DNA from: a virus
IMG/VR virus record: IMGVR_UViG_3300042539_001764
Span: 1 to 64,000 of that record
Reading direction: 5' to 3' (one strand)
Length of the DNA stretch: 64,000 nucleotides
The position numbers and the translations under genes are program-made. A model generated the notes under the pieces. The model had not been told where the DNA came from and searched no databases. It saw only the letters and a list, made by a program, of their open reading frames with translations. This document shows positions 1-64,000 of the stretch, in pieces (within the stretch, counting starts at the first letter, position 1; each line of letters opens with the position of its first letter).

Positions 1-2499
1 ATCAATCGCATGCAGAATTCAATGGCTCTGTTGTATGAGAGCTTTGAACCTGTTGCAGTGGGCTTTCTTAATAGCGTTGTTGTGCCTTTAACTAATGGCA
101 TTAAACAAATTTCTGATGGGTTTAATGCGTTCTTTACAGGGGCAGCGGCACAAACTTCAGGCGGTTTTGCTATTGCTCAAGAACTTGAAAAACTACGTCC
201 TGCTTTTGATGGCATTCGCACTAACATTTCTGGCTTGATTCAGCAATTTGGACAATTTGCCGGCATTGCATTGGAAGTTAGCAAAGTGTTGTTGCAAATT
301 ACTGGCAATCCTATCGTTGGTTATCTTGCAAGACTCTATGCAATCGCGTTGCCGATTAATATTGCTCTGAATGTGATGAGAGGACTATGGGCTGCAAATG
401 CATTGCAGCTTTTAATTTTTAACGCCCGCGTCGCCACTGGAACTAGCACTTTAAGCGCATTTAGGGGAATGATGGCAGCAACAGGAGCAACGGCTCAAAC
501 GACTGCTGCTTCTATTCGCACTGCAGGCATTACGCTTCGCACCTTCTTTGCAACTACAGGTGTTGGCCTTGTCATTGTTGGCATCAGTATGCTCATCGAA
601 AAATTCATGAGCATGAACCAGGCGCTGGCTGATACAAAGGCTAAGGCTTTGGGGGCTGCGCAAGCCATTCGTGCAATGTCTCAAACTGAAGCACGCGCAG
701 CAGAACAACAGGCGCAATCTGCTTATCAATTGATTGGCCAAATTTCTGGAAGGGCGGGTGCGCAACAACCAGGCGGTGACAGACTTGTTCCAGTGAGTCA
801 AAAAGAACTAAGTCAGCTTCAGCAACTAGGAGCAATTCGTTCTCAACAAGCTCCAGGTGGTCCAATCTATGTGAAGCGCAGTGAGGCAATGGCACTGGCG
901 CCTCAGGCTCAACGTCTTCAAGCCGAAGCTGCTTTTAGACAGAGGGAAATCGCCTTCCAAGATCAACAAATGCAACAACAGGCAGTGCTTGAGCCAATTC
1001 CGCCAAGCGAAGGCGATGGTAAAACGAAAAAAGGAAAAGAACTAGACACATACAACAGGAGTCAGCTTGATTTCATTAAGCAACGTTTTGAAGCAGAAAA
1101 ACAAGTACTAGATCAGCAATTGCAAGCCAATTTGCTGTCAAAAACTTCTTACGATATTAAACTTGCTGAACTTACTCTTGAAACAGAACGGGCTGAATTA
1201 CAGGAACGATTCCGACTTGAGTCTGAAAAAATTAAAGCTGATAATTTAAGTGCTGCAGATAAAGCTCTTGCTCTCAAAGATCAAGAAGTTAAGCTTACCA
1301 ATGGTTTGGCTATTGCAGAAAAGCAAAGAGATATTGCAATCAAAGGAGCAAAGCTTGAGCTTAGAAAACCATTTGTCGATGCATTGCGCAGCGAGAATAT
1401 GGAAATTGAAAAGCAAGAAATGTTGCTTAATAATTTAAAGAAAGGATATGGCGAACTTACTCCTGAGCAAGAAGCCAACTTCTTAATCGAAGAAAAAATT
1501 GCTCAGCTTAAGGCTGATGAGCAAAAGCTCATCCAATCTGATATTGATAACTTGAGGGAACAAATAAGGCTTCGCATTGAAAACGGGAAACTTCTTGAAA
1601 AAGAAAAGGGCTTGTTTGAAGCTCAGCGTGGTCTAGGAGTTATTGGTGGAGGTTTGCGAGCCGGCTTCACTGGCAGCGCTGCCGGCGTGTTTGAACAAGC
1701 AATGGAACAGTATGGAGATTCTGACTACGCCACTCAGCTTGCCAATATTGAAACCACTGCAATGCAGCTCAGGGCTGTTTTTGATGGCATTCAAGGGGCA
1801 ATCGATGGAGTGAGTGGAGCATTTGCAAATATGCTTACAGAAGGCGTGACAAGCATGATTACTGGCACTGCTACTGCCAAGGAAGTATTTGCAAGCTTCC
1901 TGCAAAGCGTGGGTCAAGCTCTGTCTCAAGCAGCTTCGCAGATGATTGCCACTTACATCGCTATTGGCATTGCGAAGCTGTTTGCCGGTCTTGGTGGCGG
2001 CGGGAATCCGGGGGGTAGCGGAGGAGGCATTTCAGACAGCCTTCCTGGGCTCCGTCAGTATTCCATGGAAGGCCCGCTTACTGGCACTATTGGTTTTGCC
2101 GGGGCAAATGGTGGGGTTGTTCCGGGAGGCTTCCAAGCCTTTGCTAATGGTGGTGTTGTCAGCGGACCCACTCTTGGTCTTATTGGTGAAGGGAAATACA
2201 ACGAAGCTGTTGTCCCTCTTCCTGATGGCAAGAGAATTCCCGTGCAGCTTGGCGGACGTTCTGCCCGCGATCTCATGGGAGGAAACGCTCCAGGCATGCC
2301 TCAAACCACTTCTCTAAATATGAAGTTTGAAACGACAAAGATCAATGGCGTAGAATACGTTAGCCGAGAACAGTTAGAGCAAGCAATGGCAGAAACTCGT
2401 CGTGCTTCCATTGCAGGTGGCGCTCAACGAGGCATGTCAATGACTCTAGATAAGATTAAGCAAAGCCCTTCCACTCGCTCTAGCATTGGTATCCGCTAA
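1..2499 (+). CDS. Tail tape measure protein (5' end outside window)
   Basis: The frame is open from the first base; the first ATG is at 10, but the gene almost certainly begins upstream. Tape measure proteins set tail length and fill the tail tube. The product has hydrophobic stretches near residues 95-130, 180-200 and 640-665, a long charged coiled-coil block at about 340-540, a glycine-rich stretch near 665, and the C-terminal signature of this family, ANGGVVSGPTLGLIGEG then VVPLPDG. It is the first of five tightly packed tail genes, and its stop overlaps the next ATG (TAATG). Confidence 0.9.
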   Translation: MNRMQNSMALLYESFEPVAVGFLNSVVVPLTNGIKQISDGFNAFFTGAAAQTSGGFAIAQELEKLRPAFDGIRTNISGLIQQFGQFAGIALEVSKVLLQITGNPIVGYLARLYAIALPINIALNVMRGLWAANALQLLIFNARVATGTSTLSAFRGMMAATGATAQTTAASIRTAGITLRTFFATTGVGLVIVGISMLIEKFMSMNQALADTKAKALGAAQAIRAMSQTEARAAEQQAQSAYQLIGQISGRAGAQQPGGDRLVPVSQKELSQLQQLGAIRSQQAPGGPIYVKRSEAMALAPQAQRLQAEAAFRQREIAFQDQQMQQQAVLEPIPPSEGDGKTKKGKELDTYNRSQLDFIKQRFEAEKQVLDQQLQANLLSKTSYDIKLAELTLETERAELQERFRLESEKIKADNLSAADKALALKDQEVKLTNGLAIAEKQRDIAIKGAKLELRKPFVDALRSENMEIEKQEMLLNNLKKGYGELTPEQEANFLIEEKIAQLKADEQKLIQSDIDNLREQIRLRIENGKLLEKEKGLFEAQRGLGVIGGGLRAGFTGSAAGVFEQAMEQYGDSDYATQLANIETTAMQLRAVFDGIQGAIDGVSGAFANMLTEGVTSMITGTATAKEVFASFLQSVGQALSQAASQMIATYIAIGIAKLFAGLGGGGNPGGSGGGISDSLPGLRQYSMEGPLTGTIGFAGANGGVVPGGFQAFANGGVVSGPTLGLIGEGKYNEAVVPLPDGKRIPVQLGGRSARDLMGGNAPGMPQTTSLNMKFETTKINGVEYVSREQLEQAMAETRRASIAGGAQRGMSMTLDKIKQSPSTRSSIGIR

Positions 2500-2894
2500 T
2501 GGCAGTATTTCCTTCTATTAGACCAACAGGGCGAGCTTACACGCCAGGGCAGTTCCCCACTAAAACCTATCGCGGGCTTTCAGGAACAACTATCAAGCGT
2601 GTGTTTGGCAATCGCTCGTTTGGTCATTCCATTGATCTTCAATTTGAAAACATTAGCGACACTGATACAAAAGCCATCCTTGATCATTACTACGGCCAGT
2701 TTGGTAGTTATTCACGATTTACGCTTCCTGATGCTGTATTTTCTGGCATGAGTGCAACGTTGAAAGGTGTTGTTCAAGCTCCAACTAGCATTGCCTGGGA
2801 ATATGCAGAGCCTCCGCAAGTAGAAAGCGTATTCAATGGACGTAGTACTGTTACAGTAAGGCTCATTGGCGAGCTTGACTATTCGGGAACATAA
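2499..2894 (+). CDS. Minor tail protein downstream of tape measure
   Basis: A 131-residue protein translationally coupled to the tape measure gene through TAATG. It contains a segment reading like the phage minor tail/tip family (FGNRSFGHSIDLQFENISD near residues 36-54, LIGELDY at the C-terminus). The position between tape measure and the NlpC-like protein matches the lambda M/L region or a distal tail protein. Exact identity is inferred from position and general resemblance. Confidence 0.65.
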   Translation: MAVFPSIRPTGRAYTPGQFPTKTYRGLSGTTIKRVFGNRSFGHSIDLQFENISDTDTKAILDHYYGQFGSYSRFTLPDAVFSGMSATLKGVVQAPTSIAWEYAEPPQVESVFNGRSTVTVRLIGELDYSGT

Positions 2895-2896
2895 CA

Positions 2897-3406
2897 ATGG
2901 AAACGTCCATTCATATTGCTCATTTTCTTTTTATTCAAACAGCAAACGGTCAATCGCACTACTATCAGAATTATTTTTTCAATAGCGGCAGTTCTTCTGT
3001 GCCAATTCCCGGATCGGCATCACCTAGCTACCGTCACGCCCCTTTCCGTATAGAGGGGGCTTTATCTTCATTGAATGGAGAGAATAGCTTGCTGCGCGTT
3101 TTGTTTCCTCATAGTGCTTTTACTATTGCGCTTGTTGAAAATGGAGAAGGAAATCGTCTTAGTAAGCTTTCTTTAAAGACAGTATGGATGGCCACAACTG
3201 GCTCCATTGCTGATTACAGCAGCTACACAAAAACTGCTGAATACGAAGAATTTTATGTAGGCGTTGGTGCATCTTTTGATGACATTACAGTGGAATTACG
3301 CTTCAGGAGTGCGATGGATAGCGTAGGGGCTTCTTTCCCAAGACAAACATTTTCCTCCAAAAACGTTGGTTTCTTGCCACTGAATGCAGAAGTAAGCCTG
3401 CGATGA
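2897..3406 (+). CDS. Tail assembly protein (lambda L-like position)
   Basis: A 169-residue, beta-rich protein without obvious catalytic motifs. It begins 2 bases after the preceding stop, and its own stop overlaps the next ATG (ATGA), so it belongs to the tail tip operon. In siphoviruses this slot usually holds a tail-tip protein that connects tape measure and hub. I do not recognise the family with confidence; function is inferred from position. Confidence 0.55.
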   Translation: METSIHIAHFLFIQTANGQSHYYQNYFFNSGSSSVPIPGSASPSYRHAPFRIEGALSSLNGENSLLRVLFPHSAFTIALVENGEGNRLSKLSLKTVWMATTGSIADYSSYTKTAEYEEFYVGVGASFDDITVELRFRSAMDSVGASFPRQTFSSKNVGFLPLNAEVSLR

Positions 3407-3780
3407 ATGATTTAATTGGCTTGCAATATGAATGGGGTGCAAGTCCCGAAGATGGCAATGGCAAATCGGATTGTTTTCAGCTTTGTTGTACTATTAGGCG
3501 TCGTCTTGGACTAAAAGACTACGCCTCACTTTTTGCTTGGGCATATCAAGAATATGATGAAAATAGTTTTTCTTGGCGCCTGTTATTTCGATGGCTAAAG
3601 GAAAATTCCTCTCCAATTGACTTGCTTAAGGATGGAGATGTTGGGATGTGCATTGATAAAGCGGCGCTGATTACAGTAGCTGGTGGGCGAGCTTTTTGCA
3701 TAGCCCCCAGAGGAAGAAGCGTTAGCATTGAATGCAACGAAAGCGTATTATCATACGCACATTGGTTTAGGCCGAGATAG
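3403..3780 (+). CDS. NlpC/P60-like tail assembly protein
   Basis: A 125-residue protein. The N-terminal half (LIGLQYEWG then NGKSDCFQLC, Cys near residue 24) resembles the NlpC/P60 cysteine peptidase fold found in phage tail tips, where a Cys follows a small-residue loop. An HWF motif near residue 121 may carry a second polar catalytic residue, but a complete Cys-His-polar triad cannot be assigned by eye. It lies directly before the hub gene, as lambda K does before I/J. The likely role is tail tip assembly or local peptidoglycan cleavage. Confidence 0.6.
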   Translation: MNDLIGLQYEWGASPEDGNGKSDCFQLCCTIRRRLGLKDYASLFAWAYQEYDENSFSWRLLFRWLKENSSPIDLLKDGDVGMCIDKAALITVAGGRAFCIAPRGRSVSIECNESVLSYAHWFRPR

Positions 3781-3782
3781 CA

Positions 3783-6700
3783 ATGCGCAAGCTTCTTCCT
3801 TACGAAAAAGCCCTGATTGAAGCTCTGCAAATTTCAGAAGAAGAATATTGGCAATTTTATTTAGCGCGGTTAAATTATCGTGACAATAAAGAAGGTACTG
3901 TTCTTGATGTAAGAAACGAGGCTGGAACCATTGCATTGGTTTTGACCATTGTTGGAACACTGGCGCAAGTAGGAGCAGCTTTGCTTGCTCCAAAGCCACA
4001 AGCTCCAGAGCAAACAATGGGGCGTCGCAGCCGTAATCTTTTCTTTGCGCCGCGATATGGTTTTAATTCTTTTCAAGAGGTAGCGCGTTATGGCGATCCG
4101 GTTAATCTTGTTTATACCAATATTTCAGAGAATCCTGCGGGTGGTGTTCGCGTAAACACTTCGCTTGTTTGGTCTGCTGTGCATAGCCTTGGCTCACGTC
4201 AGTTCATGCAAATGTTGACCGTCGTAGGCGCTGGCCCCATTGAAGAATTTGGCTACGGTCGCACTGCTTTTGGACAAACGCCGTTAAGGGATATTCCGTC
4301 TCAGCGTTTCTGGCTTTATTCTCAGCCGGAAGGTGGGCGTCTTGCGTTCCTTCACAATACGTATCCAGAGCCGCTTAACGCGGATGATCCTTCTAGGGAA
4401 GGTATTGTTCCTTCTGACGCTGTTTACAAGGCAAACACTTCCGGACTGCAAAGGCCAGAGGGCTTTAGCCAGGCGTTTTCCCCTACAACTGCAACGTCAC
4501 TAGGCGTATATGACGTTGTGCCAATCAGGGTGCAAGTTGAAGATAGGGACGACGATGGCAGCGAAGAGAGGGATTTGCTTGGAATTAGCATGACGGGAAG
4601 AGGAAGTTATTGGCCCGCGACTTGGCCAATTGTTGGCACTCGCCCGTCGTTACCAGTTGGCCATGAGTTAACTATTGTTTTCAATGAAGAAGATGGCAAA
4701 CGCATCGATGAGGATGTAGAAAGGGCTGCAGTTGATTTGCGTAGCTCTTATATCACTGTTTTTGACTCATCTAGTCTGTATAAGCTTGGCGCGGCCAAGT
4801 TGAAAATGATTTCTAGCACCATTAACAATGGAAGTGACGTAGAAGGACAGTTCACATTTAGGTGTGTTGAATCTGGAGTATTATGTGAGGAAGATTACAG
4901 CACTTTAAATTATCAACAAAACGGCGAAGAACTTAGGGCAAGGAAACGGCAGCTTGAAGCTCTTATTGCTCAACTTCTCATTGACAAAGGCGTTGCTTTT
5001 GGTAACAAGATTAATGGTGCCACTGCAGCTCAGATTGATCAATATGCAACACGATTAGAGCAATTAGACGAAAATATTCTGCTTGCATCTGCAATTAGAA
5101 AGGGAAATATATCATCACAAGACTTTAGGGATCTTCTTGATTCAACAGGTGCTTTTCAAGAAGCAAATAGGCAAATTAATAACTTGGAAGATGACATTAG
5201 AGAGCGCAACAGGATTATCGATGCCAGGCGTGAAGAATTAGAAGATATCAACTCAACCATTCAAGACTTACTAGCAGAGCGTCCATTTACTGATAACCAA
5301 AGAGACAGAATCAATAGGCTAAAAGAAAGGCGTGGAGATAAAAGACAGGCCATTCGCGATCAAACTACTGCCAAAAAAGAAAGCCGCAGGCAGATCAATG
5401 ACATCGTTCGGCGTCTCATGCCGCAAGCGATTGAAGAAGGCTTATTTGACGGTTCACCTAGGACTAACTTGCGCGAAGAGCTCCGCGCCATGCGCAAAGA
5501 GCGCCGTCAGATTAGACGCGCCATTGATGAGCTCATGCGGAATCAAAGGGATATTCCAGCAGAAACTGCGGCACAACAGGCATGGCAACAACAATATGAC
5601 GAAGCCACCAGAGAGCTGCGCGAAACGGAAGCCGAACTAAAGAATACAGACAATTGGAATGATTATTTCAATACAAAATGCATTGCAAAGATTGACGAAA
5701 TTAGCTACGAAGCAACTACAAAATGTGACATCATTAATTTCTGCTTTAAGAGCAAGATTTATCAACGTATCCAAGGGAGGCAAAGTAAATATGCCGAAAC
5801 TGATATGCAAGGACATAAAGATAGTGACAATGGTGTGCGCAATCGCACGTCAATGTTCTGGATGCTTTACAAAAAGCCAGGAGATTCTCGTTCTACAAGG
5901 GCGAAGTATGTATTAGCCATTCGCAATGGAAAGGAAGTTGATATTTATACGCATCTTCGTTTCATAGCTGCATCAAAGGATAAGTGGCAGTTTAAATTTG
6001 AGCCAATTGTCGATCTTCCGGCTGAACTTCGCACTCATAATGATGCGCAGCAAATCAATATGATTTATCTTCGTACATTTGGCTATGGGCTGAATGATGA
6101 ACAAAGTAGCGTCGTTCTTGATGGTGGTCATCAATTAGTATTTCGTGGCAAGATTCGCCAAACTGTTCGCCTTCGTCCTCGCTTAAATCGCACGCCCAAG
6201 TTCATTGACGAATGGGGACTGTTTTCATTGCGTTCTGATACGCAAATTTCTTTCTCTTTTGATAGTGGTGCAGAGAATACGCTTGCTGCCGTTACAGAGC
6301 AACAGCTTGAAGCATTCTCTCCAAATCTTTATCAAGATCTGGTAATGCTTGGTCTTAATATTTACAGTGGACAAGGTGTGCAAGATTTGCGTTCGCTTAG
6401 CGCATGGGTGACGAAGGGTAAAAAAGTAAGAAAACTTAGCGATGGTGGCAGTTATTCTTCTGGACTGGTTTCATCTACAAGCTTTGCGCCAGAAATTTTT
6501 CTTGACACAATTCTTGATGAAAAGAATGGTATTGGCGCCTATGCAAACATTAATGGTATTGATACAGCACGTCTGGGGATTGCGCAAAAGTTTTGTCGTG
6601 CCAATGGCTACTACATGGACGGAGTAATTGCCGAGCCGCAATCATGGCGAGAATTTTGGAGTACTGTTGCGCCGTTTTCCCTTCTTGAATTTGCGCGTAT

Positions 6701-7502
6701 TGGAGGAAAAGAAACGCTCGTTCCAGCCGTGCCTTATGACACGTTTGGAAATGTCACTAGAAACATTTCTATCTCCGCATTGTTTAATCAAGGAAACATT
6801 CTTGAAGATAGCTATAAAGAGGAATTCCTTGATTATGGCGACAATACACAAGATTTAATTGCCACCATTGTTTACCGAAATACTGAAAACGACAATGTTT
6901 TTCCTGGGAATACAAGCCTAACGATTATGCTTGCGGACGCTTCCGAAAGCAGCAGCGTTCGTCAAACATTTAATTTGTCAGACTTTATTGTACGACGGAC
7001 ACAGGCTCTGCATTACGGAATGCTGCTTTGTCAGCAGCGTAGGTTATCCAGAAGAGCAGTGGAATTTAAAACATTTCCCACTGAAAGCCCTATTGAGCCT
7101 GGTAGCTACATCTATGTTCAAACCGACCAGAATCAGTGGGACGATTTTCGCAGTGGCGTTGTCGAAGCTGGTGGTAGCCTAAATACGCCATTGGCAGAAG
7201 ATCCAATTAACGGATCGTATACTGCGCTTTTATATAGTGGCAATCCAAGCGATTCCGTTGTCAAACTTTCTTCAGTGAGCGTTTCTAATAGTCAATCCGC
7301 TTCGTTTACCGCTTACGAAGGATGGTTATTTGTGCTTGGCACTGCTGTGACAACCAAGAGAGTATTCCGCGTGACGGAAGTAACAATGGAAGAAGAAGGT
7401 GAAATTACAGTGAGGGCAATTGAGCATCCATGCGAAGAAAGTGGTGGTCAAACAAAATCACAGATTGCACGGTTTGATCCATCGCTTTATCGTATTGATT
7501 AA
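3783..7502 (+). CDS. Tail hub / host specificity protein (J-like)
   Basis: A 1239-residue protein at the end of the tail tip operon, with the length and position of lambda J-type central fibre proteins. Residues about 1-310 form the hub-like start. Residues about 370-620 hold a charged, coiled-coil insertion rich in Arg/Glu (ERRGDKRQAIRDQ). The C-terminal half is beta-rich with a phage tail protein III-like region around 950-1100. It lacks an obvious lectin or fibronectin domain. It closes the tail tip and probably contacts the receptor; the coiled-coil insertion is unusual for J. Confidence 0.75.
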   Translation: MRKLLPYEKALIEALQISEEEYWQFYLARLNYRDNKEGTVLDVRNEAGTIALVLTIVGTLAQVGAALLAPKPQAPEQTMGRRSRNLFFAPRYGFNSFQEVARYGDPVNLVYTNISENPAGGVRVNTSLVWSAVHSLGSRQFMQMLTVVGAGPIEEFGYGRTAFGQTPLRDIPSQRFWLYSQPEGGRLAFLHNTYPEPLNADDPSREGIVPSDAVYKANTSGLQRPEGFSQAFSPTTATSLGVYDVVPIRVQVEDRDDDGSEERDLLGISMTGRGSYWPATWPIVGTRPSLPVGHELTIVFNEEDGKRIDEDVERAAVDLRSSYITVFDSSSLYKLGAAKLKMISSTINNGSDVEGQFTFRCVESGVLCEEDYSTLNYQQNGEELRARKRQLEALIAQLLIDKGVAFGNKINGATAAQIDQYATRLEQLDENILLASAIRKGNISSQDFRDLLDSTGAFQEANRQINNLEDDIRERNRIIDARREELEDINSTIQDLLAERPFTDNQRDRINRLKERRGDKRQAIRDQTTAKKESRRQINDIVRRLMPQAIEEGLFDGSPRTNLREELRAMRKERRQIRRAIDELMRNQRDIPAETAAQQAWQQQYDEATRELRETEAELKNTDNWNDYFNTKCIAKIDEISYEATTKCDIINFCFKSKIYQRIQGRQSKYAETDMQGHKDSDNGVRNRTSMFWMLYKKPGDSRSTRAKYVLAIRNGKEVDIYTHLRFIAASKDKWQFKFEPIVDLPAELRTHNDAQQINMIYLRTFGYGLNDEQSSVVLDGGHQLVFRGKIRQTVRLRPRLNRTPKFIDEWGLFSLRSDTQISFSFDSGAENTLAAVTEQQLEAFSPNLYQDLVMLGLNIYSGQGVQDLRSLSAWVTKGKKVRKLSDGGSYSSGLVSSTSFAPEIFLDTILDEKNGIGAYANINGIDTARLGIAQKFCRANGYYMDGVIAEPQSWREFWSTVAPFSLLEFARIGGKETLVPAVPYDTFGNVTRNISISALFNQGNILEDSYKEEFLDYGDNTQDLIATIVYRNTENDNVFPGNTSLTIMLADASESSSVRQTFNLSDFIVRRTQALHYGMLLCQQRRLSRRAVEFKTFPTESPIEPGSYIYVQTDQNQWDDFRSGVVEAGGSLNTPLAEDPINGSYTALLYSGNPSDSVVKLSSVSVSNSQSASFTAYEGWLFVLGTAVTTKRVFRVTEVTMEEEGEITVRAIEHPCEESGGQTKSQIARFDPSLYRID

Positions 7503-7545
7503 TCATCTTTGAAAGTGCTAAGATTAAAACAAAAGCCTTAAGACG

Positions 7546-7965
7546 ATGCCCTTTTATACTGGCCGCACTGGCAAATTAAAGCTTGGCGGAAGCGAGGTGT
7601 CCAAGGTGCGCAATTGGACGTTAGACACATCTGTCAACATGCTGGACACTACAGCATTGGGAGATACTGCCAATACGTTTACGCCTGGCCTTTTTAGCGG
7701 TACTGGTAGCGCAACGCTTTCTTATTACAACGGCGATACTACTGACGTTACAAATCTTCTTGAAAAGATTGCCAAGACTGGCGCCATCACTGATAGTGAT
7801 GAAGTGACGCTTACGTTTGAAGTGGGCACCAATCAGTTCTTCACTGCTGATGCTTTTATCAATAGTGCAAGCATCACTTCTTCTACTGACGAACTCACTA
7901 GCGTTTCATTTAATTTTACGCTTAATGGCCCCTTGACAACGGTGACGCTTACTGGCACCACTTAA
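7546..7965 (+). CDS. Tail-tube-like protein, small copy
   Basis: A 139-residue protein that begins GRTGKLKLGG and ends in a beta-sandwich region rich in Thr/Ser. The opening (tag, WTLDTSVNMLDTTALGDTANTF near residues 25-46) is typical of siphophage tail tube proteins. It lies after the hub rather than before the tape measure, where the main tail tube gene normally sits. It may therefore be a second tube-like or tail-decorating protein. A -10-like TAAGAT lies in the 43-base gap upstream. Confidence 0.55.
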   Translation: MPFYTGRTGKLKLGGSEVSKVRNWTLDTSVNMLDTTALGDTANTFTPGLFSGTGSATLSYYNGDTTDVTNLLEKIAKTGAITDSDEVTLTFEVGTNQFFTADAFINSASITSSTDELTSVSFNFTLNGPLTTVTLTGTT

Positions 7966-8016
7966 TTTTTAATGCGCCGTTGTTAAGTACAATGAAATGA
8001 TTAATGCCGAGGCGAA

Positions 8017-8892
8017 ATGACGTTCTTTGTTGGCCATACTGGCATTGTCAGACTTCAGCGCAACGCTAGCAATAGCTTTCCCGCGATTATTTCGCCTGCG
8101 GATGTTAATACATCGCTCAACAGATTTAGCTTTGAGAATAGCGAGGATAATTTAATTACTGGAGATCTAGTAGAAATATCTACAACTGATGCAAGAGGAA
8201 TTGATTTCCTTCCATCGTCTTTCTGGGGATTGCCAGAAGGGCAAAAAGCAAACAACGCAAAGGCTGTTGTCAATGTTAATAATGTAGGCGGCATTCGTTT
8301 ATATCGAGATTTTGCCGATGCAATCAATAACGTTAGAGCACAAGAGGTTTCTCTTTCTTCTTTCGCTGGGGCTGATTTAAGCACTTCTATTGCGGTGAGG
8401 GACACTCGATATAACACGCTTGGTTCTGTCACTTCTTTTGAAATTAATACTGACAGAGGGGCAATGGAAACAACCAGCCTTTCTGACGTATTCAGGCAGC
8501 AATATTCCGCAGGTTTATTAAGTGGCAATGGAAGTATTGAATGCTTGTTTAGCTATGAAACAACCGGCGTTGCCGAAACGCCTTTGCTATTGCTGCAAAT
8601 TATTAATCGTTTAGACATAGGAAGCAGCTTCAAGGCACTTCTATCTTTATCGTCTGTTGAAAAAACAGCTACGTTTACCGAGGAAGTGTATTATGAAGTG
8701 GATGCAGTTATTACGCGGGCAGGCGTTACCGTTACAGCAGATTCTTTGGTTTCCTGCTCTATAGATTTTGTTACCACTGGAGAATTCAAGCTCCGCATTG
8801 GCGTGCCTTCTGAATACATCCTGAAAGAAGACAATGATGCCATCTATCTTGAGCAGAGTCTTGATTATCTTCTGCAAGAAGTGACGGACTGA
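8017..8892 (+). CDS. Tail-tube-like protein, long copy
   Basis: A 291-residue protein. It starts FFVGHTGIVRLQR, parallel to the preceding gene, and carries a second tube-like segment at about residues 125-250 (SVTSFEINTDRGAMETTSL, then YSAGLLSGNGSIECLFSYE), which resembles the smaller copy's DTTALGDTANTFTPGLFSG. It looks like an N-terminal adapter plus a tube fold. A TACAAT -10-like element lies about 30 bases upstream of the ATG. Likely a virion tail component; exact role unknown. Confidence 0.5.
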   Translation: MTFFVGHTGIVRLQRNASNSFPAIISPADVNTSLNRFSFENSEDNLITGDLVEISTTDARGIDFLPSSFWGLPEGQKANNAKAVVNVNNVGGIRLYRDFADAINNVRAQEVSLSSFAGADLSTSIAVRDTRYNTLGSVTSFEINTDRGAMETTSLSDVFRQQYSAGLLSGNGSIECLFSYETTGVAETPLLLLQIINRLDIGSSFKALLSLSSVEKTATFTEEVYYEVDAVITRAGVTVTADSLVSCSIDFVTTGEFKLRIGVPSEYILKEDNDAIYLEQSLDYLLQEVTD

Positions 8893-8906
8893 TAATAGCT
8901 ATTATC
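8891..8906. repeat. 16-base perfect palindrome at gene end
   Basis: GATAATAGCTATTATC is a perfect palindrome that overlaps the TGA stop of the preceding gene. It has no U-tract, so it is not a normal terminator. It may be an operator or a 3'-end stem for the upstream mRNA. The next gene starts 40 bases further on. Confidence 0.5.
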
Positions 8907-8946
8907 GTTTAAGACTAGACTGTATTTAGCTTTGCCCTTCTGAGAG

Positions 8947-11900
8947 ATGGCCGATCAAAGAATCACGGAACTTGTTGAACTCTCCCAAGGGGCAGTCGCT
9001 TCTGGTGACGTACTGCCGATTGTAGATATCAGCGCCAGCCAGACCAAGAAGGTACAGGTGAAAAGCCTCATCCAGGCTGGATTTAATTTAGCGGATTCCT
9101 CGACATTAGATATTGCAAAAATCAACCAAAGTAGCACCACAAAGATTGGCACGACTGCCATCGCGGATGGCGCCATTACTTATGCAAAAATTCAAAACGT
9201 TAGTGCTACAGACAAGCTTTTAGGAAGATCTTCTGCTGGCAGTGGCAACGTTGAAGAGATTACTTGCACTTCATTTGCTCGTACTATTCTTGATGACGCC
9301 GATGCCGCAACGGTTCGTACAACTATTGGCCTGGGGGTGGTTGCAACTGGCAATACAGTTAATACTGCTCTGATTGAAGACGAGAGCGTTACCAGTGCAA
9401 AACTAGCAAGCGGTAGCGTAACTACCGTCAAGATTGCAGACAGTGGTGTAACAAACGCAAAGCTTGCCGCAAATTCAGTTGACAGCGTACAGCTAGTTGT
9501 TAGTGGCGTAACTGCAGGAAAACTGGCTGCTGATGCTGTAGTCACCGTCAATATTGCTGACAATGCAATTACGGGCGCAAAAATTGGAGCCGCTGCGGTC
9601 AGTGGCGTTCATATCGTCGATGGAAGCATTACGCAAAGCAAGCTAGCAAGTGGAAGCATTGCTACTGCTTACATTACCGATAGCGGCGTTACGCAAGTAA
9701 AACTTGCCGCTAATGCAGTAGCCACTGTAAATATTACAGACGGGAATGTTACTGCAGCGAAACTTGCGTCTGGCTCCGTTACGCTTGCCAAGCTTTCTCT
9801 CTCCTCTGGCGAACTTTCTGGCACTCTTATTACTGCAAGCTCTATACCTTCTGGAAGCTATGCAAGTGGTTCTATTCCCACTGCTGCCATCGCGGATAAC
9901 GCAGTCACTTTTGCAAAAATTCAACAAGTGGCTAGTGGAGTGCTGCTTGGCAGGGCTTCTGCGGGAAGTGGAAATATTGAAGAGATTACGCTTACTGCTG
10001 CTGGCAGAGCATTGTTGGATGATGCTGATGCGAGCGCTCAGCGCACAACGCTCGGCCTTGGAACGCTAGCCACGCAAAATGGCACATTCTCCGGCACATC
10101 CACTGGCACTAATACGGGTGATCAAACTATTACTCTTTCGGGAGATGTTACTGGCACAGGAACAGCCGGATTTAGCACCACTATTTCTAATGATGCTGTA
10201 ACAACAGTCAAAATTCTTGATAGCGCTGTTACAACTGCAAAAATTGTTGATAGCGGAGTTACTGCAGCAAAGCTTTCTGATAACTCTGCTGCCATTGTTG
10301 CTGGTTCCACTCCTACAGGTGATGGTGATTTTATTGGTCAGCAATGGCTCAATACGAATACTGGCGTTGAATATACCTGGACTGGTAGTGTTTGGCAGCG
10401 TCAAAGTGGCCTTTCGACAACTGTCGTTTCAGGAGATACTGTTTACAGTTTTGCCACTTCCTATCCTGATGCTTTTAGCGCCTCCATTGTTCCTTCTTTA
10501 AATACGCAAGTTGCTACACGCTTCTTCGCTGGTCCAGCCAGTGGAAGTGCAGATGCAGCTCCTACTTTCCGGGCTATCACGGCCAGCGATCTTCCAAAGG
10601 CTACCACCAGCGATTTAGGCGTTGCTCAAGCTGGCACTGGACTCGTTACTGTCAGTGGCGTTTTTAATCACGCCAACAGCGTGGCATCTGGCACGTATTA
10701 CAAGGTGACAGTAGATGCGCAGGGACATGTAAGCGCTGGCGCAGCCAGTCTTGTAGCAGATGACATTCCTGCTCTTTCTGCAAGCAAAATTACCACTGGC
10801 ACCTTTGGAAGTGGCTTTATTGCAGACGAATCAATTCTTGCTTCTAAGCTTGCCAACTATTCAGTCAGTCAGTTTGGCGAAGCGCCGCCTGTAGCAGATT
10901 TTATTGGGCAATTCTTCTTCAATCCATTGGAGAAAGACCTCTATCTATGGGATGGTAACGTTTGGAATCCAGTTGGCATTAGTGTTGGTGAAATTATTTT
11001 TGGCGGCACTTATAACGCTTCTGGAAACACTATTGCCAGCGTTAGCGCTGATGGTGCTGGTATTGGCCTTTCTGTGGGACAACCACTTCCCGCTGCATCG
11101 ACTACGTTTAACCGTTATTACGTTGTGGTAGCCAGTGGCGGTACTGGCACTTCACCGGCTCCCGAAACAACTCTGCAGCCGCCTGATATTCTGCTTTGCA
11201 ATGGCACAGCGTGGGTAGAGCTTGATGTTAGTTCCACCTATCTATCTCAAACTGCTTCTAACGTAGCTTTTGCGCCAGCAGGAACCATTGGAAGCACAAA
11301 TGTTCAATCTGCTATTGAAGAAGTAAATACTGAATGCCGCAATGTCAATAATGTGGCTAGCGGTATTTTGGCCACTGGTTATGGCGGCACTGGAATTAAT
11401 TCTTACACCAAAGGCGATATTCTTGTTGGCAGTGGCACCACATTAGTTAAGCAAGCAATTGGAACTAACGGTCAAGTGCTTACTGCTAATTCCGCGTTTG
11501 GCGGTGGTGTTCACTGGGTGACACCTGCAAGTGGTACTGTTCTTTCCGTAAGCGTTAATTCCCCGCTCACCGTTGTTAGCGGCACCACCACTCCGGTTAT
11601 TTCAATTCCCGATGCATCGACAAGCGTCAGGGGAAGCGTGCAGCTTACTGATTCTGTCTCTACTACTAGTTCTTCGCTTGCCGCTACTGCTACTGCAGTA
11701 AAGAGTGCTTATGACTTGGCAAACGCCGCTCTTCCAAGAGCCGGAGGCACTATTACTGGCGAAGTAGTCATTGGCAGTGCTGGCACTCTTCTTTTTGAAG
11801 GAGCTAGTGATGACGCTTTTGAAATTCAACTTGCTGCGGCAGACGCCACTGCAGATAGGACGATCACGCTTCCTAATATTACGGGAACCATTGTTACTAC

Positions 11901-12108
11901 TGGCGACACCAGCACTGTTACAAACACGATGCTTGCTGGCAGCATTGCCGACACAAAGCTAAGCACTATTTCTACTGCTGGAAAAGTTAGCAATAGCGCC
12001 ACTACTGCTACAAGTGCCAATACAGCCAGTGCAATTGTTGCGCGTGATGCTAGTGGAAACTTCTCTGCTGGAACCATTGATGCCACAATTGATGAAGGAA
12101 CATTCTGA
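8947..12108 (+). CDS. Repetitive tail fibre / side-fibre protein
   Basis: A 1053-residue protein rich in Ser, Thr, Ala and Gly. About residues 120-310 and 410-460 are built of short repeats of the type (S/D)GVTxAKLA and ITxxKIADxA, which form trimeric beta-structured fibre shafts in phages. Residues about 480-530 and 645-680 hold 'GDFIGQQWLNTNTGVEYTW'-type domains found in phage fibres. There is no C-terminal S74 chaperone here. Expected function: adhesin or structural fibre in receptor binding. Confidence 0.75.
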   Translation: MADQRITELVELSQGAVASGDVLPIVDISASQTKKVQVKSLIQAGFNLADSSTLDIAKINQSSTTKIGTTAIADGAITYAKIQNVSATDKLLGRSSAGSGNVEEITCTSFARTILDDADAATVRTTIGLGVVATGNTVNTALIEDESVTSAKLASGSVTTVKIADSGVTNAKLAANSVDSVQLVVSGVTAGKLAADAVVTVNIADNAITGAKIGAAAVSGVHIVDGSITQSKLASGSIATAYITDSGVTQVKLAANAVATVNITDGNVTAAKLASGSVTLAKLSLSSGELSGTLITASSIPSGSYASGSIPTAAIADNAVTFAKIQQVASGVLLGRASAGSGNIEEITLTAAGRALLDDADASAQRTTLGLGTLATQNGTFSGTSTGTNTGDQTITLSGDVTGTGTAGFSTTISNDAVTTVKILDSAVTTAKIVDSGVTAAKLSDNSAAIVAGSTPTGDGDFIGQQWLNTNTGVEYTWTGSVWQRQSGLSTTVVSGDTVYSFATSYPDAFSASIVPSLNTQVATRFFAGPASGSADAAPTFRAITASDLPKATTSDLGVAQAGTGLVTVSGVFNHANSVASGTYYKVTVDAQGHVSAGAASLVADDIPALSASKITTGTFGSGFIADESILASKLANYSVSQFGEAPPVADFIGQFFFNPLEKDLYLWDGNVWNPVGISVGEIIFGGTYNASGNTIASVSADGAGIGLSVGQPLPAASTTFNRYYVVVASGGTGTSPAPETTLQPPDILLCNGTAWVELDVSSTYLSQTASNVAFAPAGTIGSTNVQSAIEEVNTECRNVNNVASGILATGYGGTGINSYTKGDILVGSGTTLVKQAIGTNGQVLTANSAFGGGVHWVTPASGTVLSVSVNSPLTVVSGTTTPVISIPDASTSVRGSVQLTDSVSTTSSSLAATATAVKSAYDLANAALPRAGGTITGEVVIGSAGTLLFEGASDDAFEIQLAAADATADRTITLPNITGTIVTTGDTSTVTNTMLAGSIADTKLSTISTAGKVSNSATTATSANTASAIVARDASGNFSAGTIDATIDEGTF

Positions 12109-12121
12109 TCATTAAAAATAA

Positions 12122-12175
12122 AAGCCTTTTAGAATTGCGAAAGACTAATTAGTCTTCTGTAATTCCGAAAGGCTT
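12122..12175. repeat. Nested three-part interrupted palindrome between two fibre genes
   Basis: Three coaxial stems are nested: AAGCCTTT (12122-12129) with AAAGGCTT (12168-12175); GAATT (12132-12136) with AATTC (12161-12165); and a central perfect 16-base palindrome AAGACTAATTAGTCTT (12141-12156). The outer arm ends 5 bases before the next ATG (12181) and has only a short U-tract, so it could be terminator, operator or mRNA processing element. Confidence 0.6.
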
Positions 12176-12180
12176 TAATC

Positions 12181-14274
12181 ATGGCTGGTGTTCTTCAGCA
12201 TCTGCGTTCATCAACGCTTAACAAGCGTCCTAATCCTGCTTCCATGGTTGATGGTCAATTGGCCATTAACTATGCCAGTGGCAGTCCTGGGGCATATTTC
12301 AAGGACAGCAACGGTAACCTTGTAAAAGTGGGGCCTGTGCATGTAGGGAGTGGTGCTCCTAATGCAAGTCCTGCGAGTGGTGGCACTGCTGGCAATAGTC
12401 TTGGTGAGCAATGGCTCGATACCAGTGGTGGCACTTATGTATTTAAAATTTGGGACGGCAGTGCATGGCGTAGTGAAGCTGGTGAGTTTGTAAACGTCAC
12501 TGGCGATACAATGACTGGAGCATTGGGCGTTATTGCGGGCGATGCTTCTACTCCAGGATTATTTTTTAGCGGGGACGCAAATACTGGACTCTACTCTCCC
12601 GGCGCAGACCAAGTAGCCATCAGCACTAATGGCACGGGCAGGCTTTACATAGCGGCGGATGGAAAAATTGGAGTGGGAGTTAGTAGCCCTAATTTTTCCG
12701 CATCAATTTATGGAGCCACAAACAGCTACTCTCAATACATCAATGCCCTAAGCGGATCTACAAGTGGTGACGGGTTTTTAGTTGGACTAGACGAAGCCGG
12801 CAGTGCAGTTCTTAGGTACAGAGAAAGTGGAAGTTTAATTTTTTACACTTCTGATACTGAGCGCCTCCGCATCACCTCAACAGGGCTCGTAGGCATAGGG
12901 ACTTCTAGCCCACAGGTTCTTCTTGACATTACAGATACAGGTAATCAACCCAAGCTGCGGCTAAGTACTAACACAGCTTCAAATTTTCTTGAAATTAGCC
13001 GATCCTCCAGTACAGGTCATTACACTTTTGCGTCCGAAGAAAATGGATCCAGCATTATTTTTGCCACTGATCCCGATGGGACAGGTGCACAAAACAGGGT
13101 CACGATAGATCGCTACGGGAAAGTAGGGATTGGCTCTACTGCGCCTGCAGACAAGCTATCCGTGGCAGGATCTTCTTCTGCAGATTTCAGAGCTTTAACG
13201 CTTAGAAACTCCAATGGCGCAACAGGTTCGGCCGCTGTTTTAACCTTTGAGGCATCTAGTGGGACAGAGGGTGATACTGGAGCAATCGCAAGCCAAATCA
13301 AAGGTGTACGAGACAATGTTGGAACAGCGGGTGGCCTTGAGTTTTGGACATCTAATTCAGGCACTCCGTATCAACGCGCCCGCATCGACAGCTCCGGCAG
13401 GTTGTTAGTTGGCACGTCTAGTGCGCGTCAAAGTAGCGGTGGTTTGCAGGTTGAGTCAACCGCTGGCAATTCTTTTGTAACGATTACAAGGAACGATTCA
13501 GGGCCAAATGCACCGCAATTAAGTTTGCAAAAATCCCGTGGCACCGCCAACGGTCAGTTCACAGTAGTTAATTCAAACGATCAACTGGGCCAAATAAACT
13601 TCAAAGGCGCGGACGGTACTGCTGACATTACGGCGGCCCAAATTCTTTCTGAAGTAGATGGCACCCCTGGCACCAACGACATGCCGGGCCGCTTAGTGTT
13701 CTCCACTACTGCGGACGGGGCGAGCAGCCCGACGGAGCGGATGAGGATCAGCAACACTGGCACAGTGCTCACATACAGCACAGATGATTGTATTTCGGCC
13801 AGAGCTTCACAAGGAGCCGGGACAAGCTACTTCTTCTATAGGGGAATGCAAGGTGCATCCAGCACCACTGCAGGCGGCACTACTTCGTTTATTGTCTACA
13901 CAAACGGGAATGTCCAGAACACTAATAATAGTTACGCGGGTATTTCTGACCTTAGGCTAAAAGAGAACATTGTTGACGCCACCTCGCAGTGGGCTGACAT
14001 CAAAGCCCTTCAAGTTCGCAAGTACAACTTCAGGGAAGAAACAGGTCAACAGACCCACACTCAGATCGGCCTGATCGCCCAAGAGGTTGAACTTGTTTCC
14101 CCTGGCCTCGTCAGCGAATCACCTGACCGCGACGAAGACGGCAACGACCTTGGCACCGTCACCAAGAGCGTCAATTATTCCGTGCTCTACATGAAAGCCG
14201 TCAAGGCGTTGCAGGAAGCAATGGAGCGAATCGAAACCCTTGAGGCCGCCGTTGCAACTCTGCAAGGTTCGTAG
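12181..14274 (+). CDS. Tail fibre with C-terminal S74 intramolecular chaperone
   Basis: A 697-residue fibre. Residues about 100-560 show repeated 'TGLVGIGTSSP', 'GTERMRIS' and 'ADGKIGVGVSS' elements typical of phage fibre shafts. The C-terminal 120 residues are a peptidase S74 / intramolecular chaperone domain: SDLRLKENIVDA (Ser and Lys of the self-cleavage dyad), then IKALQVRKYNF, LIAQEVE, VNYSVLYMKAVKALQE. These domains trimerise the fibre and then cut themselves off. The last part is a short coiled coil. Strong assignment for the C-terminus. Confidence 0.85.
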   Translation: MAGVLQHLRSSTLNKRPNPASMVDGQLAINYASGSPGAYFKDSNGNLVKVGPVHVGSGAPNASPASGGTAGNSLGEQWLDTSGGTYVFKIWDGSAWRSEAGEFVNVTGDTMTGALGVIAGDASTPGLFFSGDANTGLYSPGADQVAISTNGTGRLYIAADGKIGVGVSSPNFSASIYGATNSYSQYINALSGSTSGDGFLVGLDEAGSAVLRYRESGSLIFYTSDTERLRITSTGLVGIGTSSPQVLLDITDTGNQPKLRLSTNTASNFLEISRSSSTGHYTFASEENGSSIIFATDPDGTGAQNRVTIDRYGKVGIGSTAPADKLSVAGSSSADFRALTLRNSNGATGSAAVLTFEASSGTEGDTGAIASQIKGVRDNVGTAGGLEFWTSNSGTPYQRARIDSSGRLLVGTSSARQSSGGLQVESTAGNSFVTITRNDSGPNAPQLSLQKSRGTANGQFTVVNSNDQLGQINFKGADGTADITAAQILSEVDGTPGTNDMPGRLVFSTTADGASSPTERMRISNTGTVLTYSTDDCISARASQGAGTSYFFYRGMQGASSTTAGGTTSFIVYTNGNVQNTNNSYAGISDLRLKENIVDATSQWADIKALQVRKYNFREETGQQTHTQIGLIAQEVELVSPGLVSESPDRDEDGNDLGTVTKSVNYSVLYMKAVKALQEAMERIETLEAAVATLQGS

Positions 14275-14290
14275 TCCCCTTCACTGCTGG

Positions 14291-14353
14291 TTTTGAGCAA
14301 GGCAACCCTGGCAGGCGCATTTTTTGTCAGCCAGACACGTTTTTGAGCAAAGC
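14291..14353 (+). repeat. Direct repeat TTTTGAGCAA, two copies, upstream of integrase
   Basis: TTTTGAGCAARGC occurs at 14291 and 14341, exactly 50 bases apart, in the 143-base gap before the integrase. Spaced repeats beside int are typical of integrase arm-type binding sites, but no core site is identified here. Confidence 0.35.
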
Positions 14354-14417
14354 CAGTAGTCCACGTCTTGACAAGGTCTAGCAAGAAGAGTACCATGAGT
14401 CTCCTCTTAAAACAACC

Positions 14418-15272
14418 ATGACAACCACTGTCTCAAGCCTTTGGAGCGCCTTCGTCGAAGAGCGCTCCATTTCTTTGTGTCCAACCAGCCTCACTTCTGA
14501 TTACAAACAAGTCAGTAAATGGCTGAATCGCTGTCCCATTCAAGACATTAACGATGCAAGAAAAGTGATGATTTGGGCGTTAGGAGAAAAGCCAGTACTC
14601 ACTTCCAGGCGTGTAGCAATGTATATAAAGAGCATGTACCGATGGGCTGCGCAAGAAGACGTGGCCATTGTTGCTCGCAATCCGTTGGCAAGTTTTAAAA
14701 TACCAAAGGCGCCACAACGCGAAGAGGAAATTGTTGTCATCCCTCGCAATGAGACGGCATTGGTTCTTGCCGCGCTAGAAGCCAAGCTCACCTATCGAAA
14801 TGTTAACTGGGCTTCGTACACGGAATTTATGCTTCAAACCGCAATGCGAACTGGTGAGGTGAGGGCAGCGAAATGGGACGACATCAAGGAGGGCAAGCTT
14901 TTGGTTCATCAAAACTATACTCTTACTCATGGACTAAAAAATAGTACAAAAACAAACAAACGTCGCTGGGTGCCTTTGAATAATCGTTGCCAAGAAATTC
15001 TTGCTGAGCTTCCTCGCGAAAATGAATTCATCTTCCCATGGAATCGACTAGCTTTTCAAAGCTATTTCAGAAAAAAGCTTTCGCCATTGCACGAAGCAGG
15101 ATTGATTTCTCACGTTTATAGGCCTTACGATTGCCGACACACCGCCATTAGTCGCTGGATTGAAGCTGGCATTCCTGTACCGCAAGTGGCAAATTGGGCG
15201 GGTAATACCAGTGAAGTGATTTTTAAACACTATTGCAATAGCACGCAAGAATATGAAATGCCAGTGCTGTAA
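14418..15272 (+). CDS. int: Tyrosine recombinase / integrase
   Basis: A 284-residue phage integrase. The N-terminal part (about 1-100) is a SAM-like core-binding domain. The catalytic domain has the first Arg in MRTGEVRAAKWDD (about residue 152), a candidate Lys in the KTNKRRW beta-hairpin, the box II motif YDCRHTAISRW (Tyr in place of the usual first His) and the nucleophile Tyr in KHYCN near residue 274. It lies inside the tail fibre region, oriented with the structural genes, not in an isolated lysogeny module. The start ATG follows AAAACAACC. Confidence 0.9.
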   Translation: MTTTVSSLWSAFVEERSISLCPTSLTSDYKQVSKWLNRCPIQDINDARKVMIWALGEKPVLTSRRVAMYIKSMYRWAAQEDVAIVARNPLASFKIPKAPQREEEIVVIPRNETALVLAALEAKLTYRNVNWASYTEFMLQTAMRTGEVRAAKWDDIKEGKLLVHQNYTLTHGLKNSTKTNKRRWVPLNNRCQEILAELPRENEFIFPWNRLAFQSYFRKKLSPLHEAGLISHVYRPYDCRHTAISRWIEAGIPVPQVANWAGNTSEVIFKHYCNSTQEYEMPVL

Positions 15273-15338
15273 GTCGGTTTTCCGAAGAGACAGTTTTTCT
15301 TTCCATTGTTAAACTAACAAAGACCATTCTTTTAAATC

Positions 15339-15653
15339 ATGGCTATCACATACCAATGGGGCGTTGCTAATCTTGAGCGCCACCTTGCTGATGGAATCGT
15401 CTACACGGTTCACTATACGATTTCGGCCGATGATGGCACTTACGCTAGTTCGGCTTACGGGAGTCTTGGTCTTGAAGCTCCTGAAGAGGATGCTGCAATT
15501 CCTTATGCTCAGCTCACGCCGGAAATTGTCACTGGCTGGGTAAAAGACAAATTTGGCGCTGAGAAAGTGGCTGAAATTGAGGCCGCTCTCGCCGATCAAA
15601 TTTCTCAACAGCGCACTCCCACTTCAGGAACCGGCTTGCCTTGGGCCAGTTAA
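15339..15653 (+). CDS. Conserved cyanophage-type protein (DUF7936-like)
   Basis: A 104-residue protein beginning MAITYQWGV with the block DGIVYTVHYTISADDG, a pattern I recognise from short proteins of cyanobacterial phages (DUF7936 type). Acidic and beta-rich at the N-terminus; the middle (TPEIVTGWVKDKFG, residues 61-75) is helical. Its function is not established. It sits alone between integrase and a small basic peptide gene. Confidence 0.6.
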   Translation: MAITYQWGVANLERHLADGIVYTVHYTISADDGTYASSAYGSLGLEAPEEDAAIPYAQLTPEIVTGWVKDKFGAEKVAEIEAALADQISQQRTPTSGTGLPWAS

Positions 15654-15676
15654 AATTTTGCTTTCACCATTGAACA

Positions 15677-15814
15677 ATGGCAGCAAAATCTAAGATTGGA
15701 GTTAGTGGGCAAAAGCTTTTTTCTCCTGGTCGTCCCAAGAAAACAAAACAAGGTCAAGGAAAAAACAGCAAAGCCAGTCATGGCCGCAAAAAGACACGCG
15801 GACAAGGTAAATGA
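15677..15814 (+). CDS. Small basic peptide, KKTRGQGK C-terminus
   Basis: A 45-residue protein with about a third Lys/Arg, no acidic residues and the motifs KIGVSGQKLFSPGRPKKTK and HGRKKTRGQGK. Similar tiny basic proteins ending in RGQG(K/R) occur in cyanophages; function unknown, possibly nucleic acid or capsid binding. It is followed 4 bases later by a strong terminator, which supports it as a real 3'-end gene. Confidence 0.6.
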   Translation: MAAKSKIGVSGQKLFSPGRPKKTKQGQGKNSKASHGRKKTRGQGK

Positions 15815-15818
15815 ACAA

Positions 15819-15839
15819 GGGGCCGAAAGGCCCCTTTTT
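15819..15839 (+). terminator. Rho-independent terminator
   Basis: GGGGCC-GAAA-GGCCCC followed by five T. Same design as several other terminators of this phage. Confidence 0.9.
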
Positions 15840-15847
15840 AACGGCAG

Positions 15848-15853
15848 TACAAT
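15848..15853 (+). promoter_or_regulatory. -10 element TACAAT after terminator
   Basis: TACAAT sits 9 bases after the terminator and 20 bases before the next ATG. No good -35 is seen. The terminator/-10 arrangement recurs in this genome. Confidence 0.45.
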
Positions 15854-15873
15854 AAAAGAAAGCATTATTAATC

Positions 15874-17094
15874 ATGGGCCAGGTTATTGCAGGCGGTGAA
15901 CAGTTTGAAACTCATATTGAAGCTGATTATCGTGGGCGCATTCTTCAAAAAGGCCCTGATAGTGGGAGTGTTGACGCATTTGGACGCGCTCGTGTCAGTG
16001 AACCATTCACTCTTTTCGATAGCACTCTTCGTTATACAAAGCGCACTGATCAATGGTTTGAAAACACAACCGGCAGTGGCTCTATCAACTATTTAGTTAA
16101 CGAAAGTTCGCTTGAACTTAAAACTACCACCGCATCAGGAGACACGGCTTTGCGTCGTACAAAGCGTGATCTTCCTTATCAGCCAGGCAAAAGCTTGCTA
16201 ATTATGCAAAGTTTTTGTGGAAACACACCAATTACTGGCTTGGTTCAAGAAGTTGGATATTTTGATGATGAGAATGGCGTGATACTTCGCGCTAGCGGCA
16301 CAACGCTTCAATTTGTTATTCGCAGCTATGCGAATGGCAGCGTTGCCGAAGAAGTGGCTAATCAATCCTCTTGGAATATTGACACTTTTTCTGATTTACG
16401 GTTCAACAAGACAAATATCTTTGTAACTGATCTTGAATGGCTCGGTGTAGGAAGAGTGCGTTGTGGTTTTATTATTGAGGGCGAAATTAAATGGTGTCAT
16501 GAATTTAATCACGCTAATGAAAAAACTGCAGTTTACATGACATCTGCCACTCTTCCATTGTCCTATCGCATTCACAACAGCACTACTATTGCTTCTCCTG
16601 CAACGCTGAAGCAAATTTGTTGTTCCGCGATGAGTGAAGGTGGTTACGAGCCTACTGGCCCTATCTACACAGGGGGCGCAGGAATTACTGGAGTAAGGAG
16701 TGTCACTTCTGAAACTTTATTTGCCGCTATTCGCATGGCGAGTGGTCGCACTGATAATTTAGTAATGCCTGCTCAAGTTGATGCAGCAGTGGATGGCAAT
16801 GCTATTGCAAAATGGCGCCTTTATTTAAATCCCACTATTAGTGGCGTTTGGACTGCTGCTGAAAACGGACGCGGCAATGTTGAAGTGATGGCAAGTGGCA
16901 CTTTTAGTGGTGGCACCATTGTTAGCACTGGCTTTCTTTCTGGACGCAGCAACACCGCATTTTCACCAGAAGGCTCTTTGGCACTTTCGCTCGGCAAAAC
17001 TGCGAATGGTGATAGTGATATTTTGATGCTTACCATTCAATGTGAAACAGCTATGAAAGCAACTGGTCAAATTGGATGGCGAGAACTGTACTAA
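15874..17094 (+). CDS. Putative virion adsorption/structural protein
   Basis: A 406-residue beta-rich protein with few charged helices, between the integrase block and small fibre genes. It has an N-terminal segment (GRILQKGPDSGSVDAFGRARVSEPFTLF split over residues 21-48) common to large structural proteins of cyanophages. The C-terminal 130 residues contain SGTFSGGTIVSTGFLSGR-type beta repeats. Probably a fibre or receptor-binding component; the family has no named function that I can state. Confidence 0.55.
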   Translation: MGQVIAGGEQFETHIEADYRGRILQKGPDSGSVDAFGRARVSEPFTLFDSTLRYTKRTDQWFENTTGSGSINYLVNESSLELKTTTASGDTALRRTKRDLPYQPGKSLLIMQSFCGNTPITGLVQEVGYFDDENGVILRASGTTLQFVIRSYANGSVAEEVANQSSWNIDTFSDLRFNKTNIFVTDLEWLGVGRVRCGFIIEGEIKWCHEFNHANEKTAVYMTSATLPLSYRIHNSTTIASPATLKQICCSAMSEGGYEPTGPIYTGGAGITGVRSVTSETLFAAIRMASGRTDNLVMPAQVDAAVDGNAIAKWRLYLNPTISGVWTAAENGRGNVEVMASGTFSGGTIVSTGFLSGRSNTAFSPEGSLALSLGKTANGDSDILMLTIQCETAMKATGQIGWRELY

Positions 17095-17114
17095 TATAAA
17101 AGAAAAAGCTCATC

Positions 17115-17453
17115 ATGATTACGCCAGGTAAGCACGATATTACGATTTATCAGGGCGCAACTTTTGAGCTGCAATTACAATATAAAGATGCTTCTGGTGT
17201 GCCCGTCAATATGAGTGGGTACACCGTTGCGTCCAAATTGTATGATCGTCTCGGTAGTACAAAGTTTGCTGATTTTGCCGTATCTTATGTGAATCAAGCG
17301 AGCGGTATTTTTAAAATTCGGTTAGAAGCCTCTGGAACTAGTGGCATCACTCAGCAAGGACAGTACGACGTGCTTATTACTGAGCCAGACAATACTGCGT
17401 ATTATCTAGTAGAGGGAAATGCTTTTATTAATCTTGGGTTAAGCTTCAAATGA
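17115..17453 (+). CDS. BppU-like baseplate/fibre N-terminal domain protein
   Basis: A 112-residue all-beta protein. The start (HDITIYQGATFELQLQYKD) and the block GYTVASKLYDRLGST resemble the BppU N-terminal domain or the small immunoglobulin-like phage fibre proteins that read 'IYQGATF'. Its stop overlaps the next ATG (ATGA), and it forms a three-gene fibre operon with the two following genes. Confidence 0.55.
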   Translation: MITPGKHDITIYQGATFELQLQYKDASGVPVNMSGYTVASKLYDRLGSTKFADFAVSYVNQASGIFKIRLEASGTSGITQQGQYDVLITEPDNTAYYLVEGNAFINLGLSFK

Positions 17454-17752
17454 CAGTTGTTGTACAACAATCTTCCTCCGTCGTCTCAATTACCGAGGCA
17501 TCAAACCCTATTGTTGTATCGAATGAAGAAGCAAATACTATACAGATTACGGCGCCTTCTCCATCGCCAAGACTTGAATTTTTTGGTAGTGGTCCACAAG
17601 GAGCAATTGGTCCGCAAGGAGAAAAAGGGATCAATTTAGATGAAACCGCTAAGATTGATGGAAGCGTAATTTATTACGATGCTTCATCTGCAAAGTTTAA
17701 AGCAGATGCAACAATTACAAAAACTCTTCTCACTGATGGGGGTAATTTCTAA
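17450..17752 (+). CDS. Small collagen-like fibre protein
   Basis: A 100-residue protein with a short collagen-type Gly-X-Y tract (GPQGAIGPQGEKG near residues 48-60) between two beta-rich parts. Such tracts trimerise fibre proteins. Overlaps both neighbours by a few bases, so it is translationally coupled to them. Confidence 0.6.
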   Translation: MTVVVQQSSSVVSITEASNPIVVSNEEANTIQITAPSPSPRLEFFGSGPQGAIGPQGEKGINLDETAKIDGSVIYYDASSAKFKADATITKTLLTDGGNF

Positions 17753-18564
17753 TGGCCAATACCTTACGGATTAAGCGTCGCGCTAGTGGTAGCGCTGGTG
17801 CTCCGACAAGTTTGGCCAATGCAGAATTGGCCTTTAATGAAGTGGATGATACGCTTTATTACGGAAAAGGAACTGGCGGACAGAATGGCAGTGCTACCAC
17901 TATTGAAGCTATTGGTGGCAAAGGGGCTTTCGTTAATTTAACTGGCGCCCAAACGATTAGTGGAAACAAAACGTTTACTGGCACCATTGATTTAAGCTCT
18001 GCGACTATTGCAACCATTTCCACAACTGGTAATGTAACAGTTGGCGGAGATCTTACTGTTAATGGCACTACAACTACTGTTAATAGCACAACAATTACAG
18101 TTGACGATAAAAATTTAGAACTCGGCTCCACTGCATCACCTTCTGATGCCAATGCCGATGGTGGTGGTATCACTTTAAAAGGCAGCACTGATAAGACATT
18201 CAATTGGGTAGATGCCACTGATGCATGGACCAGCAGCGAGCATATCAATCTTGCAAGCGGAAAAGCTTATTACGTTAATGGCAACTCTGTTTTAAATGGC
18301 ACAACACTTGGCGCTGGCGTTGTTTCTTCTAGTTTGACGAGCGTTGGCACTATTGCTACTGGCGTTTGGCAAGGTACTGTTATTGGTTTAGCTTATGGTG
18401 GCACTGGAGCTTCTAGTGCATCAGGAGCGCGTGCAGCTTTAGAGCTAGGGACAATGGCCCAACAAGCAGCTAGTGGCGTGACGATCACTGGTGGAACTAT
18501 TTCCGGCGTCACCTTGAGTGGGGTGACTGTTATCAATTCAACCATCGACGGCGGCTCTTACTGA
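17752..18564 (+). CDS. Tail fibre protein
   Basis: A 270-residue Gly/Ser/Thr-rich fibre. It starts with the phage fibre 'LRIKRRASG...LANAELAFNEVDDTLYYG' type attachment domain (split over residues 4-42), then shaft repeats GNVTVGGDLTVNGTTTTV and DDKNLELGS that are common in phage fibre shafts. No S74 domain. Its start overlaps the previous stop (TAATG) and a terminator follows. Confidence 0.7.
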   Translation: MANTLRIKRRASGSAGAPTSLANAELAFNEVDDTLYYGKGTGGQNGSATTIEAIGGKGAFVNLTGAQTISGNKTFTGTIDLSSATIATISTTGNVTVGGDLTVNGTTTTVNSTTITVDDKNLELGSTASPSDANADGGGITLKGSTDKTFNWVDATDAWTSSEHINLASGKAYYVNGNSVLNGTTLGAGVVSSSLTSVGTIATGVWQGTVIGLAYGGTGASSASGARAALELGTMAQQAASGVTITGGTISGVTLSGVTVINSTIDGGSY

Positions 18565-18573
18565 GGCTACACT

Positions 18574-18596
18574 AAGGCGGCATGCTTCCGCCTTTT
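18574..18596 (+). terminator. Terminator of the fibre operon
   Basis: AAGGCGG and CCGCCTT arms with a 7-base loop followed by TTTT. It ends 2 bases before the next ATG. Confidence 0.75.
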
Positions 18597-18597
18597 C

Positions 18598-18798
18598 ATG
18601 GCCTTTCCATCTGATTTTGAAAGTGAATGGTATAAACAACAAACAGAGCATCTTTCCGACATACTTGCCGAGCTTATGACTGACGATGATCCTCATATGG
18701 CTCGTAAGGCAATTGCTGAAACCATTGCAAGCTGGACAGATTATCACAAAAAAGAACTAGATAAATGGAACGCTTTGCGCAATTTGCTCAGTCTTTGA
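18598..18798 (+). CDS. Small acidic helical protein
   Basis: A 66-residue, probably all-helical protein (FESEWYKQQTEHLSDILAEL then a Lys-rich C-terminus). It is directly behind a terminator and converges with the next gene on the other strand, with an 11-base overlap. Function not recognised. Confidence 0.5.
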   Translation: MAFPSDFESEWYKQQTEHLSDILAELMTDDDPHMARKAIAETIASWTDYHKKELDKWNALRNLLSL

Positions 18799-19180
18799 GC
18801 TGATAAGTGATCCTTAGTTCTCCTCCGAGAGCCTTTACAGCCTCGCTGGCGTCCGCTGGCGGGGCTTTTTCAATGAGCACTGACGGAACAATAGCGTTTG
18901 GCAAAGGTGTCACTTTCGCTTCGGGAAAAAGTTTGTGAGCCTCTTCGGCTAAGGCATTTGCCTTGGTTTCTCGTTCTTCTTGTTCCCATTGCTTAACGAG
19001 CACTGCAGCTTGCTCGTCAATTTTCTCCATGACAATCTTTGTCTTCCATTCGGTCCAGTCTTGCCTGCAATAAGCCATGAGCATTTTGAACCATGGTTGC
19101 AAAGCAAGAGAAGGCCGCTTTTCAGTGGCCCATAGTCCCAGTTCATAGCACAGAGCATTAAACCAGGATTGCTTGTTCAT
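18788..19180 (-). CDS. Uncharacterised protein next to endolysin
   Basis: A 130-residue protein, Trp-rich and helical in the first half (residues 1-60), followed by a charged coiled-coil part (EQEERETKANALAEEAHKL). No signal peptide or membrane segment. It is the last gene of the leftward lysis cluster, 24 bases after the endolysin stop. A lysis accessory role is only suggested by position. Confidence 0.5.
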   Translation of the reverse strand: MNKQSWFNALCYELGLWATEKRPSLALQPWFKMLMAYCRQDWTEWKTKIVMEKIDEQAAVLVKQWEQEERETKANALAEEAHKLFPEAKVTPLPNAIVPSVLIEKAPPADASEAVKALGGELRITYQLKD

Positions 19181-19204
19181 TTGCTATTTGCGAATGGCGA
19201 ATGA

Positions 19205-20149
19205 TTAGCCTTCTTGATAGACACTGATAAAGACAGTGCCGGTTTTAGTAAGAGGAAGAATCTTGTCGCGAAGATCAATGTTATGACAACGCACGCAACC
19301 ATGAGTGGGGACCAGGGGTTGCTTAGGAGCCCATGCACCAGGCCATCCATTAGCGCTACCGCCACCATGCGCCATGATCCCTGCCCTGCCATTTCCTGCT
19401 TCTTGATTTTCTAGCTCGATCATGTCGAAGCTATACCAGCCATAAGCCATGAGGGTGCGATCATAAGCGGGCTTGTCGCCCACTTTCTCATAGTCTTTAT
19501 AAATGGCACCAATTTTGTACAGACCCACTGGCGTATCAGAATTTGTAATTTTCCATTCAAAATCACTATATTGCCCACGAGCAAGACAAGGGATTTCCCA
19601 CAAAAGCTTCCCTTCAAAAGAGAAAGCTTTCATGGTTTCCACTGCATCGTTAACAATTAAATGCGAATCACCTTTCTTAAAGCCGAAATCTTGTGGACGT
19701 TTCTTTGGGCCAATCATGACAACAGTGGTTGATTCTGGAGCGTATTCCTTCATGAGCTTAGACAATTTTGCCGGATATCCGGGATCTGTCGCATAGCTCT
19801 GTTCTTTAAGCATACGCGCCGCCGCATAGCGATTTGGCGCGTTATTAATGCCCTTGAAATGACGATAATCTTTATACCATCGCGTGATTAAATATTCAAT
19901 GCATGCAGCAAGGCTTGGGAAATCAATAAAACCTGCTTTAATAGTCACCCACTGGCCGTCGTACCACTCTTGAGTGGAAGTAGTGGTTCCGTCTCCTTTG
20001 AGGCCCAGATAGTTATTGCGCCCAGAAGTGTGTCGACCGAAGCCGCTTTCAAGGCAGCACTGTGCAGCGACGAGCTCAGGGTAGCGAGCGCCGTACTGCC
20101 GAGCGAGCTGGAAACATTCGTCCCAGAACGCCCGATTAGAGGACCACAC
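19205..20149 (-). CDS. Endolysin: glucosaminidase plus L,D-transpeptidase-like domain
   Basis: A 314-residue cell wall enzyme. The N-terminal half (about 1-150) is a FlgJ/LytG-type N-acetylglucosaminidase: LVAAQCCLESGFGRHTSGRNN with the expected catalytic Glu, then NYLGLKG. The C-terminal half has a YkuD signature: AHGGG near residue 266, then THGCVRCHN about 20 residues later with catalytic Cys and His. It starts at GTG (no ATG upstream before an in-frame stop), with AAGG 9 bases upstream. The membrane protein gene upstream ends 5 bases before this start. Confidence 0.8.
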   Translation of the reverse strand: MWSSNRAFWDECFQLARQYGARYPELVAAQCCLESGFGRHTSGRNNYLGLKGDGTTTSTQEWYDGQWVTIKAGFIDFPSLAACIEYLITRWYKDYRHFKGINNAPNRYAAARMLKEQSYATDPGYPAKLSKLMKEYAPESTTVVMIGPKKRPQDFGFKKGDSHLIVNDAVETMKAFSFEGKLLWEIPCLARGQYSDFEWKITNSDTPVGLYKIGAIYKDYEKVGDKPAYDRTLMAYGWYSFDMIELENQEAGNGRAGIMAHGGGSANGWPGAWAPKQPLVPTHGCVRCHNIDLRDKILPLTKTGTVFISVYQEG

Positions 20150-20153
20150 TGGA

Positions 20154-20297
20154 TCAGCCCTTAACGCGGAAGATAGTCTTCAAGCCTTCCAGCAGAAGTT
20201 GAAGCACGTTATTGCTTTTCCAAGGGGAATGATCAAGGATTTGGTCAGCGGCAGCGATGATAATACCGCCAATTACAAACCATTCTGCGCCGCTCAT
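20154..20297 (-). CDS. Small membrane protein, holin-like
   Basis: A 47-residue protein. One hydrophobic stretch (WFVIGGIIIAAADQIL, residues 6-21), then a polar turn with a Pro-Trp-Lys and an amphipathic C-terminus ending KTIFRVKG. It lies immediately upstream of the endolysin, the classical holin position. Too short for the ORF threshold but well placed, with no gap. Confidence 0.5.
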   Translation of the reverse strand: MSGAEWFVIGGIIIAAADQILDHSPWKSNNVLQLLLEGLKTIFRVKG

Positions 20298-20328
20298 GAT
20301 GAACAATGCAAGGAGATATATAAATAGC

Positions 20329-20538
20329 CTAGCGCTCTATCTCTAAATTACGCACTCTGATTTCCATCTCACTCATTTTGTCAGTGAGAGTGCTAAGTTT
20401 TTCCGTGACAGCTTCAATTTGCACCGACACACGAGCTTGTTGATTGCCCACGGCAATAAGCATGGCCCCTGTCGAGAGTAACATGCCGGCCGTGATTGTG
20501 GCCACGAAGTTTGCAAGTCCGTCCTTGAAACTGTCCAT
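20329..20538 (-). CDS. Small membrane protein with coiled coil (holin or spanin-like candidate)
   Basis: Start chosen at the ATG giving MDSFKDG; two TTG codons lie three codons upstream. About 69 residues: a short polar start, a transmembrane segment (residues 9-31), then a coiled coil with heptad hydrophobics (ALIAVGN...IEAVTEKLSTLTDKMSEME). This is typical of one-TM phage proteins in lysis clusters. It could be a holin or an inner membrane spanin. Confidence 0.5.
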   Translation of the reverse strand: MDSFKDGLANFVATITAGMLLSTGAMLIAVGNQQARVSVQIEAVTEKLSTLTDKMSEMEIRVRNLEIER

Positions 20539-20623
20539 AGCCAACAATCAATACGACTATTCTATAGAAATTCATTCATAGTTATTTGGCGTTAGATTGT
20601 GGTCACGACAATTTAATAGTGCC

Positions 20624-21106
20624 ATGCTTAGAGCGAATGGTCCCGATGAGTTGCTGCATTCTCTCATTGAACTTCGCCCTGGTGACGCAAAACGTAGATT
20701 TCGCAAAAGCATCTTTGAGGATTATTTTTTAAGGGGACCATTAGGGCAATGCGCCTGTGCTTATTGCGGCAAATGGGGAGAAAAGCTTACGATTGATCAC
20801 ATTGTCCCTAAGAGCAAAGGTGGTCCGCATTTTGCTAAGTGGAATATGATTCCTGCCTGTCAAAAATGCAATCTTGACAAGGGAAATCTTTCACTTCTTG
20901 AATGGTGGCGTATGCAGCCATTCTGGACTGAGCGCAAAGAAGAAATGTTGATGGCATGGGTGTATTGCAATAGTTTTATCAGTGCTCATACCGACCAGAA
21001 AGATCTTGAAGAATGGTGCGAAAAGAAAGGCCTGTCTTTGCCTGTGCATGAGAAAATTGAGCATGAAAAAGGCCCCTTATGGGGCCTTTGTGCTACTGCT
21101 GCTTAG
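20624..21106 (+). CDS. HNH endonuclease
   Basis: About 160 residues. The motif [20 protein letters not shown] with a second Cys pair (CQKC) and the N in NLDKGN is a classical HNH fold with a zinc-binding Cys4. The first ATG is at 20624; a TTG nine codons upstream (20597) is also possible. It may be a homing-type nuclease or a DNA packaging accessory. It faces the recombination operon and shares a terminator with it. Confidence 0.85.
21068..21089. terminator. Bidirectional terminator between convergent genes
   Basis: AAAGGCCCC-TTAT-GGGGCCTTT: T- or A-rich on both sides. It lies in the HNH gene 3' end, with the DUF3310 gene converging from the right. Confidence 0.7.
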
Positions 21107-21450
21107 CTTTCTACCGGCTCAAACGTAACTTGCCTTCCTGGAAGATCAAAGCGAATGCCAGGAATGGGGCAAACGCCATCTTTACATTCCGTGGAAGCAT
21201 TCTCAAGCGCTTCCAAAGCTTGCTGCTCCCCTTCTGTTTCCATGGAAAAGATGAGGGCATCAAGATACCAGCGGCATTTCTTTAAATCTTCTAGGCCATT
21301 CTTGTCTTCGTAGCGCCAAATATACTTAATGACATTACCTTTTAATAGACCACGGAATGCATCTTTATCCATCGAAGCTTCAATAGCTTCAATACATTCA
21401 ATGCCACCATTCTTGGAATAGTGAGAAGGATGATTAACTGCGTCGTGCAT
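21103..21450 (-). CDS. DUF3310 protein (SaV-type nucleotide kinase-like)
   Basis: A 115-residue protein with the DUF3310 signature: [44 protein letters not shown]. The family is found in many phages and is described as nucleotide-kinase-like. The first 10 residues are short compared with some members. It lies directly downstream of ThyX (2 bases), which fits a nucleotide metabolism operon. Confidence 0.85.
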
Positions 21451-21452
21451 AA

Positions 21453-22160
21453 TCAGAACGAGGATTGGTGAAGATCATAAGCCTCAAAAGCTTCTTTGAA
21501 CAGAGGGCGAGCCAAGGAGGACAATGCTTGAGCATAAGCCTGAATTTCGCCCTGGCTATCAGTCTTATCTCGCAGAGAAATAAAGTGGAGAAGCGCTTGA
21601 AGGCTGCAAGTCCACGTGAACGATGTGTAAGTAGACATTGGCAGAATGCCACGTGCTTGCTCTTTACTCACGCCTAGCGTCAAGAGAGCCTTGTAAGCCT
21701 GCTTAGCCTGCTCCAAGGCCTTGGCGTATTCAAGCATCGCCACTTGGTTCATTGCGGGCTCTAGAGGCCCACTAGAAGCTTGTTTATTGCTGGGGCTTTG
21801 CTGCCTAAATTCACGAGGCATGTAATAAATGTCATCATCAGCTTCGCAATAGCGAAAGCTCTTTTCGTTCCAACCAAGCGTGTCATTGGCAAATGTGCCA
21901 CCAATTACATGCTTCCACCATTGCCGACAGACAAACAACGGAGCTTTCACTTGCCATTTGGTGACCACGCCACGGAACGGACTCGTGTGCTGGTGCTTGA
22001 CAAGGTAGTTAAGAAGCTTTTGATCCTTTTCTGACCACTCGCTACTAGTTTGATCAAAGCTCTGGCGAGCATCGCAAACAATATCCAAAGAGCTGCCCAT
22101 CCAATCGATGAGGCGCACCATGCTGATGCCATCCATCAGCGGATCAATTTTTGTCATCAC
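21453..22160 (-). CDS. thyX: FAD-dependent thymidylate synthase
   Basis: A 235-residue ThyX-type enzyme that methylates dUMP to dTMP with FAD and methylenetetrahydrofolate. The family features are HTSPFRGVV, FVCRQWWKHV and NEKSFRY. The canonical RHR-X7-S motif is altered: KHV stands where RHR is usual, and a Gly/Asn/Asp-rich insert separates it from the Ser. Another signature near the C-terminus is SFTWTCSLQALLHFISLR. Overlaps the upstream small ORF by four bases. Confidence 0.85.
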   Translation of the reverse strand: MMTKIDPLMDGISMVRLIDWMGSSLDIVCDARQSFDQTSSEWSEKDQKLLNYLVKHQHTSPFRGVVTKWQVKAPLFVCRQWWKHVIGGTFANDTLGWNEKSFRYCEADDDIYYMPREFRQQSPSNKQASSGPLEPAMNQVAMLEYAKALEQAKQAYKALLTLGVSKEQARGILPMSTYTSFTWTCSLQALLHFISLRDKTDSQGEIQAYAQALSSLARPLFKEAFEAYDLHQSSF

Positions 22161-22366
22161 TTAGTTGTGCTTGGGCAAACAAGAAGACGAAAAGTAAGAG
22201 CAATCAAGAACCACTCCCAAAATCCCAACAAAACACTGGGAAACAGCAAGCCGGCACAAATGCTTAAAAGCCAAGCTCGTAGGCACATCACGCCAAAAAT
22301 AGCAGTGATTTCTCCCGCAATTTTTGAGAAATCTTTAAGAAGATCATCAGTGGTCTTGGTAAGCAT
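22157..22366 (-). CDS. Small membrane protein
   Basis: A 69-residue protein with an amphipathic N-terminus (KTTDDLLKDFSKIAGEI) and two hydrophobic helices at about residues 22-40 and 44-62. It overlaps ThyX at its 3' end (ATGA) and the upstream gene at its start. Function not recognised; a membrane-anchoring or host-modulating role is possible. Confidence 0.55.
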   Translation of the reverse strand: MLTKTTDDLLKDFSKIAGEITAIFGVMCLRAWLLSICAGLLFPSVLLGFWEWFLIALTFRLLVCPSTTK

Positions 22367-22673
22367 TGGTGATCAGCGAGAGGGGCCGAAGTCGTTGCAG
22401 ACTGATTGTAGGAGCAATGTCCGTAGTTGAATGCCACCGTACCTGTGCTTTTCGGGATCTTCCGCTTTCATCAAAGCCGACAATGGTGCCAACAATGGAA
22501 GATGGCATCCATCCAGCGGCTGTGCGTTGCACGTAGACCACTTGCTCATTGAGAAGCCATTCATGGTTGCGGGGAGTGTGGGGAAGCTTGTACGGACGGT
22601 AGCCCGTCCCAATTTTTACGGCATTCCTTCCATCGTCCACCGTATAAACAAACCGTTTGCCGAACTGCCGCAT
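22347..22673 (-). CDS. Uncharacterised small protein
   Basis: A 108-residue, basic beta-rich protein (about 12 Arg), no cysteines of note, no recognised domain. The block VVYVQRTAAGWMPSSIVGTIV resembles an SH3-like or PilZ-like small barrel. It is first in the thyX operon and overlaps the next gene by 20 bases. A phage gene on the opposite strand starts 30 bases away, so promoters lie in this gap. Confidence 0.45.
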   Translation of the reverse strand: MRQFGKRFVYTVDDGRNAVKIGTGYRPYKLPHTPRNHEWLLNEQVVYVQRTAAGWMPSSIVGTIVGFDESGRSRKAQVRWHSTTDIAPTISLQRLRPLSLITNAYQDH

Positions 22674-22703
22674 GGCTAGGCTAAACGAAACGATGAAAGA
22701 ACA

Positions 22704-23081
22704 ATGTCCAGGATGTTTTCCATTCCAGTAGGATTAAACTACAACGGACAGGATTGCATTGCTGCTATGGGGCCTTTTGAACGAAGCCTTGAACGAGACT
22801 TTGCCCTTGTAACCAATAAGAAGGCCCTGCAGGAATGCGATGATGTGGAAAAATTGCGCGAAGTAGCTTGCGCAATGATGGAAGGGTGGAGCAATATGCA
22901 AGAAGCCGTCACTGCGCTTGTCAAGGAGAATCTTGAGCTGCGTCAAGCAATGACTCTTCAAGAGCGTGACTTGCAAGCTGCAGACGAGCTACTTGGTGAA
23001 GCTGCTGATGCAGTTAAGCGTTTCGCAGAGAAGCAGCAATCCGCTCAAGCCAAGAAGTTTCCTTGGCCGTTTGGCTGGTAA
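22704..23081 (+). CDS. Uncharacterised protein with coiled coil
   Basis: A 125-residue protein. The N-terminus is mixed (VGLNYNGQDCIAAMGPFERS), the C-terminal half is a long helix with heptads (residues 58-112) ending in a Trp/Pro-rich FPWPFGW. It overlaps the nuclease gene on the other strand by about 67 bases. No function assigned. Confidence 0.5.
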   Translation: MSRMFSIPVGLNYNGQDCIAAMGPFERSLERDFALVTNKKALQECDDVEKLREVACAMMEGWSNMQEAVTALVKENLELRQAMTLQERDLQAADELLGEAADAVKRFAEKQQSAQAKKFPWPFGW

Positions 23082-23376
23082 GAAGAAATACTTTCCAGCC
23101 TCCAATCATTGCAAGATTAAACTTCCTAGCATCCCTTTCATAACCACTGCCGGTTACATGGCGACCACGGTTAAAAGTGCCGCCTTGTATCTCGATGAGA
23201 GATTGAGAAGAAAGATGCGCAAAATCTGCTCGATAGCGTTTGGAGCGCTTGCTCTTAGCGTAGCGCTCTTGAAAATCCATCTCCCAAGTAGCCACGTCGC
23301 TGTATTCCCTAATCAATGGAAGATCGGGGAAATGTGCTTGCCACAGTCCGAGAAATTGATCTTCAAGAGCGCTCAC
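23014..23376 (-). CDS. PD-(D/E)XK nuclease, VRR-NUC/Holliday-resolvase-like
   Basis: A 120-residue nuclease. The core reads RYRADFAHLSSQSLIEIQGG, with the D and the E-x-Q of PD-(D/E)XK enzymes, then GRHVTGSGYERDARKFNLA and GWKVFLLT, the typical C-terminal half of phage resolvase/DUF559-like proteins. It probably cuts branched or recombination intermediates. It sits in the leftward recombination operon, 3 bases after the dCTP deaminase gene end. Confidence 0.75.
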   Translation of the reverse strand: MSALEDQFLGLWQAHFPDLPLIREYSDVATWEMDFQERYAKSKRSKRYRADFAHLSSQSLIEIQGGTFNRGRHVTGSGYERDARKFNLAMIGGWKVFLLTSQTAKETSWLERIAASLRNA

Positions 23377-23379
23377 TAA

Positions 23380-23979
23380 TTAGACGGCAGCAAACGTTAC
23401 GTTAGCGCCTTGATTTTGATATTTGCCATCTCCATAGCCTTGGCTGACGGCTTCTGAGAGACGAACGAACATGACTTGCACGATTCCCTCGTTGGCATAG
23501 ATGCGTACTGGGAAAGCCAGGGGATTGACAATACAAATAGTGAGATGACCAGACCAGCCAGGCTCAATTGGCGTAACGTTAATGATCGTACCTTGGCGAG
23601 CATACGTGCTTTTGCCGTCTGTGATTCCCATTATGTTAGACGGCATTGTCAGGAGCTCCACACTTACACCAAGAGCATAAGAAAATGGTGGCAGAACAAA
23701 GAATGTAGAACCAAGCTGCTCAATGGGCTCTAGCTCCACCATTAAGTCTTTATTAAATGCCTTCACATCTAAAGGATCTGCTGATGCAAGGCCATGGGCA
23801 AACGTGTTGTCAATGACCATGAAGCCTTTCGGGGAAAGGCGAAGGTCATATCCGGCATGGCTCAGTCCGTATGAAAGAGCTTTTGTGCCATTCTCTAATT
23901 CTCTGGTCTTTTCTCCGACGAAAGGAAAGATGATGTCATTCTCAGCAAGCACTGAGATTTCCTTGTCATTAAGAAGCAT
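23380..23979 (-). CDS. dcd: dCTP deaminase
   Basis: A 199-residue trimeric enzyme family member that makes dUTP (and, in the bifunctional type, dUMP) from dCTP. Signatures: YGLSHAGYDLRLS, GKSTYARQG, and VTPIEPGWSGHL with the catalytic Glu in IEPGW. Together with ThyX it feeds the dTTP pool. The ATG is 5 bases downstream of a strong terminator, so it probably has its own promoter or terminates readthrough from the upstream genes. Confidence 0.9.
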   Translation of the reverse strand: MLLNDKEISVLAENDIIFPFVGEKTRELENGTKALSYGLSHAGYDLRLSPKGFMVIDNTFAHGLASADPLDVKAFNKDLMVELEPIEQLGSTFFVLPPFSYALGVSVELLTMPSNIMGITDGKSTYARQGTIINVTPIEPGWSGHLTICIVNPLAFPVRIYANEGIVQVMFVRLSEAVSQGYGDGKYQNQGANVTFAAV

Positions 23980-23984
23980 GGCTC

Positions 23985-24015
23985 AAAAAAAAAGAAAGGG
24001 GCTCTTGAGAGCCCC
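23985..24015 (-). terminator. Strong terminator upstream of dcd
   Basis: On the minus strand GGGGCTCTCAAGAGCCCC (perfect palindrome) is followed by TTTCTTTTTTTTT. It separates the recombination genes from dcd. Confidence 0.9.
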
Positions 24016-24047
24016 GTTGTCAAGAAAAGAAAAGCTTCAAGAAGCGA

Positions 24048-24317
24048 TCAAAATGGATCGTCAGAGAAACCCTGCTTGCTCTTGTTGCCGTTATCCCACA
24101 TCGAGGCATAAGCCTTGGGAGAATTCTCAAGCTTGTTGACAGTCACTTGCCCTTTGAAGTGGGGAGCAGTGTCCTTGTCACGCTTGTCGTTATCCCACAG
24201 AGCAAAACGCAGGGAATAGTTACCCTGAGGATTAGTCCCGGCTTTCTTCATTGCGTTGAGAATGTCGGGAGTGAGATCAAGAGTTCCAGAGAAGGAAGGA
24301 GAGTTGCCAGCGGGCAT
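24048..24317 (-). CDS. Small ssDNA-binding-like protein with SSB-type tail
   Basis: An 89-residue protein. The middle (GNYSLRFALWDNDKRDKDTAPHF) and VTVNKLEN fit a short beta-barrel. The last residues are GFSDDPF, like the acidic SSB C-terminal tail (DDxPF) that recruits replication and repair proteins. Its position beside an exonuclease and a Sak3-like annealing protein supports a role in recombination. It is much shorter than a full SSB, so the OB-fold is an inference. Confidence 0.5.
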   Translation of the reverse strand: MPAGNSPSFSGTLDLTPDILNAMKKAGTNPQGNYSLRFALWDNDKRDKDTAPHFKGQVTVNKLENSPKAYASMWDNGNKSKQGFSDDPF

Positions 24318-24389
24318 TTAGTAGTCCTCAAAAGGAGAGAAGTGGGCCCTGGTAGGGGCGTAAAAAGCTTAGCTGGATATTTTTTCAGG

Positions 24390-25190
24390 TCAAGCCCCAC
24401 GGTCCATAGAAATCATTAAGGGACGGCCGCCTGGGTAATGCTCAAAGAAGAATTGCTGCACTTTCTGCACCATGATGCCTGCCTGCATCGCAAGCTCTCC
24501 CGCTGATAAAGAGACAACTTGCGCCTCCTGGCCTTTGCCCGTATCCGGATCATAAATAGCAATGGCACAATGCGCCTCATTGACTTCGATGTCATACATC
24601 TGTTCAATGGCTTGCACATAAGCACCAAGCTGCATACGATAATCGGCCAACTGTGTATCAGGCTTTTCCTTATAGCTCGTCTTCCAATCCAGTAATGCGT
24701 AAGCACCACTATTCATCTTGGCGAGCATATCGAATGTGCCTGAATAGCCAATTTCTTGCGCATGATCGTACCAGGCAATAGCACTCTCAACGAGCAACGG
24801 ACTATCCACTTGCTCAAGAAAGCCAACGATGCTTTCAAAGTAGGGGACATACGCTTCATGAGAATCAAGATGCGTTTGAATGTCCTCGCCGTTCCAGAAG
24901 TCTTCTAAAACACCGTGAAGCCAATTGCCTCGATTCACTGCATTACGAGTGCGACGATTAGCTTCTTCATCACCCACTTTCTTGCGCCAGTTCATGAGCG
25001 CTGCAATCTTGCCAGGGGGAGAACACGCGCTCGCAATAGTCGTCACAGAGGGCAAAACATACCCTGCGGGGACATTGGGAAAATCGTCGCAGACGTAATA
25101 GCGTTTCTTGTTCAGTTGAAGGCGATTGGGTTCGTAACGAGGAAACGCTGGCATTTGAAGGGAGGCAAGGCATAGATCGTAACAAGCCAC
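24390..25190 (-). CDS. PD-(D/E)XK exonuclease, RecB/lambda-exo-type
   Basis: A 266-residue nuclease. Catalytic elements: GTFDMLAKM with the Asp, LLDWKTSYKEK (the D-x-K core), then YRMQLGAYVQAI, the QL.AY box of RecB-like nucleases. The N-terminal part has LPSVTTI and GNWLHGVLEDF (His of motif I). It probably makes single-stranded tails for the annealing protein encoded upstream in the same operon. An internal ATG (MPAFPRY, 12 residues in) is an alternative start. Confidence 0.85.
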   Translation of the reverse strand: MACYDLCLASLQMPAFPRYEPNRLQLNKKRYYVCDDFPNVPAGYVLPSVTTIASACSPPGKIAALMNWRKKVGDEEANRRTRNAVNRGNWLHGVLEDFWNGEDIQTHLDSHEAYVPYFESIVGFLEQVDSPLLVESAIAWYDHAQEIGYSGTFDMLAKMNSGAYALLDWKTSYKEKPDTQLADYRMQLGAYVQAIEQMYDIEVNEAHCAIAIYDPDTGKGQEAQVVSLSAGELAMQAGIMVQKVQQFFFEHYPGGRPLMISMDRGA

Positions 25191-25193
25191 TTG

Positions 25194-25514
25194 TCATTTT
25201 TCGTTCACGTCCCAGAAATAGTCGCAGCCTTCCTCATCACATGGAGGCGCAGCGAAATAGCTTTGCCAGCGACTTGCAGGCGCCATGTAGCGCCAACAAT
25301 TTTCTTTAACAGGGCATTCGCCCCCCGAGCACATTGCAATGTCAGGCATGAGAATAGTCCGAGCAGTTTGACGGAGAAATCGCTTATCAGCCAAAGGATG
25401 ATTAGCAACGGCTTCAAGAAGAGCAGCAATGCGACGATCACTGCTAAGCGTATCTTCAGGAAAGCTCCAGAACGCTTCATGGCAAGCATCAAGCAGTGAA
25501 CGATGATTCTGCAC
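25194..25514 (-). CDS. Uncharacterised Cys-rich protein
   Basis: A 106-residue protein. The C-terminal 40 residues contain C-x4-C-x5-C and a CDEEGC pair with many aromatics (CPVKENCWRYMAP, YFAAPPCDEEGCDYFWD), likely a metal-binding module. This type of phage protein is common next to recombination nucleases; its function is not known. Three bases separate it from the exonuclease. Confidence 0.5.
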   Translation of the reverse strand: MQNHRSLLDACHEAFWSFPEDTLSSDRRIAALLEAVANHPLADKRFLRQTARTILMPDIAMCSGGECPVKENCWRYMAPASRWQSYFAAPPCDEEGCDYFWDVNEK

Positions 25515-25752
25515 GCTTTTCTTCCATCATTTCATACTCTTCAACCATGGTTGACATGGCAGCCATCAAATTGCTTTCAAAGAAGCCGCAACCCTGCATG
25601 AAATGCTTGAAATTCTCAACAATTTCAGGGCAGTAGATATTGTGGAACGAATGGGAAACTTTACTGTTTCCTTCTTCGTAAGTGAAAGTGAAGCGGCTCA
25701 TTGAACTATCAAAGAGAGAATCGCCAGAATCGACAGAGAAAGAATTAGGCAT
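25489..25752 (-). CDS. Uncharacterised acidic protein
   Basis: An 87-residue acidic protein with a beta-type start and a helical Glu/Met-rich end (TMVEEYEMMEEKRAE). Overlaps the next gene by 26 bases. Not recognised. Confidence 0.45.
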   Translation of the reverse strand: MPNSFSVDSGDSLFDSSMSRFTFTYEEGNSKVSHSFHNIYCPEIVENFKHFMQGCGFFESNLMAAMSTMVEEYEMMEEKRAESSFTA

Positions 25753-25785
25753 GTGAAAGTAACAAGGAGAAACAAGCCGAGAGGA

Positions 25786-25902
25786 TCATTCGCCAAAGAA
25801 GGCGGGAGGAAGCTCAGTAACGGGAAAGGCGTCATTGTCAATGCAAACGGTTCCAGCAAAGGCCCGCGCAAAGCGGGCCGCTGCTAGATCTATTGCTTTT
25901 TT
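25786..25902 (-). other. Candidate -1 programmed frameshift extension of the Sak3-like gene
   Basis: The annealing protein gene ends GCA AAA AAG CAA TAG, so the heptamer A_AAA_AAG (25896-25902) is in the phase of classic -1 slippery sites. Slipping back one base continues GCA ATA GAT and runs 36 codons to TGA at 25786-25788. The -1 frame has no ATG, GTG or TTG. A stem-loop (25854-25883, arms GGCCCGC/GCGGGCC plus an outer CAGC/GCTG) starts 12 bases after the heptamer. The extension ends in ELPPAFFGE. A terminator role for the stem-loop remains an alternative. Confidence 0.5.
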
Positions 25903-26831
25903 GCAACGAAAGCTTTCATGCCTTCAATCATTGCTTCTGTATCCGGCAGGCTACGGACGGCATTGATTTCTTCAGTCATTTCAGCTTTGCCAATGCCGAT
26001 TTGCTCTTGCTTCGCCCAAAGGGTCATCATTGCTGCGACGACGTTTCCGAAGGCTTGCCAGGTTTTAACTTCCGTGGCGCGAGCAAGTCCAATACTTTCA
26101 AGAGCAGCTTTACCTGCAGCCATAGAAGCTTTCTCGTCGGCATAGTTCAAAGGATTGGCTTTGCACACTGCCGTGAGAGCAGTTTTTGCATCGAAAGGCT
26201 CAGGGGCAGAGTCAGGGGCAGAGTCATGGGCAGAGTCAGAAGTGCCACCAGTAGTTGCTGTCGCAACCTTCTTGGCCGCACGAGCAGGCTTTGGGGAGTC
26301 TTGCTGCAGCGCAGGTTTTGGCGCTTCCTCTTTCGGGATGTCCTCTCCGGCATAGAGCCGAAGACCAAGGCCCGTGAAGGTAGCGATGGCCTTGACGCTG
26401 GCACGTTGGATGTTGTCACTAATGGCGCGACCATCGAGCTGTTGTATGGAATTGTGCTTCCTGTCCATCACTGGAAACACCAGTGCAGGAGTGCGGCGAA
26501 TGCCGTCTGTGAGATAGGGGCGAAGAATGAAAGCACCAGGCTCGCCAAACACGGGCCATCCAAGAGTTTTCTCCTCAAACGCCACATACAGCGTCGGGAA
26601 ATGCTCTTTCAGATAGCGGAAAGCAAACGGCCAAGACAGATAAGAGAGGCCCTTGTAATCCTTCTCAATGTGAGGGCCAATATCGGGAGTGTCATAGGCC
26701 GCTTTGAAATCTGCGGCGCTGATTTCCAGCGGAGTGAAGATGCCGTTGTAGCGATCCATCATTGCTGCTTTTGCTGAATCTTCCATGGAAGAAAAATCGG
26801 AAGGAGAGTAGGTGAGGATAGTGTGGTTCAT
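25890..26831 (-). CDS. Sak3-like single-strand annealing recombinase (DUF1071)
   Basis: A 313-residue protein. Residues about 60-165 carry the Sak3/DUF1071 pattern: GLSYLSWPFAFRYLKEHFP, ALVFPVMDRKHNSIQQLDG, ISDNIQRASVKAIATFTG, GLGLRLYAGEDIP. This family anneals single strands in phage recombination. It is followed by an Ala/Pro/Ser-rich linker (about 165-215) and a helical C-terminal domain. The exonuclease lies downstream, the usual partner. The reading frame ends in a slippery heptamer (see the frameshift entry). Confidence 0.8.
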   Translation of the reverse strand: MNHTILTYSPSDFSSMEDSAKAAMMDRYNGIFTPLEISAADFKAAYDTPDIGPHIEKDYKGLSYLSWPFAFRYLKEHFPTLYVAFEEKTLGWPVFGEPGAFILRPYLTDGIRRTPALVFPVMDRKHNSIQQLDGRAISDNIQRASVKAIATFTGLGLRLYAGEDIPKEEAPKPALQQDSPKPARAAKKVATATTGGTSDSAHDSAPDSAPEPFDAKTALTAVCKANPLNYADEKASMAAGKAALESIGLARATEVKTWQAFGNVVAAMMTLWAKQEQIGIGKAEMTEEINAVRSLPDTEAMIEGMKAFVAKKQ

Positions 26832-27019
26832 TCTTCTAGAAAGGCAAACTGCCAGTCAAGAACATACTCTTCGCTTTCTTCGTCAAACGAAAGATTTAGC
26901 CCAGTAACGGCCACGCCAGTATCAGAAAGAAAGCAATCAAGACAATGAAGCACATCCTGATCCATTTGCTTCATGCGAGCATAAAGCTCGGAGGTGGTGA
27001 GGTTAGGAAAGTCCATCAC
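26828..27019 (-). CDS. Small acidic uncharacterised protein
   Basis: A 63-residue acidic protein (LSFDEESEEYVLDWQFAF). It overlaps the annealing gene by 4 bases (ATGA), so it is in the operon. Function unknown. Confidence 0.5.
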   Translation of the reverse strand: MMDFPNLTTSELYARMKQMDQDVLHCLDCFLSDTGVAVTGLNLSFDEESEEYVLDWQFAFLEE

Positions 27020-27291
27020 TCCAGAGATGCCACTGCTTTGTAACCAAATCCAGAGGGTTGATATTCGCCATACATAATGACAAACATCTTGCTTGGGTTT
27101 TCGTTCTTAGTGATAAGACTGTCACCAGGGAGCGGCCAGTCATTAATCACTCTCACGTCAGTGGGATCTTCTAGGAATTCAGGGTCGTATTTCTCTGAAA
27201 TTACGCCTTCTTCCCAAAGAATCTTCACTTCAGTATCGGGATGCTCAAGAAGAAATTCTTCGCAAGCGAGTTTAAGCTGAGAAACCTTCAT
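27016..27291 (-). CDS. Uncharacterised acidic protein
   Basis: Start chosen at the ATG giving MKVSQLKLACEEF; a further 13 codons upstream overlap the next gene and look less natural. About 91 residues, with a helix at the start (SQLKLACEEFLLEHPDTEVKI over two segments) and a beta-type C-terminus. Overlaps its downstream neighbour by 4 bases. Not recognised. Confidence 0.5.
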   Translation of the reverse strand: MKVSQLKLACEEFLLEHPDTEVKILWEEGVISEKYDPEFLEDPTDVRVINDWPLPGDSLITKNENPSKMFVIMYGEYQPSGFGYKAVASLE

Positions 27292-27517
27292 AGTCCTCAA
27301 TGGTGATGTCGGAAGCGGAATAGTCTTCAATCATGGAAAAGGCGCCGTCTGAAAGAGTGGCGCTACCTTCCCAGATGGGAGTGGAGCGAACCAAGCGTTC
27401 TACTGTTTCGCTTAAGCTTTGCCGTGCTTCATGGGCAATGTTTTTTAGGTGGTTGTAGGCAGTGTCCGTAAGGGTGAAATGGCGACTTTTCTTCGGTTCG
27501 CCGTGATCAATGGTCAT
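27272..27517 (-). CDS. Ribbon-helix-helix-type small regulator
   Basis: An 81-residue protein. Residues 12-46 read KSRHFTLTDTAYNHLKNIA then RQSLSETVERLVRS: a short beta strand followed by two helices, as in ribbon-helix-helix DNA-binding proteins. The C-terminus is acidic. It is the first gene of the leftward recombination operon and faces the primase-helicase, so it may repress the shared promoter region. No DNA target is visible. Confidence 0.5.
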   Translation of the reverse strand: MTIDHGEPKKSRHFTLTDTAYNHLKNIAHEARQSLSETVERLVRSTPIWEGSATLSDGAFSMIEDYSASDITIEDYEGFSA

Positions 27518-27667
27518 GAAACAAGCTTGAAAGTGGCGCGAGTCATGGACAGCTTAGCCATTATGGCCAGGATGGCAACCCCGAATAGCTAAGAGAGTCT
27601 TAAGAGCTACCAAGGGGTCGCCATGCGCTCGTTTTACTGCTAGAACCAGGCGATCTCCGCTGCCCTC
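27518..27667. promoter_or_regulatory. Divergent promoter region between RHH gene and primase-helicase
   Basis: A 150-base gap between divergent operons. It contains no ORF longer than a few codons. No clear -10/-35 pair stands out; AT-rich parts around 27570-27620 are the likeliest positions. Confidence 0.35.
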
Positions 27668-29695
27668 ATGGCCTTTTCCATCCTCGACCACCTCGCCAAG
27701 CTGGAGCCGAGCGACCATCCTGGTAAATACATCTGCCCTGCCTGCGGAGGGAACGATCTGTCAGTAAACGAGAAAAATGGCGCATATAACTGTTTCAATG
27801 ACGACAGCGCGAAGCATCGCGCCGAAATTCGCAACATCCTTGCTCCATTGGAACGCTGGGAACGCCCGATGCGGGAACCTGGCTCCTATGTTTTCGTCTA
27901 CCAGAACCGTGATAAAGAAGAAGTAATTAACGTTATCAGGGACGATTCTTCTGGTAAGAAAAGCATCCGGCAGGATTATCCAACCATTCCCAAAGACAGT
28001 GGCAAGCGGAAAGCCGCTATTGATCAACTGCGCAAGAATATCCTCCCATATCGATATTACGATGCCATTGAAGCATCAGAAACCACAGGCCTTCCCATTT
28101 TTGTCGTTGAAGGCGAACTCACTTGTGACAGGCTCTGGGAAATCGGTCTGCCTTCTATCACGTTTCTTGGTGGTAGCGGCCAATACCGCGCCAACGGTGA
28201 CTATTCGCAGCTTTTTCGCGGCAAGAAAGTAGTTCTTTGTCCAGATCGCGATGAGCCTGGCATTGATTTAATGAAAGAAGTGGCGTCAGATAACCCTGGC
28301 GCACAATGGCTCTACGCAGATCCGGACAACTTTGAATGGAAAAGTCTTCCTCAAAAAGGAGGCTACGATCTTGCCGACTGGCTAGACGATGGCGCAGATT
28401 ATGAAACCATTCTTTCCTCCATCGTTTCAAAAGACAGGCACGAAGGAAAAGATGGCATTCCATCGTTTGAAGAAATTATTTCAACGCTGGAACGCATGGT
28501 TGGGCTTTATGGCAACGATGCTCGCATTGCTTTTGAAGCTCGCCAATGGATGGAAAGCCATGGCGTCAAGCTAAATGCTCAAGAAACTGAAAAGCTTTTG
28601 CAAGAGGCTCGCGGGCGTGTGCATGGCCGTGAAGAGCTTGAAATTCTTGATGCCAAGTCCATAGCACAGTCTGAAGATTCCCGCAAGTGGACGATTGCTG
28701 GCATTCTTCCAGAAAGCAGCGTCATGCTTTTAGCTGCTGCTCCTGGCAGCGGCAAATCAACAATTCTTTACAACTGGGCTCTGCACGTCGCCACTGGTAA
28801 AGACTGGAGCAACCGTCGTTGCAAGAAAGGGAAAGTGCTGGTCATTCAATGCGACGAGCCTGTTGTTGATGCTGCAGAAAAGCTGCAGATTATTGGTTAC
28901 GACGACGAAGAGCTTGCCAATGGTCAGATTGATTTTATTGATCGCTGGCGTTTCAACAATATCCCTCAGCTTCTATCTTATGTACAGCGTCACCATCCCC
29001 AGCTCATCATGATCGATAGTCTTACTTCCTGCCTCGCCGGCATGGACGTAGATCTAATTCGCTCTGATGCTGGTAATTGCATCTACGAGCTTCGCGATAT
29101 TGCCAATCAATATGGCTGCTCCATTGTCATCCTTCATCACTTAAACAAAAGCGGTGGCATTCGTGATAGTTCCAGCTTTGAAGCCAATGTTAGTGAAGTG
29201 GTGAAGCTTTATCGCACTGATAATAATCCTGATTCCACTCAGTTCATGATGGAATGGACAAAGAGCAGAAGTGGCTTAGCCGGTAAGCATTTTATGCAGC
29301 GTGATCCTGCCACGTATGGCTGGTATTACAAAGGCCCTGCTGCTGGCGGTAATGAGGCTCTTGACAATTTGGTCAATATGATTAACTCGCGCAAACACGA
29401 GCGTTTTGATCGCAACGCTGCTGCCGCAGCTTCTGGCGCATGGGACCGTACTACTGTTGGCCGTCTGTTGGAAGTGGCTCGCCGTCAAGGCTTAATTGCA
29501 ACAAGCTTTATTGTTGGTCCCAATGGAGAGCGGACGCGGATGTATCAAAGCTGGGCTTATGAAGAGCCTAATCTTGATTTTCAAAGCAAGTCAATTGAAA
29601 TTCCCGTTCAGGAACAAGCCACGCAAGAAGAGTCTGTTTCCATGGTGATAAATGAAAATCTTCCCGAAGGGGAAGACGATGATGAATGGTTCTAA
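27668..29695 (+). CDS. Primase-helicase (Toprim plus RecA-like ATPase)
   Basis: A 675-residue replication protein. N-terminal zinc-ribbon-like CPAC and YNCF (residues about 22-45), then a Toprim region (PIFVVEGELTCDRLWEIG, VVLCPDRDEPG) with Glu and Asp-x-Asp metal ligands near residues 155 and 197. The C-terminal half is an AAA_25/RepA-type RecA fold: Walker A AAAPGSGKST near 360, LVIQCDEP, LIMIDSLTS (Walker B), LHHLNKSGGIRDSS. It unwinds and primes DNA. No DNA polymerase is seen, so a host polymerase may be recruited. Confidence 0.9.
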   Translation: MAFSILDHLAKLEPSDHPGKYICPACGGNDLSVNEKNGAYNCFNDDSAKHRAEIRNILAPLERWERPMREPGSYVFVYQNRDKEEVINVIRDDSSGKKSIRQDYPTIPKDSGKRKAAIDQLRKNILPYRYYDAIEASETTGLPIFVVEGELTCDRLWEIGLPSITFLGGSGQYRANGDYSQLFRGKKVVLCPDRDEPGIDLMKEVASDNPGAQWLYADPDNFEWKSLPQKGGYDLADWLDDGADYETILSSIVSKDRHEGKDGIPSFEEIISTLERMVGLYGNDARIAFEARQWMESHGVKLNAQETEKLLQEARGRVHGREELEILDAKSIAQSEDSRKWTIAGILPESSVMLLAAAPGSGKSTILYNWALHVATGKDWSNRRCKKGKVLVIQCDEPVVDAAEKLQIIGYDDEELANGQIDFIDRWRFNNIPQLLSYVQRHHPQLIMIDSLTSCLAGMDVDLIRSDAGNCIYELRDIANQYGCSIVILHHLNKSGGIRDSSSFEANVSEVVKLYRTDNNPDSTQFMMEWTKSRSGLAGKHFMQRDPATYGWYYKGPAAGGNEALDNLVNMINSRKHERFDRNAAAAASGAWDRTTVGRLLEVARRQGLIATSFIVGPNGERTRMYQSWAYEEPNLDFQSKSIEIPVQEQATQEESVSMVINENLPEGEDDDEWF

Positions 29696-29711
29696 CTGTC
29701 TCGCAATAGGA

Positions 29712-29763
29712 GGGAGGCTCTATTGCTAGCCTCCCCGCTGCCTACCGTCGCGGGCAGCTTTTT
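29712..29763 (+). terminator. Two hairpins after primase-helicase
   Basis: GGGAGGCT/AGCCTCCC (29712-29735) followed by GCTGCC/GGCAGC (29737-29758) and TTTTT. The second is a terminator; the first may be an anti-decay stem. Confidence 0.7.
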
Positions 29764-29787
29764 CAATCATAAAGCTTTTTCAAGAAC

Positions 29788-29811
29788 GGGGCCTGATGGC
29801 CCCTTTTCTTT
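29788..29811 (+). terminator. Rho-independent terminator
   Basis: GGGGCC-TGAT-GGCCCC followed by TTTTCTTT. It backs up the previous hairpin and ends near the stop of the leftward small gene. Confidence 0.85.
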
Positions 29812-29814
29812 GTT

Positions 29815-29973
29815 TTATTTGCGTTTGCCTTGATCTTGGCCGTCTAGCTTGCGCTGAAATTCTTTCTGCTCCTGTTCTTTGCCATAAAGCCAAGCTTTTG
29901 TGCTTTGTCCTGGTTTTGGACCATTGCGAGGAAGCTTAATAATCTTGAAACCGTCGGGAACAGAAGAAGTCAT
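29815..29973 (-). CDS. Small basic protein
   Basis: A 52-residue, Lys/Arg/Gln-rich protein (FKIIKLPRNGPKPGQSTKAW, then QEQKEFQRKLDGQDQGKRK). It is shorter than usual thresholds, but it is a clean ORF of good codon composition between a terminator and the start region on the right. Function unknown. Confidence 0.5.
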   Translation of the reverse strand: MTSSVPDGFKIIKLPRNGPKPGQSTKAWLYGKEQEQKEFQRKLDGQDQGKRK

Positions 29974-30071
29974 AGTGGTTCGCGAAGTCCAGAAATCCTA
30001 CCACCGGCTTGTTTTCCCATGGAAATGGACAGTTTAACGATTGACTCTCTTGTGGAGATTTGGCGGGGGTG

Positions 30072-30085
30072 AGTACACTGGTTCC
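30072..30085 (+). promoter_or_regulatory. Candidate LexA (SOS) box
   Basis: AGTACACTGGTTCC fits the published cyanobacterial LexA pattern RGTACNNNDGTWCB at all 14 positions. Roughly one such match is expected by chance in a window this long, so this single site is weaker evidence than the paired sites at 41.35 kb. Confidence 0.4.
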
Positions 30086-30167
30086 GGAATGTCCCGCGTG
30101 TCTCCAAGAGATCTCAGACGAGTATTCCAGGGGCTATAAGCCTACGCCTTCTGGCCCTGTCAGAGCA

Positions 30168-30294
30168 AGCGTAGCCCCCAAGGGCGGAGCGCCACAGTCA
30201 TCAGGCCAAGATTCCTTAAAAGAACAAGTCAGATGAAACCATAAACCTCCGCAATGCCGCTCTAGCCAGAGTGGAGCCCCCAAAGGGCGGAACG
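30168..30294. repeat. Two repeats of a GCCCCCAAAGGGCGG element
   Basis: AGC..AGCCCCCAAGGGCGGAGCG (30168-30191) and GAG..AGCCCCCAAAGGGCGGAACG (30269-30294). Inverted relatives lie at 44621-44718. Each is followed by an A-rich, AAAGAAC-containing tail. Confidence 0.55.
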
Positions 30295-30367
30295 TTCAAG
30301 ACATAAGGCAAAGAAGCCTTCAACTAAAAAGAACGTTTCTAAGATTGCGAAGGAAATTCTCCTAGCA

Positions 30368-30604
30368 ATGCTTAACCCTCCCAAGGCTGTAGAAAAGCTT
30401 CCTCTGTTGGAACACAATGGGGCAGAAATTTTGCCCATTATTCACCACGGTTTTTCTCGCCCGCAAAAAGGGCCGCAGCCAGCGGCCCGAACAATTTATG
30501 GAGCCCGTGATAATAATGGAGAGCGCCATTGGCGCTCTAGCTTGCACGAAATTCAACAATTGATTGATAGTGGTTTTGCATCTACGGAGCAAGCAGATGC
30601 GTGA
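30368..30604 (+). CDS. Uncharacterised small protein
   Basis: A 78-residue protein, Pro-rich start (NPPKAVEKLPLLEHNGAEIL), then HGFSRPQKGPQPAART. No domain recognised. Its stop overlaps the next start by 8 bases. Confidence 0.5.
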   Translation: MLNPPKAVEKLPLLEHNGAEILPIIHHGFSRPQKGPQPAARTIYGARDNNGERHWRSSLHEIQQLIDSGFASTEQADA

Positions 30605-30812
30605 GTTTTGCACCAATCCAAAAGATTGCATGGCCCTTGCTTACGAGCGCGAGGCTGAGCACGAGCTAGATCCTCGCGGGCTTGATGCTGCTTATGCAGA
30701 AATCGTTGATAGCTTCCATAAAGAAATGGAAGAATTCATTACAAAATACTGCCCCAAGAAGTTAAATGAGTTTGATGACTTACTAGAGAAAGCTTTCTGG
30801 CGGTATCATTAA
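30597..30812 (+). CDS. Acidic helical small protein
   Basis: Start chosen at ATG 30597 (MREFCTNPKDCMALAYERE), overlapping the previous stop; an upstream ATG at 30564 lies deep inside the previous gene. About 71 residues, acidic and helical (DAAYAEIVDSFHKEMEEFI). No function assigned. Confidence 0.6.
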   Translation: MREFCTNPKDCMALAYEREAEHELDPRGLDAAYAEIVDSFHKEMEEFITKYCPKKLNEFDDLLEKAFWRYH

Positions 30813-30815
30813 GTC

Positions 30816-30992
30816 ATGGTTGACTCAGGCGATGCTAAGATTCGGCATCTCATCGATGATGCCATTCGTCGTCACGAGATCAGAGTGGCAGTAGGGAGCG
30901 GCGCATTGGGCGCCGCTCTTTTGCTAGGCACTTTTCACGCCATAGGAATGTTGCGTCATGAATTACATGCCCTCGCCATTATCGGAAGCTGA
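30816..30992 (+). CDS. Small membrane protein
   Basis: A 58-residue protein with a polar N-terminus (DSGDAKIRHLIDDAIRRHEI) and one transmembrane helix at about residues 24-46 (VAVGSGALGAALLLGTFHAIG). It starts 3 bases after the previous stop and its 3' end overlaps the next ORF by 35 bases. Function unknown. Confidence 0.55.
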   Translation: MVDSGDAKIRHLIDDAIRRHEIRVAVGSGALGAALLLGTFHAIGMLRHELHALAIIGS

Positions 30993-31134
30993 ATGGGAAG
31001 AGCTATGCATATTGAAGCAGGCTATTAATGATGCTCCGGCCACTGTCGTGGCCTCCAAGATGGAACGCTTCACTGAACTATTTGTTCGTACTCTCCATGG
31101 AAAAGGAGATACCATGAGAGAAGCTAGTCACTAG
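30958..31134 (+). CDS. Small uncharacterised protein upstream of terminase
   Basis: A 58-residue, helical protein (LSEAEWEELCILKQAI..., then FTELFVRTLHGKGDTM). The frame overlaps the previous gene and ends 3 bases before the terminase small subunit ATG. Translationally coupled to both. Confidence 0.5.
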   Translation: MNYMPSPLSEAEWEELCILKQAINDAPATVVASKMERFTELFVRTLHGKGDTMREASH

Positions 31135-31137
31135 AGA

Positions 31138-31881
31138 ATGCCGCGTCCTGAAATTGAATTTACCACGCCTGAAGAAGAAGAGGCTTACGCAAGGAAGGCT
31201 TTAATTAAAGCAGGTGTTCCTGAAAGCCAATATGAAGCAGTAAGGAACTATGGCAATGGTAATGGCGTGGTTTATGCCAAGGAAATGCTTGGCGTGAGGC
31301 GATGGATGGTGCAAGAATTATTGGCTGCTTCAATGAGCAATCGCCAGATTGCGAATGTTCTAAAGCTAAGCAAAGAAACAGTTAATGCCGATCGCCATTT
31401 CAACAGAGCTTTATATACGCAAGAAATCCTGAAGAATCAAGATACGCACAGGGCGCGTCTCTTGAAAGAACAAATGGATCTTAAAGACTTGGCGCTTGAT
31501 AGCTTTGAGAAAAGTAAGCGCAAGAAAGTTATCACCATTATGGACGGTGGTGACGATGGCGGGAAAGAAATGGTGAAGCTAGAAGAAAGTGCTGGTGATC
31601 CATCGTTCTTGAACGTGGCGAAAAACTCGCTGGTAGAGCAAGCAAAGCTGCTCGGTCTCAACGAGATCAAGCAAGTCGAAAGCCAAGACACCTCCTATCG
31701 GAAGTTCCTCAAAGACCTTTCCACCACCATTGAAAAAGAAAAAGAATCTAAAGCTACTGACGAACGGCGCAGCAACTCGCTATTGGCATCTGCTGAAACC
31801 ATTAGCTTTGACCCGGAGCCTGAAAACGAGCCCCTTCCTGAAACCATGCCTTTAGAAACAATTAATCATGATGACTATTGA
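31138..31881 (+). CDS. terS: Putative terminase small subunit
   Basis: A 247-residue protein. Residues about 65-90 form a HTH (MSNRQIANVLKLSKETVNADRHF), followed by a long helical part and an acidic C-terminus, the usual architecture of phage small terminase subunits, which bind the packaging site and oligomerise. It lies 18.9 kb from the large subunit on the other strand. It could alternatively be a DNA-binding regulator, so the call is a hypothesis supported by the HTH-helix-acidic tail design. Confidence 0.5.
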   Translation: MPRPEIEFTTPEEEEAYARKALIKAGVPESQYEAVRNYGNGNGVVYAKEMLGVRRWMVQELLAASMSNRQIANVLKLSKETVNADRHFNRALYTQEILKNQDTHRARLLKEQMDLKDLALDSFEKSKRKKVITIMDGGDDGGKEMVKLEESAGDPSFLNVAKNSLVEQAKLLGLNEIKQVESQDTSYRKFLKDLSTTIEKEKESKATDERRSNSLLASAETISFDPEPENEPLPETMPLETINHDDY

Positions 31882-31928
31882 CAAGGCCGCCTAGCGGCGG
31901 CAAGCTATAACCACTGATTTTTCTCCCA

Positions 31929-32354
31929 TTGGAAGAATTTTCCTCCGTTAACGACTTTCTTCGGCAGGCAGTAGCCGCTAAGGACAGCAAGCGCCAAGCT
32001 ATCAGCGCCTCTATCACGCCTGATCTACAAGATCATGGCATGGTTGGCATCCCGCCAAGACTCGCTAACACCTTGGAGAGCATGCTGCAAAGCTATGGCG
32101 ATGAAGCCTATCGACAAGTGGCTCTCTTTTGTCTAGGCAAATGGTTTGAAATGCATATTGGCATGTTTGAAGAGCTCATTGGAGAGGAGCCCAGTATGGG
32201 CTGTAGTTGCCTGATGGATGCCACTCGCATTGCGGACTCCCTCCATCTCCTTTCTGAAATCAATAGCATTGGAGGCGACAAGGGGTGGAGGGACATGCTG
32301 AGCGAAACGCTTAGTCAGCACATCCTTGAAGAGCTTGAAGAGGAGCGCTGGTAA
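31929..32354 (+). CDS. Uncharacterised helical protein
   Basis: A 141-residue, acidic helical protein, starting at TTG (31929); a later ATG (MVGIPPRL) is less likely because the preceding frame looks coding. Contains several Cys and Met (MGCSCLMDATRIADSLHLL) and a C-terminal LEELEEERW. Its stop overlaps the next ATG. Function not recognised. Confidence 0.5.
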   Translation: MEEFSSVNDFLRQAVAAKDSKRQAISASITPDLQDHGMVGIPPRLANTLESMLQSYGDEAYRQVALFCLGKWFEMHIGMFEELIGEEPSMGCSCLMDATRIADSLHLLSEINSIGGDKGWRDMLSETLSQHILEELEEERW

Positions 32355-32521
32355 TGGCTGCTTGCCGTACGTATTTAATTACTACGTCTGAAGGAAAGAA
32401 AATCGCCCTGGGGGCGATTTCCGCAAAACAAGCTGAACACTTCATGCTTGTCATGCGTCCTGACATCAAGATTGCAATGGTTGAAGAAATTCCACCACTT
32501 CCCGAAGACCCACAACTGTGA
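32354..32521 (+). CDS. Small uncharacterised protein
   Basis: A 55-residue protein (TYLITTSEGKKIALGAISAK then PDIKIAMVEEIPPLPED). ATG overlaps the previous stop (TAATG). Its TGA is part of the GTGA overlap with the next gene. Function unknown. Confidence 0.5.
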   Translation: MAACRTYLITTSEGKKIALGAISAKQAEHFMLVMRPDIKIAMVEEIPPLPEDPQL

Positions 32522-32688
32522 TTTTTTCTTTCCATTGCACTGACACTACTGGCCACTTCCGTATTGGAGCTTTTTGTCTCCAATGGAGAAACAGTTTTAT
32601 GCTTGGCACCATGTATGACGGCTTTGGTGAAAGCTGTTTAATACTCGGCTCTCGTTCCTTCCACTTCGGGCAATTTCGTTTCGCCTAA
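32518..32688 (+). CDS. Small uncharacterised protein, GTG start
   Basis: A 56-residue protein starting at GTG that overlaps the previous TGA. Beta-rich, aromatic-rich (HCTDTTGHFRIGAFCLQW). No function recognised. The gap to the next gene is 2 bases. Confidence 0.4.
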   Translation: MIFSFHCTDTTGHFRIGAFCLQWRNSFMLGTMYDGFGESCLILGSRSFHFGQFRFA

Positions 32689-32690
32689 TC

Positions 32691-33113
32691 ATGGACCTTC
32701 AGCTCTCTTTTATGGAAGAGCATTCCCTTCCTCGCATGGTACACATTTGCATTCCTCCGCAAATCCAAAAGGAAGTGGAGGCGTTGGCAATGGAAAATCC
32801 GCCCATCCATCCAGCATGGTGCAAAGCTCAAAAGCGTGGTAGGCATTTTGTCATCGCCACCAACGACCTTGACGACATTACGGAACTGGCTGACTTTGCT
32901 CGTACTAACATCGAAGAGCCTGAAGAGCCAATGAGCAAGCCGAAGCGCCAGGCTTATCAAATCCTGCTGGACAGAGCATTCAGGCATGCCCATCTGGAGC
33001 CTATGGGCACCTGTCATGCCATTGCTACCAAATGGCGAGACAAGCCCTTGCCATGCCAGAAGAACCTTAGTATTGCCACACAGGCTTTACGGCAGCCAGT
33101 CAGGCCTTTGTAA
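32691..33113 (+). CDS. Uncharacterised protein
   Basis: A 140-residue protein with an acidic middle (DDITELADFARTNIEEPEEP) and a basic C-terminus. No domain recognised. It ends 13 bases before a strong terminator, so it closes the small-gene operon starting at 30.4 kb. Confidence 0.5.
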   Translation: MDLQLSFMEEHSLPRMVHICIPPQIQKEVEALAMENPPIHPAWCKAQKRGRHFVIATNDLDDITELADFARTNIEEPEEPMSKPKRQAYQILLDRAFRHAHLEPMGTCHAIATKWRDKPLPCQKNLSIATQALRQPVRPL

Positions 33114-33125
33114 CGATTTATGAAT

Positions 33126-33148
33126 GGCCCCTTGATAGGGGCCTTTTT
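33126..33148 (+). terminator. Rho-independent terminator
   Basis: GGCCCC-TTGATA-GGGGCC then TTTTT. Confidence 0.85.
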
Positions 33149-33153
33149 ACTGG

Positions 33154-33183
33154 CACAATAAGCGAAGCAACGGCGAACGTTGC
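33154..33183 (+). promoter_or_regulatory. -10-like CACAAT plus leader hairpin
   Basis: CACAAT is followed after 7 bases by GCAACG-GCGAA-CGTTGC (33167-33183). It has the same design as the modules at 36.1-40.8 kb, though the loop is five bases (GCGAA). The next gene starts downstream in a pyrimidine-rich leader. Confidence 0.5.
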
Positions 33184-33203
33184 TAGTCCTCCGCTTTTCC
33201 ACC

Positions 33204-33536
33204 GTGACCGTCAGATTCAACCATTTATTGCCAGGGCAGCCCGTTTCTGCGTTTAAAGACGGAGAATTGGCCATGAGCTTTGGGCAGCCCATGGTTTCTC
33301 GCTCCTTTTCCATGGCAGATTTGCAAGAATATATTTGCACTCTTGAAAAGGCCATTGAAGAAGAGCCTAATGTTGTACAACAACTAGCTCTTGATCGTAT
33401 TCGTTGTGCCTTTGTTGTAAGCCTGGACATTCTCAAGGAAAACCATGAGGAACTCTGCAAAGAAGCTCCTAGTGGCGCAGATTTTGAGGAATATTTATTT
33501 TCTTATGCGCGTGCCATCAAAGGAGGAGCTCTTTGA
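33204..33536 (+). CDS. Uncharacterised acidic protein
   Basis: Start chosen at GTG 33204 (MTVRFNHLL), because the earlier TTG at 33180 overlaps the leader hairpin. About 110 residues, beta start, helical Glu-rich middle (YICTLEKAIEEEPNVVQQLAL). The leader CCTCCGCTTTTCCACC before the start is pyrimidine-rich, as in sister loci. No function recognised. Confidence 0.5.
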   Translation: MTVRFNHLLPGQPVSAFKDGELAMSFGQPMVSRSFSMADLQEYICTLEKAIEEEPNVVQQLALDRIRCAFVVSLDILKENHEELCKEAPSGADFEEYLFSYARAIKGGAL

Positions 33537-33538
33537 TC

Positions 33539-33739
33539 ATGGGATTTATTAAGAACCGTGAAGCAATTCGTGATTATGGCTACATTGAGCTTGGTATTGA
33601 TTTTGGCAGGCGGATTACTGCTGAAGAAATCTTTGCCTTTGTAGAAGAAATTAGGGACAAAGTGGAAGGGCAAGCTGGCATTGATTATGCCGTAAGCTTG
33701 AAGACTATTGAACTTGACCATCCGCATAACTTGTCATGA
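33539..33739 (+). CDS. Small uncharacterised protein
   Basis: A 66-residue protein (FIKNREAIRDYGYIELGIDF, IFAFVEEIRDKV). AGGAGG lies 11 bases upstream of ATG and 5 bases upstream of a TTG two codons earlier, so either start is possible. One of few genes here with a good Shine-Dalgarno. Function unknown. Confidence 0.5.
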   Translation: MGFIKNREAIRDYGYIELGIDFGRRITAEEIFAFVEEIRDKVEGQAGIDYAVSLKTIELDHPHNLS

Positions 33740-33903
33740 TGGATGGAAATTATTTCGAGAATGATCCTTCTCTTGATTGGGAACAGGAAAAACGCAGCTC
33801 TCGCCGTCTTGCAAGAGAAATGCTTGAACGTCGTTTAGCGTACTGGCGAGAAAAGCAAGAGCAGCTTTATTTAGAAATGTATCGTTCCGCCACGAGTATT
33901 TAA
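33736..33903 (+). CDS. Small charged helical protein
   Basis: A 55-residue protein rich in Arg/Glu (KRSSRRLAREMLERRLAYWREK), start overlapping the previous TGA (ATGATG). Likely an alpha-helical, possibly coiled-coil protein. Confidence 0.5.
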   Translation: MMDGNYFENDPSLDWEQEKRSSRRLAREMLERRLAYWREKQEQLYLEMYRSATSI

Positions 33904-33912
33904 TTTTTGACA

Positions 33913-34125
33913 ATGGAAAACAAAGAAATCATTCATCTTGCATACGAATATGCAGATTCATTTACAAGTGGCTTTATATTTAGCGAGGATAATTTAATTG
34001 ATTTTGCGAAGGCAATTTTAAATTATTCTGCAGCAATAAAGCCCCAGCCTTTTTATAAAGACGAATTCACTGAAAGCTACATTAAAGAGCTAGCAAGTTC
34101 TACACACTACGAGGTTCAACAATGA
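33913..34125 (+). CDS. Small acidic protein
   Basis: A 70-residue protein (ENKEIIHLAYEYADSFTSGF). Start taken as ATG 33913 rather than the TTG two codons earlier. Its TGA overlaps the next ATG. Function unknown. Confidence 0.5.
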   Translation: MENKEIIHLAYEYADSFTSGFIFSEDNLIDFAKAILNYSAAIKPQPFYKDEFTESYIKELASSTHYEVQQ

Positions 34126-34241
34126 CTCAAGAACACCCAATTACTCCGCCGCCTGAGCTACTCCGTCAGTGGCGCACGGACGCACAAGAGGTTTTGCCGA
34201 GTGATTCTTACTTTTACATCGCCACCCAAGCCGCCCGATGA
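34122..34241 (+). CDS. Short HPITPPPEL-type peptide
   Basis: A 39-residue peptide with the opening HPITPPPELLRQW, an N-terminal tag that I recognise from many small picocyanobacterial and cyanophage proteins. Function unknown. Starts and stops overlap both neighbours (ATGA). Confidence 0.55.
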   Translation: MTQEHPITPPPELLRQWRTDAQEVLPSDSYFYIATQAAR

Positions 34242-34756
34242 CTGATTACACAGCAACGACCGATCAATGGGCCGACACGGAGCATTGGGCTCGGCACAAC
34301 GGCAACGCTCAAGCTTGCATCCTTGAACTCCGCGCCAGAATCGAGGTGCTAGAAAATGCGGCTCAGAAGCACATCGTCGAAACCACTTCAAACATTCTTG
34401 CCTTATTTGGACGGGTTGAATCGTTAGAAGCTGCTGAACGCCAAACATCAACGGTCCACCAGATCAGCAAACCTCTGAAACTTACTGCAAAGCAGCAGGC
34501 AGAGTTAAAAGCATTGCTGACGCCCGATTTTAGGGTTGGCATGACGCCAACTTCTACTTCAAGCCAAGTTGGTAGTTCGCTAGTGGATGAGGTAGCCCGT
34601 GCCATTGGTCGAGACGATGAACCCATCAACTGGGAGGAAGAAGCCCGCGCTGCGATCCGCACGGTTGCCTTGTGGCTTAACGAAGCTCCGTTGCATCTTT
34701 ACCCCGGTGATCGCGGCACCATTGTCAATACTCTTTATGACCAAGCGAATCAATGA
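34238..34756 (+). CDS. Uncharacterised coiled-coil protein, cyanobacterial type
   Basis: A 172-residue protein starting with a WADTEHWARHNGNAQACILELRARIEVLE-type region (split: WADTEHWARHNG at residues 11-22, CILELRARIEVLE near 27-39) found in a cyanobacterial/cyanophage family of small proteins. Coiled coil at about 27-60, a Thr/Ser linker, then a helical C-terminal domain. GC and codon use differ from the neighbouring AT-richer genes. Confidence 0.55.
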   Translation: MTDYTATTDQWADTEHWARHNGNAQACILELRARIEVLENAAQKHIVETTSNILALFGRVESLEAAERQTSTVHQISKPLKLTAKQQAELKALLTPDFRVGMTPTSTSSQVGSSLVDEVARAIGRDDEPINWEEEARAAIRTVALWLNEAPLHLYPGDRGTIVNTLYDQANQ

Positions 34757-34935
34757 ATGACTTCAAATTTGTGCCACTGAACAGCCTTGAGAATCGCCTC
34801 GGTGATGCCCTCGGCCTTGCCATTGCCATGATCCGCGACCCAAGCACCGTGGACAACAAAACCATGGCTCAGATAGAAGCACCATTCAAGGAATGGTGCG
34901 ATGGTCTCGTTGATGGAGGTCTATTCAATGACTGA
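34753..34935 (+). CDS. Small uncharacterised protein
   Basis: A 60-residue acidic protein (LENRLGDALGLAIAMIRDPS). Start overlaps the previous TGA (ATGA). Part of the GC-richer cassette of small ORFs at 34.1-35.6 kb. Confidence 0.5.
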   Translation: MNDFKFVPLNSLENRLGDALGLAIAMIRDPSTVDNKTMAQIEAPFKEWCDGLVDGGLFND

Positions 34936-34985
34936 CATCTTTCCGCCGTGCTCTTGAGTCCCTGCCCGATTAGTCAACATCACTA

Positions 34986-35162
34986 ATGACTGACCAACAA
35001 ATTATCCAGGCGGCACGCGAAGCCGGTCTTTGCTTTCCAACTTGTTGGAGCTTGATAGCCCCTTGGGATCCCACCAGAGACGTCAGCGACGAGTGGGGTG
35101 GCTACGAGCAAGGACAGATGGATAAGCTGCGCCACTTTGCTGAACTGATCAAAGCCTCCTAG
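34986..35162 (+). CDS. Small uncharacterised protein
   Basis: A 58-residue protein (TDQQIIQAAREAGLCFPTCW then EWGGYEQGQMDKLRHFAELI). Belongs to the same cassette; the 'QAAREAG..' start with a short aromatic middle recurs in cyanophage small proteins. Function unknown. Confidence 0.5.
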   Translation: MTDQQIIQAAREAGLCFPTCWSLIAPWDPTRDVSDEWGGYEQGQMDKLRHFAELIKAS

Positions 35163-35179
35163 TCCACCTCGCTAAGACC

Positions 35180-35389
35180 ATGACTGAACTATCTCCCGCC
35201 GCGCAGGCGGTGTTGAAAGCAGCCTGCATCCACCACGGTTTATTCAACGAAGAAATCGTGCAGCGTCGTCGTATGGTTGCCGCCGTCCTGCGGGCTGCTG
35301 CGGATCAGGTGGTCATCAAACTGGCAGGGCTTGGACAAGAAAGCGCCTGGTATCTGGAAGAGATCGCCACCGAGCTTGAAGCCCAGTAG
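35180..35389 (+). CDS. LSPAAQAVL-type small protein
   Basis: A 69-residue protein with LSPAAQAVLKAA at the start and VAAVLRAAADQVV in the middle, a pattern I know from small conserved proteins of marine cyanobacteria and their phages. Function unknown. ATG after GACC. Confidence 0.6.
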   Translation: MTELSPAAQAVLKAACIHHGLFNEEIVQRRRMVAAVLRAAADQVVIKLAGLGQESAWYLEEIATELEAQ

Positions 35390-35410
35390 TCCGATCAACT
35401 AACCACCACC

Positions 35411-35596
35411 ATGACCTTACCAACCAACAGCATTATCTTTCGCGCAGGTCGTGTCCCCGATGAAGTCATCCGCATCGACGCCGAAGGCTTCCACTACCGA
35501 GGCCAGTTCATTGAAGATGCAGGAGAAGCCCACCGCCTGCTGGTGGAGTTTCTACGCAAGCACCAGCCAGATACTGACTGGAAACACGCCAAGTAG
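35411..35596 (+). CDS. Small uncharacterised protein
   Basis: A 61-residue protein with IRIDAEGFHYRGQFIEDAG, a 'GFxYRGxxIEDAxEA' pattern seen in short cyanophage proteins. Function unknown. Ends the GC-richer cassette. Confidence 0.55.
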   Translation: MTLPTNSIIFRAGRVPDEVIRIDAEGFHYRGQFIEDAGEAHRLLVEFLRKHQPDTDWKHAK

Positions 35597-35664
35597 TCAG
35601 ACCCACCTCTAGCTTTTTGCTAATTATCAGGATTTCCAATAAACGCCATTTATCAGGATTCTTG

Positions 35665-35693
35665 ATAAGGCCCCTTAAGGGGCCTTATTATTT
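35665..35693. terminator. Bidirectional terminator
   Basis: ATAAGGCCCC-TTAA-GGGGCCTTAT followed by TATTT. Serves the rightward cassette; it overlaps the end of the leftward small gene. Confidence 0.75.
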
Positions 35694-35833
35694 GTCCAAA
35701 CCGTATCACCTGGCAATGGTTCAAGACCTACGTTCCAAGTATCAAAATCATCTTCGTTGCGAGGATCGTAAACTTCCCCGCTCGCCATCCATCGCTTAAG
35801 CCTTTCCCTTTCCTGCTCCGCAGAAAGCTTCAT
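35675..35833 (-). CDS. Small acidic protein
   Basis: A 52-residue protein (MKLSAEQERERLKRWMASG, then NEDDFDTWNVGLEPLPGD). Its stop lies in the bidirectional terminator. Clean ORF below common length limits. Function unknown. Confidence 0.55.
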   Translation of the reverse strand: MKLSAEQERERLKRWMASGEVYDPRNEDDFDTWNVGLEPLPGDTVWTNNKAP

Positions 35834-35837
35834 GATC

Positions 35838-35880
35838 GGCTAGCTCTGTATTGCCCGAGTCTAGCTAGCCCCGTATAAGC
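35838..35880. repeat. Two GGCTAGC..CGTAT elements
   Basis: GGCTAGCTCTGTAT (35838-35851) and CTAGCTAGCCCCGTATAAGC (35861-35880) resemble the tandem units at 41280-41345 (GGCTAGCTCCGTAT). Role unknown. Confidence 0.45.
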
Positions 35881-35905
35881 AAAAGAAAAGGGGCCTTGCG
35901 GCCCC
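35880..35905 (-). terminator. Terminator for the short leftward ORF
   Basis: On the minus strand GGGGCC-GCAA-GGCCCC followed by TTTTCTTTT; 6 bases after the stop at 35912. Confidence 0.8.
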
Positions 35906-35911
35906 CTCTCT

Positions 35912-36040
35912 TTACACCCTCCGATACCTCGCTTTCCCTTCAGTTACATAGGGAGATGACGCGCCTCGCGGGAGACCATGCCTAGCTCCCTGGCTAAGCC
36001 ATACGGCTTTGCCCGCATCATCAGAAGTGTCCACCCTCAC
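35912..36040 (-). CDS. Short basic ORF with GTG start
   Basis: A 42-residue frame read from GTG (RVDTSDDAGKAVWLSQGARH then LPRGASSPYVTEGKARYRRV). The frame stays open further upstream (GPSGLIAALVFGRA) but has no ATG, so the true start is unclear. The terminator directly after the stop supports a real 3' end. Confidence 0.4.
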   Translation of the reverse strand: MRVDTSDDAGKAVWLSQGARHGLPRGASSPYVTEGKARYRRV

Positions 36041-36140
36041 GGCTCGCCCGAAGACGAGAGCAGCAATTAAGCCGCTAGGACCGAGTGCTCAGAAATCATA
36101 ACACGCCAGGTCCGTTCGGCAGCTCCCTGGAAATTCATGG

Positions 36141-36175
36141 CACAATGGGCATTGCGCTTCCAGAGATGGTTGCGC
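36141..36175 (+). promoter_or_regulatory. -10-like CACAAT plus GAGA-capped hairpin
   Basis: CACAAT (36141-36146), 7 bases, then GCGC-TT-CCA-GAGA-TGG-TT-GCGC (36154-36175), a symmetric stem with a U-U internal loop and a GNRA tetraloop. Leads the RlpA-like gene; the rest of the leader is pyrimidine-rich. Confidence 0.5.
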
Positions 36176-36200
36176 CCTCGCTAGCTCTCTCTCCTTCTTA

Positions 36201-36551
36201 ATGAAACGACTTTTTCTTTCCTTCCTGCTGCTCTGCCCCTTATCAGTGCAGGCAGCAACGCTCCAATGTGGCCGTGCATCTCACTACGGCATTGGCGATG
36301 GCTATCACGGGCAACGTGCTGCTAATGGTTCCCGCTTTGATGCCTATGCCCTCACTGCTGCCCACCCCTGGCTTCCATTTGGCACGAAAGTGCTTGTAAA
36401 GAACCGTAACAATGGAAAGGCCGTGGCGGTGACAATCACTGATAGAGGCCCTTACGCTCATGGGCGCATCCTCGATCTGTCTTACGGCAGCTTCTCTCGC
36501 ATTGCTTCCCCTTCCCAAGGCGAAGCTTCCATCTGCATTTCCAAACTATGA
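36201..36551 (+). CDS. RlpA-like double-psi beta-barrel protein, secreted
   Basis: A 116-residue protein with an N-terminal signal peptide (KRLFLSFLLLCPLSVQA, cleavage near residue 19). The mature part is an RlpA-type double-psi barrel: ASHYGIGDGYHGQRAANG, YALTAAHPWLPFGTKVLV, VTITDRGPYAHGRILDLS. RlpA proteins are septal peptidoglycan enzymes or binders of naked glycan strands. A secreted phage version may act on cell wall during infection, or in superinfection. Its stop overlaps the next ATG. Confidence 0.85.
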   Translation: MKRLFLSFLLLCPLSVQAATLQCGRASHYGIGDGYHGQRAANGSRFDAYALTAAHPWLPFGTKVLVKNRNNGKAVAVTITDRGPYAHGRILDLSYGSFSRIASPSQGEASICISKL

Positions 36552-36736
36552 AAGACGCTGCTTCGTTCCTGCTGGTGAGCATGGTCTTCGGACTTGGTGC
36601 TTTCGCCATTGCTGCAGCCCCTCATGTGCAGCCAAACAAGGCAGGCCTTGACAAGTGCATGCAGCTTCACCCCGAACGCTACTGTCGCATTGCTAACGGC
36701 TTCCCCGTACCAAGGTTTGACACCCAGGCTAAATAG
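36548..36736 (+). CDS. Small secreted Cys-pair protein
   Basis: A 62-residue protein with a signal-type N-terminus (SFLLVSMVFGLGAFAIAAA) and a short mature part with two cysteines (DKCMQLHPERYCRIANGF). It overlaps the RlpA-like gene by 4 bases, so both may act in the periplasm. A similar small gene lies at 41955-42119. Confidence 0.6.
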   Translation: MKDAASFLLVSMVFGLGAFAIAAAPHVQPNKAGLDKCMQLHPERYCRIANGFPVPRFDTQAK

Positions 36737-36760
36737 CTCTATTATCCCCTCGGAATGTTC

Positions 36761-36789
36761 GCAAGGCCCTTCGGGGCCTGCTTCTTTCT
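36761..36789 (+). terminator. Terminator with UUCG tetraloop
   Basis: GCAAGGCCC-TTCG-GGGCCTGC then TTCTTTCTT. Confidence 0.85.
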
Positions 36790-36799
36790 TCGATCCTCC

Positions 36800-36811
36800 G
36801 CTGGCGACAGC
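36800..36811 (+). promoter_or_regulatory. GCGA-capped leader hairpin
   Basis: GCTG-GCGA-CAGC, 5 bases after TTCGAT (a weak -10). ATG follows 5 bases later. A shorter version of the leader hairpin seen elsewhere. Confidence 0.4.
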
Positions 36812-36816
36812 TCCTC

Positions 36817-37230
36817 ATGACTACCACCACCAAATCATCAGGGCATTTTCGCATCACGCAGAAAGCCCAAGAGCATCTCGGTCTGCAAGTGCTAAACGTG
36901 CTTCAGCACGTTGTAGTGATTCGCACTAACAAAGGCCCTCGTTTCGTCTCTCGCAAATACTATTTCGATGCATGGGAGATCGCCCAGCGTCGTTCACGCG
37001 CTCGTGGTTGCATCGCCCAGAAAAATGGCGAGCATTCCTGGCTGGTGTTTGATCCGCACACTGATAGCGATCACCACATTGTCATTCAGCATGGCATGAA
37101 CACTGGCAAAGCTGGATATTATTCTTGCACTTGTGCTGATGCCTATTTTCAGCATGAGCGTGGCATTGAAGCTGATGCCATTCAATGCAAGCACATCATT
37201 GCGGCTCAAATGTGGATGGAAAGGGCATGA
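36817..37230 (+). CDS. SWIM-type zinc finger protein
   Basis: A 137-residue protein. The C-terminus has a SWIM-type metal site: YYSCTCADAYFQHERG then CKHIIAAQ, with C-x-C-xn-C-x-H spacing. SWIM domains bind DNA or proteins and occur in transposon, kinase and phage proteins. The N-terminal half (QVLNVLQHVVVIRT, KGPRFVSRKYYFDAWEI) is not recognised. Confidence 0.65.
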   Translation: MTTTTKSSGHFRITQKAQEHLGLQVLNVLQHVVVIRTNKGPRFVSRKYYFDAWEIAQRRSRARGCIAQKNGEHSWLVFDPHTDSDHHIVIQHGMNTGKAGYYSCTCADAYFQHERGIEADAIQCKHIIAAQMWMERA

Positions 37231-37442
37231 TGCGCTGGTTTCGTCGTCCCAATAGAAAGTCTGTCATTTCCAACAAAACTCGCGTGCTGTTGTCTCAGCA
37301 TTTACGCCCAGAAGGAAGGCCGGTAGCAGAAGCCTTAATGGAAGAAGATGGCGTAATGCTTGAGCGTCTCTTTAATTACATTGGTGATCTGGAAGGTCGC
37401 ATTAAAAGTCTGTCAATTTACATTCACTCTCGCAATCTTTGA
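37227..37442 (+). CDS. Small uncharacterised protein
   Basis: Start chosen at ATG 37227, which overlaps the previous TGA (ATGATG). A 71-residue protein, basic N-terminus, acidic/helical C-terminus (MLERLFNYIGDLEGRIKSLSI). Function unknown. Confidence 0.5.
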   Translation: MMRWFRRPNRKSVISNKTRVLLSQHLRPEGRPVAEALMEEDGVMLERLFNYIGDLEGRIKSLSIYIHSRNL

Positions 37443-37445
37443 ACC

Positions 37446-37652
37446 ATGCCTCTCACAACCACGCAACAGGCTATTGCCAGAATGGTTTCTGACAATGCGA
37501 AGCACAAATGGAAAACTTACGATGCAAATGATCGCGCTTCTGCTCGCAGCTTCATTCTTTCTCGCATTGATAAACCCTCTTATAAAAGCAAGAAAGACTT
37601 ACTCCTGACGCTTGCTGATGCCTTGCAAGATGAAATTTGGAAAGTGCTCTAG
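37446..37652 (+). CDS. Small uncharacterised protein upstream of HicA-like gene
   Basis: A 68-residue protein (TTQQAIARMVSDNAKHKW, then KKDLLLTLADALQDEIWKVL). The stop TAG overlaps the GTG of the next gene. No antitoxin domain recognised, so a toxin-antitoxin pair is only a possibility. Confidence 0.5.
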   Translation: MPLTTTQQAIARMVSDNAKHKWKTYDANDRASARSFILSRIDKPSYKSKKDLLLTLADALQDEIWKVL

Positions 37653-37843
37653 TGGCGCTTAAAGACAATAGGCGACAATTATTTGCGCTCGTTGAAAAGC
37701 ATGGCTTTGCCTTGCATCGTCAAGGAAAGCATTATATTTTCAAGCATTTTTCAGGCAAAATGCTAGTGTGTAGCAAAAGCACAACAGACTGGCGAAGCTT
37801 AAAGAATGTAGAGCGTGATATTAAGCGAATCTTGTCTTTGTAA
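37652..37843 (+). CDS. HicA-like mRNA interferase fold
   Basis: Start chosen at GTG 37652; a TTG lies 5 codons upstream. About 63 residues with the HicA pattern: LVEKHGFALHRQGKHYIFKH, FSGKMLVCSK, LKNVERDIKRIL (dsRBD-like fold with the conserved His in GKHYIF). HicA toxins cleave mRNA; without a clear partner this may be an orphan host-takeover or anti-host gene, or a HicA fold of other use. Confidence 0.6.
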   Translation: MALKDNRRQLFALVEKHGFALHRQGKHYIFKHFSGKMLVCSKSTTDWRSLKNVERDIKRILSL

Positions 37844-37856
37844 CGTTTTATAACAA

Positions 37857-37877
37857 GGGGCCAACAAGGCCCCTTTC
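37857..37877 (+). terminator. Rho-independent terminator
   Basis: GGGGCC-AACAA-GGCCCC then TTTCT. Confidence 0.85.
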
Positions 37878-37882
37878 TCGTG

Positions 37883-37913
37883 TATTGTTGCAAGGTCTTC
37901 GGCAGCGATGCCG
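37883..37913 (+). promoter_or_regulatory. TATTGT plus GNRA leader hairpin
   Basis: TATTGT (37883-37888), 11 bases, then CGGCA-GCGA-TGCCG (37900-37913). Leads to a pyrimidine-rich leader and CACCATGG. Confidence 0.6.
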
Positions 37914-37929
37914 CCCTCCATTAAGCACC

Positions 37930-38103
37930 ATGGAATTTCTTCCGATTAAGCGTTCTTCACGAACTGGTAAAAGCGGCAGGTTTATTCGTTGCCCTCATTG
38001 CGGCCACATTGAGCTCGTGCATCATTTTGCATGGTCTGCACTTTCTTGCTCTAATTGCAACGCAATGGTTTCTAAGTTTGATTACACAATGGAGAGCAAG
38101 TGA
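37930..38103 (+). CDS. Small zinc ribbon protein
   Basis: Start chosen at ATG 37930 (MEFLPIKRS); the frame is open upstream through the leader hairpin. About 57 residues with CPHC and CSNC pairs 19 residues apart (RFIRCPHCGHIELVHHF, LSCSNCNAM), a rubredoxin-type zinc ribbon. Likely nucleic-acid or protein binding. Its stop TGA overlaps the GTG/ATG region of the next gene. Confidence 0.7.
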   Translation: MEFLPIKRSSRTGKSGRFIRCPHCGHIELVHHFAWSALSCSNCNAMVSKFDYTMESK

Positions 38104-38105
38104 TT

Positions 38106-38366
38106 ATGACAACAATTCCTACCATCCATCTCAATGGCACTGGCGCCACCACGCTGCGTGATGAATACGCTGCTGCTTACGATGCCATCGGCAAGGCAGT
38201 AGATGCGTTAGTAGCAGCTACGTGCAACGCTCGCGATTTTTATCCGCAGGGCACTGATGCCTACTACAAAGCTCGTGATGAGCGTGCAGAAGCTTTCGAC
38301 AAGCTTCGCCAGGCGCAACGCTATGTGGGCGAAATGCTCATGGGCATTTGCGACCAAATGCCCTGA
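38106..38366 (+). CDS. Conserved phage protein, helical
   Basis: Start chosen at ATG 38106; GTG at 38100 is also possible. An 86-residue protein (LNGTGATTLRDEYAAAYDAIGKAVDAL then TCNARDFYPQGTDAYYKARDERAEAFDKL in two blocks). I recognise this 'LNGTGA..L..EY..AY...AI..L' pattern from many phage hypothetical proteins. Mainly helical, function unknown. Confidence 0.6.
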   Translation: MTTIPTIHLNGTGATTLRDEYAAAYDAIGKAVDALVAATCNARDFYPQGTDAYYKARDERAEAFDKLRQAQRYVGEMLMGICDQMP

Positions 38367-38482
38367 AGCCAGAGCTGAGCTAGGCTTCACGAGGCCTAGC
38401 TCTCACAGCGTGCTCTATCGCTGGTAACGCCCCATGAAGAAATCATTGGGAGCCCATATCCTACAGTATTTCTTAAGAAATT

Positions 38483-38683
38483 ATGCCCTTTCCCATTGGT
38501 ACTCTCGTCGATCTCTACGATTTTGGCTTCAAACAATGGAGAGGAGAATACATAGTGGTGAAGCTGGGCGATAACGGCTTGCATAAGATCAAAAATACCA
38601 AGACCAATAGCCAGCAATTCGTTAAAGAAAAAGCTTTGCGCATGGGCAGGCTCGCTCCTTTTCGCATTGAGAGCCTTTATTAA
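38483..38683 (+). CDS. Small uncharacterised protein
   Basis: A 66-residue protein with a beta-rich start (FPIGTLVDLYDFGFKQWRGEYIVV, of which residues 3-20 and 21-26) and a basic end. It resembles the small barrel-type phage proteins that modify or shield translation, but that is only a feeling; no domain assigned. Confidence 0.5.
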   Translation: MPFPIGTLVDLYDFGFKQWRGEYIVVKLGDNGLHKIKNTKTNSQQFVKEKALRMGRLAPFRIESLY

Positions 38684-38692
38684 GCTGTGTAA

Positions 38693-38713
38693 CAGGCCTC
38701 GATAGAGGCCCTG
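38693..38713 (+). terminator. Terminator-like hairpin
   Basis: GGCCTC-GATA-GAGGCC with CA/TG extension. The U-tract is missing (CCATGC), so it is a weaker terminator. Confidence 0.5.
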
Positions 38714-38721
38714 CCATGCTG

Positions 38722-38750
38722 TATTGTTCTTCCCACAGGCGGAGACGCCT
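38722..38750 (+). promoter_or_regulatory. TATTGT plus GAGA-capped leader hairpin
   Basis: TATTGT (38722-38727), 9 bases, then AGGCG-GAGA-CGCCT (38737-38750). The leader continues TCCTCTAACC and ends CACC before ATG. Confidence 0.6.
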
Positions 38751-38770
38751 CCTCTAACCAACCATCCACC

Positions 38771-39157
38771 ATGACTGCCATCGCTCCCCCTCTCCAGGGC
38801 ACCATCCTTCAGCCCGGCACCATACTCTCCAACTCCTGGGGTTATTCCATGACCATCGTTGATTTTTATGTGGTAGTGCGTTGCACGGAGAAAACTGCCT
38901 GGGTGCAGCAAATCCAAAGCCATGAAGTGGACAAAGGGCCTGCTGGTGGCTATGCAGTGCCCGAACTCACTCGCAAGCCATTGATGGTCTTCCAGAATCG
39001 TGCCGATGGTGAAGGTGGTGAGCTAGTGGTGGCTCCGATTAAGAGCTTTCGCATCAGGAAAGACACCGATGGCACTGAATGGCTGTGGAACAGCAAACTT
39101 CAGCGCTCCATGCGCATCTGGAGCGGCAAGCAGATCTACAGCAACCACTGGGACTGA
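38771..39157 (+). CDS. Conserved phage protein of unknown function
   Basis: A 128-residue protein. The block ILSNSWGYSMTIVDFYVVV recurs in a group of phage hypothetical proteins with 'NSWGY..T.VDFY'. Beta-rich, with a short charged loop. Role unknown. Confidence 0.5.
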   Translation: MTAIAPPLQGTILQPGTILSNSWGYSMTIVDFYVVVRCTEKTAWVQQIQSHEVDKGPAGGYAVPELTRKPLMVFQNRADGEGGELVVAPIKSFRIRKDTDGTEWLWNSKLQRSMRIWSGKQIYSNHWD

Positions 39158-39186
39158 TCTTTGTAACGAAATATTTCAATGCAGGA

Positions 39187-39210
39187 GCGGGGCCGAAAGG
39201 CCCTGCTTTG
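39187..39210 (+). terminator. Rho-independent terminator
   Basis: GCGGGGCC-GAAA-GGCCCTGC then TTTGT. Confidence 0.8.
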
Positions 39211-39218
39211 TCGTGCTG

Positions 39219-39246
39219 TATAGTTCTCTCATGAGCGGCGACGCTC
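39219..39246 (+). promoter_or_regulatory. TATAGT plus GCGA-capped leader hairpin
   Basis: TATAGT (39219-39224), 8 bases, then GAGCG-GCGA-CGCTC (39233-39246). Leader ends TTCC before ATGG. Confidence 0.6.
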
Positions 39247-39264
39247 TTCCTTCGCTTTCCTTCC

Positions 39265-39645
39265 ATGGCAATCATTAACCACTCTGTCGAGCAGCTCACC
39301 GGCCCCGGTTACTGGACCAAATTTGAAGGGCTTGAGCGCGTGAAGCTCACTATTACTGTGCCCTCCTGGCACGAGCCCTTCCCTTCTCAACAAAGAGCAG
39401 GAGCTGAAGATCCTCGCTCTCTTGAGCTACACGGCCTCCTCCACGTTTGCCAAACTTGGTACATCAATGGTCCCGTGATGGATCAATGGACCATCAGCAC
39501 TATGTGGGGGCCAATCAAGGTGCCTGCTGGCACTCGCATTGTTTCGGAGCCCCTGCCTGAGAAGTGGGCAGCATGGGAGCAGGAGGCCAGTGAAGGCACC
39601 AAGCAATGGTGGGCCTATTCCAACGGACGCACGGCCTTCTGTTAA
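39265..39645 (+). CDS. Uncharacterised protein
   Basis: A 126-residue, Trp-rich protein (KLTITVPSWHEPF, DQWTISTMWGPIKVPAGTRIV), beta-rich with an acidic C-terminus. No domain recognised. Confidence 0.5.
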   Translation: MAIINHSVEQLTGPGYWTKFEGLERVKLTITVPSWHEPFPSQQRAGAEDPRSLELHGLLHVCQTWYINGPVMDQWTISTMWGPIKVPAGTRIVSEPLPEKWAAWEQEASEGTKQWWAYSNGRTAFC

Positions 39646-39658
39646 GCATTGTTACAAC

Positions 39659-39679
39659 GGGGCCGATTACGGCCCCCTT
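39659..39679 (+). terminator. Terminator-like hairpin
   Basis: GGGGCCG-ATTA-CGGCCCC followed by CTTC. The U-tract is poor, so termination may be partial. Confidence 0.6.
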
Positions 39680-39684
39680 CAGAC

Positions 39685-39712
39685 TATTGTTTTTCCATGA
39701 GGCGCGAGCCTC
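39685..39712 (+). promoter_or_regulatory. TATTGT plus GCGA-capped leader hairpin
   Basis: TATTGT (39685-39690), 8 bases, then GAGGC-GCGA-GCCTC (39699-39712). The leader ends AAAACC before ATG. Confidence 0.6.
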
Positions 39713-39728
39713 TCTCGCTTTTAAAACC

Positions 39729-39938
39729 ATGATCCTCAACGAAACCCAAGCAAAAGCACTGCAGCTCGTCGCTAACGCTGAGCTACGCACGCCAGAACAA
39801 ATGCTTTCTCTTCTCCTCGCAGAAGGCATTCGATTTTATTTTTGTGACTACGAAAGCCCGTTCGGTCACGTAGATCTTGATGCAGACGCAGTTGAAAGAC
39901 TTCTTCGTGCAGACGCCATGCGTTGCGTACAGGGCTAA
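39729..39938 (+). CDS. Small uncharacterised protein
   Basis: Start chosen at ATG 39729; the frame is open 41 codons further upstream through the hairpin. About 69 residues, acidic (NETQAKALQLVANAELRTPEQ, of which residues 4-20, then FGHVDLDADAVERLL). Possibly a helical adaptor. Function unknown. Confidence 0.55.
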   Translation: MILNETQAKALQLVANAELRTPEQMLSLLLAEGIRFYFCDYESPFGHVDLDADAVERLLRADAMRCVQG

Positions 39939-39958
39939 TTCAATTCTTCCTTAAAACA

Positions 39959-40138
39959 ATGCACACTTACTCCGTTACCATTGAACACCGCTACGGTGGC
40001 ATTTACAAAAACTGGCAAACTATCAACTTGGATGCCACTAGCGAAGAAGAAGCAAAAAAGCTTGCAGAATATCGCTTCCCTGAATGTTGGGACGTAGAAG
40101 CAATCCGCGCCATCCGCCACGAATGGGCTGCACTATGA
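39959..40138 (+). CDS. Small uncharacterised protein
   Basis: Start chosen at ATG 39959, giving 59 residues (MHTYSVTIEHRYGGIYKNW, then TSEEEAKKLAEYRFPECW). The frame is open upstream but that part overlaps the previous gene. Function unknown. Confidence 0.55.
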   Translation: MHTYSVTIEHRYGGIYKNWQTINLDATSEEEAKKLAEYRFPECWDVEAIRAIRHEWAAL

Positions 40139-40371
40139 CAGCTCTACAGTCTGGGCTCACTATCAATCAACGCAATCTTCTGCTCTACTATTTAAACCAC
40201 AAGAAAAAGCATGGCGATAAACCATGCCATGTGCCAAGATTTCCTTCGCAAGTTAGTCGGTTTTCTGACTACTTGAGAGCGATGGAAAGGCTAGAGGAGC
40301 GCAAATTGCTTTGCATAGAACGGAATTCTGAAGATTATCTTTCCTGGACCATCGTTGACGCCGAATCATGA
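40135..40371 (+). CDS. Small winged-helix-like protein
   Basis: Start chosen at ATG 40135, overlapping the previous TGA. About 78 residues: NQRNLLLYYLNHKKKHGD, VSRFSDYLRAMERLEERKLL, CIERNSEDYLSWTIVD, the pattern of a small winged-helix domain (helix, helix-turn-helix, beta wing). Could be a transcription regulator. The stop overlaps the next start by 4 bases. Confidence 0.5.
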   Translation: MTALQSGLTINQRNLLLYYLNHKKKHGDKPCHVPRFPSQVSRFSDYLRAMERLEERKLLCIERNSEDYLSWTIVDAES

Positions 40372-40670
40372 TCACCACCATCAAGACTTACCAAGACAAC
40401 GGCCCATATTTCTCCTGCACCAAGGGCAGCTACCAGGCCGCTTCGCTGCAGCAGCTCATCTTCCACGTGAGACAGGCGATGGAAGACCGTGAGCACATCA
40501 TTGGCATCTATGGGCCCGATGGCTCCTGCAGGGGCGTCTGGCAGCTTGATATCGAAGGGCACGTAGACAGTGCTGGCGATACCATCGTTGACCATGAAGC
40601 CTATGAGCTGCTAAGGCCCTCGACTAAAAGCAGATGGACGTGGGACTTCCTACAAAGGCAACTGGCTTAA
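40368..40670 (+). CDS. Small uncharacterised protein
   Basis: A 100-residue protein with an aromatic-rich mixed fold (YFSCTKGSYQAASLQQLIFHV, of which residues 14-30). No domain recognised. Start overlaps the previous stop. Confidence 0.5.
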   Translation: MITTIKTYQDNGPYFSCTKGSYQAASLQQLIFHVRQAMEDREHIIGIYGPDGSCRGVWQLDIEGHVDSAGDTIVDHEAYELLRPSTKSRWTWDFLQRQLA

Positions 40671-40736
40671 TTGCAGGAGCATCTTGGATGCTCCCTTCCT
40701 GAACCTTGTTCAGGCATTGTTTCGCTTTGTTAACAA

Positions 40737-40757
40737 GGGGCCTCCAGGCCCCTTTCT
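40737..40757 (+). terminator. Rho-independent terminator
   Basis: GGGGCCT-CC-AGGCCCC then TTTCT. Confidence 0.85.
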
Positions 40758-40761
40758 GCTG

Positions 40762-40789
40762 TATTGTTGGTTCACGAGGCGCGAGCCTC
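40762..40789 (+). promoter_or_regulatory. TATTGT plus GCGA-capped leader hairpin
   Basis: TATTGT (40762-40767), 8 bases, then GAGGC-GCGA-GCCTC (40776-40789). Same hairpin as at 39.7 kb. Leader ends CACC before ATGG. Confidence 0.65.
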
Positions 40790-40806
40790 TCCTCTGCTTT
40801 CTCACC

Positions 40807-41061
40807 ATGGAATTCCTTGTTAATACTGGCGGTCTGCTCATCAAGCACGATGAAGAGCAGCTTATTTCCCTCATCGCTCAGTTCATCAACGAAGGCAAGC
40901 CTGGCTCTGGCTTTTTCGTGCAAGGCGTAGCCTGCATTGCTAAGCACGAAGATGGCCAGATGATGATGGGCCGCAAAATAGAAACGCTCAGCCGCCTTTT
41001 CAATAAAACCAGCGACGATATCATGCACACGGTTAAGTGCTGGGCATCAGAGGCTGTTTAA
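40807..41061 (+). CDS. Small uncharacterised protein
   Basis: Start chosen at ATG 40807 (MEFLVNTGG); the frame is open a further 41 codons upstream through the hairpin. 84 residues, mixed, Met-rich at the middle (KHEDGQMMMGRKIETLSRLF). No domain recognised. Confidence 0.55.
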   Translation: MEFLVNTGGLLIKHDEEQLISLIAQFINEGKPGSGFFVQGVACIAKHEDGQMMMGRKIETLSRLFNKTSDDIMHTVKCWASEAV

Positions 41062-41070
41062 TTAAGCAAA

Positions 41071-41098
41071 GGGGCGCCCCAAAGCGCCCCGTTCTCTT
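41071..41098 (+). terminator. Rho-independent terminator
   Basis: GGGGCGC-CCCAAA-GCGCCCC then GTTCTCTTCTTT. Confidence 0.75.
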
Positions 41099-41108
41099 CT
41101 TTAAAACC

Positions 41109-41267
41109 ATGATTCTCATTGATTTCTTTGATGAAGCCTCCTGCAAAGGCACTGAACTCATTGAAGGCTGGTATTTCTACGATGATGCAGATGATTCCGT
41201 AGTAGGCGGGCCGTTTTCCAATGAAGAAGCTGCCATAAAGGCGGCGTTTGATGGACACGGCTGGTGA
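41109..41267 (+). CDS. Small acidic uncharacterised protein
   Basis: Start chosen at ATG 41109 (MILIDFFDEASCKGTELI). A 52-residue acidic protein. The frame extends upstream but passes through the terminator. Last gene before the control region. Confidence 0.5.
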   Translation: MILIDFFDEASCKGTELIEGWYFYDDADDSVVGGPFSNEEAAIKAAFDGHGW

Positions 41268-41279
41268 TGTATAGTGGAT

Positions 41280-41345
41280 CCGGCTGGAAGCGTATAGGGT
41301 CTGGCTAGCTCCGTATCTAGGGTCCGGCTAGGGGCGTATCCTGGG
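41280..41345. repeat. Three tandem degenerate units, GGCTAG..CGTAT
   Basis: Units at 41280-41300, 41301-41323 and 41324-41345 share YYGGCT(G/A)G...CGTAT. Relatives lie at 35838-35880. Confidence 0.5.
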
Positions 41346-41349
41346 AGGT

Positions 41350-41363
41350 GGTACATGTGTACT
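41350..41363 (+). promoter_or_regulatory. LexA (SOS) box
   Basis: GGTACATGTGTACT fits RGTACNNNDGTWCB at all positions. The pattern is the published cyanobacterial LexA site. Confidence 0.6.
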
Positions 41364-41367
41364 TCTT

Positions 41368-41386
41368 GAAAATGAGAACCATTCTC
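41368..41386 (+). promoter_or_regulatory. Fur-like box
   Basis: The 19 bases from 41368 match the Fur consensus GATAATGATAATCATTATC at 15 of 19 positions. They lie between two LexA boxes. Confidence 0.45.
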
Positions 41387-41389
41387 AAT

Positions 41390-41403
41390 AGTACATTTGT
41401 ACT
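41390..41403 (+). promoter_or_regulatory. LexA (SOS) box
   Basis: AGTACATTTGTACT fits RGTACNNNDGTWCB at all positions. Its centre is 40 bases from that of the other box and it abuts TATATAAG. Confidence 0.6.
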
Positions 41404-41405
41404 AT

Positions 41406-41501
41406 ATAAGCAAAACTTATCATTCCGGGCCGAACGATAAGCTGGGCTTATCATATAAGCTCCCCTTATGGGACCCTCGCCCTCCCATAAGCTGGGCTTA
41501 T
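41406..41501. repeat. Four tandem ATAAG-N5-CTTAT hairpins
   Basis: At 41406-41420 (loop CAAAA), 41437-41451 (CTGGG), 41455-41469 (CTCCC) and 41487-41501 (CTGGG). Stems are identical; loops differ. Copies 2 and 4 are identical. Confidence 0.65.
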
Positions 41502-41562
41502 CAGTGGTGCGGATAGTACGTCTGCACTTGTGCCAATCCGCAGGTGGCACACAGCCTCTCGT

Positions 41563-41581
41563 GATATTGAAAATCATTCTC
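41563..41581 (+). promoter_or_regulatory. Fur-like box
   Basis: The 19 bases from 41563 match GATAATGATAATCATTATC at 16 of 19 positions, just before the iterons. Confidence 0.45.
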
Positions 41582-41608
41582 AATAACGCGGCATTGCGTC
41601 TTGCCCGT

Positions 41609-41682
41609 ATCACGCTTGCGTTGTTTGCACTATCACGCTTGCGTTGTTTATCGTTCTGCGCTTGCGTTGTTTGCATTATCAC
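41609..41682 (+). repeat. Three 23-nt iterons plus partial fourth
   Basis: Units 41609-41631, 41632-41654, 41655-41677 share ATCACGCTTGCGTTGTTT; a fourth begins ATCAC at 41678. Period 23 bases. Iterons of this size often bind replication initiators or regulators. Confidence 0.65.
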
Positions 41683-41954
41683 AATGCCGTTATGCGATGG
41701 CCTGATTGCCTGATTGTTACGGATTGTTTCAACCGTTGACTTTTGGCGCGTCATGCTGTATTTCGCGCAGGTGTGCGCGTTTCGTTCTTTATTTGCTCGC
41801 ATCTGGCTGTTTGTCGGTGCCCGTACCATCGCAGTCCCCATGGCGTCAAGGCAACGCCGCGTTATGGTGGCCGCTTTGCTAGGTGGCCACATTGGCGGGC
41901 CGTTGCGCGGTTTGGCGGTGGTATGCTTTGCACATCGGACGGAGAGATCCACCG

Positions 41955-42119
41955 ATGCTCCCGCAATCCCCCATCATGCGACTCTCACCTATCCCTGTTC
42001 TGCTGACTGCACTCGTTGTTGGCATTATCTGGGCAGATCGCGACGCTTCGGCTCGTTTCAACCGCTGCACTGAAACGCAATCCCTCGCGCACTGCCGTCT
42101 CGTATTCTACGGGCGCTGA
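41955..42119 (+). CDS. Small secreted Cys-pair protein
   Basis: Start chosen at ATG 41955 (MLPQSPIMRLSPIPVLL); ATG 41976 is an alternative. About 54 residues: signal-type hydrophobic stretch (SPIPVLLTALVVGIIW), then a mature part with two cysteines (CTETQSLAHCRLVFYGR). It resembles the design of the gene at 36548-36736. First gene after the control region. Confidence 0.5.
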   Translation: MLPQSPIMRLSPIPVLLTALVVGIIWADRDASARFNRCTETQSLAHCRLVFYGR

Positions 42120-42158
42120 TTCTCTCAAATATTCTGCAAACATTCTCACAAACAAACA

Positions 42159-42317
42159 ATGCAAAAGTACTTTCTAACCATTTCAGAACGCGCTGAAATT
42201 ATTGATGAGGCCGTCGCCAATGATTGCGAGAATTCCGATTTTGAGCCCGTAACTTATCGCAAATTCTTGGAATCATTGAGCAACTCTGAACTAGTCAAAC
42301 TCTGCTGCAATCCGTAG
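42159..42317 (+). CDS. Small acidic protein
   Basis: A 52-residue protein (FLTISERAEIIDEAVANDCE), helical. Preceded by the leader element AAACATTCTC that also precedes the next two genes. No function recognised. Confidence 0.55.
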   Translation: MQKYFLTISERAEIIDEAVANDCENSDFEPVTYRKFLESLSNSELVKLCCNP

Positions 42318-42358
42318 CCTTTTCAAACATTCCCGCAAACATTCCCTCTCCTAAAATC

Positions 42359-43270
42359 ATGCCTACCGTTCTGAATTCTCGCGCTAAGCTTCCCTCTGAT
42401 TTGGCTTCAATGTCGCAACAATATAAGATCAGCTACCGTGATCTGCTGAGCGTTAATCCTAAGACTGAGAAAAGCAAGGTGCAAACATACATTCTGCACC
42501 TTGCGCCCGACAATACCAGCGGCGTTAATGTTTGCCCCGGTGCTGGCAATTGTCGCAAAATCTGTTTGCATTTTGCAGGCAATCCAGTTTATATGACAAA
42601 CAAACAGGCAGCCAGAATTCGCCGGACGCTAGCATTCGCCGCCGATAAACAGCGATTCGCCCGCCTCATTGTTTGCGCGATTCTCTCCAAGCTAAACAAA
42701 CATTCAGGCGAACCTATTGCAATCCGTCTTAACGGTACGTCGGATATTGCGTGGGAGAATGTAGATTTTAACGTGACGCCAGAATTTGCTACATTCTGCC
42801 GCACAAAATTTGGCTACTTTCTGCCAACGGGCACCCGCAATATTTTTGAAATTTTCAACAATATTCGCGCAAATTATGGGGCTGTGGTTATTTTCTATGA
42901 CTACACAAAAATTAAGCGCAACTGGGAGGAATGTGCGCGGATTGGTTACCATCTCACCTTCAGTTTCGACGGATGGAAAAATCTCCAGAATCTTAAAATC
43001 TGCCGGGATGCTCTACGCGCTGGCGTTAATGTGGCGGCCGCGTTCAACCTTAAAAAGGGGCAAGAATTGCCCCATTATGTAGACTGTTCGCGTTTTGATT
43101 TCCTCCCTAGCGATAAAGTGACTGGGCGCGTGTTTGCCGTTCTGGATGGCGACCTGACAGATTTTCGCCCGTCAGATATAGGCGGCGGCCACATCGTAGG
43201 CTTAAGGTTCAAGCTACCCCACGGCATTAACTACACTGACGCTGATAAAAAGGCGTTCTGCATCGCATGA
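42359..43270 (+). CDS. GP88-family protein
   Basis: A 303-residue protein of the family first named from mycobacteriophage gene 88: ILHLAPDNTSGVNVCPGAGNC (cut: LHLAPDNTSGVNVCPG), CRKICLHFAG, ARIRRTLAFA, IRLNGTSDIAWE, VIFYDYTKIKRN, YHLTFSFDGW, GVNVAAAF, VLDGDLTDFRPSD. Two Cys clusters near residues 57 and 65 may bind metal or an Fe-S cluster. Function unsettled; it occurs in many phages and plasmids. Codon use fits its neighbours. Confidence 0.85.
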   Translation: MPTVLNSRAKLPSDLASMSQQYKISYRDLLSVNPKTEKSKVQTYILHLAPDNTSGVNVCPGAGNCRKICLHFAGNPVYMTNKQAARIRRTLAFAADKQRFARLIVCAILSKLNKHSGEPIAIRLNGTSDIAWENVDFNVTPEFATFCRTKFGYFLPTGTRNIFEIFNNIRANYGAVVIFYDYTKIKRNWEECARIGYHLTFSFDGWKNLQNLKICRDALRAGVNVAAAFNLKKGQELPHYVDCSRFDFLPSDKVTGRVFAVLDGDLTDFRPSDIGGGHIVGLRFKLPHGINYTDADKKAFCIA

Positions 43271-43322
43271 TAAAGAGGGCGGCAATTGTCGCCCCGTTGT
43301 TTAAACATTCCCTTCTAAAATA

Positions 43323-43526
43323 ATGCAAACTTTCTACATTCCCTACACTGACGAATACGGCTTTAACTGTGAAATGGCCGTACATAGTGTAGAAGATGCT
43401 GAAGATCTTTTAGAAAGTTTCAACAATGCCCTAGAAAATGCTTCAATCAGTCGATCCTACATCCTACGTAGCATGATAGAAAGCCTGGAAGATCAGCTCG
43501 CAAACTATAAAGAACTGCCAGACTAG
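43323..43526 (+). CDS. Small acidic protein
   Basis: A 67-residue acidic protein (YTDEYGFNCEMAVHSVEDAED). It has the same AAACATTCCC leader as the previous two genes. The last gene of this short cluster, followed by a terminator. Confidence 0.5.
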   Translation: MQTFYIPYTDEYGFNCEMAVHSVEDAEDLLESFNNALENASISRSYILRSMIESLEDQLANYKELPD

Positions 43527-43556
43527 CCTAGAAGCCCGCACAAGCCCGCACAAGCA

Positions 43557-43588
43557 AAGCCCGCTAGCACTCCCCCTAGCGGGCTTTT
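43557..43588 (+). terminator. Rho-independent terminator
   Basis: AAGCCCGCTAG-8 bases-CTAGCGGGCTT with TTTT, an 11-bp stem. Confidence 0.85.
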
Positions 43589-43762
43589 AACGTGCCATAA
43601 AAGCTCGCAGGATGGCCGCATGATGGGAGCCGATAGAGTCGGCAGAATCTAGAAAGTGCGGGAATCTAGGGAGCATCAGCATTGTTACAGTTTGAGACAA
43701 TGCCGAAAATCATTACAAAGTGTTAAAATTGTATCCGTTGCTACAGAAACTGGGGGCAGGCT

Positions 43763-43858
43763 ATGGTAGGGAGCAATAACACGGCAAAAACAAAACAGGG
43801 GGCTGCGGTATCTCCTCCGAAATGTGCGATCAAAAATCACCTACTTTTTTCGCCCTAG
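43763..43858 (+). CDS. Possible 31-residue ORF
   Basis: An ATG-started frame (NNTAKTKQGAAVSPPKCAIKN in two segments). Plausible residue use but short and without a good leader. Weak. Confidence 0.2.
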   Translation: MVGSNNTAKTKQGAAVSPPKCAIKNHLLFSP

Positions 43859-43872
43859 TATTTATACCTAGT

Positions 43873-44253
43873 CTAAAATTCCAAGCTATTAACAATGGCT
43901 TCACCTACGGCTTTTGTTACTAGTTTTAGTTCTTCGTGAGAAGCATCATTTTTAATTCGATTAGCTTTATGACTAATAATCCATACATTTCCTTTGACGT
44001 AGCCTTTAGAAGGATCAATACGATCTAGGGAGGGGCTATTAGAAAGACTGACAGAACCAAGTCCGCGTCGAAGGGACCATTCTAGGGGGATATTGAAGAC
44101 TGGGCAATGAGAAGGGACAATAGAGCGAATATAGGCGAGATCAATATCGAAGGGAAGATTTTTATTTTTTGCTCTTTCTTTTGCTTTAGCCACCATATCC
44201 TTTGTTTGACGCATCACTGGATTTTGACGATCGTACTGGTGGTCGTAATTCAT
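43873..44253 (-). CDS. HNH-type homing endonuclease-like protein
   Basis: A 126-residue protein. The C-terminal part (SPSLDRIDPSKGYVKGNV, IISHKANRIKNDA) is the conserved block of a phage HNH/recombination endonuclease VII-like family, with HCPVFNIPLEW upstream that may supply the metal-binding Cys/His. It is likely a free-standing homing endonuclease; it is flanked by long noncoding regions. Confidence 0.75.
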   Translation of the reverse strand: MNYDHQYDRQNPVMRQTKDMVAKAKERAKNKNLPFDIDLAYIRSIVPSHCPVFNIPLEWSLRRGLGSVSLSNSPSLDRIDPSKGYVKGNVWIISHKANRIKNDASHEELKLVTKAVGEAIVNSLEF

Positions 44254-44326
44254 GATGTTGCAAGGGCTTGAGAAATATTAACGAGCAAAAGCTAGTCGTA
44301 CTATGCCGAAGGCAAGTCGAAGACGC

Positions 44327-44357
44327 CGCCTGAGGCATCCTCAGGAGATCTCAGGCG
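44327..44357 (+). promoter_or_regulatory. Alternative hairpins sharing one strand
   Basis: CCTGAGG (44329-44335) can pair with CCTCAGG (44339-44345), or CGCCTGAG (44327-44334) with CTCAGGCG (44350-44357). The two cannot form together, as in riboswitch or attenuator designs. Confidence 0.45.
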
Positions 44358-44620
44358 ATTAACTAAACCAATGGAGACGCCCCAAAGGCGTCGGAATGAT
44401 GCGCTTATAAAAGCAAGAACAAGACAATTCGCACATTCTCCTTCCCATTGCTCTTAATGCCAGAAAGCGGCCCTTAAAGGGGCCGCTGCTCAGAAGATAA
44501 AAATAGAAACAAATGATTTTTAGCCTTTCCCGCAGCAAGCACACTTTCAGCGACTCATCGTGAGTGTGAGTCAACTCTTGATCTTCTGGCGCGGGCCTTT
44601 TATTTTTCGCCGCTTGTCTA

Positions 44621-44718
44621 GAACGCTCCGCCCTTTGGGGGCTTCGCTGGTCTAGCTCATCGCGGCTAGTTTAGCCTTTGTCAGTAGACGCTCCGTTCCT
44701 TTGGGGAACTCCGCTCGC
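44621..44718. repeat. Two repeats inverted relative to 30.2 kb copies
   Basis: GAACGCTCCGCCCTTTGGGG.. (44621-44656) and AGACGCTCCGTTCCTTTGGG.. (44686-44718). The first is nearly the complement of the 30269-30294 copy. Confidence 0.55.
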
Positions 44719-44846
44719 TTGAGGCGCTGACTTGAGGAGCGTCGTCTAGCCAGGAAGCTGCTTTTGGCTGAAATCAGACAGCAGCTTCGCTTACGTCTAT
44801 CGTATCTAACGCTGTCGGGAGTGATTTTGTCCCTGTTGTCCCTATT

Positions 44847-44852
44847 CAGGTA
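44847..44852 (+). promoter_or_regulatory. -10 TATAGT candidate
   Basis: TATAGT lies about 26 bases before the T5orf172 start, with TTGTCC about 18 bases upstream. Position of the hexamer is approximate to within a few bases. Confidence 0.4.
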
Positions 44853-44878
44853 TAGTAAGGGCTTTCAGGCGAGCAGCC

Positions 44879-45574
44879 GTGGTTCAGCCCAAGCAAAAGA
44901 AGCGCAAAACAGAAGGCTGGGTGTATTTCGTGCAGTGGGCGAGCATGCCCTACCACGTCAAAATTGGCTTCTCCACATCGCCAGGAGAGCGTTTCGCATC
45001 GTTTCTCACGTCGTCACCGGACACGCTGATCGTCGTCAAGGCTTTTGAGGCCAATCGAGACGATGAGCAGGATTTGCATGAGCGTTTTGAGAATTTTCGC
45101 CATGCAGGAGAATGGTTCCATCTTTCCATGGCAATCAAGAAATATCTTGAAAGCGAAGCGCCTTGCCAAACATTGGAGGCGAAAATTAAATTTGGCAACA
45201 GAAATGAAAGTCGCGTTCAATGGACCCCTATGCGGCCAGGATTAGCTCAGTCTCTTGAAAAGCTGCACCAAGAAAAACGCCTGCCTCGTTATGTGAAAAA
45301 TGCTCGTACGTTTGTGCTATGGGCTATTGGCGACATTGAGGCTTGCGATTATTTCCCCACGTCAAATGCCATTATTCACCACGAAGCAAATCGTGATGTT
45401 TATCAGGCGAAAACCATTTACAACCAACTCATTGCGTTGGAAGAAGAGGGAATGATTGCGAAAAAGCCCGGCAAAACTTTTGCGTTGCTTCCGAAAGGTG
45501 AAAGTGAGCTTATCAAGACAGAAAAAGAAAACATGCAAAAACGCAAGAGCGCAAGAAGCTTAAGACTTGATTAA
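44879..45574 (+). CDS. T5orf172 / GIY-YIG-like protein
   Basis: A 231-residue protein starting at GTG. Residues 14-90 form a T5orf172 (MUG113) domain related to GIY-YIG nucleases: GWVYFVQ, VKIGFSTSPGERFASF, DEQDLHERFENFRHAGEWFHLS. The C-terminal half is helical with a basic, Glu/Lys-rich end that could bind DNA. Such genes are common near phage DNA-modifying or toxin regions; the specific function is not known. Confidence 0.8.
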   Translation: MVQPKQKKRKTEGWVYFVQWASMPYHVKIGFSTSPGERFASFLTSSPDTLIVVKAFEANRDDEQDLHERFENFRHAGEWFHLSMAIKKYLESEAPCQTLEAKIKFGNRNESRVQWTPMRPGLAQSLEKLHQEKRLPRYVKNARTFVLWAIGDIEACDYFPTSNAIIHHEANRDVYQAKTIYNQLIALEEEGMIAKKPGKTFALLPKGESELIKTEKENMQKRKSARSLRLD

Positions 45575-45575
45575 A

Positions 45576-45642
45576 GGCGAAGATTGTATTAAATGCTGCT
45601 TGTCATTTTGAAGAAAAGAACTAGCGTTAAATAATCTTCGCC
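45576..45642. repeat. Perfect 10-base inverted repeat flanking 47 bases
   Basis: GGCGAAGATT (45576-45585) and AATCTTCGCC (45633-45642), directly after the stop of the T5orf172 gene and before the next ATG. Possibly a 3'-end stem or operator. Confidence 0.5.
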
Positions 45643-45650
45643 AAAGTACC

Positions 45651-45842
45651 ATGTGGGGCCTTCCTGATCGCCAGCCATTCAACATTGGTCCATATAAATT
45701 GTGGCCTTGTTTCAGTAAGCCAGAGTTCCAATGGTTTGCTGCCATTGATGGCAGGCCTCATTACTTCCGCACAACGAACGATGCGAAGCTTTTCGTGAAA
45801 GATTTGCTAGCAATGGAGGATGAGGAGGGGCTGTGTGATTAA
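45651..45842 (+). CDS. Small uncharacterised protein
   Basis: A 63-residue protein (LPDRQPFNIGPYKLWPCFSK), aromatic-rich start, acidic end. Leader ends GTACC before ATG. Function unknown. Confidence 0.5.
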   Translation: MWGLPDRQPFNIGPYKLWPCFSKPEFQWFAAIDGRPHYFRTTNDAKLFVKDLLAMEDEEGLCD

Positions 45843-45899
45843 GGAAATCTTCCGCTTCTCCATTGTTCTCTTGCGCTAGCCTTCCTTCTGTTGATTCTC

Positions 45900-45920
45900 G
45901 GCCCGCCTGAGCGGGCCTTT
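45900..45920 (+). terminator. Hairpin directly before nrdA
   Basis: GGCCCGC-CTGA-GCGGGCC then TTTGT. Terminator-like, 9 bases before the nrdA ATG, so nrdA probably has a promoter overlapping or upstream; read-through control is possible. Confidence 0.7.
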
Positions 45921-45928
45921 GTCGTCTC

Positions 45929-47374
45929 ATGAAGCTAAAGGAAAAGGCAAAATGTGAACCAATTGCCCGTACTGGGCGAGTGCAAGATTGGCTTGATAGT
46001 CCCGAAGGACGTTTGCCCGTAAGTTGCACTGTTTTTAACGTGGACGATTCAATGGAGGGCGAAGATGGCATTGAAGCGTCTTGGCGATTTGTCAGCCACG
46101 GTTTGCGCAATGGTGCGGGCGTCGCTGTTCATTTGTCTTCTTTGCGTCCGAGGGGCATGGAAAATGGCAAAGGCCTCGTGGCAAGCGGACCAGTAAGTTT
46201 TGGTAAGATTTATTCCACGCTTAATGAAATCCTTCGTCGCGGCGGTTTATACAAAAACGGAGCTGTAGTTCTTCATCTTGACTATACAAGTCCTGATGCG
46301 ATGGAGTTTGTCAATGCATCGCGAAGCGAACTGCCTTGGGTGAAGCGTTGCTTAAATGTTGATGAAAATTTTCTTTCCGCATCGTCTCCTGAGCTAATTA
46401 ATGCCTGTCTTCGTGCCATCTCTTCTGGCGATCTCTGGCTCAACAAAATTCGCTACAACAATCGTGGAGAACGCATCCGATCGAATGTCTGTTTGGAAGT
46501 TTATCTTCCGCATCGTGGCACTTGTCTTCTTCAGCACGTTAATTTGGGCGCATGCACGTTGGACAATGTGCAAGGAGCTTTTATTGAAGGCATGAAGCAG
46601 CTTTGTGAGCTGCATCCCAATACTGGCGTTGGCGACACTGGGGAATATCTTTCTCCTTCCATTGATAAGCAAATTGGTTTGGGCGTGTTGGGCCTAGCTA
46701 ATTTCCTTGCCATTCAAGGGATTAGCTACGAAGATTTTGGCAATGCACTAGAGGCTTATCAGGCAGAAGATCCTCGCGGTTGGAACGACTTCTGGAAAAA
46801 CACGATTTCTGGCGAAGCCGTCTGGCAAATTGACCAGGGCATCCAGAAGGCTGCAGAAATTGCTCGTGAGCATGGCATGGAACGTGCTTTCTGCATTGCT
46901 CCCACTGCATCATGCTCCTATCGCTATCTAGACACCAGGGGCTTTACCACTGCTCCTGAAATTGCTCCTCCCATTGCTCGCACTGTAGATCGCGACAGCG
47001 GCACATTTGGCGTGGAGAGTTTTGACTATGGAGAAGTGGAGACTGCTGCAGAAGTGGGCTGGGACGCTTTTTATAAAGCTGCTAATGGTTTAGTACGGCT
47101 GTATCAACGCACTGGTCTTTTCCATGGTTATTCGTTTAATTCTTGGTCAGATGTGGTGAGTTACGACGAAGCCTTCCTGAAGGATTGGCTAGACTCTCCT
47201 CAGACGAGCCTCTATTACAGCTTGCAAGTCCTGCCTGATACTCAGCGCAAGGACGATGCATATGCTGCGTTGGACGACGACTTTAAGAGCATGTTTGGTC
47301 TCAATGAAGAGACTGAGCAGGATTCTGCGTCTTGTTCGCTGGAGGCTGGATTCTGCGCCGCCTGTGCGGAGTGA
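45929..47374 (+). CDS. nrdA: Ribonucleotide reductase, alpha subunit, short form
   Basis: A 481-residue class I-type catalytic subunit that reduces ribonucleotides. Key residues: SNVCLEV (radical Cys with Asn and Glu), SCTVFN and GACTLDN (the redox Cys pair), LDTRGFTT and IAPTASCSY, and the C-terminal CSLEAGFCAAC tail that delivers electrons. It lacks the N-terminal ATP-cone and the first part of the usual barrel (most relatives exceed 700 residues), as do some cyanophage forms. The small subunit follows. Confidence 0.85.
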   Translation: MKLKEKAKCEPIARTGRVQDWLDSPEGRLPVSCTVFNVDDSMEGEDGIEASWRFVSHGLRNGAGVAVHLSSLRPRGMENGKGLVASGPVSFGKIYSTLNEILRRGGLYKNGAVVLHLDYTSPDAMEFVNASRSELPWVKRCLNVDENFLSASSPELINACLRAISSGDLWLNKIRYNNRGERIRSNVCLEVYLPHRGTCLLQHVNLGACTLDNVQGAFIEGMKQLCELHPNTGVGDTGEYLSPSIDKQIGLGVLGLANFLAIQGISYEDFGNALEAYQAEDPRGWNDFWKNTISGEAVWQIDQGIQKAAEIAREHGMERAFCIAPTASCSYRYLDTRGFTTAPEIAPPIARTVDRDSGTFGVESFDYGEVETAAEVGWDAFYKAANGLVRLYQRTGLFHGYSFNSWSDVVSYDEAFLKDWLDSPQTSLYYSLQVLPDTQRKDDAYAALDDDFKSMFGLNEETEQDSASCSLEAGFCAACAE

Positions 47375-47385
47375 CAAAAAAAGAA

Positions 47386-47405
47386 GGGGCCGAAAGGCCC
47401 CTTTT
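47386..47405 (+). terminator. Rho-independent terminator between nrdA and nrdB
   Basis: GGGGCC-GAAA-GGCCCC then TTTT. It can lower nrdB expression relative to nrdA. Confidence 0.85.
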
Positions 47406-47437
47406 CTCCTCAACACCCACTGAATGATAGTAAGACC

Positions 47438-48172
47438 ATGACGACGAAGAGCCCCTATCTGTCGATGATTGCTAAAAAACGGCCTTGGCAAGCCGTTGCC
47501 GTAGACAAGGGCATGGTGCAAGAAGGCAGTGAGGCTACGCTTGGCAAGCTGCTAGCTCTGCGCCATTTGGAACTGCCCGTAAAGGACTTCCTGGAGCAAG
47601 GCTTAGAGCGTGATCTGCCCTCCACTCCTGGCGTTGTAGAAGCTTTGCGGCATAACCAAGAGGATGAGCAGCGTCATGACCAGGCCCTTAATTACATCGT
47701 CGCTGCCCATGGTGCCGATGAAAAGGCTGAAAAGGAAGTGGAAGGCATTTTGAAGGCATGGCAAGAGCATCCTGCCCATCCCATTTTGAAAGCTGCCATT
47801 TTGGAGCGCAGTATTTTCTTTGTGGTGTTGCCATTTTTCCGTTTCAACGGAGATATGGGCATTCGCACTGTGGCTGCCGACATTAGTCGCGATGAAATCA
47901 CCCACGTGGGCGTCCACAGCCTTGTGGCCAAGGAGCTTAATGAGAATGCTGGTCAGAGTCTGAATAAACTGCGCCGCGCCACTGCATTGTGGGCTTTTGA
48001 TGCGCTGGGCATGAGCGAAAATAAATGGCTCAACAAGGATTTCTGGCTCAAGCAAAGCGATAGTTTGTTTGAGAAAGGAAAGGCCGATGGCTTAATTGAA
48101 ACACAACGAAGCCGAGTCCCCGCGTTTTTCGAGACCGCCAATACTAATTTGCCTTCTTACGGCAAAGCTTGA
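47438..48172 (+). CDS. nrdB: Ribonucleotide reductase beta subunit-like (ferritin-like)
   Basis: A 244-residue ferritin-like protein. Diiron/metal ligand patterns: EDEQRHDQAL (E-x-x-H) and SRDEITHVGVHS (E/D-E-x-x-H). ILERSIFF supplies another candidate Glu. The first usual ligand region is less clear, and the protein is shorter than standard R2 (about 350), as in cyanophage forms. It makes the radical for NrdA. Confidence 0.75.
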   Translation: MTTKSPYLSMIAKKRPWQAVAVDKGMVQEGSEATLGKLLALRHLELPVKDFLEQGLERDLPSTPGVVEALRHNQEDEQRHDQALNYIVAAHGADEKAEKEVEGILKAWQEHPAHPILKAAILERSIFFVVLPFFRFNGDMGIRTVAADISRDEITHVGVHSLVAKELNENAGQSLNKLRRATALWAFDALGMSENKWLNKDFWLKQSDSLFEKGKADGLIETQRSRVPAFFETANTNLPSYGKA

Positions 48173-48249
48173 CGCTATATTGTCAAGCGATAGAGCCTAA
48201 GCCTCTGAAGCGATTAGCGCTTGTTAATCGCTTCATGCTTAGGCCATCT
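48167..48249. other. Structured noncoding stretch after nrdB
   Basis: Hairpin GCTTGAC/GTCAAGC (48167-48188) around the nrdB stop, then an extended stem: GCCTAAGC / GCTTAGGC enclosing GAAGCGATTA / TAATCGCTTC (about 48195-48244). No U-tract follows. Together with the tRNA-like element next to it this forms 150 bases of dense RNA structure. Confidence 0.55.
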
Positions 48250-48316
48250 GGCCCTGAAGTGTTGGCACACGTCATGCAGATAGCATGGAATACTGGGTTC
48301 GATTCCCAGCAGCGCC
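48250..48316 (+). tRNA. tRNA-like element, apparent GAT (Ile) anticodon, degenerate
   Basis: Canonical T-arm CTGGG-TTCGATT-CCCAG (perfect B box GGTTCGATTCC). Acceptor GGCCCTG pairs with CAGCGCC at 6 of 7 positions. D-arm GTG/CAC is short (12 bases). Anticodon stem TCATG/CATGG, loop CAGATAG, reading GAT at 34-36, but position 33 is A where U is nearly universal. Probably a decayed tRNA, a tRNA-like structure or a 3' tRNA half used as an attachment core. Confidence 0.4.
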
Positions 48317-48332
48317 TTTTCTCCACTGAACC

Positions 48333-48887
48333 ATGGTCAACTGCTGGCTCACGTCAGACAATCATTTTGCGCACGACAAGGCCTATACGTTTTTAAGGTC
48401 TGATGGCGAGAAGCTGCGTCCATTTAAGGACGCAGAAGAAGGTGATGCGTTCATGGTGGAACAATGGAACAAGAAAGTAGGGCCAAAGGATCGCATCTAT
48501 GTGCTTGGTGACGTGGCAATTGCCCGTCGCGGCCTGAAAATTCTGGAGCAACTCAATGGAAGGAAAGTATTAGTGAGGGGCAATCACGATATTTTCAAGC
48601 TGCAAGATTATGCGCAATATTTTGATGACATTCGTGGATGTTTTTACCACCATGAATTCATGATGAGCCACATTCCACTACATCCCGAATTGTTTGAACA
48701 AAGATTTAAAGGAAATATTCATGGTCATTTACATTCTCATAACGTAAAACTTCCTAACGGAAGCTTGGATAGGCGCTATTTTAATTGTTGTGTAGAACAA
48801 CACAACTTTGCGCCTGTCCATTGGGACGAGGTGATGCAATATTTTTCCAATGACAGAGCGCAGAACGTTCAACACGCCCCTGCGTGA
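48333..48887 (+). CDS. Metallophosphoesterase
   Basis: A 184-residue calcineurin-like phosphoesterase: LTSDNHFAHD (motif D-x-H), IYVLGDVA, VLVRGNHDIF (GNHD), MMSHIPL, GNIHGHLHSHN (GHxH). All five metal-binding motifs are present. Likely cleaves a phosphoester or cyclic nucleotide, possibly a nucleotide signal. Starts 16 bases after the tRNA-like element. Confidence 0.9.
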   Translation: MVNCWLTSDNHFAHDKAYTFLRSDGEKLRPFKDAEEGDAFMVEQWNKKVGPKDRIYVLGDVAIARRGLKILEQLNGRKVLVRGNHDIFKLQDYAQYFDDIRGCFYHHEFMMSHIPLHPELFEQRFKGNIHGHLHSHNVKLPNGSLDRRYFNCCVEQHNFAPVHWDEVMQYFSNDRAQNVQHAPA

Positions 48888-49074
48888 GCCTCTCAATCCC
48901 ATCATCTACCAATCTTTGCGAGCCATTGATTGGCACAATGCCCAATATTTCCTCACCATGGACCAGTGGCATCTTGAAAAAGCTGCCATCATTAGGCAGT
49001 ATGTCAGCGAGCTGAAGGCCTGGATTTATGAGCAAGAAGAACGCATGGAGAATTTGGGCGAAGGCTCTGGGTGA
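48850..49074 (+). CDS. Small helical protein
   Basis: A 74-residue protein (RTFNTPLREPLNPIIYQSL, YVSELKAWIYEQEERMENL). It overlaps the phosphoesterase by 38 bases and the next ORF by 47 bases in different frames. Function unknown. Confidence 0.5.
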   Translation: MTERRTFNTPLREPLNPIIYQSLRAIDWHNAQYFLTMDQWHLEKAAIIRQYVSELKAWIYEQEERMENLGEGSG

Positions 49075-49237
49075 GAAGGCGAGCAAGCATGATCATGAAG
49101 CAGACAGAGTGGCTCTAATTCGCACTCTCATCTTTGCATCGTATTTAATCACCAACATTGCCATTGTTGCTAATGCAATTAGGCATTGGGAAAAAGAAAG
49201 GCCCGCCGAAGCGGGCCAATGTGCTCAGAACCAATGA
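49028..49237 (+). CDS. Small membrane protein
   Basis: A 69-residue protein with a basic start (SKKNAWRIWAKALGEKASK), one transmembrane helix at about 30-50 (IRTLIFASYLITNIAIVANA) and a C-terminus encoded across the terminator of the opposite-strand gene. Long overlap with the gene before it. Function unknown. Confidence 0.5.
   Translation: MSKKNAWRIWAKALGEKASKHDHEADRVALIRTLIFASYLITNIAIVANAIRHWEKERPAEAGQCAQNQ
49191..49217 (-). terminator. Terminator for the leftward small gene
   Basis: On the minus strand GGCCCGC-TTCG-GCGGGCC followed by TTTCTTTTT. It overlaps the C-terminal codons of the rightward membrane protein gene. Confidence 0.75.
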
Positions 49238-49344
49238 GGCTTGGGCACGTAAGCAACGCCGCGATAGACGAGCGAAGCCATTTGTGCTTCACGCAGACGA
49301 GCTGCTTTCTCAAGCTGCTGCTTGATGAGGGCGAGAGGGTTCAT
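49225..49344 (-). CDS. Short protein, YRGVAY motif
   Basis: Start chosen at ATG 49344, giving 39 residues (MNPLALIKQQLEKAARLRE, MASLVYRGVAYVPKPHWF). The YRGVAY block is typical of short cyanobacterial proteins (DUF4278-like). Followed by a terminator. Function unknown. Confidence 0.55.
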   Translation of the reverse strand: MNPLALIKQQLEKAARLREAQMASLVYRGVAYVPKPHWF

Positions 49345-49429
49345 GATAGTTCCCGATGATGCTGGCCCCGTTCCGTGCCAGCGAGTCATGCGCCCCTTAC
49401 GGGGTGAACGTACCAACAGTGTAGCAAAG

Positions 49430-49503
49430 TACCCTCAGTGGGATTTGAACCCACACTGAAGCGATTTTAAGTCGCTTGCCTCTTCCGATTGGGCTACGAG
49501 GGC
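49430..49503 (-). tRNA. tRNA, class I body, anticodon UAA (Leu codon UUA)
   Basis: 74 bases. Acceptor GCCCTCG/TGAGGGT (with two G-U pairs), D-stem GCC/GGC, anticodon stem AGCGA/TCGCT, loop CTTAAAA with U33 and anticodon TAA, five-base variable loop, T-arm GTGGG-TTCAAAT-CCCAC, discriminator A. The fold is canonical, but bacterial tRNA-Leu normally has a long variable arm (class II), which is missing here. Confidence 0.85.
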
Positions 49504-49690
49504 AGGTGAAGTTGAGGGCGCCGAGCGGGGCTTCAATCCGCTTTTAGTACGGCGTTTCAAGATGGGTAGGCCCATCTCCCTCTTCCCCTGGTACGAAACA
49601 ATAGTGCCTGATCACCATTGTTCGTTTCTTGTGGACTAACGCTGGCCAGCGTGCTTCGCGAAAGCTCCAAAAGCATAGCATGGTTTTTAG
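49504..49690 (-). other. Structured leader upstream of the tRNA
   Basis: A 187-base region without an ORF holds four stems: CGCCG/CGGCG with inner AGCGG/CCGCT (about 49516-49553), AGATGGG/CCCATCT (around 49560-49580), CGAAACAAT/ATTGTTCG (about 49594-49631), and the 14-base palindrome ACGCTGGCCAGCGT. It may be a processing precursor of the tRNA, or a regulatory RNA. Confidence 0.45.
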
Positions 49691-49693
49691 AGG

Positions 49694-49960
49694 TCAAACG
49701 TCATATTCTCTACAGGATTGATCTTCGGGGTGGTAGCGGCAGTATTCGTCAAAATTCTCTTCGCCATCGTGCATCATTTGCTCTAATAGAGTAATTTGCT
49801 TAAGGCGCTTGGCGTGAGCTTGAAGCTTAGGCAGCAGCGAAGGAATGTATAGGTGTTCGGCTGCGAGAAGCTGAAGGGCGGTTTGGCGATTGGAGCTGCC
49901 ACATTCAAGCAATGACACAAGAAACTGCGCCTCTTGCATAGTTAATTCACTGTTCTTCAT
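49694..49960 (-). CDS. Uncharacterised small protein beside terminase
   Basis: An 88-residue helical protein, N-terminal part ELTMQEAQFLVSLLEC and a C-terminal part with two cysteines (CRYHPEDQSCREY). It lies 31 bases downstream of TerL in the same direction. Function unknown. Confidence 0.5.
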   Translation of the reverse strand: MKNSELTMQEAQFLVSLLECGSSNRQTALQLLAAEHLYIPSLLPKLQAHAKRLKQITLLEQMMHDGEENFDEYCRYHPEDQSCREYDV

Positions 49961-49991
49961 TTCATAGGAGAACTATTGTTTGAAAATCATA

Positions 49992-51359
49992 CTAGGAGAT
50001 AAGGCTATCAATCCAACCAATGTCATCATCTTTACTAGCAGCAAGAATTGCGCCTGCCATTGCAAACGCTAAGTCGTCAATTCCAGAAGCTTTACCGCCA
50101 GTAACGCTCCATTGCCCGCTTGGTTTATAGATGACAGTAAGGTTTTTGAGCTGCATAATTGCCTTTTCATGGCGATAAACATTGATTTGTCCTGCATTGA
50201 ACAGTTCTCGCATCTTGCTGAATGCTTTCATCTTGGAGCTAACCGTCCAGGTGAGTTCAGTAATAGGCAAATCACTTGCCAAGCTTTGAATGGTGCCAGC
50301 GCTATTGAACTGGTCCATCACGATGGTGTCAAAAACGTATAAACGATGCTGTTCTTTAATCCAATCTTCCACTGCATTGATATTCACTTCCATTCTTCCA
50401 TTGATTTCAAAATCAGCGGCAAAGGAATGGAATTTATCGACGACTAACGTGCCATTTTCATAGTGAACAATACAAGCAGTGTAGTCGTCACGCCCAACGC
50501 CACCACGGGCGGGGTCAAGGGCAAGTACGTAAGCTCCTTGGAATTCAGGGCGGGGTGGAAGAGCCGCTCTGCGGTCATCAATACAGGCGTCAATAACATC
50601 GCTGGCAACAAGGGCTGAAAGATTGCTTGCGAATTGCGCCCCATATTCCACCTTAAACTTCTCAGGGTCACGTTGTCTCTCTGTGTCAAGAAACTCTTGC
50701 GAAATGCTTGGGTTCATCTCCCACGTTGGGAGATTTACGGCTTGCATGAAAGGAAACCTTCCAGAGCTTGCCTCCTTGAAATGTTGATAGAAGATGCCGT
50801 CAGTTAACCATGGTGAGGAAAGCTCAAGGATGCGCCCTTTACCACCAAACTGAGCAATGGCAGGCGAAAGAGCGTCATAGATACCACGGCCTCCACTGTT
50901 TGCATCACCTTCAGTGGCAAATGCAAGTTCGTCAAACACTGCCCCTGCGCAAGCAAGACCACGAGCAGCACGACCTGACGTGGGGATGGCTTTGAACACG
51001 CAATTATTGCTCAGTTCAATGAGATCGGCGGTTTCGCGAACGATCTCCTGAGCAAAGGGGCTATCGAGGATGAGCTGGCGAATGTTATTGAGAGCAATAC
51101 GAGCCTGATCCTGGCTGTTTGCCACTGTCACGATGTACCATTTCTCACCTTTTCTGACGCGCCTTCTGTATTCATCCTCTAAAACAAAGCACATATACAC
51201 GCAAGCCACTGCTGCCATGACGGTCTTGCCTGATCGTCGGCCCAGTGCCCATACGGCATGGCTTTTATCGGGCTGGAAGAACGTATCAAGAATCTGCGCC
51301 TGCTTTGGATAGAGATCGAGCTTTAGAGCGTGTTTAGAAAAGTCAGAACATTTCAGCAT
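49992..51359 (-). CDS. terL: Terminase large subunit
   Basis: A 455-residue packaging motor. Residues about 35-160 are the ATPase: Walker A LGRRSGKTVMA, Walker B GAVFDELAFA with Asp-Glu; the coupling motif ELSSPW follows. The C-terminal nuclease has LALDPARGGVGRDDY, FDTIVMDQFN and GIDDLAFAMAG, the expected three-Asp active site. It translocates and cuts concatemers. Oriented opposite to the portal gene, with which it shares the gap at 51.85-51.92 kb through a short nuclease gene. Confidence 0.95.
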   Translation of the reverse strand: MLKCSDFSKHALKLDLYPKQAQILDTFFQPDKSHAVWALGRRSGKTVMAAVACVYMCFVLEDEYRRRVRKGEKWYIVTVANSQDQARIALNNIRQLILDSPFAQEIVRETADLIELSNNCVFKAIPTSGRAARGLACAGAVFDELAFATEGDANSGGRGIYDALSPAIAQFGGKGRILELSSPWLTDGIFYQHFKEASSGRFPFMQAVNLPTWEMNPSISQEFLDTERQRDPEKFKVEYGAQFASNLSALVASDVIDACIDDRRAALPPRPEFQGAYVLALDPARGGVGRDDYTACIVHYENGTLVVDKFHSFAADFEINGRMEVNINAVEDWIKEQHRLYVFDTIVMDQFNSAGTIQSLASDLPITELTWTVSSKMKAFSKMRELFNAGQINVYRHEKAIMQLKNLTVIYKPSGQWSVTGGKASGIDDLAFAMAGAILAASKDDDIGWIDSLIS

Positions 51360-51849
51360 GACGAAAAACTGCTAAGGGTGAAAGGGCGGACTGAGGAATA
51401 AAATATGCGGGCCTTCCACCTGCCGGATCCTTCCTCCATTGTTCTTTCATGGCATATTCACTTCTTGTCCAGCCATGGAGAAGAGTGATTTTGTTCTGTA
51501 TCGTAACCAACACCAATATTTTTCCAGGCTTCTCATCTAATTGGCAAATGAGATCGTAATCATGGCGAGAGCGTGTTTTCACGTCAATATTGGGAGGAAG
51601 ATCGCAGGATCCGCGTTTTGCTTCTGTTTCTTGATATAAAAACTGTCGCAAACCGAGATAATCGGCCACTGCAAGTTCACCTGCAGCGCCAAGCTTATGG
51701 AAAAACAGAGCTTTTTCACCATCCTCTGGCCCACCATTGCGCCCTTTTAAGCCTTTTCTCTCATTGATTGACTGCCTACGAGCAGCTTCTGCTAGCACCA
51801 AAGCTTTATCTTCTTCACTGAATTGAAAAACGATGGCAGAGCTGGCCAT
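51343..51849 (-). CDS. Phage PD-(D/E)XK-like nuclease
   Basis: A 168-residue protein: GAAGELAVADYLGL, PPNIDVKTRSRHDYDLI (D-x-K), KILVLVTIQNKITLLHGW, GGRPAYFIPQSALSPL, a pattern of a phage endonuclease family of the restriction-like fold. It overlaps TerL by 17 bases in the same operon. A role in trimming packaged ends or in host DNA degradation is possible. Confidence 0.7.
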   Translation of the reverse strand: MASSAIVFQFSEEDKALVLAEAARRQSINERKGLKGRNGGPEDGEKALFFHKLGAAGELAVADYLGLRQFLYQETEAKRGSCDLPPNIDVKTRSRHDYDLICQLDEKPGKILVLVTIQNKITLLHGWTRSEYAMKEQWRKDPAGGRPAYFIPQSALSPLAVFRHAEMF

Positions 51850-51924
51850 GTTGTCTACAAGATGCAGGCCAATGTAGCCAGCTTTTAGAATGAATGCAAT
51901 ACATCATGGCCATAAAACTTTCTT
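51850..51924. promoter_or_regulatory. Divergent promoter region, TerL operon and portal operon
   Basis: A 75-base AT-rich gap between start codons on both strands. CATAAAAC and TACATCAT are -10 candidates, but no strong promoter is clear. The divergent layout is unusual for terminase and portal genes. Confidence 0.35.
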
Positions 51925-54192
51925 ATGGAAAACGAAGCAGTTGATCTTGGCCACGTGGGAAGTGGTGGAGTGAGGGCAGATGGGCTTCAAAATGTGCTTA
52001 TCGGCATGGGTACTGGCCGTGACAAGGGGCAATACACAAAGACTACTGCTACGATTTTCTTAGCTCAAGAGGAGCTAGAGAATCTTTATGGCGAATGGCT
52101 TCCTCGTCGCATTGTTGACATTTATGCTGATCAAGCCACTCGGAAAGGCTTCAAGGTTTTGTTTGGCGGAGACGGTGTTAGAGCCGAAGAAGTGCAAGGA
52201 ATTGAACAAGTAATTGAAGACCTCTACATCCTTGAGCACCTCAACCTCGCAGCGAAGAACGCCCGCCTTTATGGGGGTGCTTGTCTACTTCTTTTTATTG
52301 ACGATGGGCGTCCCGCTTATATGCCTGTCGATAAACGGAATATCCGTCGCATCGAAGACATTGAGTGCTTGGATAGATGGCAAATTGCTCCCGTCATTAA
52401 CGAAGAAAACTTATACGACTATTCAAAAGCCACTTATTATCAGATTATCTCTGGAGATTTAATTAACCAGCCGCAACTATCTTATATTCATAAAGATAGG
52501 ATTTTGCGTTTCGATGGGGACTGGCTGCCGTATCGCGTGAGGCAGCGGAATTATGGCTGGGGCATGAGCAGCTTACAAACTGTTTACGACAGCTTTAAGC
52601 ATTATTGGACTGGATTAAATTCGGCGGCAACGCTTCTCACCGAGTTTGACATCTTTGTTCATAAGGTGAGGGGCCTTGCGGCAATGCTTGCTGCTGGCAA
52701 GGAAAGTTCCATTCGTGATCGTTTACAAGTGAACGATATGAGCAAGAGCATCTATCGCGGCTACGCGATTGATGCAGAGAAAGAAGAGCTTGAATTTATT
52801 AGTCGCAACTTTGGCGGCATTGGAGAGATCTTAGAAAAGCTGCGCGTAGACATTATTGGCGCTAGCAAGATTCCTCATACAGTGTTATTTGGCGAGAGCC
52901 CCAGCGGCCTTGGCTCCACTGGCCGCAGCGAAGAGCGTGATTTTGCCAAAACGCTTGCTGATTATCAAAGCGTCCATTTCAAGCGGCCCATCAAGAAACT
53001 GATGGAAATGATCATGCTGAGTAAGGAGGGTCCGACAAAAGGAGAGCTTCCTGAATCGTGGCGCATTTCGTTCAATCCATTGTTTGAGCTTAATGAGCGC
53101 GAAATGGCAGACGTACGGGCGCGTGTGGCGGCTGTAGACGGCCGTTACATTCAACTTGGCGTACTGAGTCCGAAAGAAGTGGCAGACGCCCGCTATGGCG
53201 GTTCTGAGTGGAGCATGGAACTCACCTTGGATCCGTCCGTAGTGCGGGAACTTCCCCAGTCTTCCACTCAAGGAGGGGGTGGTTCCACTCAGAAAGGGGG
53301 TGGTTTCGCAGTGCCTCCTGGCGGACGCGATCCAATGAACGAAGAGAATGGCACGCTTCCCATGGACGGCAGTCGGGAAGTGCAAGACGGTGCTGGTCTT
53401 TATCTTCCTGGCGACTTAGAAAAAGTACGTGGTGATGTGACCTTCACTGATAAAGAGCTGCATTCACGAGCCGTGAGCGCCGCCAAGGCCAAGTTCAAAG
53501 TGTGGCCTTCCGCTTATGCCAGCGGTTATGTGGTGCAGCAGTACAAGCAGATGTATAAGAAAAAGCATGGGTCATTGAGCGGCGCTTTCAAGAGCGATGG
53601 ACAAGACATTCACGCGGATGATCTTGATCAATGGTTCAAAGAAAAGTGGGTGAGGATTGGCGCTAACGGAGAGATTCTTGGCCCTTGTGGCGGGCGTGAA
53701 AAGAAGGAAGGCAAGCCCAAGTGTCTTCCTCAGGCCAAAGCCCAAGCAATGAGCAAGGAAGAGCGTCAAACAATTGTTGCTCGCAAGCGCAAAGCTGATC
53801 CTGATCCTGAACGCAAAGGAAAAGCAAAAATGGTGAGCAGCAAAGTGGATGCCATTAGCCCTGATGCTCATATTTATGAGACCAAAGAAGAGGCATTAGC
53901 CACTGCCCAGAAAATTGGCTGCGCCGGATTCCACCAGGAAGAAGGGGAAGATGGCCCCATTTTCATGCCTTGTTCAACGCACGAAATTTTTCTTAAGAAG
54001 CATGAAGAATTTTTGTCGCAAAAGAACGACGCAATGGAGCCGATGAAGGTAGAAGGCCTCATCCTTTCTGACATTGACGAGGCTTCGTTGATTAGTGAAG
54101 AGGATATTGATGCTGCCTTAAATCAATGGAAAGAGGAAGCTCCTGAGCGTTTTAAAGATATCCTGGAGGCAGAGGATGCAAAGCCTGAATGA
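51925..54192 (+). CDS. Portal protein with C-terminal extension
   Basis: A 755-residue protein. The first ~420 residues are a DUF1073-type portal: LYGEWLPRRIVDIYADQATRKG, ARLYGGACLLLFI, LLTEFDIFVHKVRG, IGEILEKLRVDIIGASKIP, GRSEERDFAKTLADYQS (long blocks shortened). After a Gly/Gln/Pro linker (about 430-465), residues 490-640 carry a Lys-rich domain with FKVWPSAYASGYVVQQY, WFKEKWVRIG, GPCGG, PKCLPQAKAQAMSKEERQ (DUF5872-like). The last 100 residues are acidic. The extension is unusual. Confidence 0.85.
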   Translation: MENEAVDLGHVGSGGVRADGLQNVLIGMGTGRDKGQYTKTTATIFLAQEELENLYGEWLPRRIVDIYADQATRKGFKVLFGGDGVRAEEVQGIEQVIEDLYILEHLNLAAKNARLYGGACLLLFIDDGRPAYMPVDKRNIRRIEDIECLDRWQIAPVINEENLYDYSKATYYQIISGDLINQPQLSYIHKDRILRFDGDWLPYRVRQRNYGWGMSSLQTVYDSFKHYWTGLNSAATLLTEFDIFVHKVRGLAAMLAAGKESSIRDRLQVNDMSKSIYRGYAIDAEKEELEFISRNFGGIGEILEKLRVDIIGASKIPHTVLFGESPSGLGSTGRSEERDFAKTLADYQSVHFKRPIKKLMEMIMLSKEGPTKGELPESWRISFNPLFELNEREMADVRARVAAVDGRYIQLGVLSPKEVADARYGGSEWSMELTLDPSVVRELPQSSTQGGGGSTQKGGGFAVPPGGRDPMNEENGTLPMDGSREVQDGAGLYLPGDLEKVRGDVTFTDKELHSRAVSAAKAKFKVWPSAYASGYVVQQYKQMYKKKHGSLSGAFKSDGQDIHADDLDQWFKEKWVRIGANGEILGPCGGREKKEGKPKCLPQAKAQAMSKEERQTIVARKRKADPDPERKGKAKMVSSKVDAISPDAHIYETKEEALATAQKIGCAGFHQEEGEDGPIFMPCSTHEIFLKKHEEFLSQKNDAMEPMKVEGLILSDIDEASLISEEDIDAALNQWKEEAPERFKDILEAEDAKPE

Positions 54193-54859
54193 TCTTTCGC
54201 AATTTGCCACCACGCTTCAATTCCGCATTGATCAATCCTTATGGAACTACGATCCCATTAGTGGCCGTTATCGCGGAGACAATGGACGCTTTCTCAGTCA
54301 GTCTGCCATTGAGAGTTTGGTTGATGGTCGAATTAACAAGCTTGGTACTTTGCTACGCCGTCTTACAAACATGCTTAGTAGCGGCGATATCACGCTGGAT
54401 CAATGGCAGCGAAGCGTAAGGGAAGCCCTTAAGCTTGCCCATACGCAAACTGCAATTATTGGCAATGGTGGAAAAGACAATATGCAAGCTGCGGACTGGG
54501 GCCGTATTGGTCAAAGGCTTCGTGCGGAATATCGTTATTTGGAGAGTTTTGCTCGCGATCTTTTGGCTGGGAGCATTTCTACTCCCATGGCTCTTGCTCG
54601 TATCGGCATGTATGCTCAAGCTGTGCGAGGTTCTTACTGGGAAGGTTCCGCAATTCGTCAGGAACGACAAGGCTACAGCTTGATGCGCCGCATCCTCGAT
54701 CCACAAGCTAAGCATTGCAGCGATTGCGTGAATTTTGCAGCTAGGGGAGCAGTGCCTATTGGCAGTCTGCCAATGCCTGGACAGCGTTGTGCTTGCATGT
54801 CCAATTGCAAATGCCGCGTACAATACATGCGTCAACAGGTGCCTGTAGTAGCAGTTTGA
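54176..54859 (+). CDS. Phage head morphogenesis protein (SPP1 gp7-like)
   Basis: A 227-residue protein directly after the portal, overlapping it by 17 bases. The C-terminus ends in a Cys/His cluster: AKHCSDCVNFAARG, PGQRCACMSNCKCRVQY, matching the zinc-type end of SPP1 gp7 head proteins, which assist portal and scaffold assembly. The N-terminal half is helical. Confidence 0.75.
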   Translation: MQSLNDLSQFATTLQFRIDQSLWNYDPISGRYRGDNGRFLSQSAIESLVDGRINKLGTLLRRLTNMLSSGDITLDQWQRSVREALKLAHTQTAIIGNGGKDNMQAADWGRIGQRLRAEYRYLESFARDLLAGSISTPMALARIGMYAQAVRGSYWEGSAIRQERQGYSLMRRILDPQAKHCSDCVNFAARGAVPIGSLPMPGQRCACMSNCKCRVQYMRQQVPVVAV

Positions 54860-54861
54860 GC

Positions 54862-55587
54862 ATGGACGTTTTGGTTGGAAGCACTGGCCTGATTGGTAGT
54901 GTTTTGCGCGAGCATCATGACTTTGATTGCCGCTTTAATTCCGAAAACATCCACCTTGCTCCATTGTTGAAACAAGATGTCAACAGGCTTTATTTGGCGT
55001 GTTTACCAGCGGAGAAATGGAAGGTAAATCAAGCTCCTGCTGCTGATTTCGACAATATGTACCATGTTTTGACAAAAATAAGATTGTTGAGACCAAAGGA
55101 GATCATTCTTTATTCGACCATCGATGTCTATTGTCAAACTTATAAATACGTTGAGAATTATCCCGAAATTCATGATATTGATTATGGCTCTGTTCGATAC
55201 ATTTTTGAGTTATTAGTCAAGGCTACATTCCCGGAGGCTATTATTACAATCATTCGTCTTCCTGCATTGTTTCACAAGCGGATCAAGAAGAACATCTTGT
55301 TTGATCTTCTTAATAAGAACAACGTAGAAAAAATCAACGCTAATTCTTGCTATCAATGGTACGATCTGAATGATTTATGGGCACATACTGAAGCCTGCGA
55401 AAAAGGCAGAGTGTATCAGTGGTTTCCTGAGCCCATTGAAACTCTAGAAATTATTGATAAATGGTTTGCTTGGGCTAGAGAGGTAGTCGATTGCGGGGCA
55501 CGCATTGAATACAACTATGCTCCATATTCTGCTAGCAAAGAAGAAACAATGAAGAAAATGGAGGCATTTATCAATGCTTGGAATTAG
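54862..55587 (+). CDS. NAD-dependent epimerase/dehydratase-like protein
   Basis: Start chosen at ATG 54862 (MDVLVGSTGLIGSVL), 2 bases after the preceding stop. A 241-residue short-chain reductase: GSTGLIGS nucleotide-binding loop, LYSTIDVY with a candidate catalytic Ser/Tyr, IIRLPALFHKR. Beginning of an inserted sugar-modification cluster between head genes. Substrate unknown. Confidence 0.7.
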   Translation: MDVLVGSTGLIGSVLREHHDFDCRFNSENIHLAPLLKQDVNRLYLACLPAEKWKVNQAPAADFDNMYHVLTKIRLLRPKEIILYSTIDVYCQTYKYVENYPEIHDIDYGSVRYIFELLVKATFPEAIITIIRLPALFHKRIKKNILFDLLNKNNVEKINANSCYQWYDLNDLWAHTEACEKGRVYQWFPEPIETLEIIDKWFAWAREVVDCGARIEYNYAPYSASKEETMKKMEAFINAWN

Positions 55588-56314
55588 CGCTATCGGCTGG
55601 AAGGATGAAGAAGAGCATGACATTTTGAGCGCTAATGCAGGCGCTTTTAATTTTATTGAGATTGTCCCTTCTCGTATCTTCGCGAGAAATGAAGATTTTG
55701 GTGATATTGCAAAACGCTATCGAGAGCACTATGGACTTTGGGCTTATTCTGCCCAGGCATTATTTTATGACAGCAGCGTGCAAAGTTTTGAAGATACGGC
55801 TGCCACTCAAGAACATTTATTGCGCATTGTAAAGCTCGGTTCTCTTATGGGAATCAAGCGTTTTGTACTTGGCAGTCCTGCTTTACGAAGAGGAAGTCCA
55901 TCATGTCTTATGGAAGTTTTGAAGCGAATGGACAGCGTGTTGGATGCGAACGATGCCATCCTTTGTATTGAGCCAATCGCCAAAGCCTTTGGAGGTAAAT
56001 ATTTTTATACAGTCGAAGAGATTGTCAATCATATTGACTTCTACAACTTGCATCATGTAAAGACAATGCTTGACACAAATAATGCATGGCTGCAAGGCGA
56101 CAGTCCAAGGAAGATTATCAAGAATTATTTTCGCTTTATTGCTCATGTACATATCAGCGATACAGACAATGGTCCCATTTTGAATCAATATGAGCACAGG
56201 CAGATCAAACTGTTTCTTGATTCAAGCAGCTATCAATATGGCATCACGAGGGAACTGGTCAATGTCAACCAGCACCATCGAGAATACCCACTATTTAGGC
56301 GGCTTTATGGTTGA
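55574..56314 (+). CDS. Sugar isomerase-type TIM barrel (AP endonuclease 2 family)
   Basis: A 246-residue xylose-isomerase-like TIM barrel: FNFIEIVPSRIF, GIKRFVLGSPALRRG, LCIEPIAKAFGG (Glu of the metal site), VKTMLDTNNAW, HVHISDT (His and Asp). Metal ligands Glu-Asp-His-Glu can be placed. Overlaps the previous gene by 14 bases. Works on a sugar or inositol-like substrate, likely in the same pathway as its neighbours. Confidence 0.75.
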   Translation: MLGISAIGWKDEEEHDILSANAGAFNFIEIVPSRIFARNEDFGDIAKRYREHYGLWAYSAQALFYDSSVQSFEDTAATQEHLLRIVKLGSLMGIKRFVLGSPALRRGSPSCLMEVLKRMDSVLDANDAILCIEPIAKAFGGKYFYTVEEIVNHIDFYNLHHVKTMLDTNNAWLQGDSPRKIIKNYFRFIAHVHISDTDNGPILNQYEHRQIKLFLDSSSYQYGITRELVNVNQHHREYPLFRRLYG

Positions 56315-57258
56315 GCAATAATTTGTTTGACCATTTGTTCGATGGCATAGATGCCTTGGATTTTGCCAGTAAAAAAAGAGAATAAATTATCTTCCTGACG
56401 CATCAATGGCGTACGCTTAGCACTGCTATCTTTAACTTTTGCCTTGATTGAAAGCGTTGGAAATAGATAGTCAAAACTATCAGAGAAATCAGGCCAATAG
56501 CGCTCCACGTGTTCTTCAATTAAGCGCCTTGCATTGTCCGCATTGTCCAGCGATTTATCGCTCATAATTCCATGCTTTACATGACTCAGCGAGAAACACG
56601 TTTCGTTGTATGGATAGATGGAAAATAGTTCTCCGTCGATGTAAGTGAGAGCGCCAAATGGAAGAGGCTTCTTGGGGCGATAAATGAACATAGCCACTGC
56701 TTCAAAGAACTGAGAAGGCAATGGCTCAAGGAGAGAGTTGTTAGTGCAATCAAAAACAAAATCATAATCTTTCTTTAGTGCTTGCAGATTGGAGCGTTGA
56801 ATTGCTTCCTTTTTAACTAATGACTCTAGTTGCCATTGAAAATATAGACTTGCACCAATTGCATCAATGCGCTTTTCAGGCGTATTTAATAAAAGCGATG
56901 TGTGGCCGAAGGCTTGTGAGTCCAGTAAATTATGTGGCCCTTTTCCAAAAATAATTGAAATAGTTTCAGCATCAAGAAGGCTTTCATCTTCTGACACTGC
57001 ATAGTAATTATTGCTTACATCATGGACTAGATTTCCATAGTCTTCCATGAAGCGCACGAAAGTAGTCGCGCATAAACGGCGAGTGGCAGCATTTCTGGCG
57101 TAGTGATAACCATAGTGCAAGCGGTTTTGATTGACAAAGGATGTTTCTGAAATGAGCGTATGGTTCTTTTCGTACAACACCACTTCCGCTTGGTCCCGCA
57201 AAACCATTGCCAAATGACAGCCCACCCAGCCGCCGCCAATAATTGCTACACGCTTCAT
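56305..57258 (-). CDS. FAD-dependent oxidoreductase (DAO family)
   Basis: A 317-residue flavoprotein: VAIIGGGWVGCHLAMVLRD (Rossmann GxGxxG), NQNRLHYGYHYARNA, DFVFDCTN. It probably oxidises an amino-sugar or similar. Reads opposite to the sugar genes, converging with the isomerase gene by 10 bases, and forms a two-gene unit with the next gene. Confidence 0.75.
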   Translation of the reverse strand: MKRVAIIGGGWVGCHLAMVLRDQAEVVLYEKNHTLISETSFVNQNRLHYGYHYARNAATRRLCATTFVRFMEDYGNLVHDVSNNYYAVSEDESLLDAETISIIFGKGPHNLLDSQAFGHTSLLLNTPEKRIDAIGASLYFQWQLESLVKKEAIQRSNLQALKKDYDFVFDCTNNSLLEPLPSQFFEAVAMFIYRPKKPLPFGALTYIDGELFSIYPYNETCFSLSHVKHGIMSDKSLDNADNARRLIEEHVERYWPDFSDSFDYLFPTLSIKAKVKDSSAKRTPLMRQEDNLFSFFTGKIQGIYAIEQMVKQIIAQP

Positions 57259-57953
57259 CAGATGTCAATACAAAGGTGGGGTTGCACGCCTTGCCAGTTG
57301 CTTTTAGCTTTGGCTAGCTCTAGTTGAGGGAAAAATTCAATGCGACGCTGCATTCCAGTGCCATAAGGATCAGCATGGCCTTGGTAATTCCATTCGTCTG
57401 GACCATGGAGATGAGGATGATAGATATGACAACGCACGTCTTGAAGCTTCCAAAGCATATAGTCCTCGTTCGGCACTCCCCATTGCTTCCAGTGTTGTAA
57501 TACCTCTGGCGAGTTGTCCATATTTTTGATGGCCATCAGGCGCTCCTTATGAGCCATGAGATAGTCGTAGCGATATAGACCAATACTCATTGATGGCGTT
57601 TGCTTCATTGCCACTTTTTCTGGGTGTTCCACTGGTGGTTCGTAAGCCAAAGCCTTAAAAGTTGGCCCTGCAATGCAAGTGTCATGCAGCAAGAACCAAT
57701 AATCACTTTCAATTGAATGTTCCACCACTTCAATTAATGGTGTGTATTCAAAAGAATTTTGCTGCGTCAGCAGCATTGGTACACCTTTGTAGCTTGTATT
57801 AGCGCGAACAGTTTGTCCACCATTGACAATTAAAATTTCTTCCTGACCAATGCCAGCAGCCAGCAAGCTGGGGATAATCACTGGAATGGTATGGGGAGCA
57901 AATTTCTTGCACGTACTAATACAGAAACGAATAGAACCTTGCGACAGCACCAT
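57258..57953 (-). CDS. GT-A-like glycosyltransferase-like protein
   Basis: A 231-residue protein without a recognised family name. It has DYWFLLHDTCIAGP near residue 85, a short acidic motif (HDT) resembling GT-A nucleotide-sugar sites, and a C-terminal HPHLHGPDEWNYQGHADPYG. Overlaps the FAD oxidoreductase start by one base. Likely adds or makes sugar, by context. Confidence 0.5.
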   Translation of the reverse strand: MVLSQGSIRFCISTCKKFAPHTIPVIIPSLLAAGIGQEEILIVNGGQTVRANTSYKGVPMLLTQQNSFEYTPLIEVVEHSIESDYWFLLHDTCIAGPTFKALAYEPPVEHPEKVAMKQTPSMSIGLYRYDYLMAHKERLMAIKNMDNSPEVLQHWKQWGVPNEDYMLWKLQDVRCHIYHPHLHGPDEWNYQGHADPYGTGMQRRIEFFPQLELAKAKSNWQGVQPHLCIDI

Positions 57954-58010
57954 TCCTCCTTCTTTTGTGCCCTCAGTATAAAAGGCCCTTAAGATGACGA
58001 AGATTCACGG
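57954..58010. promoter_or_regulatory. Divergent promoter region with TATAAA
   Basis: A 57-base gap between divergent genes contains TATAAAA followed by GGCCCTT on the rightward side. -35 not clear. Confidence 0.4.
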
Positions 58011-59240
58011 ATGACTATGGCTCGTATTCTTTACTGCGGTGACGCATTTGTAGAAACTGGTTTTGGCCGCGTTGCGCAATATTTGCTTCCTGCTTTGGCT
58101 GAAGAGCACGAAGTGAGTGTTCTGTCCGTGAATTACCATGGCGATCCCCATCCAGAGGCGAAGAAATATCAAGTGTTTCCGGCGATGCTGCATGGTGCGG
58201 ATCCTTTTGGGTCTCATCGTATTGCAGAAGTCATTCAGCGAGTGAAGCCTGATCTTGTGTGGGTAACAAATGACATCTGGATTGCATTGAATTTGTGGGA
58301 AAAAGCAAAGCCACTGAAAGAGCAGATGGGCTTTAAATGGTTTGTTTATACCCCCATTGACTCATATGGGCTTTTCCCTGATCTAGCAAAGCCCATGATG
58401 GAATGGGATGGTCTTGCCACTTATACGGAGTTTGCGAAGAAAGAGCTTGAGCTAATGGGCTACACAAAGCCTGTTTACATTATCGGCCACGGCACTGACT
58501 TTACCAAATTCTTCCCACTAGACAAAGAAGAATGCCGTAAAAAGCTGGGTGTTCCAGAAGATGTATTTGTTGTATTTAATGGCAACAGGAATCAACCGCG
58601 CAAACGGATTGATTTAACGATTAAAGCATTTATTAAATTTGCGAAAGATAAGGATGATGCACGCTTGTGGCTTAACATGGGCAGCAAGGATTTGGGCTGG
58701 GAACTCGTTCCCTTATTTAAGCGCGTGGCACGAGATGAAGGATTTGACCCCACTGGCAAGCTGATTCTGACAAGCCCACACTATTCTGTGGACAACTGTC
58801 TTCCCATTGAACAGCTCAATCAGGTGTATAACGCTGCCGATATTGGTATTAATACTTGCATTGGAGAGGGATGGGGACTGGTTAATTCAGAGCATGGCGC
58901 CACTGGCGTGGCTCAAGTTGTACCAGATCATACGAGCCTGGCTGAAATCTTTGATGAGCTGCCTCGCATTGAATGCATTGGTAGTGAAACCGATAGGAAC
59001 TATGGCCTGGAACGATTGCTTCCAGATCCACAATCTGCAGCGGACATTCTTACTTATTACTACGAAAATCGCGATGTCCTGCAAGAGCATGGCAAGTGGT
59101 GCTACAACCGCCTGCATGAAGAGCCTTTTACTTGGCCTTATATTCAGCAGCAATTAAAAGAAGCAGTAATGGACACTCTTAATGCCAAGCCTGTAGAGCC
59201 TGAATTCAAAGGTTTTGGTACTCCCGCAAAAATCGCTTGA
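58011..59240 (+). CDS. Glycosyltransferase, GT4 family
   Basis: A 409-residue GT-B enzyme: ETGFGRVAQYLLPALA, PDLVWVTNDIWI, GHGTDFTKFFPLDK, VFNGNRNQPRKRIDLTI, and the nucleotide-sugar site NTCIGEGWGLVNSEHGA (E-x7-E region). Glycosylates virion or host surface. The first ATG (58011) is followed by a second at 58017. Confidence 0.9.
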   Translation: MTMARILYCGDAFVETGFGRVAQYLLPALAEEHEVSVLSVNYHGDPHPEAKKYQVFPAMLHGADPFGSHRIAEVIQRVKPDLVWVTNDIWIALNLWEKAKPLKEQMGFKWFVYTPIDSYGLFPDLAKPMMEWDGLATYTEFAKKELELMGYTKPVYIIGHGTDFTKFFPLDKEECRKKLGVPEDVFVVFNGNRNQPRKRIDLTIKAFIKFAKDKDDARLWLNMGSKDLGWELVPLFKRVARDEGFDPTGKLILTSPHYSVDNCLPIEQLNQVYNAADIGINTCIGEGWGLVNSEHGATGVAQVVPDHTSLAEIFDELPRIECIGSETDRNYGLERLLPDPQSAADILTYYYENRDVLQEHGKWCYNRLHEEPFTWPYIQQQLKEAVMDTLNAKPVEPEFKGFGTPAKIA

Positions 59241-59245
59241 TCGCC

Positions 59246-59962
59246 ATGCAGATTTCACAAATCTTCCTTTCAGCTAATCCATCGGAAGAGCTAAGTCCAT
59301 TTCTTAAGCATGCCACTGGCACCATTGATGCATGCTTTCCAGATGTGGAGCATGTGATTTACAACAACGAGACACTCCGTGCTTTCATTGTTGATAATTA
59401 TGAACAAGAAGTTGTATGGGCTTACGATTGTTTAACGCCATTTTCTTACAAAGCAGACCTTGGCCGTTTCTGTTTATTGAACAAGCTTGGCGGCTGGTAT
59501 TTTGATATTGGTGTGAGGGCTTTTAATGCAGTGGACCTCGGCGAACGTATTGAATTTTTGGCCTTTCGTGATATTCAGCGCTTTAGCTATACAAGCTGGG
59601 CCTGCGCTACAACTGTGCTCTATTCCAAGCCTGACAACAAAGCTTTACAGGGCGCCATTGGAATGATTGTCGAAAATTGCAAAACGCAATACTATGGCAT
59701 CACTCCATTGTGCCCTACTGGTCCAACATTACTTGGCAAGGCGCTTGCAGCAAATGGAAGTCAGGTTAATTTTATTTACGGAGACTATCTTGAACTGACG
59801 CCTACGCACGGCCAGAAGAATAGGGCATTCGTGCTGCCTGACGGTACGATTATGGCTTGGAGTAAGCCCGCTGGTGGCGGCGATCTTACTGGATTGGGCG
59901 CGAAAGGCGTTAATAATTACAACGAGCTTTGGGCCGCGAGGAAAGTGTATGCAACCGTCTGA
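59246..59962 (+). CDS. Glycosyltransferase, GT-A DXD type (Gly_transf_sug-like)
   Basis: Start chosen at ATG 59246; a TTG three codons upstream is possible. A 238-residue transferase: SYKADLGRFCLLNKLGGWYFDIGV is the DXD block (split over residues 66-90), with PTGPTLL later. Likely sugar donor site for virion or host glycan modification. Overlaps the next gene by 14 bases. Confidence 0.85.
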   Translation: MQISQIFLSANPSEELSPFLKHATGTIDACFPDVEHVIYNNETLRAFIVDNYEQEVVWAYDCLTPFSYKADLGRFCLLNKLGGWYFDIGVRAFNAVDLGERIEFLAFRDIQRFSYTSWACATTVLYSKPDNKALQGAIGMIVENCKTQYYGITPLCPTGPTLLGKALAANGSQVNFIYGDYLELTPTHGQKNRAFVLPDGTIMAWSKPAGGGDLTGLGAKGVNNYNELWAARKVYATV

Positions 59963-60665
59963 TTGCACAATTTATGCCGTATGCATTCCTGGCGAAAAGG
60001 TGCGCTACCAAGCCCGTTCTCGCATTGTCCCCATTATGGGAGGAGCTTATGCCTTGTCCAATGATGAGCGTGAAACGCTTCGCTCTGAGGGTTATGTATT
60101 TGATGATGAGAATGCTTCTCTTTCCACTCGCAATAGTCGATGGGGAGAATTGTCTTGCATCTCTTGGATGATTCTCAACGCCAATGAAAAAAATATTGGT
60201 AATGCGCAATATCGCCGGAATTGGATTGAGCCCGAAAATCAATGGTACGACGAGGATACGTTGTATTTTCCAGAGCCCGCATTGTTTAACTGCACATTAG
60301 AACAACAGTTCTATGGTGGACATTCAGCATTTGATGCGCCTGCTATCACAAGAGAATTAGCTGATTCAGGAAGTTGGATTTTCTCTCGTGAAGAAATTGA
60401 TGCCATCTGGAAGCAGAATAGCTTTATTGGCTGCAATATGGCGCGAGGAAGTAATGTTCAGTATAAACAATTCATGAGTGCATTGTTTGTCGCGCTTGCC
60501 CCTATTTGGCATAAGCACGAAGAGCATTTTCTTCGCATTGGAGGTTATGACAAGCGAGCTTTAGCTTTTATCGCAGAGCGCCTCATCACTGGAATGGTTT
60601 TGTATCGAGACAAACTTTTTCCTGGCATGAATATAGCTACGGCGCCGATAGGATTTATTCATTGA
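59949..60665 (+). CDS. DUF4422-type glycosyltransferase-like protein
   Basis: Start chosen at ATG 59949, overlapping the previous stop; the frame is open 25 codons further upstream. A 238-residue protein: RWGELSCISWMILNANEKN and GNAQYRRNW match the 'E.TALYW...G..HYRR' block of DUF4422 glycosyltransferases. Third transferase in a row, so a multi-step glycosylation is likely. Confidence 0.75.
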   Translation: MQPSDCTIYAVCIPGEKVRYQARSRIVPIMGGAYALSNDERETLRSEGYVFDDENASLSTRNSRWGELSCISWMILNANEKNIGNAQYRRNWIEPENQWYDEDTLYFPEPALFNCTLEQQFYGGHSAFDAPAITRELADSGSWIFSREEIDAIWKQNSFIGCNMARGSNVQYKQFMSALFVALAPIWHKHEEHFLRIGGYDKRALAFIAERLITGMVLYRDKLFPGMNIATAPIGFIH

Positions 60666-60691
60666 GTATGCTTAAGAAAAGCATTTGAATC

Positions 60692-60961
60692 ATGACTAAA
60701 AAACAAAAGCAGGCAAAAATTGCCAAGGTGATGCGTGAATTCAAGGCCGGCACGCTTAAGGGGAGCGATAAAAAGCCTGTTACAAATCGCAAGCAGGCTA
60801 TTGCGATTGCTCTTTCTGAGGCAGGTATGTCAATGAAGGGCAAGAGTGATGCCTATATCGATGCTTATATTGACACGATGATGTGCATGGAAGTAGAAGA
60901 GCCGGAAGAAGAAGCAGAGATGGAAGGTGAGATGGATGCAAGCTGTGAAAAAAAGCGTTAA
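60692..60961 (+). CDS. DUF6496-like small protein, upstream part of a frameshifted gene
   Basis: An 89-residue protein: AKIAKVMREFKAGTLKGSDKK and VTNRKQAIAIALSEAG match DUF6496-type small phage proteins, followed by an acidic C-terminus. The last codons are GAA AAA AAG CGT TAA. The heptamer A_AAA_AAG is in the frameshift phase, and a -1 shift fuses it to a 100-residue conserved domain (next entry). Confidence 0.75.
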   Translation: MTKKQKQAKIAKVMREFKAGTLKGSDKKPVTNRKQAIAIALSEAGMSMKGKSDAYIDAYIDTMMCMEVEEPEEEAEMEGEMDASCEKKR

Positions 60962-61305
60962 GGGGCGACGCTGAAAGCTTTGCCCCTCCCGCTGCTGTTA
61001 GAAGCGCTGCGCGACGCGGTCTGGAACTGCGCAAGAAGCATGGAAAAGGTGGTTTAACGACACAGGAGGCAGGCAAGCAAGGTATTGGCAGCGGTGTTGC
61101 TAGAGCTAGTGATCTGGCCGGTGGCGGAGCGGTAAGCTTCGCCACGATCAAACGAATGTCTGCGTTCTTCTCTCGCCATGAAAAAAACAAAAGTGGTGGA
61201 GAAAACGATGCTGGTTATATTGCATGGCTTTTATGGGGAGGCGATGCTGGTAGAGCGTGGGCAAATCGTATTATTAAGATGGTGGAAAGTCGCCAAAAAG
61301 ATTAA
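60949..61305 (+). CDS. -1 frame extension with conserved phage domain
   Basis: The -1 frame opens with TGA at 60946-60948, directly before the slippery site, and continues for 118 codons to TAA (61303). It has no ATG, GTG or TTG until residue ~70, yet the conserved domain starts within 12 residues: PPAAVRSAARRGLELRKKHG, SFATIKRMSAFFSRHEKNK, IAWLLWGGDAGRAWANR. A stem-loop (AGGGGC/GCCCCT with inner GCT/AGC) begins 5 bases after the heptamer. This is best explained as a -1 programmed frameshift of the upstream gene. Confidence 0.7.
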   Translation, partial: KKALRGDAESFAPPAAVRSAARRGLELRKKHGKGGLTTQEAGKQGIGSGVARASDLAGGGAVSFATIKRMSAFFSRHEKNKSGGENDAGYIAWLLWGGDAGRAWANRIIKMVESRQKD

Positions 61306-61619
61306 TGAGCGAATATGTGCGCGTCATCGAGCAAGAAGACGAAGGCATTGGTCTTTTGCAGGCGCTGTCTATTCTTTCCTCTAATGAACATCGCAATACT
61401 TCGCGATGGGAATTAGTGGAAAAACAATGTTTTAAAAATGGGCGTCTTGACGAAACGCACATCTATGTGATGAGCGTTTACGAAAAACCTGACCCTCATT
61501 TTGAGCCAACTAAATTTCTCACGTTTGAAATTGAGGCAATGGCAAAGTCATACATCATGGAAGGCATTGAGGATCAACTTCGCGATATTCGTGAAGAAGA
61601 TAATGATGATGAGGATTGA
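61305..61619 (+). CDS. Uncharacterised acidic protein
   Basis: A 104-residue protein coupled to the preceding frame (TAATG). Beta start, helical acidic C-terminus (GIEDQLRDIREEDNDDED). It is the last rightward gene before the convergent XRE gene. No function recognised. Confidence 0.5.
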   Translation: MSEYVRVIEQEDEGIGLLQALSILSSNEHRNTSRWELVEKQCFKNGRLDETHIYVMSVYEKPDPHFEPTKFLTFEIEAMAKSYIMEGIEDQLRDIREEDNDDED

Positions 61620-61904
61620 TTATTCTCGCTTTGCATTGACCACGAACGAAGGATAGCCCATTAGCCATAGCACGCTAATTCCATAGAGGCCACTGAGAGT
61701 TCTCACCTGCACGCAATCCGGCGGTAGCACCGCTCGTTCAATGCGCGAGTAAGAGCTTTGACTAATATGTAAAGCATCTGCCACATCTTTCTGAGAGAGC
61801 CCGCTATTAAGGCGGGCTTCTTTAATGCGAGAAGCGATGAGAAGGCGAGCCTGCTGATGAGGCATTTTAAGGACATCAGCGGTACTCTTCTTAAGAAACA
61901 TCAC
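61620..61904 (-). CDS. XRE-type transcription regulator
   Basis: A 94-residue HTH protein. ASRIKEARLNSGLSQKDVADALHISQSSYSRIERA (in two parts, residues 24-57) is a lambda Cro/CI-type HTH. An internal ATG (MPHQQARLL, residue 14) is an alternative start. It is divergent from the prohead protease gene, so it could act on the 62-base gap in between (TATAAT at 61944-61949 and AT-rich repeats). The only repressor-like gene in the window. Confidence 0.85.
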   Translation of the reverse strand: MMFLKKSTADVLKMPHQQARLLIASRIKEARLNSGLSQKDVADALHISQSSYSRIERAVLPPDCVQVRTLSGLYGISVLWLMGYPSFVVNAKRE

Positions 61905-61967
61905 GAGGCTAGTCTGTTCTGAATAGTTGTTTTTATGATAAACTATAATTATTAGTAAAGTAAGTAT
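61905..61967. promoter_or_regulatory. AT-rich promoter/operator between XRE gene and head operon
   Basis: Includes TATAAT (61944-61949), TTATGATAA and an ACTA..TAGT inverted repeat. A natural place for the XRE protein to bind. Confidence 0.45.
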
Positions 61968-63161
61968 ATGAGCACCACATCTTGTCGCTACGATTTCTCT
62001 CCTATTGAGAAATATGAGGTGACGCCTGAAGGTTATCTTCGGGCATGGGCCTCTATTGCTCGCACTGGCATTCAGCTCTATACAGATGCTGATGGTTCAG
62101 TGCGGCGTGAATATAGGCCTGAAACAGAAGTGGCGTCTCCCGATAGTCTTGCTTCCTTTGCGGGCAAGGCAATCACTTCGGAGCACCCTCCTGTTCTTCT
62201 TGATGCCGCAAATACTAAAGACTACCAAGTAGGCTTTAGCGGCACTGAAGTGGTGTACGACAATGGTTTTGTCAAGGCCGTGATGACAATCACGGACGAA
62301 GATACCATTGAACGTATCATGCGAGGTGATGCTCGTGAGGTAAGCGCTGGCTATAGGGTCAACTACGATCCAACGCCTGGCGTTACTGATAGCGGTGAGC
62401 ATTACGATGGCATCCAAAAGGAAATCATCGGAAATCACATCGCCGTTGTTCGTCGGGGCCGCGCTGGCCCGCAAGTGAAGCTTCATCTTGATCGTCAAGA
62501 TGCTGCTGATCCATCCTTAATTTCCATCGAGGAAAATACAACTATGAGCGCGAAAGTCGTTTTCGACGGCGCCGAGTTTGAAGTGACGGAGAGCGTTGCT
62601 CTTGCGATCACTAAAGAACGCGAAGACGCCAAGATGTCCTACGAGGACATGAAGAAGAAGTACGACGAGCTGCAAGCCGCCGCCGATTCCATGAAGTCCG
62701 AAATGGACGCTATGGAAAAGGAAATGAAAGGCAAAATGGACGCTGCCGAAGGTCGCGCCGATGCCCTGGCTGAGCAGGTCGAAGAACTGAATACTGAACT
62801 GGCTGCTGCCAAGGAAATCAATCTTGATTCCATGGTGGAAGAGCGTGTTGCTCTTGTCGAGAAGGCTAAGCCTGTGCTCGATGCCGCCTACGACTTCGCT
62901 GGCAAAACTGCTCGCGAAGTGATGGTTGATTCCATCAAGGCAGTGCGTGGTGATGAGCTCGATCTTTCTGAGAAGAGCGATGACTACGTGCAGGCAATGT
63001 TTGATACTCTCTCTGAGGGTCGCAAAGATTCCGCCACCACTGATGAGCTGCGCAAAGTCGTAGCTTCCATTGCTTCTCCCATGTCTGCACCTTCGTCCTA
63101 CATGGACATGCTGCAGAATGCCTGGAAGAAGCCCCTTTCCATCTCCAAGGAGGCTAAGTAA
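61968..63161 (+). CDS. Prohead protease fused to scaffold region (DUF2213-like)
   Basis: A 397-residue protein. Residues about 1-180 are DUF2213-like: GYLRAWASIARTGIQLYTD, KAITSEHPPVLL, DAREVSAGYRVNYD, GNHIAVVRRGRAG. Residues about 200-320 form a long coiled coil rich in Lys, Glu and Met, typical of a scaffold. Phages of this type couple protease and scaffold in one polypeptide. The gene precedes decoration and capsid genes. Confidence 0.8.
   Translation: MSTTSCRYDFSPIEKYEVTPEGYLRAWASIARTGIQLYTDADGSVRREYRPETEVASPDSLASFAGKAITSEHPPVLLDAANTKDYQVGFSGTEVVYDNGFVKAVMTITDEDTIERIMRGDAREVSAGYRVNYDPTPGVTDSGEHYDGIQKEIIGNHIAVVRRGRAGPQVKLHLDRQDAADPSLISIEENTTMSAKVVFDGAEFEVTESVALAITKEREDAKMSYEDMKKKYDELQAAADSMKSEMDAMEKEMKGKMDAAEGRADALAEQVEELNTELAAAKEINLDSMVEERVALVEKAKPVLDAAYDFAGKTAREVMVDSIKAVRGDELDLSEKSDDYVQAMFDTLSEGRKDSATTDELRKVVASIASPMSAPSSYMDMLQNAWKKPLSISKEAK
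62544..63161 (+). CDS. Possible internal scaffold start within protease gene
   Basis: An in-frame ATG at 62544 (MSAKVVFDGAEFEV) is preceded by GAGGAAAA about 11 bases upstream. Initiation here would give a free 205-residue scaffold, as known for several phages. Weak without experiments. Confidence 0.35.
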   Translation: MSAKVVFDGAEFEVTESVALAITKEREDAKMSYEDMKKKYDELQAAADSMKSEMDAMEKEMKGKMDAAEGRADALAEQVEELNTELAAAKEINLDSMVEERVALVEKAKPVLDAAYDFAGKTAREVMVDSIKAVRGDELDLSEKSDDYVQAMFDTLSEGRKDSATTDELRKVVASIASPMSAPSSYMDMLQNAWKKPLSISKEAK

Positions 63162-63163
63162 TT

Positions 63164-63724
63164 ATGGCCGTAACTTTCTCTGCTTCGGGCACTGCCTCCG
63201 CTGGTGGCGTGCAACAGAGCTACGCTCTGGAGCAAACCGCACTGCTGGAAGGTCAACTGTCTGACATTCGCGACAACACCATTGGCACCTATGTCAATGA
63301 GAGTGGTGCTGTTGTTGCTTTCGGTAATCTGGCTGTGTACAACACTGCTGGTACTGTCGCTAACTCTGCTACCACCATTTCTGGTGCTTCTGATACCGTG
63401 CTGGGCGTTAACGTCCTCACTTATGTTGATGAAACGGCTCGCGATACAAACAATCGTCCTGGCGTGAAGAATCAGCAAGCCATGAACGTGGCTAACGAAG
63501 GTGCAGTTGCTGTTTATGTGACTGGCGCTGTGACTCCCGCATCGCCCGTGCGTGTGCTGTATTCCGCTAGCGGCACTGGCAAGGCCGGTCAGTTCTCCCA
63601 TGCTTTTGCATCGGGCAAAACTGTTCGCCTGGCTAACGCTCGTTTCCTTACCTCCACCACTGGCAGCGGCATTGCTGTGCTGGAGCTGAACGGTCCGAGC
63701 TTCACCCTCTCTGCTGATTCTTGA
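63164..63724 (+). CDS. Capsid decoration/stabilising protein (DUF2190-like)
   Basis: A 186-residue protein with the mixed beta and loop pattern of phage head decoration proteins (SASGTASAGGVQQSYALEQ, GVKNQQAMNVANEGAVAVYV). It sits between protease/scaffold and the major capsid gene, the usual place. Shares its spacing with the capsid operon. Confidence 0.65.
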   Translation: MAVTFSASGTASAGGVQQSYALEQTALLEGQLSDIRDNTIGTYVNESGAVVAFGNLAVYNTAGTVANSATTISGASDTVLGVNVLTYVDETARDTNNRPGVKNQQAMNVANEGAVAVYVTGAVTPASPVRVLYSASGTGKAGQFSHAFASGKTVRLANARFLTSTTGSGIAVLELNGPSFTLSADS

Positions 63725-63740
63725 TAGGAGGCTCTTAAAA

Positions 63741-64000
63741 ATGTCTGAATTCCGTATGGATGACGCGGGCCTGTTTCTTGAGCGTCAGCTTGAGTACATC
63801 CGCCCCCAAGTGTTTGAAGTGCAGTATGCGGATATCAAATATCCGACTGTTCTGCCTGTAACTGCTGAAGCTGGTCCTGGCGCCCAGACCTTCACCTATC
63901 GCATCATGGACTCCACTGGCGAGTTCCGTCTGATTGCTGATGCTGCTGATGATCTGCCCCGCGCTGATATCAGCCAAACCGAGAAGAGCATCAACATCCG
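63741..64000 (+). CDS. Major capsid protein, 5' part (DUF2184-type)
   Basis: ATG 63741 with GGAGG upstream. The visible 86 residues (FRMDDAGLFLERQLEYIRP, VQYADIKYPTVLPVT, FTYRIMDSTGEFRLIADAADD) match the beginning of DUF2184-type major capsid proteins. The gene runs off the right edge. Confidence 0.8.
   Translation, partial: MSEFRMDDAGLFLERQLEYIRPQVFEVQYADIKYPTVLPVTAEAGPGAQTFTYRIMDSTGEFRLIADAADDLPRADISQTEKSINI

Follow-up and report, generated by a model that had tools for sequence, protein, structure and literature searches.

We analyzed a 64,000-nt stretch of viral DNA (hereafter, the window) taken from a virus contig of 68,093 bases, and focused on a small gene that overlaps a second reading frame (Table 1). 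Because this gene sits between the portal gene and those for the head protease and cement protein, it belongs to the head module.

Table 1. Coordinates of features at the locus, given as window positions
Feature	Coordinates	Strand	Description
Portal	51925-54192		In the head module
0-frame ORF (unshifted product)	60692-60961	+	89 aa; DUF6496, then a Glu-rich linker
Slippery heptamer A_AAA_AAG	60949-60955	+	0-frame codons AAA AAG
-1 frame ORF	60949-61305	+	118 codons plus TAA; predicted helical phage domain at the C terminus
0-frame stop TAA	60959-60961	+	3 nt past the heptamer; the stem begins at the final base of this codon
Stem-loop	60961-60987	+	Outer pairs 60961-60968 with 60980-60987; inner pairs 60970-60972 with 60976-60978
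Next gene	61305-61619	+	104 aa; its ATG overlaps the TAA of the -1 ORF (TAATG)
Head maturation protease	61968-63161	+	DUF2213, phrog_530
Cement protein	63164-63724		In the head module

Two overlapping frames in a head module

The DUF6496 domain of the 0-frame ORF was recognized in a Pfam search (PF20106, E = 3.3e-9), and the 3' end of this ORF reads GAA AAA AAG CGT TAA in the same frame (60947-60961). The original prediction had placed an A_AAA_AAG heptamer here in the right phase, which we confirmed to the base. Its account of a 118-codon -1 frame was likewise accurate: the frame is open from 60949 to 61302, ends with a TAA at 61303-61305, and is abutted on its 5' side by a TGA (60946-60948). 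The frame was also said to lack an early start, and no ATG, GTG, or TTG occurs within its first 40 codons in the window. A shifting ribosome would translate 60692-60955 and then 60955-61302, giving a predicted product of 88 + 116 = 204 aa.

A stem-loop of eight outer and three inner pairs starts at 60961, 5 nt past the heptamer. In the window, this hairpin had a z of -2.1, with 6 of 200 shuffles folding equally well, and the fold of the 161-nt context around the site was unremarkable. AAAAAAG occurred 13 times in the window compared to 27 expected by chance. Taken alone, the window sequence is modest, suggestive evidence for a frameshift, so we built the argument on conservation across relatives, on which the case rests.

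Several other features of the neighborhood were observed. In this genome, the portal ORF is a second example of a head protein bearing small modules, with DUF5872 and DUF3721 in frame at its C terminus; it also contains two copies of a 21-bp tandem repeat (53262-53305). Between the portal and head protease genes lie about five sugar- or glycosyltransferase-like ORFs (55574-60665; for example, DUF4422 at 59874-60665), and at the equivalent place glycosyltransferase and methyltransferase genes occur in S-CBS4, a cultured Synechococcus phage. A helix-turn-helix regulator is encoded on the minus strand inside the head module (61620-61904), again at the same place in S-CBS4.

Heptamer and stem across relatives

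A search with the -1 product returned 80 close viral loci, and a search of a phage collection returned S-CBS4. All 82 members of this first set (the window, the 80 loci, and S-CBS4) had a slippery heptamer at the junction, relative to which the downstream frame is -1, and in 81 of them the frame in phase with the heptamer was the DUF6496 ORF (the exception, L057, is described below). Further scans yielded a wide set of 146 distinct genes in which both halves were recognized; for these counts identical sequences were removed, scans overlap at some loci, near-copies remain, and the numbers are of genes, not events. In this wide set, 127 genes were split with a -1 offset, the heptamer being A_AAA_AAG in 97, G_GGA_AAG in 24, and C_CCA_AAG in 6. 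Preservation of the heptamer in other phages had been put forward as a check on the frameshift, and we found none of the 127 to be without a heptamer of the V_VVA_AAG class: the type varies (AAAAAAG, GGGAAAG, or CCCAAAG) while slipperiness stays. The DUF6496 half upstream of the heptamer is also kept across relatives. Of 98 distinct genes, 92 had the 0-frame stop 3 nt past the heptamer and 4 more had it immediately after (0 nt). Two loci, L122 (near 2001) and L200 (near 1501), had one A fewer than their near relatives, which puts them out of frame by +1; either could reflect a sequencing error or be a dead gene.

All 64 heptamers have been measured in E. coli, where C_CCA_AAG, G_GGA_AAG, and A_AAA_AAG were the most efficient in the presence of stimulators (Sharma et al., 2014; PMC4066793). 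The family uses exactly these three heptamers and no other, with the proviso that the E. coli efficiencies may not transfer to the probable cyanobacterial host. A genome contig scan for the host gave four weak MAG or genome matches and no clear host; the host is probably a cyanobacterium, the nearest cultured relative being one that infects Synechococcus.

S-CBS4, which was cultured and independently sequenced, has the same heptamer, stop, and stem as the window. The annotation of its locus (L082; HQ698895.1, 3705-4357) lists two separate hypothetical proteins, gp018 and gp019, which should be replaced by one frameshifted CDS. In this phage, L025, L059, L067, and others, an additional DESxGEKRCKxYL...K segment separates the Glu-rich linker from the slip site; in L057, this segment is predicted to be a helix. 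We considered a different upstream gene in L025 and L067 and rejected it, as both have the same DUF6496 domain plus the extra segment before the heptamer.

We then compared the stem among relatives, leaving out of the structure work two mixed-fragment alignments (A2 and A5) in which fragments were misplaced. The two-step stem-loop proposed at 5 nt past the heptamer held up in its position and outer pairs and failed in its inner step: the outer seven to eight pairs alone were conserved in the family, and the inner three, broken in 15-19 of 49 distinct sequences, were rejected as part of the stimulator. Two-sided changes that keep pairing filled 21 cells among 49 distinct 52-mers, compared to 10.8 after shuffling and no more than 3 in the slid controls. 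With columns numbered from the heptamer (0-based), pair 17-33 in the wide set was A-U in 26, C-G in 23, U-G in 7, G-U in 2, and unpaired in 5 sequences, and pair 16-34 was G-C in 59, A-U in 3, and G-U in 1. The stem thus covaries at two pairs, with compensatory changes that preserve pairing. Two further GGGAAAG loci, L278 and L282, have the stem AGGGACGA..TTCGTCCC with another G-C to A-U change; both lie outside the 146-gene count, being fragments only or having a DUF6496 part that was not recognized. Among 115 distinct sequences upstream of the slip site, only 32 had a Shine-Dalgarno (SD)-like 4-mer at -16 to -10, and we found no conserved SD-like stimulator there.

The downstream frame, natural fusions, and rival explanations

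The downstream frame was conserved as protein from near the junction. Across 111 distinct sequences, codons 5, 7, 11, 13, 14, and 17 of the -1 frame encoded invariant R, D, F, P, P, and V, and codon 10 encoded Ser (AGY or TCN) in 90 and Gly in the other 21. An independent start for the downstream domain in relatives had been named as evidence that would count against a frameshift. We found no conserved one among the relatives: start positions were scattered, and several relatives also had no start in the first 40 codons of the -1 frame.

Other phages had also been expected to encode the two parts as one ORF, and such in-frame fusions were found in 17 of the 146 distinct genes (for example, L057, L102, L119, L141, and L164). 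Sixteen of the 17 have no heptamer; L057, in which both halves form one continuous frame, is a natural fusion that keeps an out-of-phase AAAAAAG. Stem integrity followed the split: when split sequences were counted per heptamer class, 63 of 68 distinct ones formed all seven core pairs, versus 2 of 14 distinct fused sequences (Fisher p = 6e-9), despite nearly the same peptide being encoded there. The Arg codon that follows the stop and begins the stem was AGG in 97 of 98 split genes, compared to 137 of 995 (14%) elsewhere in the domain, and most fused genes use CGN for the same Arg.

On a tree of the downstream domain, built without the first 30 nt (the stem columns) and not rooted for the direction of split/fused changes, the split/fused state changed six times by parsimony and at least three times on supported branches, with fusions scattered in a split background. 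G_GGA_AAG changed 15 times, at least 6 of these being forced by well-supported branches. Some changes of heptamer type may reflect recombination of the upstream half, which carries the heptamer; slipperiness was kept regardless. Because fused relatives exist, the short product alone, or the ratio of the two, would not be needed in every phage.

These comparisons bear on three other explanations. The in-frame fusions and the seven-A run at the site could suggest that the gene is truly one continuous ORF, broken by a sequencing or assembly error, and L122 and L200 do resemble homopolymer length errors. However, many projects contributed to the 127 distinct genes that show the -1 split, and cultured S-CBS4 shows it as well; 30 of the 127 have GGGAAAG or CCCAAAG instead of an A run and hence no long homopolymer, and conservation of the stem and the AGG codon is confined to split genes. 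We regard the probability of such an error as vanishingly small. The original prediction had reached this conclusion by way of the stem-loop, a weak argument, since a stem-loop does not exclude an error; the recurrence and the non-homopolymer motifs do support it. The run of six to seven As in most members would equally suit transcriptional slippage, in which RNA polymerase adds or drops an A to give a pool of in-frame mRNAs, a phenomenon covered in PMC5009743 and known from the A runs of certain IS elements and of dnaX genes. A long homopolymer was absent from the same 30 members, however: G_GGA_AAG and C_CCA_AAG each offer two sets of three identical bases, which suits tandem tRNA slippage and not the polymerase, and an RNA stem at 5-nt spacing and a stop beside the heptamer are ribosomal features. 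Slippage by the polymerase therefore appears very unlikely.

The downstream part could also be a separate gene with its own start, the heptamer being incidental; GenBank gives gp019 of S-CBS4 an internal start at 13217, and in some relatives a start codon lies 16, 24, or 35 codons into the frame. These positions are not conserved, however, and in several relatives, as in the window, the first 40 codons are free of starts. Protein-level conservation of the -1 frame sets in at its fifth codon, upstream of any start, natural fusions join exactly at the junction, and the conservation of the heptamer, stem, and AGG codon would be left unexplained. We consider a separate gene highly improbable. Judged from the sequences, conservation of the -1 frame from the junction, together with the natural fusions, excludes an internal start as the principal route; a small product initiated internally might accompany the shifted one.

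We conclude that the site is very probably a -1 programmed ribosomal frameshift of the bacterial tandem-slippage type, which would add a helical domain to the DUF6496 protein. This reading, which the original prediction had offered, is supported by the 127 of 127 heptamers, the covarying stem, the fusions, and the absence of a conserved start, and conservation across relatives is what raises our confidence far above chance.

A probable added head domain and its likely use

The -1 ORF had been said to encode a conserved phage domain, and it does: the added domain matched one PHROG of unknown function (phrog_2859, E = 4.7e-18) and has homologs in other phages. A Pfam search gave no model for it, NCBIfam no useful family, and comparison with the PDB, by sequence and by fold, no meaningful match. 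Its structure model was all-helical (pLDDT 82.5), and against predicted viral structures the model aligned, with TM scores near 0.75 on the query, to parts of prohead proteases, XkdF-like, portal, and ParB-like proteins, and others. In Limnohabitans phage DC31, the domain is joined in frame to an XkdF/S78-type prohead protease; in Vibrio phages, it is in frame with a ParB-like protein adjoining the capsid genes; in S-CBS1, S-CBS3, and Roseobacter phage CRP-821, it is in frame on protease/MCP ORFs; and in HGTV-1, on a protease. These phages resemble the window in having a homologous domain in the head module, but attach it to other head proteins without a frameshift, whereas in the window it would be frameshifted onto DUF6496. 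From the range of its carriers, the added domain appears to be a promiscuous mobile module of phage heads, and the company it keeps suggests a role in head assembly.

The slip site, stem, conservation, and fusions are read from the sequences; the account that we infer, including slippage in the host, its efficiency, the product ratio, and the role in assembly, would run as follows. Most ribosomes would stop just past A_AAA_AAG and release the 89-aa DUF6496 protein. The stem-loop lying 5 nt downstream would make a fraction of them pause while tRNA-Lys occupies AAA and AAG; both tRNAs would slip back one base together, and reading would continue as AAA AAA GCG TTA AGG, yielding the 204-aa protein with the extra C-terminal helical domain. 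The likeliest role would be in head assembly, during which a fixed share of the DUF6496 molecules would receive a head-associated module, because other phages attach the same module directly to prohead protease, portal, and MCP-type proteins. As a second role, slipped ribosomes would be delivered to the overlapping start of the next gene. In relatives, that start and the stop codon of the domain ORF share an ATGA in 105 split genes and in 17 of 17 fused ones. The next gene is probably translationally coupled to the -1 product; given the overlap, translation of the -1 frame to its end therefore probably also serves initiation there.

The arrangement shares elements with known systems. As the original prediction had maintained, it is not the tail-chaperone frameshift: the lambda G/GT-type tail assembly chaperone is also a phage morphogenesis gene with a -1 shift and two co-terminal products, but that gene lies between tail tube and tape measure, whereas the present one has portal and head-protease neighbors. 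Searches of Pfam and PHROGs returned DUF6496 and phrog_2859 only, and no homology to a chaperone family. The claim of a new location holds with respect to the tail chaperone but is too broad otherwise, as -1 frameshifting in phage capsid genes is already known from T7/T3 gene 10, Lactobacillus phage A2, and Listeria phages A118/A500 (PMC5009743). Those systems likewise involve a head-region structural gene and an optional, promiscuous C-terminal domain that is frameshifted or in frame; they differ in joining a major capsid or tail 0-frame protein to an Ig-like (beta) domain, in place of an 89-aa DUF6496 protein and a predicted all-helical module, and their 0-frame and heptamer families are unrelated to those here. 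Ig-like extensions of phage proteins have been viewed as being in or out of frame by chance (reviewed in PMC5009743), and the natural fusions fit this view, suggesting that the joined protein matters in some phages. The IS3/IS911 family and dnaX cassettes use the same V_VVA_AAG class with a stem-loop a few nucleotides downstream (PMC4066793). Here, in contrast to the IS911 and dnaX cassettes, there is no conserved SD-like element about 10 nt upstream and no transposase or DnaX, and, in contrast to dnaX, the long form is the longer protein.

Thus, the kind of system, in which a bacterial V_VVA_AAG heptamer and stem-loop supply a phage head-region protein with an optional domain, is already known, while the gene, the domain, and the record of split and fused forms appear to be new. 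The titles and abstracts examined in the open-licence literature on cyanophage frameshifts and S-CBS4 contained no report of the present site, and we found no mention of DUF6496 among the open-licence papers searched. More tentatively, and at somewhat less than an even chance, the domain may be a second promiscuous head module, besides Ig-like domains, that is delivered by -1 frameshifting, with the site repeatedly gained, lost, and re-tooled at the same junction, cycling among the three best heptamers, and setting both the module-bearing fraction and the supply of ribosomes to the next gene.

Overall, our analyses describe a recoding site that is very well conserved, lies in neither a tail-chaperone nor a major-capsid gene, and is unannotated even in S-CBS4, so gene callers miss or shorten the frameshifted protein in more than 100 viral contigs. 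The clade forms a natural series of split and fused versions, three heptamer types, and intact and decayed stems. This series allows one to ask what frameshifting gains over fusion, whether a ratio of products or the mere rescue of an out-of-frame domain swap, and draws attention to an uncharacterized helical domain that many phages attach to their head proteins.
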